The notes below the pieces were generated by a model. That model made no database searches, was not told the DNA's origin, and saw nothing but the letters and a program-made list of their open reading frames with translations. Source: a virus. From it: DNA of 34,829 nt. Shown one piece after another: positions 1 through 34,829 of this stretch; the stretch's first letter is position 1; each line of letters begins with the position of its first letter. The stretch spans positions 1 to 34,829 of IMG/VR virus record IMGVR_UViG_3300030451_001452; one strand, 5' to 3'. A program made the translations under genes and the position numbers.

Positions 1-2
1 CA

Positions 3-86
3 ATGGCTGGGGGGATATGGACTGAAGAGTACATGATAGACCAACTCACCCAGTATCTCTACAATGGTGGAGAGTTTGTAATCTAA
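3..86 (+). CDS. C-terminal fragment of the last right-operon gene (second allele)
   Basis: This is an open reading frame cut by the window edge. It encodes about 27 residues ending in GGEFVI and a TAA stop. It matches the end of the 34281-34541 gene almost residue for residue, with Asn for Asp before GGEFVI and Gly for Arg near the left edge. The ATG at position 3 is internal in the full-length copy, so it should not be read as a start. The function is unknown. Nucleotide differences fall largely at third codon positions, which suggests that the frame is under protein-level selection. Confidence 0.75.
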   Translation: MAGGIWTEEYMIDQLTQYLYNGGEFVI

Positions 87-88
87 GA

Positions 89-112
89 AAAGGGGGCGTA
101 ACAGCCCCCTTT
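89..112. terminator. Bidirectional terminator hairpin, left allele
   Basis: A 9-bp perfect stem (AAAGGGGGC at 89-97, GCCCCCTTT at 104-112) encloses the loop GTAACA. It sits between the end of the rightward gene (stop 84-86) and the end of the leftward mini-gene operon (stop 116-118), so it can stop both converging transcripts. The right allele at 34541-34569 keeps a perfect stem although its sequence differs. This supports a function in RNA structure. Confidence 0.7.
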
Positions 113-115
113 ATT

Positions 116-232
116 CTACCGTTTTTTCTTTGGCTTCTTACCAGCTTTTTTCATAGCAATAGCCGTAGCTGCTTGCTTCTTCATTTTGGCAGATTTCATG
201 CCACCTTTTTTACCACCGTAATGTCCAGGCAT
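116..232 (-). CDS. 38-aa Lys-rich mini-protein, MPGH type
   Basis: The ATG at 232-230 follows the previous gene's TAA directly, and the frame ends in TAG at 118-116. The protein starts MPGHYGGKKGG and ends GKKPKKKR. About a third of its residues are Lys or Arg, with no hydrophobic core, so it is probably a disordered nucleic-acid-binding peptide. It shares the MPGH start with its neighbour at 233-355, which suggests a tandem duplication. It is the last gene of the late operon in this allele and is absent from the right-end allele. I do not know its function. It may bind DNA in the capsid or affect host nucleic acid late in infection. Confidence 0.6.
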   Translation of the reverse strand: MPGHYGGKKGGMKSAKMKKQAATAIAMKKAGKKPKKKR

Positions 233-355
233 TTACTTCTTCCTCTTCTTTGCTGCAATGATTTTCTTCTGTAATGCTGCTGGCAAAGTCTTTTGTTTTG
301 CCGTTAGCATACCGTTGCCGTTCTTTTTCATACCCTTCTTTTTATGACCAGGCAT
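233..355 (-). CDS. 40-aa Lys-rich mini-protein, MPGH type
   Basis: The start ATG (355-353) overlaps the TAA of the DUF6321-like gene by one base, and the stop is at 235-233. The sequence starts MPGHKKKGMKKNGNG and continues with a LTAKQKTLP segment, ending in AAKKRKK. The right-end allele (34571-34723) keeps the GNG-LTAKQKTLP part but has a different, longer N-terminus with an AT-hook-like KRGRPPKK. The N-terminal half is therefore exchangeable and the central LTAKQKTLP motif conserved. The function is unknown. The charge suggests nucleic-acid binding. Confidence 0.65.
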   Translation of the reverse strand: MPGHKKKGMKKNGNGMLTAKQKTLPAALQKKIIAAKKRKK

Positions 356-663
356 TATGCTTTCCTCTTCTTCGCTTTGTTGCGCTTGGATATAGCTGCT
401 GCCTTTTTTCTTGCATCAGCTTTACTGCTTGCACCCCATGCTCTCAGGGATAGAAGCAATCTGGTTGGCTTGCCGTTCTTACGTTCTGGCCCACGCATAT
501 TACCCATTCTGGCTAGGAAACTAGCCCGTCTAGGATTGTCACCACTTTTTACAGGCGGCTTGAGGTTCATGCCCTGTTTACGGGCAGATGCCCTTCCTTT
601 GGCGTTTAAGCCCCCAGATTTAGCTTTACCTTCTTTACGCTGCCAAGCAGGGGTTTTAGGCAT
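355..663 (-). CDS. Basic DUF6321-like phage protein
   Basis: This 102-aa protein starts MPKTPAWQRKEGK. It carries the blocks GGLNAKGRASARKQG, PPVKSGDNPRRASFLARMG and NGKPTRLLLSLRAWGASSK, followed by a Lys/Arg/Ala-rich C-terminal helix. I recognise this pattern as the DUF6321 family, common in marine phages and of unknown function. It overlaps the lysozyme gene upstream by 8 nt, so it is translated with the lysis genes. The C-terminus of a second allele is seen at 34723-34829. It has the feel of a small structured DNA- or RNA-binding protein, but that is inference. Confidence 0.8.
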   Translation of the reverse strand: MPKTPAWQRKEGKAKSGGLNAKGRASARKQGMNLKPPVKSGDNPRRASFLARMGNMRGPERKNGKPTRLLLSLRAWGASSKADARKKAAAISKRNKAKKRKA

Positions 664-1111
664 GATCGCTCTCCACGGCCCTCATACGGGCAACCAGACG
701 CTTTGCACGGTTAGGCACTTGGTCAAACCATTTACTGTCTACCATCTCATCTGCTGCTACATTCCATAGCTCACTATCAACAGCAGACTTCATGCCCACA
801 AACTTAGACAGTCTGGGGTAGCCCAAATTAAACATCATATTGGCTATAATAAGCTGTACCTCTTCCGGCATTTTATCAAACTTCGGGTACAGTCTTTTGC
901 AATCTTCAATCGTGATTGCTATATCTCTGCGAAACAAAAACTGCACACGTTCTTCTGATACGGTTGTGCCTACGCTCAAAGCTGATTCGGGATCGTCTGC
1001 TGTAATCAGATGGCCTATGCCACAAGTAGGCAAGCCAAGATGGTCTAAGTATATCTCATACTTACAGCCCTCGTCTTCAGCAAGCTCTATTCTTAACTGA
1101 TCTATGTTCAT
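656..1111 (-). CDS. Endolysin, T4-type lysozyme (glycoside hydrolase family 24)
   Basis: This is a muramidase predicted to cleave the N-acetylmuramic acid-GlcNAc bond of peptidoglycan at lysis. The T4 lysozyme Glu-Asp-Thr triad is recognisable: Glu14 in AEDEG, Asp23 in YLD and Thr29 in PTCGIGH, with the family's 8- and 5-residue spacings. Further family blocks are a central EVQLIIANMMFNLG and a late WFDQVPNRAKRL. The length (151 aa) is close to the 164 aa of T4 lysozyme. There is no signal peptide, so it needs a holin to reach the wall, and holin candidates lie just upstream (1660-2829). The start ATG overlaps the stop of the 38-aa gene before it (ATGA). Confidence 0.93.
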   Translation of the reverse strand: MNIDQLRIELAEDEGCKYEIYLDHLGLPTCGIGHLITADDPESALSVGTTVSEERVQFLFRRDIAITIEDCKRLYPKFDKMPEEVQLIIANMMFNLGYPRLSKFVGMKSAVDSELWNVAADEMVDSKWFDQVPNRAKRLVARMRAVESDHA

Positions 1112-1224
1112 TTCTTTTTCTTCAATAAGGAAGCTAATGTCTTGGCTTGTTTTGCGTGTGACTTTGACGCCTTACGCAAACCAGAAACAACCTTCTTTAC
1201 CTTTGCTTTTGTACGTCTGTTCAT
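1108..1224 (-). CDS. 38-aa Lys-rich mini-protein
   Basis: The frame runs from the ATG at 1224-1222, which overlaps the TAA of the preceding gene by one base, to a TGA that overlaps the lysozyme ATG by two bases. The sequence begins MNRRTKAKVKKVVSGLRKAS and ends in four lysines, with about 16 basic residues and no acidic ones. It may form one amphipathic helix. The tight stop-start coupling on both sides is the main evidence that it is translated. The function is unknown. Candidate roles are nucleic-acid binding or membrane disturbance alongside lysis. Confidence 0.6.
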   Translation of the reverse strand: MNRRTKAKVKKVVSGLRKASKSHAKQAKTLASLLKKKK

Positions 1225-1484
1225 TACTTTACCTTTCGGTACTTTCTGGTTTTAGCTCGTATCTTTTTAGGCTGTCGTGAGACTTGCTTACCAGCCTTAG
1301 TTGCTTTTCTTTTAGCACGGGTTGTTGCTGCGTACTCTTGGGGCGATAAGGCTTTAATCGCCGCTGACGGTAGATAACGCTCTCCTGTGGCTTTTGGCCC
1401 TTGGGTGGACGGCTTTCCACTCTTGGTTCTCCACTTCTGCTTTGTCCATGCTTTCAAGCTACGCTGTGATTTCTTCATAGGCAT
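1224..1484 (-). CDS. Basic DUF5872-like protein
   Basis: This 86-aa, strongly basic protein has the diagnostic block KPSTQGPKATGERYLP at about residues 24-39, then AIKALSPQEYAATTRAKR and a Lys/Arg tail. I associate this motif with DUF5872, small proteins of unknown role found in marine phages and some large viruses. The start used is MPMKKSQRS, whose ATG overlaps the previous TAA by one base. The same TAATG coupling recurs at its own end. A shorter frame inside it is a shadow. Confidence 0.75.
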   Translation of the reverse strand: MPMKKSQRSLKAWTKQKWRTKSGKPSTQGPKATGERYLPSAAIKALSPQEYAATTRAKRKATKAGKQVSRQPKKIRAKTRKYRKVK

Positions 1485-1663
1485 TAGCGGTATCCTCCAC
1501 CTTTAGCCTTGTATTGCTTGGCAAGCATCTGCGCTTTACGGGCTGACCATTGACCAGGTTTACCACCCTTACCACCAGCCTTGATTCGTTGGAATAACTG
1601 CTTACGCATAGTTGGCTTGGTATAGTTGCCAGCCTTGTTTACGGTAGACTTACGCTTCTTCAT
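1484..1663 (-). CDS. 59-aa basic conserved phage protein (GKPGQWSARKAQMLA type)
   Basis: It starts MKKRKSTVNKAGNYTKP and contains LFQRIKAGGKGGKPGQWSAR followed by KAQMLAKQYKAKGGGYR at the end. This block is one I recognise from many marine podovirus and myovirus genomes, always as a hypothetical protein. The ATG (1663-1661) overlaps the holin-like gene's TGA (ATGA). The stop overlaps the next start by one base. With 18 basic residues and no Asp or Glu, it is probably a nucleic-acid-binding peptide. The exact function is unknown. Confidence 0.75.
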   Translation of the reverse strand: MKKRKSTVNKAGNYTKPTMRKQLFQRIKAGGKGGKPGQWSARKAQMLAKQYKAKGGGYR

Positions 1664-2037
1664 TTCTTAAAACCCTTGATACCTCGTATACCAAAGCTTG
1701 CTCCAATACTAGCATACATTGCCCACTGAAACCACTGTGGCGTGTTTTCTAATGCTGCAAACCCCTGTTCTACATAAGGCTGTGTAAACGGAATGAAGCA
1801 CATAGCTATGATAATAATAAACAAAATTGTCCATGCTTCATCTTTCCAGCTATTGTCACTGGCCTGTGCCATAATCTTTTCCCAGCCAGCTTCATGCGTG
1901 GCTGCAACCTTCATCACTTCTGCTTCTGCCTCTGCCTTTGCTTTAGCAACAGCACCCTTGGCCTTTGTCTGCTCTACTTTGGATTCCATCCATGACCCAG
2001 CTAGTGAAGCAATAGGCCCTATCAATGCCTGTATCAT
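1660..2037 (-). CDS. Putative holin (GTA_holin_3TM-like membrane protein)
   Basis: This 125-aa protein starts MIQALIGPIASLAGSWMES. A charged Ala/Lys/Glu helix (about 20-50) follows, then KIMAQASDNSWKDEAWTI and a long hydrophobic segment TILFIIIIAMCFIPF (about 70-84). A second membrane segment near the end is QWAMYASIGASFGIRGIKG. The SWKDEW-type junction before the membrane span resembles the three-TM holins used by gene-transfer agents and many podoviruses. It precedes the endolysin by three small genes, where a holin would be expected. Other small membrane proteins nearby could also be the holin, so the assignment is moderate. Confidence 0.65.
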   Translation of the reverse strand: MIQALIGPIASLAGSWMESKVEQTKAKGAVAKAKAEAEAEVMKVAATHEAGWEKIMAQASDNSWKDEAWTILFIIIIAMCFIPFTQPYVEQGFAALENTPQWFQWAMYASIGASFGIRGIKGFKK

Positions 2038-2243
2038 TCCGTTATAAACTCCAGTATCTCACCGTTAAGAATCATGACCTTATGCTGTTTGCATAACCAT
2101 TTCTGGTCAAAGTTTTTTGTTTGCCCCATGTTGCGCTTTATCTTGCGCCGCACTGACAAGCACTCAGACAAAGATTTGTATGGCGTGTACTCCATCTTCT
2201 CGCCATTCATCACCAATAATAAAACAAACGTAAGCTCAACCAT
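2034..2243 (-). CDS. 69-aa small protein with hydrophobic N-terminus
   Basis: MVELTFVLLLVMNGEKMEY gives a short hydrophobic N-terminus that could be a signal or anchor. The following 50 residues are polar and contain two cysteines (SECLSVRRK and WLCKQHKV), which could form a disulfide if exported. It overlaps the upstream coiled-coil membrane gene by 8 nt and the holin-like gene by 4 nt (ATGA). This small-exported-protein layout next to lysis genes makes an outer-membrane disruption (spanin-like) role conceivable. However, no lipobox is visible at the N-terminus and the function is unknown. Confidence 0.6.
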   Translation of the reverse strand: MVELTFVLLLVMNGEKMEYTPYKSLSECLSVRRKIKRNMGQTKNFDQKWLCKQHKVMILNGEILEFITE

Positions 2244-2622
2244 TGCCGCTTCTAATAAGTTTTTCTACATCTATCTGTAATTTTGAAACTTGCTCTTTTA
2301 AAAAATCAATGTTTACTTTATTGTTTCTCATATTTTTTAATTCTTCTTCCATGCCCTCAATCAAACCAGCCATGTGTTCTACCAGCATGAATAACTCTGC
2401 CTCACCACTAGATTGGCCTAGCTCTCCTCTTGGGTATTTAATTCTAAATTCAGAGTTAGCCGCTAAATCTTTTTCCATTAACTCTAATTTTGTTGAGTGT
2501 TTGTTAAGAGTCTCAACAATCCCAAAGTAAGCCCACGTTGCCAAACTAGCTGCCGCAACCATGCTGATGATATTCCGTAGCGGTAATGCGACTTCTGTGT
2601 TTTCATTCAGCTTTGCTGGCAT
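2236..2622 (-). CDS. Membrane-anchored coiled-coil protein, lysis cassette
   Basis: This 128-aa protein has one predicted membrane span at about residues 17-38 (NIISMVAAASLATWAYFGIV). The helical ectodomain is rich in Glu, Lys and Leu, with a RIKYPRGELGQSSGEAELFM block in the middle and heptad-like LKEQVSKLQIDVEKL at the end. I recognise the YPRGELG block from several marine podoviruses. A single N-terminal span followed by a coiled coil is also the shape of an inner-membrane spanin. No partner lipoprotein is evident, so I only suggest that role. The start ATG has no strong Shine-Dalgarno and lies beside the upstream stop. Confidence 0.65.
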   Translation of the reverse strand: MPAKLNENTEVALPLRNIISMVAAASLATWAYFGIVETLNKHSTKLELMEKDLAANSEFRIKYPRGELGQSSGEAELFMLVEHMAGLIEGMEEELKNMRNNKVNIDFLKEQVSKLQIDVEKLIRSGNG

Positions 2623-2829
2623 TTATTTCTCTGAGTTTAACCATACCGCCAGACTGCCTGTCATTGCACCTGTAACGACTGAGATCAACGCACTCTGCTG
2701 TGTAGACAAATCCGGCTGTGATAACGCCCACTCAATACAGCGTATGTACACACCTGTCATGCACAGCATCATAAACCGTGGCAATATCTTTAGCTCTAAC
2801 ATCTTTTTTGCTACGTCTTCTGCACTCAT
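2623..2829 (-). CDS. Small two-TM protein, holin-like
   Basis: This 68-aa protein starts MSAEDVAKKMLELKILPRF. A first hydrophobic segment (MMLCMTGVYIRCIEW) is followed by the loop ALSQPDLSTQQSAL and a second segment (ISVVTGAMTGSLAVWL). Two spans with a short polar loop in under 70 aa fit class II holins, which makes it an alternative holin to the 1660-2037 product. The ATG overlaps the upstream gene's TGA by 4 nt. Family-level recognition is weak, and the membrane topology comes from reading the sequence only. Confidence 0.65.
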   Translation of the reverse strand: MSAEDVAKKMLELKILPRFMMLCMTGVYIRCIEWALSQPDLSTQQSALISVVTGAMTGSLAVWLNSEK

Positions 2830-3293
2830 TTAAAGCCCCCTTTTAGCCAAACTACCCAAGCCACTAGGCCAGCCACCATAGAAGCTATGAGCAAACCTGC
2901 AAAACCTAGACCAAGCATATCCATAATTTTTTGCACTCGTCTAGCTTTTCTGCGCTTCTCTTCTAAGCGTTCTTGACGCAAGTTACGTTGAATACGCATC
3001 AAGTCAGTCCAAGCATTGAAACCATAATTAGCTATAAGAAAGTTCTTGAGATCCATCTCCATCTTTTCAGCCTTCTTTAAAGCTGCGTAGGTATCAAGAG
3101 CTTGTTCTTCTACATTTTTGAATCTAGATTTTTTCTTTTCTTGATGAGCTTGCTTTACATCAGCAATAGCACCCATCCACTTGCCTATGTCCTTAGACAT
3201 GGCCTCTACTTGCTTACCAGCTTTGTAAGCTGAAACTATACCCCTGTATGCGGTAGTGGCTACGGCAATAGCCGATACAGGATCTATAGCCAT
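2826..3293 (-). CDS. Structural-type helical protein with C-terminal TM segment
   Basis: This 155-aa protein starts with an Ala-rich stretch (MAIDPVSAIAVATTAYRGIV). A charged helical middle with KKAEKMEMDLKNFLIANYG and WTDLMRIQRNLRQERLEEK follows, and the protein ends in a hydrophobic span (about 128-150). The MAIDPVSAIAVATTAY start is one I have seen in marine podovirus proteins near tail fibre and lysis genes. The role is not known; a minor virion or membrane-interacting protein is plausible. A GAGG Shine-Dalgarno-like element lies just before the ATG, inside the end of the preceding gene. Confidence 0.65.
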   Translation of the reverse strand: MAIDPVSAIAVATTAYRGIVSAYKAGKQVEAMSKDIGKWMGAIADVKQAHQEKKKSRFKNVEEQALDTYAALKKAEKMEMDLKNFLIANYGFNAWTDLMRIQRNLRQERLEEKRRKARRVQKIMDMLGLGFAGLLIASMVAGLVAWVVWLKGGFK

Positions 3294-3294
3294 G

Positions 3295-3465
3295 TTAGCC
3301 TCGCCAGACTACAGCCAACAACAAAAGTATTATTGCACCAGCAGAGCCAATCATAATGCTTTCCATGCGCTTAATACGCAGTATTGTTTCTGTCCAGCGT
3401 TCATCTGAAACAGCTATATGTTTTTCAAGCTCAACATGGATTGATTGCAAAGTTGGTTTGCCCAT
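3295..3465 (-). CDS. 56-aa single-TM small protein
   Basis: The frame begins at ATG 3465-3463, overlapping the previous TAA by one base, and ends 1 nt before the next ATG. MGKPTLQSIHVELEKHIAVS leads into a helix with RWTETILRIKRMESIM and a C-terminal membrane span (IGSAGAIILLLLAVVW). The soluble N-terminal helix plus C-terminal anchor recalls small Bdr/XhlA-type phage proteins next to holins. That is a shape resemblance only. The TAATG couplings on its upstream side support translation. Confidence 0.6.
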   Translation of the reverse strand: MGKPTLQSIHVELEKHIAVSDERWTETILRIKRMESIMIGSAGAIILLLLAVVWRG

Positions 3466-3632
3466 TAGTCTGCATCCTGAATGGTGTTACCTTCATCTAC
3501 CCACTCAAGAATGGCTGCGTAGTGACGGTTGTCCAAGACATTGTTAGGAACAAAAATTGTACTGTTGTCAGAAAAAACAACTTTTATTGTTATTTTTTCG
3601 CCACAAGTATATTGTGCAGATATAATACCCAT
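3465..3632 (-). CDS. 55-aa small protein following the tail fibre
   Basis: It starts at ATG 3632-3630 and its TAA overlaps the next ATG. After beta-rich residues (GEKITIKVVFSDNSTIFVP) comes NRHYAAILEWVDEGNTIQDA. The NRHYxxIxEWVxxGNTI block is common in short phage proteins encoded beside tail fibres and in the C-termini of phage fibre-associated proteins. It may be a small fibre-tip or chaperone-like protein. The role is inferred from neighbours. Confidence 0.65.
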   Translation of the reverse strand: MGIISAQYTCGEKITIKVVFSDNSTIFVPNNVLDNRHYAAILEWVDEGNTIQDAD

Positions 3633-3641
3633 TTTAAACCC

Positions 3642-4739
3642 TTATAATTCTGCGTCTGCAACTAAACCTGCTATACTACATATAATAGCGGTCCCATCAT
3701 CATTAGAAGCTGCACCAGCAGTCAGCCTTGGGGTCAAAACATCTGGCGCAGCATCTACTGACAGAACTGTTCCAGTTTGATTTGAACCCGAATATTGATA
3801 GCTTATAGAAGTAACATCAGCCGCTGGAGTAGTTCTCATAGTGACAGGTAAATAATATGTTCCTCTATATAATCTTGTATTATCAAACTTTACAGCTATC
3901 GCATTTTTCGATGTTGTTGAATTAGAATAATAATATCGCTGACACCTAGCCAACTCATCCCCAAATGACCGATGCTCAAATGGTGTGGCCTGTTCGCCTA
4001 CTTCAAGCTGTACGCCAGTTATTTGCCACGTTGCGTTTGTTGTTGTAGCAACTGCATTAGCTGTATGCCCAACAGCGTGTTTAGCAGCAGCAAATGTTTC
4101 CCAGCTAGAATTAGAACCTGACGTAAAATTACTACCAGCCATTAAAAACCAGTTTAACTGTAATCCAATACCGTTATCATCATTAATAGCATTGCTAGTA
4201 TTTGCATCTACAGTAATTGTTTTTCGCTCCCAAGTATTAGCACTATTAATGGTATATGCCTGACCAAAAACTTCGTTGCTATCACTTTGATAAACATTAA
4301 ATCCATAAGTAGCAGCAACAGTGCTTTTTACGTAGAATGATACAGTAAACTTTTTAGCAGCAGATGTTCCAAAGCCTAATGACTGCAAGTCTTGCGCTTC
4401 TGCTCTGTATATGACCCGCAACTCTTCATCAGCAGCAACTGCACTTTCAGCGGTAGTTGTTTGTAGCTTTAGAGAATTAGCAAATCCGCTTGGCCCATCT
4501 GCCTCTTGTGTTACAGTAAGACGTAACTCATCTTCATTTACAAAGTTAAGGTTAAACCTATCACAAGTAATATAACCAGAGGTGTGCTGTGCCGTTTCAC
4601 TTACGCTTCTTTGAGCAATAGTCATGCCACCATTGATGATGAGATTTTTGTTTGCGTTAAAAACCGCATCAGCGATCTTAGCCGTGGCTATTGTTGTGCC
4701 AGTTCCTAATAAATCAGAGAGGTTTCTTGCGTTGCTCAT
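3642..4739 (-). CDS. Tail fibre / receptor-binding protein with beta-sandwich module
   Basis: This 365-aa protein starts MSNARNLSDLLG. It has the block NANKNLIINGGMTIAQRS near residues 28-45 and a carbohydrate-binding-like beta-sandwich region (TCDRFNLNF to WFLMAGSNF). The pattern WQITGVQLEVGEQATPFEHR with FGDELARCQRYYY (about residues 240-272) is typical of many marine phage fibres. The C-terminus is Ser/Thr/Ala-rich. It follows three other fibre-type proteins and is likely the distal host-recognition part. A good Shine-Dalgarno (AAGGAG) precedes the ATG by 8 nt. Host specificity cannot be inferred. Confidence 0.8.
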   Translation of the reverse strand: MSNARNLSDLLGTGTTIATAKIADAVFNANKNLIINGGMTIAQRSVSETAQHTSGYITCDRFNLNFVNEDELRLTVTQEADGPSGFANSLKLQTTTAESAVAADEELRVIYRAEAQDLQSLGFGTSAAKKFTVSFYVKSTVAATYGFNVYQSDSNEVFGQAYTINSANTWERKTITVDANTSNAINDDNGIGLQLNWFLMAGSNFTSGSNSSWETFAAAKHAVGHTANAVATTTNATWQITGVQLEVGEQATPFEHRSFGDELARCQRYYYSNSTTSKNAIAVKFDNTRLYRGTYYLPVTMRTTPAADVTSISYQYSGSNQTGTVLSVDAAPDVLTPRLTAGAASNDDGTAIICSIAGLVADAEL

Positions 4740-4751
4740 GGCTGTCTCTCC

Positions 4752-5282
4752 TTAAATCTCATACGAAACATGTACAGAACCACCTGTAAAAGAATTTCCA
4801 CTATCTTCAACAGTCAGGCCAGTTATAGGCGCAGATGTCACTACCAAATTACTGTTCATAGCTTGCCCACCGCCTTGGTTATAACCATAATGTTGCCAAA
4901 GAGCTGAACCAGAATATTTAAAATCAGCAATCCTAACTAGCTCTAAAACGCCAGAATGAAAAACTGATGCACCCCAATTCCCTATTACCGATAGAAAAAG
5001 ACCACTTTGAGTACCGGCATTAGTATCGTGCGAGGAATCAGAATCCGCATTATCAAAGCCATAATGAAAGACATGATTGTAACTTGCACTAGTTATTGTT
5101 GAGCCATTTACTCTCACTCTGATTGACAAACTGGCACTAACTTTTACTTGATATAGTGTTAATCTTATTATCTTTGCATTTCTTGGTATGCCATCTATAT
5201 CTTGAGAAGTTGCGCTGCTCATATCTCTTATTGGCAATTCGCCATACATAGTGCGATGAGTAGAACCTATTAATCTAGACAT
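4752..5282 (-). CDS. Fibre-associated beta-rich structural protein
   Basis: This 176-aa protein has many Ser, Gly and aromatic residues. It opens MSRLIGSTHRTMYGELP, continues with alternating beta-type segments (RLTLYQVKVSASLSIRVRVN) and ends GGSVHVSYEI. The ATG overlaps the previous gene's TAG by one base, so the two are coupled. No enzymatic motif is visible. Its place between the short 'MAAPNIVNV' protein and the receptor-binding-type fibre suggests a fibre or baseplate accessory component. The assignment rests on context and composition. Confidence 0.65.
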   Translation of the reverse strand: MSRLIGSTHRTMYGELPIRDMSSATSQDIDGIPRNAKIIRLTLYQVKVSASLSIRVRVNGSTITSASYNHVFHYGFDNADSDSSHDTNAGTQSGLFLSVIGNWGASVFHSGVLELVRIADFKYSGSALWQHYGYNQGGGQAMNSNLVVTSAPITGLTVEDSGNSFTGGSVHVSYEI

Positions 5283-5647
5283 TAGGAAATTTCCTCGTAA
5301 GAAATAATGATCATCAAATCACTTGCAGCAGATGCGCCACCCCTAATTCGTGTGTCTTCTTCAAGATAAATAACGCTATTTTTGTCAGTCAAAACAAGTG
5401 TGCTGCCTGCTGGTACAGATATTGATGTGCCAATAGAAAAATTATCTGACGAACCATCATTATAATAAACAGTAGCATCTGCGGTATTCGTACCGTCAAT
5501 GTTGCTTATAAGAATTGTGTTAACTTTGAACACCTTGCCTGACGATGCCGCATTGACAAGGATGTCTGTGGTAAGTGTTGCTGTCAAAGCCGCTGCGTGT
5601 GTCTTAGCAGTGATGGTGCTTACATTTACGATATTAGGTGCTGCCAT
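5282..5647 (-). CDS. Small 'MAAPNIVNV' structural protein
   Basis: This 121-aa protein consists of beta strands and small residues: NIVNVSTITAKTHAAALTAT, VNAASSGKVFKVNTILISNI, and an ending in DLMIIISYEEIS. I recognise this family from tail-fibre neighbourhoods of cyanophages and other marine podoviruses, where it is annotated as a structural protein. The start at 5647 is preferred to an in-frame upstream start at 5665, because GGAGG lies 6 nt before the 5647 ATG and the upstream start would overlap the fibre gene more. Confidence 0.75.
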   Translation of the reverse strand: MAAPNIVNVSTITAKTHAAALTATLTTDILVNAASSGKVFKVNTILISNIDGTNTADATVYYNDGSSDNFSIGTSISVPAGSTLVLTDKNSVIYLEEDTRIRGGASAASDLMIIISYEEIS

Positions 5648-5648
5648 G

Positions 5649-7487
5649 TTAGCCTCCGAATACAATAGCCATAGCTATCGCCTTTCCTGTTGTAGCGACA
5701 TCTGCGCCGTTGATTTGAATGTTACCAAGAAAGTTGCCGCCAGATGATCTAGACACAGTGTCGGCAACCGTAAATGATTTAAAAGCATAGATAACAATCT
5801 CAGAGCCAACAGCCGCATTTGATTGCAAAACAACAGACGTTCCGTTTGTCGCAGTAAAGTCATCTGCATGAAGAACAACACCATCTTTAACAACTTGGAT
5901 GTTTCCTTGAGTGTAGGAAAGTGTTGCGCTGTTATCATCAGGCCCAGAAAATGTAGCCGTAGGTGAGCCTGACACTGTATATTCAAATATATTCATTGAA
6001 GCAGAACCAGCCGCAGAAGCCGCTATCCAGTTAGCTCCGTCATACACCCGCATCTCGTTGTCAGTTGTATTATAATACAATGCGCCTGAAACCAACGCCC
6101 CATTGTCGTTGTCAGTGCTAGGGCCGTCTTTGCTAGTATCGAAAGCACCATAAACGCCATACCCTTGAAACGTCACCGCCGCACCAGATCCGGCGGCTGT
6201 TGCCACATGAGATATAGTTACAGTTGTGCCAGCCACACTAAGTACGTTTGCTTGATTGGGTATGCCTGTCGCAGAAACATTCTGCCCGATCTCAATGCCA
6301 GTAGCACTGTCTACAGTTATTGTTGAGCCGCCAAGAACCCAAGTTCCTGTGGTTGATGCACTACTAGCTGTATCTGTGTCAGCCATTGGGCCAAGATATT
6401 TATCGTCAAACCCATCAAGTGCAGCCGCCAAAGCCGCAGCAGAGTTTGATGCAGCAGTTGCTGAGGCTTGTGCAGAAACAACATCAGCATTTGTTAAAAC
6501 TACATCAGCGTTTGTAGAAACTTTATCAGCGGCTGTTGATATCGCATCTGCGGCAGTGGCTGTAGCACTAGCAGCAGCCTTGATTGAATAGTGTTTGGCT
6601 GAATATTCTGAGCCATCAACTAAGTCATCTTCAGCAGAAGTAGCCCATTCTTTAGCTGCACCACCATTTGCCGAATCAGTAACCCCTGTGCCGCCAACAG
6701 CCCAAGCTTTAGAAGAATAATCAGATGTGCTTGGGACTGCCCCGTCTACTTTTACAGCATAATTTTCTGCTTTAGTTGCGCTTGTGGCTGCATTAGTAGC
6801 ACTTGTAGCCGCAGACACAGCGTCAACAACTAAGGCAAAATGAGCGGTATCTGTAAGCGAGTCTCCAACAACGGAGTCAGCAACGCAAATATATATGTTG
6901 TTTAGTTGTGCAGCAGTGGTAGACTTTATAAGGTCACGCTGCTTATAAGCTTCAGTGGTGACTGTAGCATCAGTTCCTTGGAATGTCCCAATCTCTTGCG
7001 TTACCGCCAAGTTTCCGCTGCTATCAAACGCAAACACTTTGTTTGCTCTGTTTGTTGCGTCAATGGTAAACTCAGAACTGGTAAATGTATTGCCAACAGA
7101 AGCCTTAATTGAACGATCTACTTCTTCTTGAATTTGCTGCGTGATAAACGTCAACCTATCTAACGCTTCTTCGTGACTTTCGGCAGGGAACGGATCGTTA
7201 GGGGTGTAATCTGTAGACTGTGTAAGATCTAATTTACGCTGGATAACAACTTTTTCTGTATCGGCTGGGGCTTGACCAGATACAAACACAACATTTCCGC
7301 CGCCAGTGTTACCTGCGCCAGTTACGGTGTAATTAGTTGTAAGGGTTTTTAAAGTTTCAGTACCAGCAGCGGTTCTGATGTAAACGTCTAGGTCTGCATC
7401 AGCAAATATTTTAAAAGTATACGAAAAGGTAAGGTTTGATCCATCACCATCCCGAATCACTTTGTTTATGGTGGTTGATACTGTCAT
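5649..7487 (-). CDS. Tail fibre protein with T7 gp17-like N-terminus
   Basis: This is the 612-aa fibre that attaches to the tail. The N-terminal ~140 residues match the T7 tail-fibre attachment domain: FSYTFKIFADADLDVYIRT, NYTVTGAGNTGGGNVVF, RKLDLTQSTDYTPNDPFP and ALDRLTFITQQIQEEVDRS. A long Ala/Ser/Thr helical shaft follows (about 215-350, with repeats such as ADVVLTNADVV). A KYLG to ALYYNTTDNEMRVYDGANWI module comes next, interrupted by an Ig-like insert, and then a C-terminal beta module (NGTSVVLQSNAAVGSEIVIY). It has a good Shine-Dalgarno, GGAGACAGAT before ATG. Confidence 0.9.
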   Translation of the reverse strand: MTVSTTINKVIRDGDGSNLTFSYTFKIFADADLDVYIRTAAGTETLKTLTTNYTVTGAGNTGGGNVVFVSGQAPADTEKVVIQRKLDLTQSTDYTPNDPFPAESHEEALDRLTFITQQIQEEVDRSIKASVGNTFTSSEFTIDATNRANKVFAFDSSGNLAVTQEIGTFQGTDATVTTEAYKQRDLIKSTTAAQLNNIYICVADSVVGDSLTDTAHFALVVDAVSAATSATNAATSATKAENYAVKVDGAVPSTSDYSSKAWAVGGTGVTDSANGGAAKEWATSAEDDLVDGSEYSAKHYSIKAAASATATAADAISTAADKVSTNADVVLTNADVVSAQASATAASNSAAALAAALDGFDDKYLGPMADTDTASSASTTGTWVLGGSTITVDSATGIEIGQNVSATGIPNQANVLSVAGTTVTISHVATAAGSGAAVTFQGYGVYGAFDTSKDGPSTDNDNGALVSGALYYNTTDNEMRVYDGANWIAASAAGSASMNIFEYTVSGSPTATFSGPDDNSATLSYTQGNIQVVKDGVVLHADDFTATNGTSVVLQSNAAVGSEIVIYAFKSFTVADTVSRSSGGNFLGNIQINGADVATTGKAIAMAIVFGG

Positions 7488-7542
7488 ATCTGTCTCCAGC
7501 GTTGCCCTATCATATCAAAAATCCTTACTTTCTGAAAGCCTG

Positions 7543-10164
7543 TTAAAACTTTACTGCACTTTGGCTTGGTGGGAAGTAAAACTGTTGCTCCATGTCCTTA
7601 CGCATCCTACGCTCCATGCGCTTTAAATAGCCTGGGTTTGTATGCTCCATCAACCCGTAGATAAACATATAATCTGTTGCTGCTTTGAGATAAAATAGAT
7701 TAAGACCTGGTGTATTGCTTACAAGAAACTTAGCGGAATCTCTAGTAATAGCATCTGTATCCCCAGCTAATACGTTGCTGTAGATCTTTGCTATGTCATC
7801 TATTGTGCCAAAAGTAGGGCCAGCAAGGGTCTGTGTCAAAGATTGACCGTAACGATTGTACTGACCAAACAAGAAGTCACCGTAGATACCAGCACCGCCG
7901 CCCTGCACAAATGCTTTAGTAAGCAACTCAGGATTAAGCACATAGTCATCGCTAAAAACGTCCATAGGCTCTCTGCCTTTGAGAATGTCCTTCATGGTAA
8001 CAGCCAAGTAACCCATCATTGTTGTGCCTACCATCATCTGTGCTATGCCCATAACGCCGCTTTGACCCATCTGCTTTTTGGCATAATACTGACTTGTTAG
8101 GCCTTTTGTGATGTAGGTGATCGGAAAGCCTTTTAGCTGCATGATTGCTCTTATTGCCTCACCCATAACTGTGCCACGCTCAGTGCCTTGATTCATTATT
8201 GCACGTTCTTTAGCACCTGGTGTTGGGATAGCGGTATCAGCAGAATCAGTTAGGTATGTTGCAAACTTGGTAGACAACTCATCTCTGTACTTGTCTAGCA
8301 TAGCTTGTGTTGCTTTCTTCAGCGGTCTTTTGCGTGTGGCATTTGCTTTAGCTAATGCAGCTTGCTCAATGACATCATCGCCTATGCTGTCCAGCCCAGA
8401 CGCAGTCATGTAGTCTCTGCCATCTACAGCTTTCATATCCATCTGACGCAGTATATTCCACTCACCTTCTGTGATGCCGTAGCGTCCTAGTGCGTTCTGC
8501 ACTTCTTGCGCTAAATCCCCAAAGCCCTTGCCCCTGTTTCTAGCAAGGTCAGCAGACAGCATTTTAGCCAACCCAACCTTCTGAGCGTTATTCCACCACA
8601 CCATGCCATTCAGCCGGAAGTATACCTGATGTGCCTTGGCTATCATACCTGGGCCACTATCATTAGCACCAAACCTAGCGTGTACATCACCAAGCATAGC
8701 TTCAACGCCTACATTTAGCAGATACGCCAGTTCCATTTGCTCATCTTTGCCGTAACGCTTGAAGATGTCTCCAAATGCTTGTGCGTATGATCCAAATACG
8801 CCACGCTCTGTATTGGCATTTATAAAGGTAGCTTTAGTGGCTATATCACCAAATGATGATATTGTTGCCATGCCCAGCTTTGCCATGTTCTGTAGCATAC
8901 GCCAACCAGCAGCTATGCCAGCAAAGTCAGCACCAAATATAACAGGTTTACCAGCACCTCTAGCTCTTGTGCTTCCATCTAATTCCTTAAACTGATTGCG
9001 TATCTTACGCTCGTTAATCGTGTCTACCTTTAGTGGCGTATCTTTCGCCCCTGTCTGTATATCGCTCAACACTCTGTTAAACATAGCCTCTGGATTAGTT
9101 CCCAGCGTTTCCATCATGCCAATAGCCTGTGCATCATGTGTGATGCCGTTTAGCACTGCTTCCGACAAGCTCATACGATTGTATTTCTTAAAATATTCAT
9201 AAGCAGATTTACTGTTTGCAAAGTGCAAAACACGGCTCTGGCTCATCTTTTTAGCTAAATTACTTGGCCCAGTAAAAGCGTTTTCCATTTTAGGCGCACT
9301 GCCGTCATCGCCTTTTATTGTGCCAACTTTTTGATGATTGCCAGATACAAGGTTATCCCAAATGTCTTCTAAGAACATTTCCCTGCTGTACGCTACCTTT
9401 TTGCCGCCTACTTCTTTAAAAGCTGGCTTGTTGTCAAAGGTTTTAGAGCTTAGACGATTAGGCTCAAGCATATATTGAACCCACTTATTTCTAGCTGCTT
9501 TTATTTCGTCTGGTGTTTTTGCACCATCACGCAGCAAAATAGGGTCATGCGCCTGTCTGACAGCGTAGTTCTCTGTTTCTGCAATCACAGCACCATGTCT
9601 GTTTTTTCTGTCTAGTAACTGTTTCTGCACCTTTTTAATGATGTCGGCTATTTGCCTAGCCTCTGATCCACCAGCCTGTCTTTCGTCAAAGTTTTTTGGA
9701 TCCCACATGGCTTCATAAATTTTTTCATCTAAATCGCCACTCTTAAACAAGCGTTCCAAGCCGTTGCGTCTTAGCGCAGCCGCCAAATCCCCAGCATATT
9801 TGACCATAATAGCCTGTTGCTTGGCATCTATACTGTCTAGTTTGCCTGTTTTTGCGCTTCCAACAAGGATGGCTGACAGTGCATCTGCCGGATTGTCGGG
9901 GTGTGCGTTGATGTACCGCATGACATTCGCATACGCCTGTGTATTAAGAATACGATTACGCTTTTCAATGACAGCATTAATTCGTGCTTGTTTGGCAATT
10001 TGCCGTGCTAACGTAAATATATCTACATACTCATCAGATGCAGCGTTTTCTACTTTTTTCGACAGTCGCTCATTTAAGATTTCAACGATTTCGTCAGCTT
10101 CTTCTTTGTCAAAGACAAGCCCTGCACGTTGGGCTGCATCCATGATTACTTCACTACAACTCAT
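7543..10164 (-). CDS. Large internal virion (ejection) protein
   Basis: This 873-aa, mostly alpha-helical protein is the last of three consecutive large proteins in the slot where T7 encodes gp14-gp16. Conspicuous blocks are GADFAGIAAGWRMLQNMAKL followed by ATISSFGDIATKATF, and a late GGGAGIYGDFLFGQYNRYG. Related sequences occur in marine podoviruses as internal or ejection proteins. No transglycosylase active site could be recognised. I chose the ATG at 10164 because it overlaps the upstream TGA by 4 nt (ATGA). An in-frame start at 10188 would lengthen it by 8 aa. Confidence 0.7.
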   Translation of the reverse strand: MSCSEVIMDAAQRAGLVFDKEEADEIVEILNERLSKKVENAASDEYVDIFTLARQIAKQARINAVIEKRNRILNTQAYANVMRYINAHPDNPADALSAILVGSAKTGKLDSIDAKQQAIMVKYAGDLAAALRRNGLERLFKSGDLDEKIYEAMWDPKNFDERQAGGSEARQIADIIKKVQKQLLDRKNRHGAVIAETENYAVRQAHDPILLRDGAKTPDEIKAARNKWVQYMLEPNRLSSKTFDNKPAFKEVGGKKVAYSREMFLEDIWDNLVSGNHQKVGTIKGDDGSAPKMENAFTGPSNLAKKMSQSRVLHFANSKSAYEYFKKYNRMSLSEAVLNGITHDAQAIGMMETLGTNPEAMFNRVLSDIQTGAKDTPLKVDTINERKIRNQFKELDGSTRARGAGKPVIFGADFAGIAAGWRMLQNMAKLGMATISSFGDIATKATFINANTERGVFGSYAQAFGDIFKRYGKDEQMELAYLLNVGVEAMLGDVHARFGANDSGPGMIAKAHQVYFRLNGMVWWNNAQKVGLAKMLSADLARNRGKGFGDLAQEVQNALGRYGITEGEWNILRQMDMKAVDGRDYMTASGLDSIGDDVIEQAALAKANATRKRPLKKATQAMLDKYRDELSTKFATYLTDSADTAIPTPGAKERAIMNQGTERGTVMGEAIRAIMQLKGFPITYITKGLTSQYYAKKQMGQSGVMGIAQMMVGTTMMGYLAVTMKDILKGREPMDVFSDDYVLNPELLTKAFVQGGGAGIYGDFLFGQYNRYGQSLTQTLAGPTFGTIDDIAKIYSNVLAGDTDAITRDSAKFLVSNTPGLNLFYLKAATDYMFIYGLMEHTNPGYLKRMERRMRKDMEQQFYFPPSQSAVKF

Positions 10165-11882
10165 GTGCCTTTGCTCCCTACAACGCAAACACGTCCAGCT
10201 TCCACAATCTCTTCGTATTGTTCTGCTTTAGCTATCAGGGTATCTGCATCACGCAAACTTGCTTTTGCCTGTTCTGGCAGCAACGCTTGCACATCTTCGT
10301 CCTGTAAGGCGTCAAGCATTGTCTGGTTTTCTGCTTCCATAACATCTGGGTCAAGTTCACCAAGTTCTGTTGGCTGTGCCTCTAATTGATCTGCACCCTC
10401 ACGAAACTCTCCAAGTGCGCCAAGGTTATCTGTCTGCATAGATTCAACATCTCTCGCATCGTCTATCTGCTGTGCAGTCTGTTGTCCTTGCTGTTGCACC
10501 GCCACATCATCAGCTTTTGCAAGTTTAGATTCTAACTGTGCTATACGCCTGTTATTTTCTTCTATTTTGCTCAGTTGAGCTAAAGTTAATCGTGGCTTAT
10601 CAAGCCCCTCTTTCTTTTGTTTTGCCAAAACATCTTGCTGTATTTTGTTGTTTTCTTCACGCAACCTAGCAATTTCTGCCTGTGCAGTCGCAGTTTGAGT
10701 TGGTTCTGCCGGACGCTCAACTACTTCTCCAGCCCTGCGTCTTTGTTCAATTTCAATAGCCTTTTTATCAGCTAATTTTTTAGGGTCATTGGGAAAATAC
10801 TCTTTAATTTGCTTATCAAGCACAGCAGACATTTGCGCTAGTTCTTCTGGCGTAGCTTCAGACAACTTTCTTTCGAAAAAGTCTGGCAAATCCCCAAACG
10901 TGGAATCACCTACATTTACTGTGTATTCTTCATCAAATGGTGACTTTGCCCTAGCATCGCTTTCATCAACAACTTTTTCTGTGCCATCTATCTCTCGAAT
11001 AGTAATCTGACCTTCTACATCAGAATTGACAACATCCACTACCCTGCCATTGCCTTCTGAATCATAAACCACCATTGTTTCCGCTTCAGAGCGTACTGAG
11101 GCCGCATCTTCTGCATCCTCTATCAACCTACCAGCAGTAACCTCTTGGTCACTGGCAACCTGCCCTATGGCTGTTTGCTGGGCTGTGTCTCTTGTTTGTG
11201 GGGGTGTGCGATTGATTCGGTCAGTCAGTTTGCCAACACCCCAATGCAGACCACCGCCCAAAGCAGATCCCAATGCCACGTTCAAGAAGCTATCCATTAG
11301 CCCATAGTCACGGTCTTGTTCAGCAGCCGCTGCACCAATAACCAATGGCTCTACAACAGCCGCACCAATAGCACCGTCCATCATGCCAGTAGTAAAGCGG
11401 TTGCCTTTTCTGCCTAGCCTAGAGGCTATCGTAGCCCCCCGTGCAAGGCCAACTGTAGGGATGAATGCAGATGCTACGTTCAATGGATCAAGAACACTAC
11501 CAGCCAGTGCCACACCAAACTGTGCCGCACCTAACCCAAAGCCACCTCTTGATCGTCTTAGCGTAACTTGAAAATCAAGACGTTCATCATGTCTTTCCGC
11601 AAGAAGATTGGCTAATCCTTCTTTAATGCCTTCTTCACCAACTTCGATACCTTCTCTGAAGAAATCACTTGAAGCCCACTCTTCTTTAGACAAGACACGG
11701 CCTCTTGTGCCTTCAAATAAATATTGATCACTAAGTCTGGCTAAAGCATTTGCTGGGTTATAATAAAGAGTTTCATCAAGAGTAGCCCCAAGAACATCTA
11801 ATGTGCCAGCCTTGGCATAATCGTGATACTGCTGTGTAAGGTTAGTATCTTCTTCTTGTTCTGGAATGTAGACATCTACCAT
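10161..11882 (-). CDS. Internal virion protein with hydrophobic glycine-rich segments
   Basis: This 573-aa protein starts MVDVYIPEQEEDTNLTQQYH. Residues about 110-215 contain Gly/Ala-rich hydrophobic stretches (GLGAAQFGVALAGSVLDPLN, FLNVALGSALGGGLHWGVGK) that could insert in a membrane during genome ejection. The C-terminal half is acidic and Gln/Glu-rich with likely coiled coils. Position and architecture match podovirus ejection proteins. Its ATG overlaps the preceding stop by one base and its stop overlaps the next ATG. The tube-forming role is inferred from the family context. Confidence 0.65.
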   Translation of the reverse strand: MVDVYIPEQEEDTNLTQQYHDYAKAGTLDVLGATLDETLYYNPANALARLSDQYLFEGTRGRVLSKEEWASSDFFREGIEVGEEGIKEGLANLLAERHDERLDFQVTLRRSRGGFGLGAAQFGVALAGSVLDPLNVASAFIPTVGLARGATIASRLGRKGNRFTTGMMDGAIGAAVVEPLVIGAAAAEQDRDYGLMDSFLNVALGSALGGGLHWGVGKLTDRINRTPPQTRDTAQQTAIGQVASDQEVTAGRLIEDAEDAASVRSEAETMVVYDSEGNGRVVDVVNSDVEGQITIREIDGTEKVVDESDARAKSPFDEEYTVNVGDSTFGDLPDFFERKLSEATPEELAQMSAVLDKQIKEYFPNDPKKLADKKAIEIEQRRRAGEVVERPAEPTQTATAQAEIARLREENNKIQQDVLAKQKKEGLDKPRLTLAQLSKIEENNRRIAQLESKLAKADDVAVQQQGQQTAQQIDDARDVESMQTDNLGALGEFREGADQLEAQPTELGELDPDVMEAENQTMLDALQDEDVQALLPEQAKASLRDADTLIAKAEQYEEIVEAGRVCVVGSKGT

Positions 11883-14479
11883 TAGAACAACTGCCCTGCG
11901 TTTACCTTCTGCAACATTGCAGCCCTTCTAGCACTTATCATCCCAACATACCCCTGCTCACCGACTGTACCCATTTTTGCATACTCAGTGCCAAGCGGCG
12001 CTAGTTTGTCCATAGGTATTGTGATGAAAGCATCCTGACCTGTTCTGCCTTGCCGTGTGACTACATTGCCAAGCTGGTCAACCAGATAAACACTCTTGTT
12101 ATCAGTTGTTGTTCTCCAAGATCCATACTTCATCAAATCAGTAAAGTATTCGTCATTATATTTTTCTATTTCTTGAGAAGATGAACCTAGAGGTGCTGGC
12201 GGTGGGGCAACAATGCTTTTAAGATAATCGCCATTTTCTGTTAATGAGATATTTAATACATCTGTCATCTCTTGAGGATGCTGAAATGCGCCTTTTTCAA
12301 AGCGGATGGCTGAAGTGCTTTTATTTCCTAATTCTGTAAACTCAAAATGGTTGCCCATAACATCCTTATACGCTTGCTCTGCCGCATCCTCTGGATCAGT
12401 TATCTGACCTGAGAGTATGTAACCCTGCGCCGTGTTTGCAACAATATCACGCATAGCAAACACATGGCTGGCTCTGCCTTTTGTAACACCGCCACCCAAC
12501 ACATCATTAGTTATCCCACCTAAAATACTTGATGAATAGTCACCTATAAGCTCTGTAACAGCCGCAGAAACAACATCTCTTGTATCCTTTGGAAGCTCTC
12601 CCTTGTATTTTTTTATTTGTTCCGCTTCATTAAATATAGACACAGCCTTCATACTTACGTCTGTAGGATAAGCCATGATAAGATTATCTACTAAACCAAT
12701 AGTGCCTGTCTTCATAAGATGACGCATCACACGGTCTTGATGTATGCCATATTTATTTAGAAAATCTTGCCCTGCTTGAGCCTTGTCTTGGTAAGTTGCT
12801 GCATTGTCGTATTCGTCTTTGAAAGCAACCATTTCTGCGTTGGTTGCTACACGAATGTCTAACTCAGGAACGCCCATGTTTTTTTGTATTGTTATAAGTT
12901 GAGATGCTGTTGGCCTTACCCCTCTTTCACGAATGTAATAACCAACAAAGTCAGCTTCTCTTTCTTTTTTAGCCGCCGCCATTTTTGCTTGCAGTCTCTC
13001 ATACGTTTGCTTACCAACGTCTGTGTCTACATTTCTTGACGCTGCGTCCAACACAGCTTTTTGCTCTGCCTCGCTCGCAAACTGGATACTTGTAAATTGT
13101 TTCGATGCGTTTTGTTCTACGGCAACCGCTGTGTTTAATTTAAATGCAAGATCTTCTCTGCCAGCCATATTCATAACCGATGTTATTTGGGCTAAAGCAG
13201 CCTCATCATCATCTTCCATAACGCCTTTGTTTGCGCCAATAGATGCTATTAAATCTGCTTGAGACTGCAATGCACCAGCTAGCTCTTTTCTCGCTACATC
13301 AGTTTTTGCTCTGGAAAGAGCCGCTCTAGCAGCATTAATATCGTTAATATCATCCATGCCAGCAAAGCGGCCTGTTTTTGTGGCAAGCTGTTCTTCAAAT
13401 TTTACGATGTCAGCCAAAGTAGTGTTTTCGTTATATAACTCTGCATCAAGCCCGACAAGCAAAGCGTTTTGCTCTTCGCCTTCCTTTCGCTGTAGCCTGC
13501 CTCTTAATCTACTAATTAAGGTTTCTGTTGAAGAGGATTTTAAATCTTTCAATGAAAATTTAACATTATTCCCGTCTGCGTCTTTAAAATCAATGACTTC
13601 CCCAGATCTTATTTGATCCACAACTTTATCAACTTCTTCTTTAGTAAAATCTTTGTCAGGAATCCTTATAAGTTGTTTAAAAACTGTTTCTACTAATTCA
13701 TTTTGAATTACCGTTTCTCGTCTATCTAATGCTGTGTTTCTTGCAGAAAATACAGATGCAGGAAGGTCAGTTCTGCCCTCAAGATTCTTTCTCATTTGCT
13801 CTATCTGCGCTTGACTTCCAGCCGCCTCAACGCCTCTGGAAAAATTGCCAGCATCTACAGTTTTAAAAAACGAGCTTCTATCTTGATATTTTGTTGGGCT
13901 GATGCCTTGTGCTATAAAACTATCATATTGTCTGCCGATTTCTGCGGTCTTTACTCTAAATAAATCACTGTTGGGGTCTAAAGAAACCAATTCTGAGTAT
14001 TGATTTTCTAAATAATTATCTGCTGATTCAGTTCTTATCTTCATGTTTTTGGCATGAGCGATTTGTGAACCTTGAGCAACTTTAGTTGCAAATGTTGAAT
14101 TAAATGTGTTTGTTACTTCTGCAAACTGTCTGCGTGTTAATGAGCCACGCAAGTTTTCTAAGGCTGATTTTTCTAGCTGTTGTTTTTTTGTTTGAGCAGA
14201 AGCCTGATAACCTGTAACAGTCGTATCAAGATTTTCCCTAGTCCAGTTGCTCATTTCCTGATCAACTAATGAAGTAATATCTCTTTTTGCCTTGTCAGTT
14301 TCTGCTTGCTTTTCAGCCATGCCAAACTGAAATGCTACTTGCCCAGCCTTTTGGAAGAAAGCCGCCTGTGCCTGACCTGGTGCAGTAAATGCGCCTACGT
14401 TTGCTCTAGGCGATAGCTGACCTGCGGCAGTCCTAACTGTACCGCCTTGTCCTTGATTATATAGAGGTATTTTGGGCAT
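11882..14479 (-). CDS. Large internal virion protein
   Basis: This 865-aa, highly charged helical protein begins MPKIPLYNQGQGGTVRTAAG and continues QLSPRANVGAFTAPGQAQAA. I have seen this N-terminal pattern in internal virion proteins of marine podoviruses, and the gene sits where T7 gene 15 would be. Long stretches of Ala, Glu, Lys and Gln indicate coiled-coil or helical bundle structure. No signal peptide or catalytic motif is seen. The ATG lies 9 nt after the previous TAA without a strong Shine-Dalgarno. Confidence 0.7.
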   Translation of the reverse strand: MPKIPLYNQGQGGTVRTAAGQLSPRANVGAFTAPGQAQAAFFQKAGQVAFQFGMAEKQAETDKAKRDITSLVDQEMSNWTRENLDTTVTGYQASAQTKKQQLEKSALENLRGSLTRRQFAEVTNTFNSTFATKVAQGSQIAHAKNMKIRTESADNYLENQYSELVSLDPNSDLFRVKTAEIGRQYDSFIAQGISPTKYQDRSSFFKTVDAGNFSRGVEAAGSQAQIEQMRKNLEGRTDLPASVFSARNTALDRRETVIQNELVETVFKQLIRIPDKDFTKEEVDKVVDQIRSGEVIDFKDADGNNVKFSLKDLKSSSTETLISRLRGRLQRKEGEEQNALLVGLDAELYNENTTLADIVKFEEQLATKTGRFAGMDDINDINAARAALSRAKTDVARKELAGALQSQADLIASIGANKGVMEDDDEAALAQITSVMNMAGREDLAFKLNTAVAVEQNASKQFTSIQFASEAEQKAVLDAASRNVDTDVGKQTYERLQAKMAAAKKEREADFVGYYIRERGVRPTASQLITIQKNMGVPELDIRVATNAEMVAFKDEYDNAATYQDKAQAGQDFLNKYGIHQDRVMRHLMKTGTIGLVDNLIMAYPTDVSMKAVSIFNEAEQIKKYKGELPKDTRDVVSAAVTELIGDYSSSILGGITNDVLGGGVTKGRASHVFAMRDIVANTAQGYILSGQITDPEDAAEQAYKDVMGNHFEFTELGNKSTSAIRFEKGAFQHPQEMTDVLNISLTENGDYLKSIVAPPPAPLGSSSQEIEKYNDEYFTDLMKYGSWRTTTDNKSVYLVDQLGNVVTRQGRTGQDAFITIPMDKLAPLGTEYAKMGTVGEQGYVGMISARRAAMLQKVNAGQLF

Positions 14480-14487
14480 TTAATTAC

Positions 14488-14946
14488 CTATGCTAACAAA
14501 GTTGCCGATTGTTGTGCGCCAGACAGTAATGAGCCGTAAGCCTGATACCTAAGCGCAGATGCTCTTGCACCACCCTCTGCCCTAGCTAAAGCAGCCTCAG
14601 ACTGTTTCTGTACTTGCTCTATATTGCTGGCATACTGAATCATCGCCGCATCCATTTCTGTGCTAAAGTATGTATCAGCAAGAACCTGTAACGGACTGCC
14701 GGACATTTGCACACCAGACGCAGCAACCATGTTTCTTTGTGTGCCTACCAGCCTGTCAGATTGCTTTCTCAGTGCCTCTTCTTCATCACGCTTAGCTCTG
14801 GCAAGTAACACACTCTCATTTTCAGCAAGCTGTGCATTGTATTCAGCAGTAGCCTGTGCGCTTTTTGCTGCTGACATATTACCTTTGTAACTCATCATGC
14901 CGCCTACTGCGGCTGCTCCGGCTGCTATAGCTACTGGGTTTACCAT
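14488..14946 (-). CDS. T7 gp14-like internal virion protein
   Basis: This 152-aa protein starts MVNPVAIAAGAAAVGGMMSY, and a long helix follows with NAQLAENESVLLARAKRDEE. The conserved GTQRNMVAASGVQMSGSPLQ precedes VLADT and a helical C-terminus. This GxxRxxxAASGVxxxGSP pattern is typical of gp14-type internal core proteins, which form the outer-membrane part of the ejection channel in T7. It lies directly after the gp13-like GNAT gene, as in T7, with a one-base overlap between stop and start. Confidence 0.8.
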   Translation of the reverse strand: MVNPVAIAAGAAAVGGMMSYKGNMSAAKSAQATAEYNAQLAENESVLLARAKRDEEEALRKQSDRLVGTQRNMVAASGVQMSGSPLQVLADTYFSTEMDAAMIQYASNIEQVQKQSEAALARAEGGARASALRYQAYGSLLSGAQQSATLLA

Positions 14947-15368
14947 TACACTACCCTTGCATAACGAATATAATCTGAACCATCTGGCCCGTATTTACGC
15001 ATAATACCCTCTTTTTCAAATCCTAGCCACTGTGCATATTTATTTGCACGTTTATCCATCGCAGATACGCTGGCTTGAATACGAAACATCTGATGCTCTT
15101 CTTGTATATGCTGAAAGATGTAGCTCGTATATTTAGCCACAGTCTTTGGTATATCATAACCCTCTTTTCCTACTAGCAACCACGCCTCTCCCACGCCTTC
15201 CCACATTCGATGCACACCACCCGTAGCCAACACTGTGTTGCCTTCCAGCCCTGTGTAACCAATAACATCATCATAAGTAGCGAGTGACTGCTTCCCATCT
15301 TCCGTCATTTCAAACAAAAGATTGATTTTTGCTAGATGTTCTTTTTTGAACGGCACAATATTAGGCAT
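14946..15368 (-). CDS. T7 gp13-like GNAT-fold protein
   Basis: This 140-aa protein resembles N-acetyltransferase folds: a central VLATGGVHRMWEGVGEAWLL strand-loop-strand, then SYIFQHIQEEHQMFRIQASV and a C-terminal RANKYAQWLGFEKEGIMRKY, typical of GNAT beta-5/alpha-4. In T7, gene 13 occupies the same place between tail tube gp12 and internal protein gp14. Whether it acetylates anything is unknown. The start is ATG 15368; a TTG one codon upstream is less likely. It overlaps the tail tube B gene by 8 nt. Confidence 0.8.
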   Translation of the reverse strand: MPNIVPFKKEHLAKINLLFEMTEDGKQSLATYDDVIGYTGLEGNTVLATGGVHRMWEGVGEAWLLVGKEGYDIPKTVAKYTSYIFQHIQEEHQMFRIQASVSAMDKRANKYAQWLGFEKEGIMRKYGPDGSDYIRYARVV

Positions 15369-17973
15369 CAAACGTATTAGACCTTCTCATTATAGCCAAT
15401 ATAGTCATAGGTAGTGGTTGGTTCTGTTGCACCACTAATCTTGCATCATTGTCATACCCTGACGGGAAAAAAACTTCTTTATCACCTGTAAACAAAGGAA
15501 TGGCAGTATCCATGTCCATGCTACTGTCTCTAAAAGGTATGCGATCAAGCTCTGTTGTACTTGGGCCTACTTCTGCACCTACCGTGTCTAAAAACCTAAC
15601 AGTCACACCATGAATACGCTTTACCTTACCCTGTGAAACACCATCATCACCACCAGCTTCAAGACGCAATGTCTCTATGAGAGATGTATAATTATATCCA
15701 ATATGAACTTTGGATGCGCTTCTATCCAAAGTAATTTTGCCTCCCGACACAGTTTTGTCTGCATGAGTTGAGCCATCTGCTAAGATCTGCACTGTTTCGC
15801 CTTCGAGATGATTTAGGCTGCTAATAGTTGTTGTGGCAGAACCGTCATATGTCAGCCCACTATCTACAAAAAATGCGTTTTTGCCGTCTGTGCCAAAGTT
15901 AATAGTCTTCATGAAACAGATATGACGCACAGTAGCCCCGTTGATAGTGCGTTTTACAGATAGGTATAAAGTGTCCTCAGTGCCTTCAGAAATCGTTGTA
16001 ATGCTCTCTACGGTAGCTGACCCCCCTAATGGATGAGTATGCCATCCCACGGCGTTATTTGCCCGATCATAGGTCAGTCCAATGAGCCTTCCATCTGTAT
16101 GCACAAACCATAAAATAAGTTCTGGTTCTTGCTGCCATACCATATCCGTAACCCCAGAACGGGTAATGTGGTCTGCTAATATAGATAACTCGATTCCTAA
16201 CAAACCATCTGTGTCCAAATCAAAAGTAATTTCCTTAACTTTTTCCTGTCCTTTTTGGATTAAAATAGTTGAGTTGCCAGCCCGTAATGGACGTATATCT
16301 GATGTGCCAAAGGTAGTCTCACGCAACACATTAACATTGGTTGGCGTAACAGGCTGCGTTCCCTGCCCACCAGACAGCGTAAACTCTGCGCTAGTTGTTA
16401 GTATTTGTAAAAAACGTGCTGGTAATAGGTGCTTGATAACGTTGACCTGATCTGATGCAATTGTAAAGTTCACTGCGTCATCATCATTAGTACCTGGTGT
16501 ATGGTTTTCGAAGTCTGCGCTTACTGAACCAAAGATAGTCTGTGGTTGGCCTACAGTGCCAGCAAAGTATAGACGTTGCTCATAGAACGCTACGGCCCTT
16601 GGAAACTTCTGATCACCGCCAAACGCTCCTAATGCCCAACGTGTATTTGCATTACTAGACCCAACAACACTATCAGGCAATCTTGAGTTACCATATTGGT
16701 CTTCGTGAACTTTTGCGGTAACAACAGTGGCACTTGTAAAACCAGTGATTTCTACATGACCATGCGTATCATGCAGATATTCCCAGTTAATTGAACCATA
16801 TGTTTCAGTTCCTTCTAAATGTACAGGCGGCGTGTTGCCGGAAGTTTGTGTGCTGCCTGTTGCTTGCTTGTAAACATGACCATCAAATCTAACTGTTGCA
16901 TTATTTGCGTAGCTAGTGCTTGCAGCCCATTCATCGTGTTCAATCTCTAATATTTCACGAAATCTTATATATCTACCCACATCGTCACTGCTAAACAAAT
17001 CGGCAGATGCTGTGATGGTTAGCCCAGTTCCTGTCGCCCCAGATGAATACAAGGTTGTAGTTGTGTCGTTTTCATCAAGCCAAGGGCCGTCAATAAAATC
17101 GATGTCTGTCAAGGTAAACGATGAGGCGGTTGTGCGAGTAAGTTTGGCTGGCTCATGGTCTTTGTGTGCAAGAAACAACACATCAGCAGACTGAGCATAA
17201 TTAATCTCAAAACACTGTGCTGTTGTATATGTTGTCGTAACTTCTACAATCTTGCCAGATTTGCCGCCAGATGTGTATGTGTCAAAACCTGTCCCATTTA
17301 TGCCAGACAACTCAAACTTAGAAGATGTTGCTGCGCTAGAGGATGTTGATGTTGCTGATGATGTGCCGCCTGTTAAGGTTTCTCCGCTAACAAAAGTACC
17401 CGATATTGTTTTGAGAACCATTTTAGAGCTTGTATTAGATATATACACACCAGTAGCAGAAGATGTACCACCAGTAACTGTTTCTCCAACAGTGTACGTT
17501 CCGCTTACACTACCAATGCTAATCTCAAATCTTGGTATAACCGTAAACTCTTTGTTATTAATTTGGGTCATGCCAACTACGTTGGTAATAAAAACCCTAT
17601 CATTGTCAGAATAGCCGTGACTAGCAGCAGTAACCACAACGGGATTGGCTTTTGTCGCCCCAGTAATATCCTTTTGGGTTTCGGTGAGTATGCCCCCGTC
17701 TTTGTAGAAGCGGATATAATTATTGCCAAACTCAAGGACATAAGCTTGCTCGTCACTATACTCAAAGTTAATTAGCCTAACCTTGCCGCCATCCTTTGAT
17801 GAATTAACGTAATAAGAGCCAGGTCTTCTAGTAACTCCACCTTGAGGAAACACAAGCATATTCTGCACAGTTTGTGCCGCTTCGTTGTATTTCTCTAGGT
17901 CAATTCGGCCTTCCAACCTTGGCGACATTTCACCAGCCCGAAAGTTGGTAACAATAGTCGATACTCTCGCCAT
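15361..17973 (-). CDS. Tail tubular protein B (T7 gp12-like nozzle)
   Basis: This 870-aa protein forms the tail nozzle. It begins STIVTNFRAGEMSPRLEGR, then TVQNMLVFPQGGVTRRPGSY and LEFGNNYIRFYKDGG. The centre carries FPRAVAFYEQRLYFAGT, FTLSGGQGTQP and QEPELILWFVHTDGRLIGLT, all hallmarks of gp12-type proteins. It is about 75 aa longer than T7 gp12. Residues about 151-218 hold two copies of a short beta repeat (GETVTGGTSSAT and GETLTGGTSSAT) inserted between conserved blocks, which roughly accounts for the difference. Confidence 0.92.
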   Translation of the reverse strand: MARVSTIVTNFRAGEMSPRLEGRIDLEKYNEAAQTVQNMLVFPQGGVTRRPGSYYVNSSKDGGKVRLINFEYSDEQAYVLEFGNNYIRFYKDGGILTETQKDITGATKANPVVVTAASHGYSDNDRVFITNVVGMTQINNKEFTVIPRFEISIGSVSGTYTVGETVTGGTSSATGVYISNTSSKMVLKTISGTFVSGETLTGGTSSATSTSSSAATSSKFELSGINGTGFDTYTSGGKSGKIVEVTTTYTTAQCFEINYAQSADVLFLAHKDHEPAKLTRTTASSFTLTDIDFIDGPWLDENDTTTTLYSSGATGTGLTITASADLFSSDDVGRYIRFREILEIEHDEWAASTSYANNATVRFDGHVYKQATGSTQTSGNTPPVHLEGTETYGSINWEYLHDTHGHVEITGFTSATVVTAKVHEDQYGNSRLPDSVVGSSNANTRWALGAFGGDQKFPRAVAFYEQRLYFAGTVGQPQTIFGSVSADFENHTPGTNDDDAVNFTIASDQVNVIKHLLPARFLQILTTSAEFTLSGGQGTQPVTPTNVNVLRETTFGTSDIRPLRAGNSTILIQKGQEKVKEITFDLDTDGLLGIELSILADHITRSGVTDMVWQQEPELILWFVHTDGRLIGLTYDRANNAVGWHTHPLGGSATVESITTISEGTEDTLYLSVKRTINGATVRHICFMKTINFGTDGKNAFFVDSGLTYDGSATTTISSLNHLEGETVQILADGSTHADKTVSGGKITLDRSASKVHIGYNYTSLIETLRLEAGGDDGVSQGKVKRIHGVTVRFLDTVGAEVGPSTTELDRIPFRDSSMDMDTAIPLFTGDKEVFFPSGYDNDARLVVQQNQPLPMTILAIMRRSNTFDA

Positions 17974-17976
17974 AGC

Positions 17977-18573
17977 TTAGAACCTTATATTGATGTATTC
18001 GTCTGCCTGTGGCTGTTCTGGATAACCTTCCATAGCATCCACACCTTTGGCTTCACGCATCCTGTCTGTATAAGCCGCTTGCATAGTCTGAGCCACATTC
18101 ATGCTGCCAGTAATTGCATATGCTGTGACAGCGGCTAATCTGTGTGCAATGGTAGACCGCAACAAACTGTCATATAATTCTGTATCTGTTAGCCGTGAAA
18201 TGTAAATGATTCTACAGCTATCTTCGTTAGACAAGACCTTACGGCCTTCAATCTTGTACATAGTATTGCTGTCATACGCAGCAACCTCATTGTCTACTGA
18301 TGTATTCCAAAATGACAAAACCCTTAAACAGTAAGGGTCAGTAGGCAGGGTAAACTGGCTGGTAAATCCAAATGCCGGAGCATCGCTGTCTTTAGCTAGT
18401 TGCGTTCTTGTAATAGCCACGTTCCAAGGATGTGACCGCAATACATCATCTCTTATCTCCCCAAAGTTTCGATTACATAACCGTGCTTCTTTTGAGTTCT
18501 CAGTTAGAGATGTAATAGTTGATGCACCCAGCAGATCCATCGCTTCATTACAAATATCGACAACAGATGACAT
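17977..18573 (-). CDS. Tail tubular protein A (T7 gp11-like)
   Basis: This 198-aa protein is nearly the same length as T7 gp11 (196 aa). It has the family pattern: an N-terminal ICNEAMDLLGASTITSLTEN, then ARLCNRNFGEIRDDVLRSHP followed by WNVAITR, a central LPTDPYCLRVL and C-terminal helices. It forms the adaptor ring between portal and nozzle. It lies directly before tail tube B with a 3-nt gap. A weak Shine-Dalgarno (CGGAG) precedes the ATG, and a strong hairpin lies immediately upstream (18592-18609). Confidence 0.92.
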   Translation of the reverse strand: MSSVVDICNEAMDLLGASTITSLTENSKEARLCNRNFGEIRDDVLRSHPWNVAITRTQLAKDSDAPAFGFTSQFTLPTDPYCLRVLSFWNTSVDNEVAAYDSNTMYKIEGRKVLSNEDSCRIIYISRLTDTELYDSLLRSTIAHRLAAVTAYAITGSMNVAQTMQAAYTDRMREAKGVDAMEGYPEQPQADEYINIRF

Positions 18574-18591
18574 GACTTGCTCCGATGGGAA

Positions 18592-18618
18592 GGGGGCATT
18601 TCTGCCCCCCTCTTTTTT
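18592..18618. terminator. GC-rich hairpin between head and tail genes
   Basis: A 7-bp perfect stem (GGGGGCA at 18592-18598, TGCCCCC at 18603-18609) closes a four-base loop. On the minus strand, in the direction of the operon, the loop reads GAAA, a stable tetraloop, but the stem is followed by TTCCC and no U-tract. On the plus strand it is followed by CTCTTTTTT, a classic terminator tail. It could be a partial terminator or processing site setting capsid against tail expression, or a terminator of antisense transcripts. Confidence 0.6.
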
Positions 18619-19099
18619 AGTTTACAACGTAATGAATCAGGAATGAAACATCACCAGCAGTGCCGCCAGTTGCGTTGAATGTTATTGCAACGTAGTAATA
18701 ACCTTCATCCGCATTGGAGTCGCCAGCAAGTTCGTAAACCTGTTGACCAGCAGTGTTGATGTCAGCCGCTTCAAAACGAACGTCTGCCATAGCTGCGCCA
18801 TCCGCCACGGTAGTTGCAAAAACATCTTCGTCTTTAACAACGCCAGCAGTTGTGTACAGCCCAACATTGAAAGTACATGAGCCGCCCAGAGCATCAGAGC
18901 CAACAAAAAGTTGGGTAATTGATGCGTTTGCCGGAACTGGCGCAAGCATTACAATGTCGTCATCGGTTGAGTCACCAGCAACCAATGCAACAGTGCCAGA
19001 TGCAACACGAACAACACCATGCAATTCGTGTGCTTCATTTTGAACTTGAGGGGTTGCCTCAAAGTTCGTTACGAGAGTGGAGTTTTTAGTAGTCATCAT
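18617..19099 (-). CDS. Capsid decoration / head fibre-like protein
   Basis: This 160-aa protein of small and acidic residues has beta-strand character (GVVRVASGTVALVAGDSTDD, then ITQLFVGSDALGGSCTFNVG). It sits directly after the major capsid gene, where T7-type marine phages often carry a head decoration protein, and ends GDVSFLIHYVVN. It has a strong Shine-Dalgarno (AAGGAGACTGA before ATG), similar to that of the capsid gene, implying high expression. ATG ATG doubles the start, so the protein may begin one residue later. The role is inferred. Confidence 0.65.
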   Translation of the reverse strand: MMTTKNSTLVTNFEATPQVQNEAHELHGVVRVASGTVALVAGDSTDDDIVMLAPVPANASITQLFVGSDALGGSCTFNVGLYTTAGVVKDEDVFATTVADGAAMADVRFEAADINTAGQQVYELAGDSNADEGYYYVAITFNATGGTAGDVSFLIHYVVN

Positions 19100-19108
19100 T
19101 CAGTCTCC

Positions 19109-19969
19109 TTATGATTCGTCACAGTCGATCTGAACAACCTTGTCTTCTTCCATGCGAGTGCTTCCGATGCTCATGCAGTAGTAGACTTGAGTTGCGTAAC
19201 CTTTGTCGGCACGTTCATCAATTCTTGCACTCACATCTTTACCAATCGCCAAAGCCATGCCGTCTTCTGCCCAAGCAAAGCATGAACGGATGTTGCCAGA
19301 TTTCGCCAAACGGTTTGTCATGATGAAGTTAAAGCCCATGAAGGACTGAACGTCACCTTGTACCAAGGCTTTTACAGTATTGAAGTCGCTGCTGGTGACA
19401 TTTGTGTCTGACAGCAAGTTATCAATCTGGTCTGGGCCTACAGCAATGTAACGTGGGATTGAAGGGTCTACATCTGAAAGATCTAGAATCTTCTTTGCCT
19501 CACGCAACTTGGCTACAGTCAGGTCAGTGCCACCATTTGCAATCTGCTGACCAGCAGGTAGTGCAGTTGATGTTGAGCCTGTCTCACCAGTAAATGCTGT
19601 GCCTGTTGCAGCCGCAATGATCTCATCATCAATCGCACGGCCCATAGCAGCCGCAGCAGCTTGAGCGTAAGATGATGTTGGATCGATGAGCATACGAACC
19701 TTATCCTGATCATCAATCAGATCTGCGTATTCGTAGTCCACAAGCGAAACTCTACGTCTTGCGTGTGGTGTGTCCATCTGCGGTGTATCGCCGTGGCGAG
19801 TTGTGCGCTTTTGCGCTGTTGCTGACCCTACTTGGTCAAAGAAAGCATTTTTGCCCGTCATGGATTCTACACGCACCGCATCACGCAGACGAGAACCCAT
19901 CTGCTGTGATAGCATCTGCACGTTTGCAGAATACTGCTGGACAAATGCTGTGGTTACTTGAGTTGACAT
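19109..19969 (-). CDS. Major capsid protein
   Basis: This 286-aa protein begins with QQYSANVQMLSQQMGSRLRD, the N-terminal helix pattern of this capsid type. It continues with LVDYEYADLIDDQDKVRMLI, a long AAAAAMGRAIDDEIIAAATG helix, RYIAVGPDQIDNLLSDTNV and a C-terminal VQSFMGFNFIMTNRLA. These blocks are familiar from the HK97-fold capsid proteins of marine podoviruses. It follows the scaffold gene and has one of the best Shine-Dalgarno sequences in the operon (AAAGGAGACAGAA-ATG). It is shorter than the T7 capsid protein (345 aa). Confidence 0.92.
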   Translation of the reverse strand: MSTQVTTAFVQQYSANVQMLSQQMGSRLRDAVRVESMTGKNAFFDQVGSATAQKRTTRHGDTPQMDTPHARRRVSLVDYEYADLIDDQDKVRMLIDPTSSYAQAAAAAMGRAIDDEIIAAATGTAFTGETGSTSTALPAGQQIANGGTDLTVAKLREAKKILDLSDVDPSIPRYIAVGPDQIDNLLSDTNVTSSDFNTVKALVQGDVQSFMGFNFIMTNRLAKSGNIRSCFAWAEDGMALAIGKDVSARIDERADKGYATQVYYCMSIGSTRMEEDKVVQIDCDES

Positions 19970-20021
19970 TTCTGTCTCCTTTACTCAATTAGCATTGTCG
20001 TTGATTTGCGGTACGCTACCC

Positions 20022-20234
20022 TTAACGGACGTTCCTAGATTTTTGAGCCTTCGTGCGGCTGTGGTCTTTCCCACTGTCATCAGGACGGCTTGCGCCGCTA
20101 CCCTGTGTAACTACTTTATAATACCTTTCTACCAGATTTTCTGGGTCTTGCATATCCCGTTGCGTTCCAAACTCAACAGCGATACGCAAACACTCTAAAC
20201 GCACTTCAACGTCTGAAAGATCTGTATCAGCCAT
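20022..20234 (-). CDS. 70-aa conserved protein between scaffold and capsid
   Basis: It starts MADTDLSDVEVRLECLRIAV, continues with a likely helix (ENLVERYYKVVTQ) and ends in a polar tail rich in Ser, Arg and Lys. It overlaps the scaffold gene by 8 nt and precedes the capsid gene by 52 nt. Similar helix-plus-polar-tail proteins occur at this position in some marine podoviruses. The VEVRLECLRIAVE helix is amphipathic. Possible roles are a scaffold partner or minor head protein. I do not recognise a domain. Confidence 0.6.
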   Translation of the reverse strand: MADTDLSDVEVRLECLRIAVEFGTQRDMQDPENLVERYYKVVTQGSGASRPDDSGKDHSRTKAQKSRNVR

Positions 20235-21078
20235 GAACCATATCCATCAGCTTTTGCATACGCTCAACTGCTTGCTGCCTACCAAGAACATTCTTACGAT
20301 CCCAGTAAGCGTGAGACTTGTCGTTCATGATTGCATCAATCTCAGCTTGAGCTTGCTGTGTAGTCATCCCAAGTGATGAAGCGTTTTCTGAAATAGTGTC
20401 TTCACTTGTGACTGATGCACGGAAGTCAGCAATGTTAGCAAATGCCTTGATAACATCAGGGTGATTGCCTAGCTTTGTGCCGTCAGCCAACTGCATTTCC
20501 ATAATATTCCCAGCTTCAAACTGATCTACAACCCTTTGTGCAGCCTGTACTTTAGCATCATACTTGTCACCCCACTCCACCTGCAAAGCAGTAGATGTTT
20601 CTTCTATGGCTCTTGCGTTTGCTTCATTCATAGAGTTGAAATCATTTTGCACAGTTGCTCTATAGTATTCCAACACGCCTTGCGCTTGGTCAGGTGTTAG
20701 TCGTAGCTTGTGAGCAATATCTGCATATTCAGCGGCACGTTCTTCTGTAAGCACGTTTCCGTCTGCTGCAATCTGATATTCACTAGGTGTTTCTGGTCTG
20801 CCTAATTTGTCATAAATCCTATCCAAATCCTCATCTGTAGGGTTTACAGGCATTGGTATTTTATCTGCACCAATCAAACGCTGTGCATTTACATAAGACC
20901 TAGCAAGGTTCTCCACATCCTTAATAGGCGATAAACTTGGGTGTTGTCTTAGATCCTCTGGTATTGAATTTAAGAAGTCGTTACCAGATCCGCCTGATGC
21001 AACTTCAGCAGGTGTTTCTATAGTAGAAACTGGTGCTTCTGTAGCTTCAGACTGGACTACCTGTTCTGCTTCTGACAT
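20227..21078 (-). CDS. Capsid assembly scaffolding protein
   Basis: This 283-aa acidic helical protein has an N-terminus rich in Glu, Val and Thr. It contains IPEDLRQHPSLSPIKDVENL and ARSYVNAQRLIGADKIPMPV followed by DRIYDKLGRPETPSEYQIA, the typical scaffold block. The basic, helical C-terminus (LGRQQAVERMQKLMDMVHG) would contact the capsid protein. Length is near T7 gp9 (307 aa). It lies between portal and capsid genes in the usual order and overlaps the Bbp19-like gene upstream by 32 nt. Confidence 0.92.
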   Translation of the reverse strand: MSEAEQVVQSEATEAPVSTIETPAEVASGGSGNDFLNSIPEDLRQHPSLSPIKDVENLARSYVNAQRLIGADKIPMPVNPTDEDLDRIYDKLGRPETPSEYQIAADGNVLTEERAAEYADIAHKLRLTPDQAQGVLEYYRATVQNDFNSMNEANARAIEETSTALQVEWGDKYDAKVQAAQRVVDQFEAGNIMEMQLADGTKLGNHPDVIKAFANIADFRASVTSEDTISENASSLGMTTQQAQAEIDAIMNDKSHAYWDRKNVLGRQQAVERMQKLMDMVHG

Positions 21079-21280
21079 TTGTTTCCTCTTCCATCATGTT
21101 AAATATGTGCAATAGCACGGCTCGTTTGCCCTCTTCAAAGGCTGTAGCATTAGCATCGCCAGCTACATAGCTAGAAGTACGCCAGTTACAACGTGCCTCC
21201 AGATCCTGTAAAACTTTCGCCCCTGCATCTGATGTAAACACATCGTTATACATCAACTTCAACTTAGCTATCTCTTGCAT
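21047..21280 (-). CDS. Bbp19-like small phage protein
   Basis: This 77-aa protein starts MQEIAKLKLMYNDVFTSDAG. It contains VLQDLEARCNWRTSSYV and TAFEEGKRAVLLHIFNMMEE. The spacing of the aromatic F/Y, the LE.RC and the F.EG.R..VL.HI motif matches my memory of the Bbp19 phage domain, found next to portal genes and of unknown function. It overlaps the portal stop by one base. The polar C-terminal tail overlaps the start of the scaffold gene in another frame. Confidence 0.75.
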   Translation of the reverse strand: MQEIAKLKLMYNDVFTSDAGAKVLQDLEARCNWRTSSYVAGDANATAFEEGKRAVLLHIFNMMEEETNVRSRTGSPV

Positions 21281-22866
21281 TACTTTTGTACCATTCTAAC
21301 GGCCTGTGCTGCTTGCGCTGCCGTGTAAACGTCTTCTTGGTCTTGCTGACGCTCCATCATCTCTTGTTGTTGCATAGCTCTTTGTTCACGCTGCTGCTGT
21401 ATCTGTGCATCAGAATTAAGCACAGACTTAGGCACACCCAACGCATCTGTAACGTGCCGCACCAGACCATCTGGGTCTACATGATCACCAACAGGCAACT
21501 GCTGTGACAACGGCAGCAATATTTCAAGAGCCTTCATCGTATTGTTAAGACTGCTTGACTTTTGCGCACGGGCCAACGGTGAAACATATTCAATATCCAC
21601 ATCACGCCCCTGTAGAACCTCTGGTGCTTGCTGTAGCATTTCTGACCGCAACATCAGTGCAAATGTACGATCAATCAACGGACGTAGCATCTCATTCATC
21701 AACCTGCCTAACACAGGACCAATGACACGCATACGCTCTTCCTGACGCTGTATAACCTCTGTAGCTGTCATGTTTGGCGCACCGCCGGACAGCAACTGGT
21801 CAACATAAAACGCAGAACGAATGGCAACACGCCTTTGCTCTTCCATCTGCAAGCCAATAGGAATGTTTGCCCCAACATTCAAAGGTGTAATTGTATCTCT
21901 ACTGCCAGCCCTAAAGAAGTTTAGACCACCTGGATTAGTACGGATCGGGAGGATGAATCCGTCATCCGGCACAAGCAAAGGAGGATCAATTTGCTTTTGC
22001 GCCGCTTGTATGATGGTCTTTGACATCAGATTAAGCATCTTAACGTCAGGCAACGCCACCATAGCAGGTGATCTCCCCATTGTTTCACCAGTTGCCTTCA
22101 AGAAGCGTGGAACAACGTACGGGAACTCTTGGAATCCTTTTACCGATATTGGCATCTTGGATTCCATACAAACATAAACAGAGGCAAATGGCATATTCGC
22201 ACTGTCCATCTTTGCAGGATCACGGTCAAAGCGTGGCATTACAGCATGAAGTATAGTTACTTCATCATCTGGTTTTTTGTCGTAGACCTTACGGATGTAG
22301 TCAGTTACTTGCTCGTAACCAAAACGCAAGATTGCTTGTCTAGCTGGCAACTTGTATTTACGAAATACAGTGTCCACTAAACCATACTGGTTCTCAGATA
22401 TATGAAACTCTGAGATATGGCGTGTGCTGAAACGTAGCTGCCCGTTGTCCATCTCAACAAACATACAGCCTGTGCCAAACACAACGAGATCCACATACAT
22501 CTCATGGATCTCTGTTTCAAAATTTGACTGATTAAACGCACGGATCATTCTCATGCTAGTATCTTCTAGCCACTCTTGGACTTCAGCATCTCTGCCAATG
22601 TCCTGATCCTTCATTGCCAGATGAAACCAAGGTGTTGCCCCACTGGTCAACATCCCATGCAGTGACGCTGATAACAAGTCTACAGCTTGCAGTGCAGTGC
22701 CATCAAAGATTTGCTCCATACGCTTTTCGCCTTTTGTGCGCTTACGCACAATGTCAGCTTTTCGTGGCAGCATATAATCAGCAAGTTCTTGAAAATGAGT
22801 TTGCCAGTTTTCTCGCTGGCCCTCTAAGGCCTCAAACCTTTTGATGATGGCTTTGATGTCATCCAT
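21280..22866 (-). CDS. Portal protein (T7 gp8-like head-tail connector)
   Basis: This 528-aa protein is close to T7 gp8 (536 aa). It begins IIKRFEALEGQRENWQTHFQ followed by ELADYMLPRKADI, then GTALQAVDLLSASLHGMLTS and PWFHL, the standard N-terminal signature. Later blocks are FGTGCMFVE, FPYVVPRFLKATGETMGRSP and MTATEVIQRQEERMRVIGPV. It forms the dodecameric ring at the capsid vertex through which DNA passes. The C-terminus is Gln-rich. The ATG lies 4 nt after the preceding stop. Confidence 0.95.
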   Translation of the reverse strand: MDDIKAIIKRFEALEGQRENWQTHFQELADYMLPRKADIVRKRTKGEKRMEQIFDGTALQAVDLLSASLHGMLTSGATPWFHLAMKDQDIGRDAEVQEWLEDTSMRMIRAFNQSNFETEIHEMYVDLVVFGTGCMFVEMDNGQLRFSTRHISEFHISENQYGLVDTVFRKYKLPARQAILRFGYEQVTDYIRKVYDKKPDDEVTILHAVMPRFDRDPAKMDSANMPFASVYVCMESKMPISVKGFQEFPYVVPRFLKATGETMGRSPAMVALPDVKMLNLMSKTIIQAAQKQIDPPLLVPDDGFILPIRTNPGGLNFFRAGSRDTITPLNVGANIPIGLQMEEQRRVAIRSAFYVDQLLSGGAPNMTATEVIQRQEERMRVIGPVLGRLMNEMLRPLIDRTFALMLRSEMLQQAPEVLQGRDVDIEYVSPLARAQKSSSLNNTMKALEILLPLSQQLPVGDHVDPDGLVRHVTDALGVPKSVLNSDAQIQQQREQRAMQQQEMMERQQDQEDVYTAAQAAQAVRMVQK

Positions 22867-22870
22867 TGTA

Positions 22871-23077
22871 TTATCCTAACAATGTTGTCTTTTGTGTGGT
22901 TGCACCTTGTTTGTTGCCCATAAGTCCAGCAACTTGTGTAGCACCAGCACCTTTGCGGCGTTTTCTTGCCTCACCATACGCCTCCTCAGCCATAGCAGCC
23001 GCCTTGCCCAAATCAGGCTCTGGGGGTGGGGGAGGTGGAGGTGGAGGTGTAACTACCTTTGGTTTCATGAAACCCAT
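22871..23077 (-). CDS. 68-aa polyproline small protein
   Basis: MGFMKPKVVT is followed by nine consecutive prolines and then EPDLGKAAAMAEEAYGEAR, with a basic KRRKGAG stretch and an AGLMGNKQG tail. Short proteins with a PPPP hinge and a KRR region occur directly before portal genes in several marine podoviruses. It may help head-tail assembly. It has a good Shine-Dalgarno (TAGGAGATAGTT-ATG). Low complexity limits any functional claim. Confidence 0.65.
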   Translation of the reverse strand: MGFMKPKVVTPPPPPPPPPEPDLGKAAAMAEEAYGEARKRRKGAGATQVAGLMGNKQGATTQKTTLLG

Positions 23078-23086
23078 AACTATCTC

Positions 23087-23575
23087 CTATCTTTGCGTAT
23101 TACGAACAAGTATGCCTTCACCAAAATCGCCAGCTTGCCCAAAGCGTTTACCTCTGGTGCGCCTTCTGGCTGCGCCTTTCGTCAAGATTTGCGCTGTGCC
23201 AACATCATCATCTACAACTTCTGGTGAGCTTTCCCCTGTATTGATTGGGCTTTGATCATCACCGCCAGTGTCCATCGGAAACATTTTATCCATATCTCTG
23301 GCTGGCCTACCTTCAAAACCAGCACGGATGTTTTCTTGTGCTTGCCTTCCGGCTCTACTCGTAACCCCCTGCCCAGAAGAGGAACGTATAATATTGCCGG
23401 AACTAGAACGAGCAAAAAGACCAACTTGGTCTTCATCTTCAGCCAAACGCATCATAGCTTCTTCTTGCTTGCGCTTTTCTGCCCTAGCTCTTTCCTGTTG
23501 TTGCCGTCTAGAAGGTACAGCACCCCTACCACGATTAGGAGAGCTACTTTCGCTGCCACCGCCACCACCGCCCAT
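23087..23575 (-). CDS. 162-aa low-complexity protein (Gly/Ser/Arg/Gln-rich)
   Basis: It starts with six glycines, followed by Ser and Arg runs. A helical stretch (RRQQQERARAEKRKQEEAMM) comes next, then RSSSGNIIRSSSGQGV, an acidic middle and a basic C-terminus (KGAARRRTRGKRFGQAGD). It looks intrinsically disordered. It lies between the acyltransferase-like gene and the polyproline gene, with a clear Shine-Dalgarno (AAAGGAGT 5 nt before ATG), so it is probably made in quantity. I do not recognise a family; a virion assembly accessory is a guess. Confidence 0.6.
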   Translation of the reverse strand: MGGGGGGSESSSPNRGRGAVPSRRQQQERARAEKRKQEEAMMRLAEDEDQVGLFARSSSGNIIRSSSGQGVTSRAGRQAQENIRAGFEGRPARDMDKMFPMDTGGDDQSPINTGESSPEVVDDDVGTAQILTKGAARRRTRGKRFGQAGDFGEGILVRNTQR

Positions 23576-23578
23576 GAT

Positions 23579-23986
23579 TTACTCCTTTACTGCATGATAA
23601 CCAAGTTTGCGCTTTTCAGTTCTTAACCAAAAGCATTGTCTATACCCCATAGAATATATCAGATTTTTTAAACAACGAAAAGATAAGGTAATATCTCGCT
23701 TACCACCCAGACAAATAAAGTCAACAATCCAGATATCTTTTCCGTTTGCGTAGTAACCGTCTACAGGGAACGTACCAGTTCTTAAATACTCTTGCACATG
23801 ATGTTCTTCTGGGTAAGCAAATGTGGCAAAAAAGAAAATGCTTTCATCATCATTAACGCCATGAACATATTGCCTCAAGTGGATTGGCGTATCTATGTGG
23901 TTTTCAATTGCTTGCTCATTCCACATACAGTGGTACGGGCTATCTTCAACCAGCCTCATAATTTTTGTGTAAGTTTCTTCTGTCAT
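23579..23986 (-). CDS. HlyC/GNAT-like acyltransferase-fold protein
   Basis: This 135-aa protein contains SIFFFATFAYPEEHHVQEYL, then GKDIWIVDFICLGGKRDITL and YRQCFWLRTEKRKLGYHAV. The GxxxWIVDFIxxGGKRD part with the following helix resembles the core of toxin-activating (HlyC-type) and other GNAT-fold acyltransferases. Phages of this type carry such a protein near the terminase. The catalytic His/Asp of HlyC cannot be confirmed by eye. Its start overlaps the terminase stop by 4 nt (ATGA), so it is coupled to packaging genes. The function is unknown. Confidence 0.55.
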   Translation of the reverse strand: MTEETYTKIMRLVEDSPYHCMWNEQAIENHIDTPIHLRQYVHGVNDDESIFFFATFAYPEEHHVQEYLRTGTFPVDGYYANGKDIWIVDFICLGGKRDITLSFRCLKNLIYSMGYRQCFWLRTEKRKLGYHAVKE

Positions 23987-25269
23987 ATCTGAAACGGATT
24001 GTATTCATTCATCGCCACAACTTGCGGAGGCTTGACCATAGTTTGTCTATTTTCCAACCCAATAGCCAAGTACCTAAACGCATCCGCAGCATGGCTTGTG
24101 AAGTCATGCCTTGGATGATCTCTGAATACTTTTTTCTTTTCATCAAATTCTTGACGGTATTGACGCAGCATTTCCAAACCTTCATGGGTCTTCTCCCTGT
24201 CAAAGTAACACTTGGGTATCATCAGACGAGCAGCATTGATACCGTCTATAATTTTCATCTTGGGTATCACTTTAAATCGTATGCCTAAACCAAAAGCAAT
24301 CTCAAGGCGTGACTTGCCACTGCCCAACTCTCGCACTTCTATATCATGCGGTGCTAGATGATCGCCCCAGTGATAATCTTTACGCCGTAATACTTCAGCA
24401 TAATGATCTAGCCCCACCCCACTATTCTCATAATAATCTATAACGTGGACTGCGCCGCCTCTGAATATCTGGGCAAACCAGATAGCCGTGCTGTCATTTA
24501 TACCCAAGTCCCAAGCAGTATGCACAGGAAACGCAGGGTCATATGGCACTCTTGTAACCCTGTTACTGTCATCGGCATCAGATAGCAACTTGCCATAGTA
24601 CGCTCCTATGATTGCTGCTGTGAACGAACACTCATACTCTTGCTCGTACTGTTCCGGTGTCATCATAGCACGGGCAGCATCCAGTTCCTCATCTGGCACT
24701 AGCTGGCTCTGTGAAGCCTTCACAACTTTGTGATACCACTGATCTGAGCCTTCAGCTTCTTCTGCCTTGGCTTGCTCTAACAAATCAAAAAAATGGTTGT
24801 GTCCGGCTGGTGTGCCTAAGAACACAGCCCCACCCTGCCTGTCTGACAACGCTGGTCTGACTACCTCACCCCATACTCTAGGGTTCTGCATGCCAAATTC
24901 ATCAAACACACACAGATCAAGATAAATACCCCGTAGGCTATCAGGGTTCTCAGCAGACAACAGCATCAACCGCCCACCATTAGGAAAGTCTACACGCAGT
25001 TCTGTTTCATTAAATGATACACCTGGTATTACACCAGCATAGTATTTAACGTAATCCCAAGCTATTCTCTTAGCCTGTGCAAAGGTAGGGGCTACAAAGG
25101 CAACTCTGGGTCTGGGTAGTTCACAAGTCAGGCAATGCCTTATCAGATGGTTTACAGCCCATACAGTCTTCCCAAAGCGTCTGTGCATCACCAGAACATT
25201 CCAACGCTTCACCTTCTGGTGCATCTCAGCCTGTAATTCTCTAGGCTTGTAAGGGATCTTAACCTGCAT
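23983..25269 (-). CDS. terL: Terminase large subunit
   Basis: This 428-aa packaging ATPase and nuclease has a P-loop variant HRRFGKT (residues 29-35, of the Arg-containing type), a Walker B LDLCVFDE (117-124) and a motif III-like LGTPAG (151-156). The nuclease domain has Asp254 in WDLGIND and a late DFTSHAADAFRY (389-400) holding the metal-binding Asp pair. It is much shorter than T7 gp19 (586 aa), so the packaging motor may be from a different lineage than the T7-like virion genes. It overlaps terS by 11 nt. Confidence 0.95.
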   Translation of the reverse strand: MQVKIPYKPRELQAEMHQKVKRWNVLVMHRRFGKTVWAVNHLIRHCLTCELPRPRVAFVAPTFAQAKRIAWDYVKYYAGVIPGVSFNETELRVDFPNGGRLMLLSAENPDSLRGIYLDLCVFDEFGMQNPRVWGEVVRPALSDRQGGAVFLGTPAGHNHFFDLLEQAKAEEAEGSDQWYHKVVKASQSQLVPDEELDAARAMMTPEQYEQEYECSFTAAIIGAYYGKLLSDADDSNRVTRVPYDPAFPVHTAWDLGINDSTAIWFAQIFRGGAVHVIDYYENSGVGLDHYAEVLRRKDYHWGDHLAPHDIEVRELGSGKSRLEIAFGLGIRFKVIPKMKIIDGINAARLMIPKCYFDREKTHEGLEMLRQYRQEFDEKKKVFRDHPRHDFTSHAADAFRYLAIGLENRQTMVKPPQVVAMNEYNPFQI

Positions 25270-25645
25270 CTGTCTCCCAGACTATCCGAACCGTACCGTC
25301 ACCTATCTCAACGCCAGCCCTGTTCTTCTGCTCCCCATACCTGTCAGGCATCAGCTTACTTACCTTCCATCTAACATGGGTAGCATAGTCTCGCAGCACA
25401 TTAGGGTCATAATCCTTCTCACCCTTTAACCGCTGCTTATATAACTCATCCAACTCTTCAACAGCTTTCTCAGCACTCTGCTGCTGGGCCGTCCTGATCC
25501 TACGCTCTAACTCCGCATCCTCACCCATACGGCTATAAATGTTAGACCTGCTAACCCTTAACTTCGCACATGACTTAGCAAGACTATGGCCTTCCATAAT
25601 CATATCTACTAAATCATCAACTCTTGTCTTTGTTAACTTTGCCAT
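25259..25645 (-). CDS. terS: Terminase small subunit-like DNA-binding protein
   Basis: This 128-aa protein has an N-terminal helix-turn-helix: MIMEGHSLAKSCAKLRVSRS then NIYSRMGEDAELERRI. A helical stretch (QQQSAEKAVEELDELYKQ) follows and a C-terminal KVSKLMPDRYGEQK. This matches terS-type proteins that recognise the packaging site and recruit TerL. It is the first gene of the late operon, immediately before terL, which supports the call. The ATG (25645) lies in a region without an obvious Shine-Dalgarno. Confidence 0.8.
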   Translation of the reverse strand: MAKLTKTRVDDLVDMIMEGHSLAKSCAKLRVSRSNIYSRMGEDAELERRIRTAQQQSAEKAVEELDELYKQRLKGEKDYDPNVLRDYATHVRWKVSKLMPDRYGEQKNRAGVEIGDGTVRIVWETDAG

Positions 25646-25972
25646 GCCTAACCTTATGAGTTCTGAGTGTGTGTGTAAATGTAGTATTTAACATATAGAA
25701 AGTGCGCACCGTCACGCTGGGGTCACTGCCTTTTGTATATGCCCCGCCTGGCCAACAGATCAGCCGTGCAAGTTTGCCATGCATTGCCGTGTGAATGAGT
25801 GTGTGTTCAGTGTGTGCTGAGATATACAAACAACAACCAAATAAACCCAATCAAATAAATGATCTGGCTTGCTGTGCTGCTACAATAATATGAAGTGCTG
25901 AATCGTCTATATAATATATAGGCAATGTATCCAGTAAATTTATCCGTGAATAAATACCATATATTTTTATTG
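25646..25972. other. Gene-free divergent region beside terS
   Basis: About 330 nt lie between the leftward late operon and the rightward early promoter. The part near terS has several GTGTGTG runs (25668-25677, 25799-25806, 25810-25817). The part near 25900-25970 is AT-rich with TATATATTATATA-like stretches on the minus strand. Two minus-strand frames here look like noise, since they cross the early promoter or are low in protein-like sequence. The late promoter and possibly the packaging site should lie here. I cannot pick a convincing sigma70 promoter for the late operon. Confidence 0.5.
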
Positions 25973-26002
25973 TTGACAATGCTGAACAATGTTCTATATA
26001 AA
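25973..26002 (+). promoter_or_regulatory. Sigma70-like early promoter with spacer palindrome
   Basis: A consensus -35 box TTGACA (25973-25978) precedes a -10 box TATAAA (25997-26002, 18-bp spacer) or TATATA (25995-26000, 16 bp). The spacer holds the perfect palindrome GAACA-A-TGTTC (25984-25994), which ends where the -10 begins. That is a typical place for a repressor operator. Transcription would start near 26009 and run into the early operon at 26038-28794, which encodes its own Xre-type regulator. Confidence 0.7.
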
Positions 26003-26037
26003 GGATAAGACTAGCAAACAACATAAGGATCAATACA

Positions 26038-26211
26038 ATGGATAATAAAGACACAATTATTTTCATGACACTTGGCATGGTGATGATGTTAGCAGCATTG
26101 CTTGATATGTTAACGCAAGTCATGCCGCATCCATTCCTGACAATCTTGTTAGGTATTACTGGCCTTGTTACTTTCTGGATTCCCATGATTGTAACAAGCC
26201 TTGATGATTAA
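26038..26211 (+). CDS. 57-aa two-TM early protein
   Basis: MDNKDTIIFM opens a protein dominated by hydrophobic residues and methionine. It has two likely membrane spans (about 7-26, and 33-53 with FLTILLGITGLVTFWIPMIV) and an acidic end SLDD. It is the first gene after the early promoter and has the AAGGATCAA leader. It is too short for a clear family. Small early membrane proteins of phages often affect host membrane functions or exclude other phages, but nothing here demonstrates that. Confidence 0.65.
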   Translation: MDNKDTIIFMTLGMVMMLAALLDMLTQVMPHPFLTILLGITGLVTFWIPMIVTSLDD

Positions 26212-26235
26212 TCAGCAAACAGAAGGATCAAACTA

Positions 26236-26538
26236 ATGAAAAAGCAAACATCACAGCATATTCAAGAATATGCCTATTATGTGCAGCGGTTGGCAGAATA
26301 TGAAACAAGTCTGCAATGTTGCATCGAACAAGGCATGGGTCTGACAACAGTTAACCGTCACATAAAGTGTGCGGAATGGGCAGCAAAATCTGCCAAGGCT
26401 GCAGCAGATATATTAGGACTGTCTGAAGAGTTTATATCATCGCTAGTAATGAACCGTTATTTATCTGCAACAGACCCAGACGGTTATTTAGACGATCAAC
26501 TTGAATCAATATCAGCAACCATGAAAGGATCAAACTGA
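26236..26538 (+). CDS. 100-aa early protein of unknown function
   Basis: It starts MKKQTSQHIQEYAYYVQRLA and is largely helical. A Cys/Gln-rich patch (SLQCCIEQGMG) precedes an Ala-rich helix (CAEWAAKSAKAAADILGLSE), and the end is acidic (PDGYLDDQLESISATMKGSN). No known domain is recognised. It has the early leader AAGGATCAA 4 nt before its ATG. Its stop overlaps the next ATG by one base, so the pair with the 26538 gene is translationally coupled and may form a functional unit. Confidence 0.7.
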   Translation: MKKQTSQHIQEYAYYVQRLAEYETSLQCCIEQGMGLTTVNRHIKCAEWAAKSAKAAADILGLSEEFISSLVMNRYLSATDPDGYLDDQLESISATMKGSN

Positions 26539-26846
26539 TGGAAAAGCTTTACAAAGTTTGCACTAACAAAGGCAACAAACGGATCTGGATTGAAGGCCAG
26601 ATCCTAATCAATACAGGGTTTAAAAATGGCGCGTGTTTTGCGCGGTTAATGTCTGAAGATAAGATTGTCCTGTCTTTTGAAATGCCGCAAGTTATGAACA
26701 AAAAAAATCCACAACACAAAATCGCTGGTACTCAGCAAAGGCCAATCATTGATCTGTGCGGTAAATATCTTACAGCCTTTTTTGGCAATGCTACACAATA
26801 CAAGGCTGCATTTAATGGGCAAACAATCACAATTACAAAAGAATAA
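26538..26846 (+). CDS. Tandem AbrB/SymE-like beta protein (possible)
   Basis: This 102-aa protein has two similar halves: RIWIEGQILINTGFKNGACF followed by KIVLSF, and PIIDLCGKYLTAFFGNATQY followed by ITITKE. Each has strand-G-loop-GF/FG-strand features like the SymE and SpoVT-AbrB swapped-hairpin fold. I recall a similar module fused to the N-terminus of some phage cytosine methyltransferases, and this phage also encodes such an enzyme (29543-30280). Here it stands alone. The assignment is a pattern-level suggestion. It is coupled to the previous gene by a one-base overlap. Confidence 0.6.
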   Translation: MEKLYKVCTNKGNKRIWIEGQILINTGFKNGACFARLMSEDKIVLSFEMPQVMNKKNPQHKIAGTQQRPIIDLCGKYLTAFFGNATQYKAAFNGQTITITKE

Positions 26847-26880
26847 ATCACTGGCTAGGCTGTATCATGCAGCCTTGCCT

Positions 26881-26908
26881 TTTAAACAGCCTTGCAAGGC
26901 TGTTTAAA
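26881..26908. repeat. Perfect 28-bp palindrome
   Basis: The arms TTTAAACAGCCTTG (26881-26894) and CAAGGCTGTTTAAA (26895-26908) are exact reverse complements without a spacer. A smaller stem AGGCTG / CAGCCT precedes it (about 26859-26877). There is no U-tract, so it is not a standard terminator. It may be a dimeric-protein operator, a replication-linked site, or an RNA hairpin upstream of the DUF7227-like gene. Confidence 0.85.
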
Positions 26909-26945
26909 CGGCAATCATGCCACTAGCAGACAGAAAGGATCAATC

Positions 26946-27686
26946 ATGTCTAAAATTATTTATCGTGGGCCATCACTCATAGACGGATCGCCAATTGTGG
27001 TCGTTGCCTTAACAGGTAAAAGCCGCAATTCAAAAACAGGCGCAATGATGCAAACATATATTTTATGTGATAACGGCTTGTCCCCCATGGAAAACAGCAA
27101 GAATGGATCAGACTATTCTATATGTGGCGATTGCATCCATAGGGGTGAATCACATAACGATCCAGATCGTGCTACTGCCAAAAATAGATCTTGTTATGTC
27201 ACTTTGATGCATGGGCCTAACACTGTCTTTAAAAATGTACAGGCTGGATCATATGAAACAGCGCAAGGCCATGACCAGATCAAAGAATTGGGATCGGGCT
27301 GGTTTGTAAGGCTTGGCACTTATGGCGATCCTGCTGCCGTGCCAAGTTATATCTGGTCTAGCTTGTTAGCAGATGCAAAGGGTCACACTGCCTATAGTCA
27401 TCAGAAAAGCTTAAAATCTGCTGAATTTAAACCAGCAATCATGATGCAATCTGCCGACACTGAACAAGAGGCTAGGCAAGCTTGGCAGTCTGGTCATAGG
27501 ACATTTAGAACAATCACAAGCCTTGATCAGATTGTGAAAGGCAGTGAGATCTTGTGTCCAGCAAGTGAAGAGGCAGGTAAAAAAACAAACTGCCTTAAAT
27601 GTGGCTTGTGCTCTGGATCAGAAACAAAAGCTAAGAATATAGCTATTGTCGTTCATGGCAACGGCTCAAAACACTTTGCAGCATAA
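26946..27686 (+). CDS. Conserved phage protein with Cys clusters (DUF7227-like)
   Basis: This 246-aa protein starts MSKIIYRGPSLIDGSPIVVV, then TGAMMQTYILCDNG, a CGDCIHRG motif (around residue 60) and a Cys in RSCYVTL. A closing CLKCGLCSG sits near residue 228. The Cys pairs could bind Zn or an iron-sulfur cluster. I recognise the opening as DUF7227, a widespread phage family without known function. The ATG at 26946 is chosen over an upstream in-frame start at 26892 because of its AAGGATCAA leader. As the largest early gene it could act in host takeover or replication. Confidence 0.75.
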   Translation: MSKIIYRGPSLIDGSPIVVVALTGKSRNSKTGAMMQTYILCDNGLSPMENSKNGSDYSICGDCIHRGESHNDPDRATAKNRSCYVTLMHGPNTVFKNVQAGSYETAQGHDQIKELGSGWFVRLGTYGDPAAVPSYIWSSLLADAKGHTAYSHQKSLKSAEFKPAIMMQSADTEQEARQAWQSGHRTFRTITSLDQIVKGSEILCPASEEAGKKTNCLKCGLCSGSETKAKNIAIVVHGNGSKHFAA

Positions 27687-27698
27687 AGGGATCAAACA

Positions 27699-27803
27699 AT
27701 GCTTAAAAAGATAAACAACTTTCTCATTAAGTATGAGAATCTACTAGCTGGATTCGTATTCATGGCATCAATATGGGGCTTTACAGTTTTAATGATGATT
27801 TAA
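27699..27803 (+). CDS. 34-aa single-TM mini-protein
   Basis: MLKKINNFLIKYENLL is followed by a hydrophobic span (AGFVFMASIWGFTVLMMI) and the stop. A basic N-terminus followed by one membrane helix is typical of very small phage and bacterial membrane peptides. Translation is supported by a leader AAGGGATCAA three nt before the ATG, a one-base variant of the shared early leader. The function is unknown. Toxin-like or membrane-modulating roles are possible but unproven. Confidence 0.55.
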   Translation: MLKKINNFLIKYENLLAGFVFMASIWGFTVLMMI

Positions 27804-27822
27804 AGCCTCACAGCCTTTATTT

Positions 27823-27880
27823 CTGCCTTGTCTAGTGTCTACCTACTGGCAAGGCAGTGATAAACGCTAGGCAGCGTTTA
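27823..27880 (+). other. Two RNA hairpins upstream of 27922 gene
   Basis: The first stem pairs CTGCCTTG (27823-27830) with CAAGGCAG (27850-27857). The second is an 8-bp perfect stem, TAAACGCT (27861-27868) with AGCGTTTA (27873-27880), closing the loop AGGC. Neither is followed by a U-run. A smaller GCCA-agaa-TGGC stem and then ACTAGCA and the AAGGATCAA leader follow. They probably stabilise or separate cistrons of the polycistronic mRNA, or act as processing sites. Confidence 0.65.
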
Positions 27881-27921
27881 AATCGCCAAGAATGGCATAA
27901 CTAGCAAGAAAGGATCAAACA

Positions 27922-28158
27922 ATGTTTGTAAATGTTGATGGAGTTTACCACATCCAAAAATGGATTGACGAAAATCAGGACAAAAATCCACAAGTTTTTG
28001 ATTTATGGGCAAGTGGAATTGCTTCAGTGATAAATAAATCAGGCTGTATTGAGCAAGAATTACAAGATAATGGGAAATATTCCTATGAAATAGGCATGAA
28101 AGACGGACAAGGCCGATCAATGTTTATTGATCTTTATCCTGAACATTTCCAAGACTGA
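27922..28158 (+). CDS. 78-aa early protein of unknown function
   Basis: MFVNVDGVYHIQKWIDENQD is followed by FDLWASGIASVINKSGCIEQ and a C-terminus with aromatic residues (GMKDGQGRSMFIDLYPEHFQ). It is acidic, probably a small alpha/beta protein, with no recognised motif. It has the complete early leader (ACTAGCA at 27900, AAGGATCAA at 27910, ATG at 27922). The conserved leader is the best evidence of expression. Confidence 0.65.
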   Translation: MFVNVDGVYHIQKWIDENQDKNPQVFDLWASGIASVINKSGCIEQELQDNGKYSYEIGMKDGQGRSMFIDLYPEHFQD

Positions 28159-28164
28159 AAGAGA

Positions 28165-28233
28165 AAGGGCAGCTAGGCGTTGGATAACCTGGCTGCCCTT
28201 AGACTAGCAAACATGGGCGGATCAAGGCCCATG
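28165..28233 (+). other. Two hairpins upstream of the Xre gene, one presenting GGATCAA in its loop
   Basis: The first stem is 13 bp with one T-G wobble: AAGGGCAGC, then T, then AGG (28165-28177), against CCT, then G, then GCTGCCCTT (28188-28200). Next comes ACTAGCA (28203-28209). A second perfect 7-bp stem follows, CATGGGC (28212-28218) with GCCCATG (28227-28233), whose loop is GGATCAAG. Here the leader core is displayed in a loop and not placed at the start codon, which is 13 nt further on with GAAAGG as its Shine-Dalgarno. There is no U-tract after either stem. Confidence 0.7.
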
Positions 28234-28246
28234 AGAAAGGCATAAC

Positions 28247-28486
28247 ATGAATAGCAAAATGACACCAGAACAATTTAAAACAGAGAGAGAGAGGCTGCAA
28301 TCTACAGCGCAAGAAATGGCAGATCTGCTAGGCGTATCTCAACGGGCAATCTTCTACTATGAAAACGGGCAGAGAAAGATCCCATTGATTGCAGAGAAAC
28401 TAATCAATGCACTGTACCTGGTAGGCGCATACAAGGCTGAGATAAGCAAGCTGAAAAAGAAACTGGCAGAGAAAGGATCAAAGTAA
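28247..28486 (+). CDS. Xre/Cro-type helix-turn-helix regulator
   Basis: This 79-aa DNA-binding protein has the helix-turn-helix around residues 18-42: STAQEMADLLGVSQRAIFYY followed by ENGQRKIP. The second helix (SQRAIFYYE) is the recognition helix. A basic helical tail (KAEISKLKKKLAEKGSK) follows and could support dimerisation. It lies in the early operon and may regulate the promoter at 25973, whose spacer contains a palindrome. That pairing of protein and site is inference. The stop overlaps the next ATG by one base. Confidence 0.85.
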   Translation: MNSKMTPEQFKTERERLQSTAQEMADLLGVSQRAIFYYENGQRKIPLIAEKLINALYLVGAYKAEISKLKKKLAEKGSK

Positions 28487-28794
28487 TGATTTACGGAAAA
28501 ACAAACTGCGAATTTGAAATACACTCACACTATGAAGTGTGGGGCTTTACAATAGCTGTCAAAGATCTACAGGGCAATCATATTGCAGAGTATGATTTAA
28601 GCCAAGTGACAGGCATGGCCCCAGATGATCACGGCACTTTAGATACCTGTTGGTACTCTAGTTGGGGCTTGCTTCCAAAGGGAAGCTTGCAATATGAATG
28701 GATTTTAACAGGGAGACTTACCTATAAAACAGATCCATTTGCACCACTGCAAATTGTCCTTAAATTTTTAGAAAAAAAACATGGGGATCAATAA
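28486..28794 (+). CDS. 102-aa early protein of unknown function
   Basis: It starts MIYGKTNCEFEIHSHYEVWG and contains FTIAVKDLQGNHIAEYDLSQ, a Trp-rich middle (DTCWYSSWGLLPKG) and a C-terminal helix (QIVLKFLEKKHGDQ). It is beta-rich, probably one domain. It has the AAGGATCAA leader within the end of the Xre gene, and its ATG overlaps the Xre stop by one base. This ties its expression to the regulator, so it might modulate or be controlled with it. I do not recognise a family. Confidence 0.65.
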   Translation: MIYGKTNCEFEIHSHYEVWGFTIAVKDLQGNHIAEYDLSQVTGMAPDDHGTLDTCWYSSWGLLPKGSLQYEWILTGRLTYKTDPFAPLQIVLKFLEKKHGDQ

Positions 28795-28848
28795 TATTAA
28801 TCTGCCAATCGTCTACCTAGTAACGAAACAATGAAAGAGAAAAAACCA

Positions 28849-29007
28849 ATGCTTACAGCAACACAACAAAACATAAAATCAGCCCTTGAATCAATCATTG
28901 CAGATGGCAGCTATGAGAATATCCAAAAGCAATATCTGCAACTGACAGAGAAAGAGCGAGAGTATCTTAAAAACCTGATGAAGATAGAACCTTATCTTCA
29001 TAACTAA
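28849..29007 (+). CDS. 52-aa helical early protein
   Basis: It runs from ATG 28849 (AAAGAG about 9 nt upstream) to TAA 29005-29007: MLTATQQNIKSALESIIADG, then SYENIQKQYLQLTEKEREYL and an end in PYLHN. An in-frame ATG at 28831 would add six residues but has no Shine-Dalgarno. It is a charged helical protein of unknown function and the last gene before the strong terminator at 29028. Composition looks protein-like, though the length limits confidence. Confidence 0.6.
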   Translation: MLTATQQNIKSALESIIADGSYENIQKQYLQLTEKEREYLKNLMKIEPYLHN

Positions 29008-29027
29008 GCAATGCCGCACGGCATAAC

Positions 29028-29066
29028 AGCAATGCTTTACACTCATGTAGAGCATTGCTTTTTTAT
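29028..29066 (+). terminator. Intrinsic terminator of the early operon
   Basis: A 14-bp stem, AGCAATGCTTTACA (29028-29041) with TGTAGAGCATTGCT (29046-29059) and one T-G wobble, closes the loop CTCA. It is followed directly by a run of five Ts, then ATTT. This is a textbook rho-independent terminator for rightward transcription. It separates the early operon from the leftward methyltransferase operon ending at 29155. Confidence 0.92.
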
Positions 29067-29090
29067 TTATAAAAAAGGGAATAGAAAAGA

Positions 29091-29116
29091 AGTAATACTA
29101 TACAGTAATACTCTAC
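29091..29116. repeat. 13-bp tandem duplication
   Basis: AGTAATACTATAC (29091-29103) and AGTAATACTCTAC (29104-29116) differ at one base and sit in the gap between two converging gene ends. Two copies are too few to call an iteron array. They could be a binding site or chance in AT-rich DNA. Confidence 0.6.
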
Positions 29117-29154
29117 AGTTCTGCCGCATGGCAATGTATAGAGAAATCTGAATA

Positions 29155-29562
29155 TCATATATTTTCGACTTCGCCTAGCCCCTTTTCAGATAATTTTTCA
29201 CGGATGATATACCAAAGATCCGGCAGAGAAATAGTGCAAGTCATGCCCGTGTAGTCGTAATCGATGTTGATAACTGAAAGAGAAATGACTGCCCTTGGCT
29301 CTTGATAATCATACTTATACACAAGCACAGGCTCACAATCCCCAGCTTGTTCACAGGCTTGCACCCACCAATCAGCTTTATGTGTGTAGCCCTTAGCGTA
29401 AGCCTTACACTCGATGGCAAAGCCAGGGATTATAATATCTGACTGCCCTTTCTGCTGATATTGAGAGAGGTTACGCTTTGGTCTGAATCCTAAGTGCTGG
29501 TCTATCTCATTGCATAGCCATAGCTCGAATCTACTTCCTTTATCACGACTTTTCTTGCCCAT
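29155..29562 (-). CDS. PD-(D/E)XK nuclease, Hjc-like
   Basis: This 135-aa protein begins MGKKSRDKGSRFELWLCNEI with Glu13. It then has QQKGQSDIIIPGFAIECK with Asp42 and Glu51-Cys-Lys53. This E...D...ExK arrangement is the active site of the PD-(D/E)XK superfamily, and the compact order resembles archaeal Hjc and phage Holliday-junction resolvases. It may resolve recombination or packaging intermediates, or act as a restriction-like nuclease with the two upstream methyltransferases. It overlaps the cytosine methyltransferase by 20 nt. Confidence 0.8.
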   Translation of the reverse strand: MGKKSRDKGSRFELWLCNEIDQHLGFRPKRNLSQYQQKGQSDIIIPGFAIECKAYAKGYTHKADWWVQACEQAGDCEPVLVYKYDYQEPRAVISLSVINIDYDYTGMTCTISLPDLWYIIREKLSEKGLGEVENI

Positions 29563-30280
29563 TGTATGTGTCCTTTATAGCTGAAAGAAACATGGCTGCT
29601 TGCTGTGGAACTACGGTGTTTCCAAGAGCGTGTAGTCTTTTGGATACCCTAGCATTGCCTCTGCAAAGTTGGGATGGGTACAGGGCAGATCGTCTGGGGA
29701 TGTCCTCAAACCTTCTGACATCTTTGAGCCACGAAAACCCTTGCTGCCCCTGTATCTGTATTTCTGGCAACCCTTGTATTCCGTTGCTGGGATCGTGGGC
29801 AACAATCCAAATGCGACTTCGCCTATGAATTGCTCCGATTGCTGTAGCTGGTATAACTTGCCATTGCGTGTCATACCCGATTGAGGCCAAGTCTCCGATA
29901 ACTCTTCCCATTCCTCGACTAAGCAAAGCTGGCACGTTCTCCAATACGATCCATCGTGGACGTATTCTGCCAGCAATTCTGGCGACTTCTGACCATAAAC
30001 CACTGCGCTTGCCATCAATTCCCTCTGCATCTCGCTTGCCAACACTAATGTCTTGGCAGGGGAATCCAGCGGTGATGACATCAATTCCATCATATCTGTT
30101 TGCATCGAAAGTCCTTACATCATCATGCACAGGCACATCAGGCCAATGCTTGTTTAATATCTTCTGACAAAACTCGTCTGATTCACAAAAGGCTACTGTC
30201 TCATAGCCACCAACTAAACCTTCAGCCGCATAGCTAAAGCCACCAATACCAGAAAACAGATCCAGTATCTTTAGAGCCAT
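29543..30280 (-). CDS. dcm: DNA cytosine-C5 methyltransferase
   Basis: This 245-aa enzyme has all main m5C motifs: I (LDLFSGIGGFSYA, residues 6-18), IV with the catalytic Cys75 (GFPCQDIS), VI (ENV, 114-116), VIII (RRSRIWIVA, 153-161) and X (GNTVVPQ, 220-226). The region between VIII and X that normally holds the target recognition domain is only about 50 residues, so the enzyme is compact. I place the start at ATG 30280 so that motif I begins near residue 6. An in-frame ATG at 30313 is possible. It probably modifies phage or host DNA to evade restriction. Confidence 0.93.
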   Translation of the reverse strand: MALKILDLFSGIGGFSYAAEGLVGGYETVAFCESDEFCQKILNKHWPDVPVHDDVRTFDANRYDGIDVITAGFPCQDISVGKRDAEGIDGKRSGLWSEVARIAGRIRPRWIVLENVPALLSRGMGRVIGDLASIGYDTQWQVIPATAIGAIHRRSRIWIVAHDPSNGIQGLPEIQIQGQQGFSWLKDVRRFEDIPRRSALYPSQLCRGNARVSKRLHALGNTVVPQQAAMFLSAIKDTYNGQEKS

Positions 30281-30918
30281 GACAATCTCGTATCTGTGTT
30301 GCCCTGCTCCCATATAAACCAGGCAAAGGCAATGAACCCTGATGATCCTTCTGGCTGCTCTTCATCGCCACGCCACATGGTCAGGCGTTCAGAGAAAACA
30401 TGGACACGGGCTGGCGGTTGCCTGTTGTATATCTCAGCCCTGCGCTGCTTGCCTTCCAAGAAAGCTAGACGCAACAGCATTGCAAAATATGGCAGCTTCA
30501 TATCCATGCACTTAATTACAAACTCATTAGCCAACTTGTAAGGTGGATTGGTAACAACGGCTGGCGCAAGAGGTTTTAACTCCATGAGAAAGTCCACGCC
30601 TGTTGTCCCGTAATTCCAATCGTTCAAGTCTGTTGATATGACATTGTGACCAGCAGTTTTTAATGGCTCACTGATAGACCCATCACCGCAAGCACACTCC
30701 CATATATCTGTTGGCAGTTTCTCAGCCCTTATGAGGGCTTCTACGGCCTCTCTGGGTGTGGGATAAAAGTCATCTTTTTGTCTAGTCAAAACACCATACC
30801 CATTGTAGCCATGATGACCATGTAATAGAGTAAACTTCCAGCCAGTAGGTACAGGGTTATCTTGATGCGAGTAGCGACAAAGGATCGGAAACTTACTCTC
30901 ATTTGATTGCTCCTGCAT
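30271..30918 (-). CDS. SAM-dependent DNA methyltransferase (NPPY motif, amino type)
   Basis: This 215-aa protein has motif I-like ECACGDGSISEPLKTAG (74-90), an acidic STDLNDW end of the next strand and motif IV TNPPY (123-127), typical of N6-adenine or N4-cytosine methyltransferases. The DFYPTPREAV segment before motif I is common in phage adenine methyltransferases. No separate target recognition domain is seen, so specificity cannot be told. It lies directly upstream of the cytosine methyltransferase and overlaps the zinc-motif gene by 20 nt. Confidence 0.85.
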   Translation of the reverse strand: MQEQSNESKFPILCRYSHQDNPVPTGWKFTLLHGHHGYNGYGVLTRQKDDFYPTPREAVEALIRAEKLPTDIWECACGDGSISEPLKTAGHNVISTDLNDWNYGTTGVDFLMELKPLAPAVVTNPPYKLANEFVIKCMDMKLPYFAMLLRLAFLEGKQRRAEIYNRQPPARVHVFSERLTMWRGDEEQPEGSSGFIAFAWFIWEQGNTDTRLSWL

Positions 30919-31087
30919 TGTTTATTTGCTCCAATGTTTGTTGATCTTTAACAGGCTCTTTACCTGTGCCATCGCAATCCCAACAGGTATCAGGCACTAC
31001 ATCACCGCCTGTCGGATCAAAGTTGTTACGCACATAGACCCAGCCTTTGCCCTGGCATTTAAAACAATCAGTCTGTAAAGAAGTCAT
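30899..31087 (-). CDS. 62-aa DnaJ-type zinc-motif protein
   Basis: It contains CFKCQGKGWVYV and then CWDCDGTGKEP, the paired CxxCxGxG elements of DnaJ-like zinc fingers. The arrangement binds one zinc ion. No J domain is present. Small stand-alone copies occur in phage genomes with uncertain roles, possibly RNA or protein binding. It overlaps the Xre repressor gene by 20 nt and the methyltransferase gene by 20 nt, so all are on one transcript. Confidence 0.75.
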   Translation of the reverse strand: MTSLQTDCFKCQGKGWVYVRNNFDPTGGDVVPDTCWDCDGTGKEPVKDQQTLEQINNAGAIK

Positions 31088-31256
31088 CTGGCCTTACCTT
31101 TCCATCTGTTGCCCTGTAGATTATCTGCATAACCCTCAAGCTTGGTTCTCTCTCACCGTTTATTATTCGGCTTATAGATGAAACAGACAAGCCTGTACGT
31201 TTTGCAAACTGTGTCTGCGTCATCCCCTGTTGTTTTATAAATTGATCTAACTTCAT
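31068..31256 (-). CDS. Small Xre-family repressor
   Basis: This 62-aa protein is nearly all helix-turn-helix: MTQTQFAKRTGLSVSSISRI followed by INGEREPSLRVMQII. The recognition helix is SVSSISRIIN. It is divergently transcribed from the exonuclease operon, with a perfect palindrome between them (31278-31292), the classic arrangement of a Cro or CI-like switch. A TTGACA / TAACAT promoter on the minus strand would start transcription close to its ATG. Confidence 0.88.
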   Translation of the reverse strand: MKLDQFIKQQGMTQTQFAKRTGLSVSSISRIINGEREPSLRVMQIIYRATDGKVRPDDFFTD

Positions 31257-31262
31257 AAATTT

Positions 31263-31292
31263 ATGTTAAATTAATTATTGACACATTGTCAA
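31263..31292 (-). promoter_or_regulatory. Promoter of the Xre repressor (possibly leaderless)
   Basis: On the minus strand, TTGACA (31292-31287) is followed after 18 bp by TAACAT (31268-31263, 4 of 6 to consensus). Transcription would start about 7 nt downstream, near 31256, the first base of the ATG. A leaderless mRNA is suggested, as for some phage repressors. The -35 overlaps half of the palindrome, so the repressor could control itself. Confidence 0.45.
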
Positions 31293-31300
31293 TTTATAAT
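31271..31300 (+). promoter_or_regulatory. Promoter and operator of the recombination operon
   Basis: A perfect -10 box TATAAT lies at 31295-31300, with a weak -35 (TTAATT at 31271, 18-bp spacer). The palindrome TTGACA-CAT-TGTCAA (31278-31292) occupies the spacer and ends 2 nt before the -10. A protein bound there would block polymerase. Transcription would start near 31307. The exonuclease ATG is at 31340 with an AAGGA Shine-Dalgarno. Confidence 0.65.
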
Positions 31301-31339
31301 TACTTCTATCATTATCTTACACGTTAAGGAACAAATGAC

Positions 31340-32197
31340 ATGAAATTAGCATACGATAGTGCAACGGGTGCAACCCGTCCAAAATATGAAAGGGTGCTTG
31401 ATCTTTGGCTAAGAGATCAGGATATCCGTTTGCCTATGGCTGCACGGCCTTGGGCTGGTATCTGTGTAGAGTATGGGTCAAAGTGTGCAACTGGGCTTGC
31501 AGACTTCAACGAACTCTTAGGACAACAAGAGCCTATGCCTATGGCTGAAGCGGTGCGTAGTGCAATGGCAAAGTATGATGAATACAAGCCACGCACATGG
31601 GATGAAGGCAAAGACGCAGAGGAATATGAAGCGTTCCGTGAACACATCCCAGAGATGATTGCCCAAGCTGTTGCGGCAGTCAAAGATTGTTTTTCAAAAG
31701 CTAATGTTATGGAAGGTGAGTATCAGCGTTGGATGGATGTTGATGGGTTAGACCACCGCATCATGATTTATCAAGACTTCAGTGCTGGCGGTCAGCAAGC
31801 AGATCTTAAATGCTCACTGCCGCTACGCAACCCACCAAAGAAAGATGGTACAAGAAGCTGGCGTATACCAAAGCCAAAGACAGAACCATCATGGCAACAG
31901 GCAATGCAACAGGCAGTGTATTGGAAGGCCACAGGCCAAGAACCATCACTGCTGTTTGTTACAGCTTCTGGCTATCACATAGCTAATAAAGAGAATTGTA
32001 AGGCACTCACAGAAGAAAGTCTGGAGCTTGCTTACAATGACGCAGTCCGTTCATGGAAGACTACACAGAACCTGGTACGGGCTGCTAACGGCAACTGGCG
32101 CACTCTTGCTGGTCTGGTACAGCCAGACTTTGTTGAGATAGCACAGCGCCACGGGCCAGATATAGTGAAACTCGCAAGACAATTATGGAGAGATTAA
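31340..32197 (+). CDS. RecB/Cas4-like PD-(D/E)XK exonuclease
   Basis: This 285-aa protein has the RecB-family nuclease signature: an Asp-rich strand (WMDVDGLDHRIMIY), the active-site ADLKCS with Asp155 and Lys157, and QAMQQAVYWKATG (187-199) with the QxxxY motif of Cas4 and phage exonucleases. It would resect double-stranded ends to make 3' overhangs for the annealing protein encoded downstream (32931). It is the first gene of the rightward operon, with a Shine-Dalgarno AAGGA before the ATG. Confidence 0.8.
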   Translation: MKLAYDSATGATRPKYERVLDLWLRDQDIRLPMAARPWAGICVEYGSKCATGLADFNELLGQQEPMPMAEAVRSAMAKYDEYKPRTWDEGKDAEEYEAFREHIPEMIAQAVAAVKDCFSKANVMEGEYQRWMDVDGLDHRIMIYQDFSAGGQQADLKCSLPLRNPPKKDGTRSWRIPKPKTEPSWQQAMQQAVYWKATGQEPSLLFVTASGYHIANKENCKALTEESLELAYNDAVRSWKTTQNLVRAANGNWRTLAGLVQPDFVEIAQRHGPDIVKLARQLWRD

Positions 32198-32470
32198 ATG
32201 TTTGAAATGTTGTGGGGAAAACTCAAGGGCGTGAAAGAAGGTAGGCAGATAGATTACCCTATGGATCGCCATCCATCTATGGCAGAGGCAAGACAGATAG
32301 CATACAGCATGGATGTAAATGACTATGTGATTTGTCCAGACAGGAAGCAAGCTCTACGCATCTACGGCTTCATTAAGAGGCACAGGAAGGGCAAAGAACA
32401 AGGTGATGTTATGACACGTTCAGTAATGCACAACGGCAAAGAGTGCATAAAGGTATGGAGAATTAGATGA
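32198..32470 (+). CDS. 90-aa basic protein of unknown function
   Basis: MFEMLWGKLKGVKEGRQIDY opens a basic protein with AEARQIAYSMDVNDYVIC, then PDRKQALRIYGFIKRHRKGK and an end in KECIKVWRIR. It is mixed alpha/beta and probably binds nucleic acid. The ATG follows the exonuclease TAA directly, and its stop overlaps the next ATG (ATGA), so it is co-translated with recombination genes. I do not recognise a family. A small exonuclease or annealing partner is plausible. Confidence 0.65.
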   Translation: MFEMLWGKLKGVKEGRQIDYPMDRHPSMAEARQIAYSMDVNDYVICPDRKQALRIYGFIKRHRKGKEQGDVMTRSVMHNGKECIKVWRIR

Positions 32471-32796
32471 ATGATTTATTTGACACACCAGCTTTTAAGC
32501 TGGTCAGGCGTGATGACCCAGATACCAGCCACGATGCTGCTGAGTCATTGCCCGTCAGTGATATGGAAAAGATTGTCGCTGATACTATCGCAAAGTTTGG
32601 GGCGACAGGCGCAATCTCCGATCAGGTAGTAGATGCCCTGCCGCATCTGCGTTATAGCACAATCACTGCCAGATACAAGCAGTTGAAGGAAAAAGGCATC
32701 ATCTGTGTAGATGACCGAAAGCTGAAGGCCGAATCAGGCAGACAGCAGCACATCATGTGGCACAAAAACTTTTATCAGGAGGCAGTTAATGACTGA
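32467..32796 (+). CDS. Winged helix-type DNA-binding protein
   Basis: This 109-aa protein starts MNDLFDTPAFKLVRRDDPDT followed by SHDAAESL. It then has EKIVADTIAKFGATGAISDQ, YSTITARYKQLKEKGIICVD and the wing-like DRKLKAESGRQQHIMW. The DPDTSHxAAES start with a winged-helix body recurs in phage recombination operons. The STITARYKQLKEKG part is the recognition helix, and ESGRQ with the last strands forms the wing. It is likely a regulator or replication accessory. Confidence 0.75.
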   Translation: MNDLFDTPAFKLVRRDDPDTSHDAAESLPVSDMEKIVADTIAKFGATGAISDQVVDALPHLRYSTITARYKQLKEKGIICVDDRKLKAESGRQQHIMWHKNFYQEAVND

Positions 32797-32941
32797 GCAA
32801 GAGATGGAAATGTGGCAGCGCATTGATATAATTGGTGATCGCATAGAAAAATTAGAGAAGCAGATTGATGAACAAGTAAGAGCGTTCACGATAGCTATGA
32901 ATCTTATTGCAGATGCAATGGAGAAAAAGAATGAGCAATAA
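32789..32941 (+). CDS. 50-aa coiled-coil mini-protein
   Basis: It runs from ATG 32789, overlapping the previous gene by 8 nt, to TAA 32939-32941. MTEQEMEMWQRIDIIGDRIE is followed by KLEKQIDEQV and an Ala/Met-rich helix. The regular spacing of Ile and Leu suggests a dimeric coiled coil. It overlaps the start of the annealing-like gene by 11 nt. A short accessory such as an exonuclease or annealing-protein partner is conceivable; no family is recognised. Confidence 0.6.
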   Translation: MTEQEMEMWQRIDIIGDRIEKLEKQIDEQVRAFTIAMNLIADAMEKKNEQ

Positions 32942-33602
32942 ATTTAGTGATGTCATGGACTTTGTTCATGAGTTAAACAAAACTCATGGCGTGAAGCAAC
33001 GTGGCGGTAAAATGTACACACAAGTTGTGCATCGCATGGAAGCGTTTAGGCGTTTCTATGGTACTGAGTACGGTGTGGACACACAGATTCTTGTCGATGA
33101 TGGGCAGCGTGTGGTTGTCAAAGCCTCGATTACAAACCTTGACGGCATAGTTGTTGGGGCTGGCATGGCTGAAGAGATAAGAGGCCAAGGTCATGTCAAT
33201 CAAACATCAGCCTTGGAAAACTGTGAGACATCTGCTGTAGGCCGTGCGCTTGCATCTATTGGCCTGGCTGGTGGTGAGTACGCATCTGCTAATGAGATGG
33301 ACGGTGTAGGACGTAAGCGTGAAGCACAGGCAGAAGCAGAGAATAAGCCTGTAGTTGACCCAGAGCGTCCTGTACCAGCAAAGCGTGATGACGATCCAGA
33401 GGTACGCAAGACGCAAGACTTTTTTGGTGAGGTAAACAAAAAGGTGGGTGAAGTCAATGACACGGCTAAATTCATCGCTTGGTGCAACACTGATTATGTC
33501 AAGAACGGGATTGCTCACATGAAGCAGCACAACCCTGACTTGGCAAAAATGGCTGTAGATAGAATACAGCTACGCATGAAACAGCTTAAAGGAGAAGCCT
33601 AA
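32931..33602 (+). CDS. Single-strand annealing-like recombination protein (ERF/Rad52-type)
   Basis: This 223-aa protein has a conserved core with VVHRMEAFRRFYGTEYGVDT, VVVKASITNLDGIVVGAGMA followed by EEIRGQGHVN, and TSALENCETSAVGRALASIG followed by LAGGEYASANEM. The TxALENxETSAVGRAL block is the hallmark of ERF-like annealing proteins. The C-terminal third is linker plus a helical domain (AHMKQHNPDLAKMAVDRIQL). It would pair ssDNA produced by the exonuclease at 31340. The start at 32931 is used because the 32907 alternative has no Shine-Dalgarno. Confidence 0.8.
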   Translation: MSNKFSDVMDFVHELNKTHGVKQRGGKMYTQVVHRMEAFRRFYGTEYGVDTQILVDDGQRVVVKASITNLDGIVVGAGMAEEIRGQGHVNQTSALENCETSAVGRALASIGLAGGEYASANEMDGVGRKREAQAEAENKPVVDPERPVPAKRDDDPEVRKTQDFFGEVNKKVGEVNDTAKFIAWCNTDYVKNGIAHMKQHNPDLAKMAVDRIQLRMKQLKGEA

Positions 33603-33937
33603 TGGCAAAGCAGTATATTAAAATGTGCAACATCAAGATGTGGCAGAACGATGGTGATTCAAAGCGTGGGCTGTACAGCAACAGCAAGTGGACACCATAT
33701 CGTGATGGCTCTCCAGCAGACGTTATGTTCCGTGCTGGATGCACATACTCCGTTGCCGCATTTGAAAATGATGATGGCACAATTAACATAGCCATATCTG
33801 AAGTCAGGGATTACCAGGCTAAAGATAATATAGCTGACGGCATATCGCAGGGCGGTCTAAAGCCAGTGGGAGATGCTATCAATCAGCGTTACCAGCCAGC
33901 AGTAAAGGAAACAGACGATGATGACATCCCGTTTTAA
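33602..33937 (+). CDS. Putative single-stranded DNA-binding protein (SSB-type tail)
   Basis: This 111-aa protein ends in ETDDDDIPF, the acidic -DDDIPF tail through which bacterial SSBs bind partner proteins. The N-terminal part (KQYIKMCNIKMWQNDGDSKR to YSVAAFENDDGTINIAISEV) is beta-rich and could be a small OB-like domain, but I cannot align it confidently to SSB. It is encoded right after the annealing protein (one-base overlap), where a phage SSB would fit. Functional partners might be host recombination proteins. Confidence 0.6.
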   Translation: MAKQYIKMCNIKMWQNDGDSKRGLYSNSKWTPYRDGSPADVMFRAGCTYSVAAFENDDGTINIAISEVRDYQAKDNIADGISQGGLKPVGDAINQRYQPAVKETDDDDIPF

Positions 33938-34127
33938 TGCTGAAGGTAAGCTGCTTTACACAGCTAAAGAAGCTTGTGAGATCCTGTTTGGCACTGCAAG
34001 CAAAACGAAACTGAACCTGTTGTACAGGATGCTGAAGGCAGGGGATATAGAGGCAGAACGTGCAGGGAATACATGGCTTATTCCTCGCAGGGTTCTGGTG
34101 GAGCTACATGGAAAAGACAATCTGTGA
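33918..34127 (+). CDS. MerR/excisionase-type helix-turn-helix protein
   Basis: This 69-aa protein has MLKAGDIEAERAGNTWLIPR followed by RVLVELHG, the winged-helix end of excisionase-like domains. It is preceded by LLYTAKEACEILFGTASKTK, which contains the turn. It overlaps the SSB-like gene by 20 nt (its start codon lies in the -DDDIPF coding part) and its TGA overlaps the next ATG. An excisionase would normally accompany an integrase, but none is seen. A transcriptional role is more likely here. Confidence 0.7.
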   Translation: MMTSRFNAEGKLLYTAKEACEILFGTASKTKLNLLYRMLKAGDIEAERAGNTWLIPRRVLVELHGKDNL

Positions 34128-34281
34128 TGACTGCGAAAAAGAAGCCACAAAACAGGTCAAGCACGGTTACTTCTGCAAGGACTGTGCAGTGCGAGTATTG
34201 CGGCAAGACCCACAACGTGATGAGTGGGGAATGGGTGTACAACGGAAACCAGATTCCTCTATGTCACTCTGGGGTTTCTGA
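34108..34281 (+). CDS. 57-aa zinc-motif ORF, frame A (overlaps 34127-34345)
   Basis: It begins MEKTICDDCEKEATKQVKHG and has a second pair (YFCKDCAV), a compact four-Cys zinc ribbon in the first 27 residues. The rest (QDPQRDEWGMGV to MSLWGF) looks less protein-like. The TGA overlaps the ATG of 34281-34541 (TGATG), and the start overlaps the previous gene by 20 nt. It shares 155 nt with the frame at 34127. At least one of the two is real. A +1 shift between the two frames would join both zinc-like halves. Confidence 0.5.
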   Translation: MEKTICDDCEKEATKQVKHGYFCKDCAVRVLRQDPQRDEWGMGVQRKPDSSMSLWGF

Positions 34282-34345
34282 TGACTGTTGTTTCACTAAG
34301 TACCGTAAAGACAGAGAAATGGAATCAGGCGAGGCATCACGCTGA
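34127..34345 (+). CDS. 72-aa zinc-motif ORF, frame B
   Basis: Starting at ATG 34127, which overlaps the TGA of the excisionase-like gene (TGATG), it has a basic and probably unstructured start. A well-formed block follows: VQCEYCGKTHNVMSGEWVYN, then QIPLCHSGVSDDCCFTKYRK. The four to five cysteines and histidines with Trp and Gly look like a real zinc-binding domain. Its first 20 residues look like the weaker part, which is the mirror image of frame A. I favour this frame as the more protein-like over its C-terminal two thirds. Confidence 0.55.
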   Translation: MTAKKKPQNRSSTVTSARTVQCEYCGKTHNVMSGEWVYNGNQIPLCHSGVSDDCCFTKYRKDREMESGEASR

Positions 34346-34541
34346 TGCTTACTATCGCTTCCTTACTGTCTCTGGCTGGGGTATGTATCGAATCGGTGAG
34401 GCTCATGGGATTGAGCCTTACTACCCCAAAGGAAAGGGTATGCTGCCAGATGGCACAATGGCTAGGGGTATCTGGACTGAAGAGTACATGATAGACCAGC
34501 TAACACAGTATCTTTACGATGGGGGAGAGTTTGTAATCTAA
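34281..34541 (+). CDS. 86-aa conserved-looking protein, last of right operon
   Basis: It starts MTVVSLSTVKTEKWNQARHH, continues DAYYRFLTVSGWGMYRIGEA and ends MIDQLTQYLYDGGEFVI. It is acidic and aromatic-rich. I choose ATG 34281, coupled to the upstream TGA. A second allele of its last 27 residues exists at 3-86, with changes mostly at third codon positions, so the frame is under selection. No known family. It ends at the hairpin 34541-34569. Confidence 0.7.
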   Translation: MTVVSLSTVKTEKWNQARHHADAYYRFLTVSGWGMYRIGEAHGIEPYYPKGKGMLPDGTMARGIWTEEYMIDQLTQYLYDGGEFVI

Positions 34542-34580
34542 TAAAGGGGGGCGTAATACCCCCCTTTATGCTACTTTTTT
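34541..34580. terminator. Bidirectional terminator hairpin, right allele
   Basis: A perfect 11-bp stem, ATAAAGGGGGG (34541-34551) with CCCCCCTTTAT (34559-34569), closes the loop CGTAATA. On the plus strand GCTAC and eight Ts follow, so the rightward operon ends here. It also faces the end of the leftward mini-gene operon. The left allele has five G-C pairs plus a C-G pair at the top where this one has six G-C pairs, and both stems stay perfect. Confidence 0.85.
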
Positions 34581-34723
34581 TTCTTTTTGGCCTTCATGAT
34601 TCGCTGTTGCAAAGCCTTTGGTAATGTCTTTTGCTTTGCTGTCAAACCATTGCCCATTTTCTTAGCGGCTTTCTTTGGTGGTCTACCACGCTTAGAGCCA
34701 TACGTTCCTTTGCCCATCGGCAT
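34571..34723 (-). CDS. 50-aa Lys-rich mini-protein with AT-hook-like motif
   Basis: The ATG (34723-34721) overlaps the TGA of the DUF6321-like gene and the frame ends TAG 34573-34571. The sequence begins MPMGKGTYGSKRGRPPKKAA, containing KRGRPPKK, a typical AT-hook core for binding the minor groove of AT-rich DNA. GNGLTAKQKTLP follows, shared with the left allele, and the end is KAKKKKK. This is the best hint that these mini-proteins bind DNA. It replaces two left-allele genes (116-232 and 233-355). Confidence 0.65.
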   Translation of the reverse strand: MPMGKGTYGSKRGRPPKKAAKKMGNGLTAKQKTLPKALQQRIMKAKKKKK

Positions 34724-34829
34724 CACTTCTTCCTCTTCTTTGCCTTGTTACGCTTGGAGATTGCTGCCGCCTTGCGCTTTGCGTCAGCTTTACTGCTTGC
34801 ACCCCATGCTCTCAGGGATAGAAGCAATC
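34723..34829 (-). CDS. DUF6321-like protein, C-terminal part (second allele, partial)
   Basis: This frame is cut by the window end. The visible 34-35 residues include LLSLRAWGASSKADAK followed by a Lys/Ala-rich helix ending KAKKRKK and TGA. They match the end of the 355-663 product closely; the left allele ends KRKA and TAA. The coupling pattern to the next mini-gene is kept (TGATG here, TAATG on the left), showing that translation of these tiny genes is maintained even when the sequences change. Confidence 0.75.
   Translation of the reverse strand, partial: LLLSLRAWGASSKADAKRKAAAISKRNKAKKRKK

Follow-up and report, generated by a model that had tools for sequence, protein, structure and literature searches.

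Near the right end of a 34,829-bp virus record (the window, meaning the whole stretch of DNA analyzed), whose terminase is ∼50% identical to those of HTVC010P-type pelagiphages, two reading frames, A and B, overlap within a rightward gene cluster. Each has only one convincing half, and the question arises as to whether they are two genes sharing DNA, the two parts of one product joined by a programmed frameshift, or a single gene broken by a lost base. These three options were put forward in a first-pass annotation, whose coordinates for both frames, with B in the +1 frame relative to A, are confirmed from the sequence (Table 1); it missed that A and B belong to a four-gene overlap, together with an upstream helix-turn-helix (HTH) gene and a downstream gene, C. 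From comparison with related contigs, we consider it very probable that positions 34108 to 34345 hold two real genes in two frames, with their working halves side by side and each lying over the tolerant part of the other.

Table 1. Features of the overlapping gene cluster (positions in the window)
Feature	Coordinates	Strand	Remarks
Recombination-type gene	32937-33602	+	Cluster member
Gene with DDDDIPF end	33602-33937	+	Cluster member
Excisionase-like/HTH_17 small DNA-binding protein gene, 69 aa	33918..34127	+	Upstream neighbor; stop overlaps B start
Shine-Dalgarno-like GGTGGAG of A	34097..34103	+	Duplex energy -7.4
Gene A, 57 aa	34108..34281 (ATG 34108, TGA 34281)	+	Four-cysteine ribbon, residues 1-29; unconserved tail, 30-57
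TGATG, HTH gene stop/B start	34125..34129	+	First TGATGACTG copy (34125-34133)
Gene B, 72 aa	34127..34345 (ATG 34127, TGA 34345)	+	Basic head, residues 1-19; four-cysteine ribbon, 20-56
Dual-coded 154-bp segment, cassette-like	34127..34280	+	Mismatch step versus flanks; absent in L032
GGGG, Shine-Dalgarno-like site of C in the window's lineage	34271..34274	+	Duplex energy -5.9
TGATG, A stop/C start	34279..34283	+	Second TGATGACTG copy (34279-34287)
Gene C, 86 aa	34281..34541	+	65-base overlap with B; starts on A stop
Terminator-like hairpin closing the cluster	34541..34569	+	11 pairs, then T-rich stretch

The cluster includes a DDDDIPF-tailed gene that was given the working label ssb on account of its tail. 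The HTH gene matches Pfam HTH_17 (1.1e-5), NCBIfam excise (3.3e-5), and a PHROG excisionase family (5.7e-4), all modestly, with the Pfam and NCBIfam scores falling slightly below the curated cut-offs. The start codon of A lies within the HTH gene, preceded by GGTGGAG, and B is offset from A by 19 nt. All 72 codons of B are also coding in either A or C, and B thus bridges two other genes. Gene C is conserved in every contig bearing A and B, and also in L032, which lacks both, and has no match in Pfam, PHROG, or NCBIfam. Among annotated phages, we found no match to A, B, or C of the window, or to the region as DNA.

Scanning IMG/VR with A, B, and C yielded 21 contigs that carry the cluster, or 22 sequences with the window. 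Neither frame is interrupted in any of them, with A spanning 56 to 58 aa and B 66 to 72 aa when counted from the homologous codon, and their relative phase is identical throughout; L066 lacks one whole in-frame codon, and L010 has lost the last six residues of B. The invariant residues fall in opposite halves of the two proteins, in line with the description of two overlapping zinc-motif frames with one good half each. In A (17 rows), they are M1, K3, C6, D8, C9, A13, C23, C26, and R29, all within residues 1 to 29, and in B (19 rows), they are M1, C22, C25, W36, N39, G40, C46, C55, and F56, all of which except M1 lie from residue 22 onward. (L072 to L075 repeat L071 at this locus and were excluded from these alignments; L003 is identical to L001 here and was excluded from some counts.) Averaged over 15 pairs, amino acid identity is 0.61 in the first part of A, 0.36 in its tail, 0.48 in the B head, and 0.56 in the B core.

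The cysteine patterns are C6-x2-C9-x13-C23-x2-C26 in A and C22-x2-C25-x20-C46-x8-C55 in B, and these four putative ligands are invariant in every row of each alignment (17/17 and 19/19). The good end of B had been called a Cys/His domain; H29, H47, and C54, which may have been counted in it, are not invariant, and the metal ligands of B are thus probably the four cysteines. The last cysteine codon of A (34183-34185) and the first of B (34190-34192) flank position 34188, near which the good halves had been said to meet. The working halves are therefore adjacent rather than superposed, and each appears to be written across the tolerant part of the other, an arrangement of functional segregation.

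Selection on the two frames was examined by counting substitutions according to their effects on both, using eight lineages (one sequence each, 8 of the 22) and 28 pairs. In the first half, where the A ribbon lies over the B head, dNN/dSN for A is 0.32 (95% bootstrap interval, 0.16 to 0.53) and dNN/dNS for B is 0.40 (0.24 to 0.60), and in the second half, where the A tail lies over the B ribbon, the ratios are 0.70 (0.49 to 0.98) for A and 0.37 (0.25 to 0.49) for B, the intervals being taken over codons and not over independent lineages, and the pairs sharing branches. By this measure, the first half shows purifying selection on both frames, and the second half shows strong selection on B and weak selection on A. 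In a four-lineage set, the second-half ratio for A is 0.97, equivalent to no constraint, so that no more than weak constraint on the A tail can be claimed at the protein level. As a control, the same count was applied to the part of C that overlaps no other gene (five sequences), where the real frame scored 0.28 to 0.29 and the two fake frames scored 0.95 and 0.99; with fake-frame ratios near 1, the method is not biased toward calling a false frame constrained. In the B/C overlap, B appeared unconstrained in the close set, and codon usage gave no consistent sign as to which of A and B is older. Of the three options raised at the outset, only the dual-coding overlap is supported, both frames being open in all 22 sequences and both being under purifying selection.

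The second half of A is poorly conserved but consistently open, and we estimated how often this would occur by chance given B by replacing B codons with random synonymous ones according to the codon usage of the genome (20,000 draws per sequence). The A tail is open in 0.1 to 3.1% of draws across the 22 sequences. The values for diverged lineages are 1.1% (the window), 1.1% (L027), 1.3% (L066), and 2.4% (L071), and these four are near to, though not fully, independent, since sites synonymous in B are near saturation (dNS, 0.73); because the lineages are related, per-lineage probabilities cannot simply be multiplied. Taking 31-codon pieces from 13 other genes in the window genome, we found 245 of 5,905 open in the relative frame of A. 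The converse observation, that the B head is open given A, is expected by chance at ∼50% in the window and at about 50 to 100% overall, and was dropped as evidence.

A plausible reason for an open but unconserved tail lies in the start and stop codons. The HTH gene/B junction is a TGATG in 19 of the 22 sequences; in L022, L023, and L027, where this overlap is absent, B has an ATG located 12 nt further along (or a GTG), with a Shine-Dalgarno-like GAGG that scores -5.6 in L022 and L027. The A stop overlaps the C start in 21 of the 22, and in L067 it lies 2 nt before. The earlier remark that an error would not explain the TGATG couplings holds, although the one at the B start is missing from those three sequences. 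Shine-Dalgarno-like sites were tabulated for nine of the 22 sequences, with the 5% quantile of duplex energies over 618 plus-strand ATGs of the window (-5.7) as a yardstick. The site of A is at -5.9 or better in eight of the nine lineages and weak in L001 (-2.9), and that of C is at -5.9 or better in five, being weak or missing in L065 (-3.0), L066 (-1.6), L067 (-3.0), and L071 (+0.8). In each of these four, the A stop is on, or within 2 nt of, the C start, and translation of C would depend on ribosomes handed on from A.

We suggest that ribosomes ending the HTH gene may restart on B at the TGATG, and that ribosomes that start at the Shine-Dalgarno-like site of A may run on through its tail and restart on C. 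Such a restart would explain why the unconserved tail of A is kept free of stops up to the C start, and the overlap of the A tail with the C start probably serves translational coupling. Strict coupling has been reported for 13 of 14 ATGA/TGATG pairs tested (Huber et al. 2019, PMC6728339). The HTH gene/B and A/C junctions have the same stop/start overlaps as the termination-reinitiation pairs described there, whereas the A/B locus interleaves two putative coupling tracks over the same bases. A third TGATG (34343-34347) occurs at the B stop, with a frame of 48 aa behind it; this copy coincides with codons for Ala-Asp-Ala in C and probably has no significance. Because TGATG can arise within such a stretch, the motif by itself is weak evidence, and we give it correspondingly less weight.

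How far this coupling goes bears on the alternative that survives best, namely, that the second half of A has no role as protein and stays open only so that ribosomes reach the C start, in which case the A protein is the ribbon. The openness of an unconserved tail, the near-universal overlap of the A stop with the C start, and the weak or absent Shine-Dalgarno-like site of C in four of the nine lineages all speak for it. Conversely, the second-half ratio of A (0.70, with an interval slightly below 1) suggests some protein-level constraint, and C has a good site of its own in the lineage of the window. We regard the matter as evenly poised, and note that this proposal refines the dual-coding explanation rather than opposing it.

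A second alternative is that one frame alone, B or else A, is a gene, the other being open by chance, and here the occurrence of B without A is informative. In L063 and L064, from the same phage group, B is present and the A frame contains several stops. These contigs share with the A/B contigs the recombination gene, the DDDDIPF-type gene, and a downstream lysozyme-type gene; B starts on the TAATG of the upstream gene, and its head is still basic. (Downstream in L063, positions 2649 to 3026 hold a TTG-start frame that overlaps the end of the stand-alone B, with an N-terminal CxxC and a DnaA C-terminal domain [Bac_DnaA_C, 6.9e-13].) A more distant link emerged from a weak hit of the L071 B protein (E, 0.8), later tested by profile: the B profile aligns with gp24 of pelagiphage HTVC034P with an hhalign probability of 95.9% over 42 columns, and no other protein of that genome matches it (E for gp24, 6.1e-8). 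Of the 20 phage records with a match to gp24, 19 are Pelagibacter phages. Gp24 and its pelagiphage relatives, all hypothetical proteins, have the same four-cysteine pattern, W, and CF as B, and gp24 is a distant homologue of B. Unlike B, gp24 stands alone, with stops in the other two forward frames, in a genome that lacks an A homologue. An A profile gave no match in HTVC034P, L063, L064, or L032 (0/4; three of these are 4- to 5-kb fragments), and two A-bearing controls matched. Because B occurs without A in L063, L064, and HTVC034P, these comparisons point to B as a gene in its own right that does not need A. In bacterial and archaeal genomes, 37 stretches fit the pattern, none of them a relative of B.

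Against this background, the low constraint on the second half of A, and the ease with which the B head could be open by chance given A (∼50%), would fit a single gene. However, the ribbon half of A is under purifying selection, with an interval below 1 and four cysteines invariant in 17 rows, and the B ribbon is conserved into phages without A. A one-gene reading is thus very unlikely.

A programmed +1 ribosomal frameshift near 34186-34190, giving one double-ribbon protein from the A and B ribbons, would account for the exact abutment of the two ribbons and for the fact that the A tail and the B head are the less conserved parts. It would not account for an A tail that is open for ∼30 codons beyond the site in all 22 sequences, for the constraint on the B head (0.40), for the start codon that B keeps in every lineage, or for the stand-alone B of L063 and L064, which has a basic head of its own; a conserved slippery run was not seen in the alignments, inspected by eye only. 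B, which occurs without A, is on this evidence not the frameshifted second half of A. We therefore rejected the frameshift as the main reading, and consider it extremely improbable. If a gene normally in one frame had lost a single base, or had been misread in sequencing or assembly, just such a good-half/bad-half split would appear in a lone sequence, but this reading is refuted by the relatives, as the joining base that would have marked it is present in none of the 21 independent contigs, the frames are open everywhere, and the phase is the same apart from the in-frame codon lost in L066. The check for such a base that the first-pass annotation had asked for thus goes against an error.

The dual-coded segment also behaves as a unit in evolution. 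Between the window and L009, there are 5/180 mismatches in the HTH gene, 5/182 in C alone, and 45/154 in the A/B segment, and between L022 and L027, the corresponding values are 8/180, 12/182, and 64/154; the segment thus diverges by 29 to 42% in these two pairs, and the flanking genes by 2.7 to 6.6%. In both pairs, the change in identity is near the B start and the C start, and three other pairs compared have no such step. L032 (1789-2261) lacks the segment entirely, with the HTH gene stop directly overlapping the C start (TTATGACTG), the junction that would result if 154 bp were lost between the two ATGACTG copies; L006 and L007 carry exactly the same DDDDIPF-type protein as L032. From the two diverged pairs and the absence in L032, the A/B unit appears to be replaced or lost as one piece, taking both proteins with it. 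For the two diverged pairs, rapid evolution in situ could be proposed instead, but the sharp edges and near-identical flanks favor exchange; no donor for the segment was identified. If the L032 contig is correct, it says that the A/B pair is not essential to that lineage. A further, speculative reading, which we think unlikely, is that the 154-bp unit is a mobile two-protein cassette, with A and B acting together (for example, against a host factor) and swapped by recombination in the flanks. Under such a scheme, the shared DNA would force A and B to be inherited and swapped jointly, and exchange would proceed by recombination in the conserved flanking genes, helped by the ATGACTG repeats at the ends.

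Neither A nor B has a match above cut-off in Pfam, PHROGs, or NCBIfam; the best Pfam match of A is C1_1 (19.2 bits versus a cut-off of 26.5), and B has nothing near cut-off. Profile comparison of A against the PDB gave weak matches to the zinc-ribbon RNA polymerase subunit RPB12 (E, 0.002), a resemblance that we treat as a lead only. AlphaFold2 models are of low confidence (mean pLDDT, 61.5 for B and 53.9 for A), including a predicted helical tail in B. Confidence is lowest at residues 35 to 50 of A and at residues 8 to 15 and the ends of B, zones that fall where segregation predicts, which is consistent with it but not proof. Judging from their cysteine patterns, A and B are probably small, cysteine-rich, zinc-binding proteins. 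The basic head and four-cysteine ribbon of B, together with the adjoining recombination-type and HTH genes, suggest that it may bind nucleic acid, although this is a guess.

Gene callers usually miss overlapping genes, and the clear examples in which the working halves are segregated are most familiar from small viruses or RNA viruses. Neither the segregation of functions between overlapping genes (PMC9119678) nor the overlap of two phage genes (PMC6139136) is new as a kind. In the HIV-1 tat/rev overlap, a case of functional segregation (Fernandes et al. 2016, as cited in PMC9119678), the working residues also occupy different stretches, with one motif lying over a disordered linker of the other protein; unlike tat/rev as presented there, A and B are small four-cysteine proteins of a double-stranded DNA phage, with proposed coupling to same-strand neighbors and exchange as a block. 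Lambda-type embedded or overlapped Rz/Rz1 spanins are likewise phage pairs that overlap in different frames and take other layouts in relatives, and the spanin review describes overlapped and separated layouts within single families (PMC6139136). However, spanins are envelope lysis proteins, whereas we noticed no sign of a membrane segment in A or B, which sit in a recombination-gene region. In the open-licence literature, we found no description of two four-cysteine proteins lying in each other's tolerant halves, bridged to a third gene, and exchanged together.

Marine-phage genomes of the type that carries the A/B overlap are abundant, and the overlap can be traced in eight lineages, among them one state in which B stands alone and another in which both genes are missing; the fake-frame control supplies an internal null. 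The locus is a small natural system in which to ask how DNA comes to be shared by two folded modules, whether a tail that is not conserved can persist solely because it carries ribosomes to the following gene, and whether shared DNA locks two proteins into one unit of exchange.

Two other features of the window genome deserve mention. Positions 1 to 131 and 362 to 461 are ∼88% identical to positions 34456 to 34586 and 34730 to 34829, making them copies of one region, the pattern that would arise if ends from two strains had been used to close a circular or permuted genome. Elsewhere, on the minus strand, a 164-aa frame (29611-30105; PHROG 1008, DNA methyltransferase, 2e-18) is nested in another frame within a cytosine methyltransferase gene (29543-30313; Pfam DNA_methylase, 8e-38), and is a candidate for a second nested coding pair in this genome.
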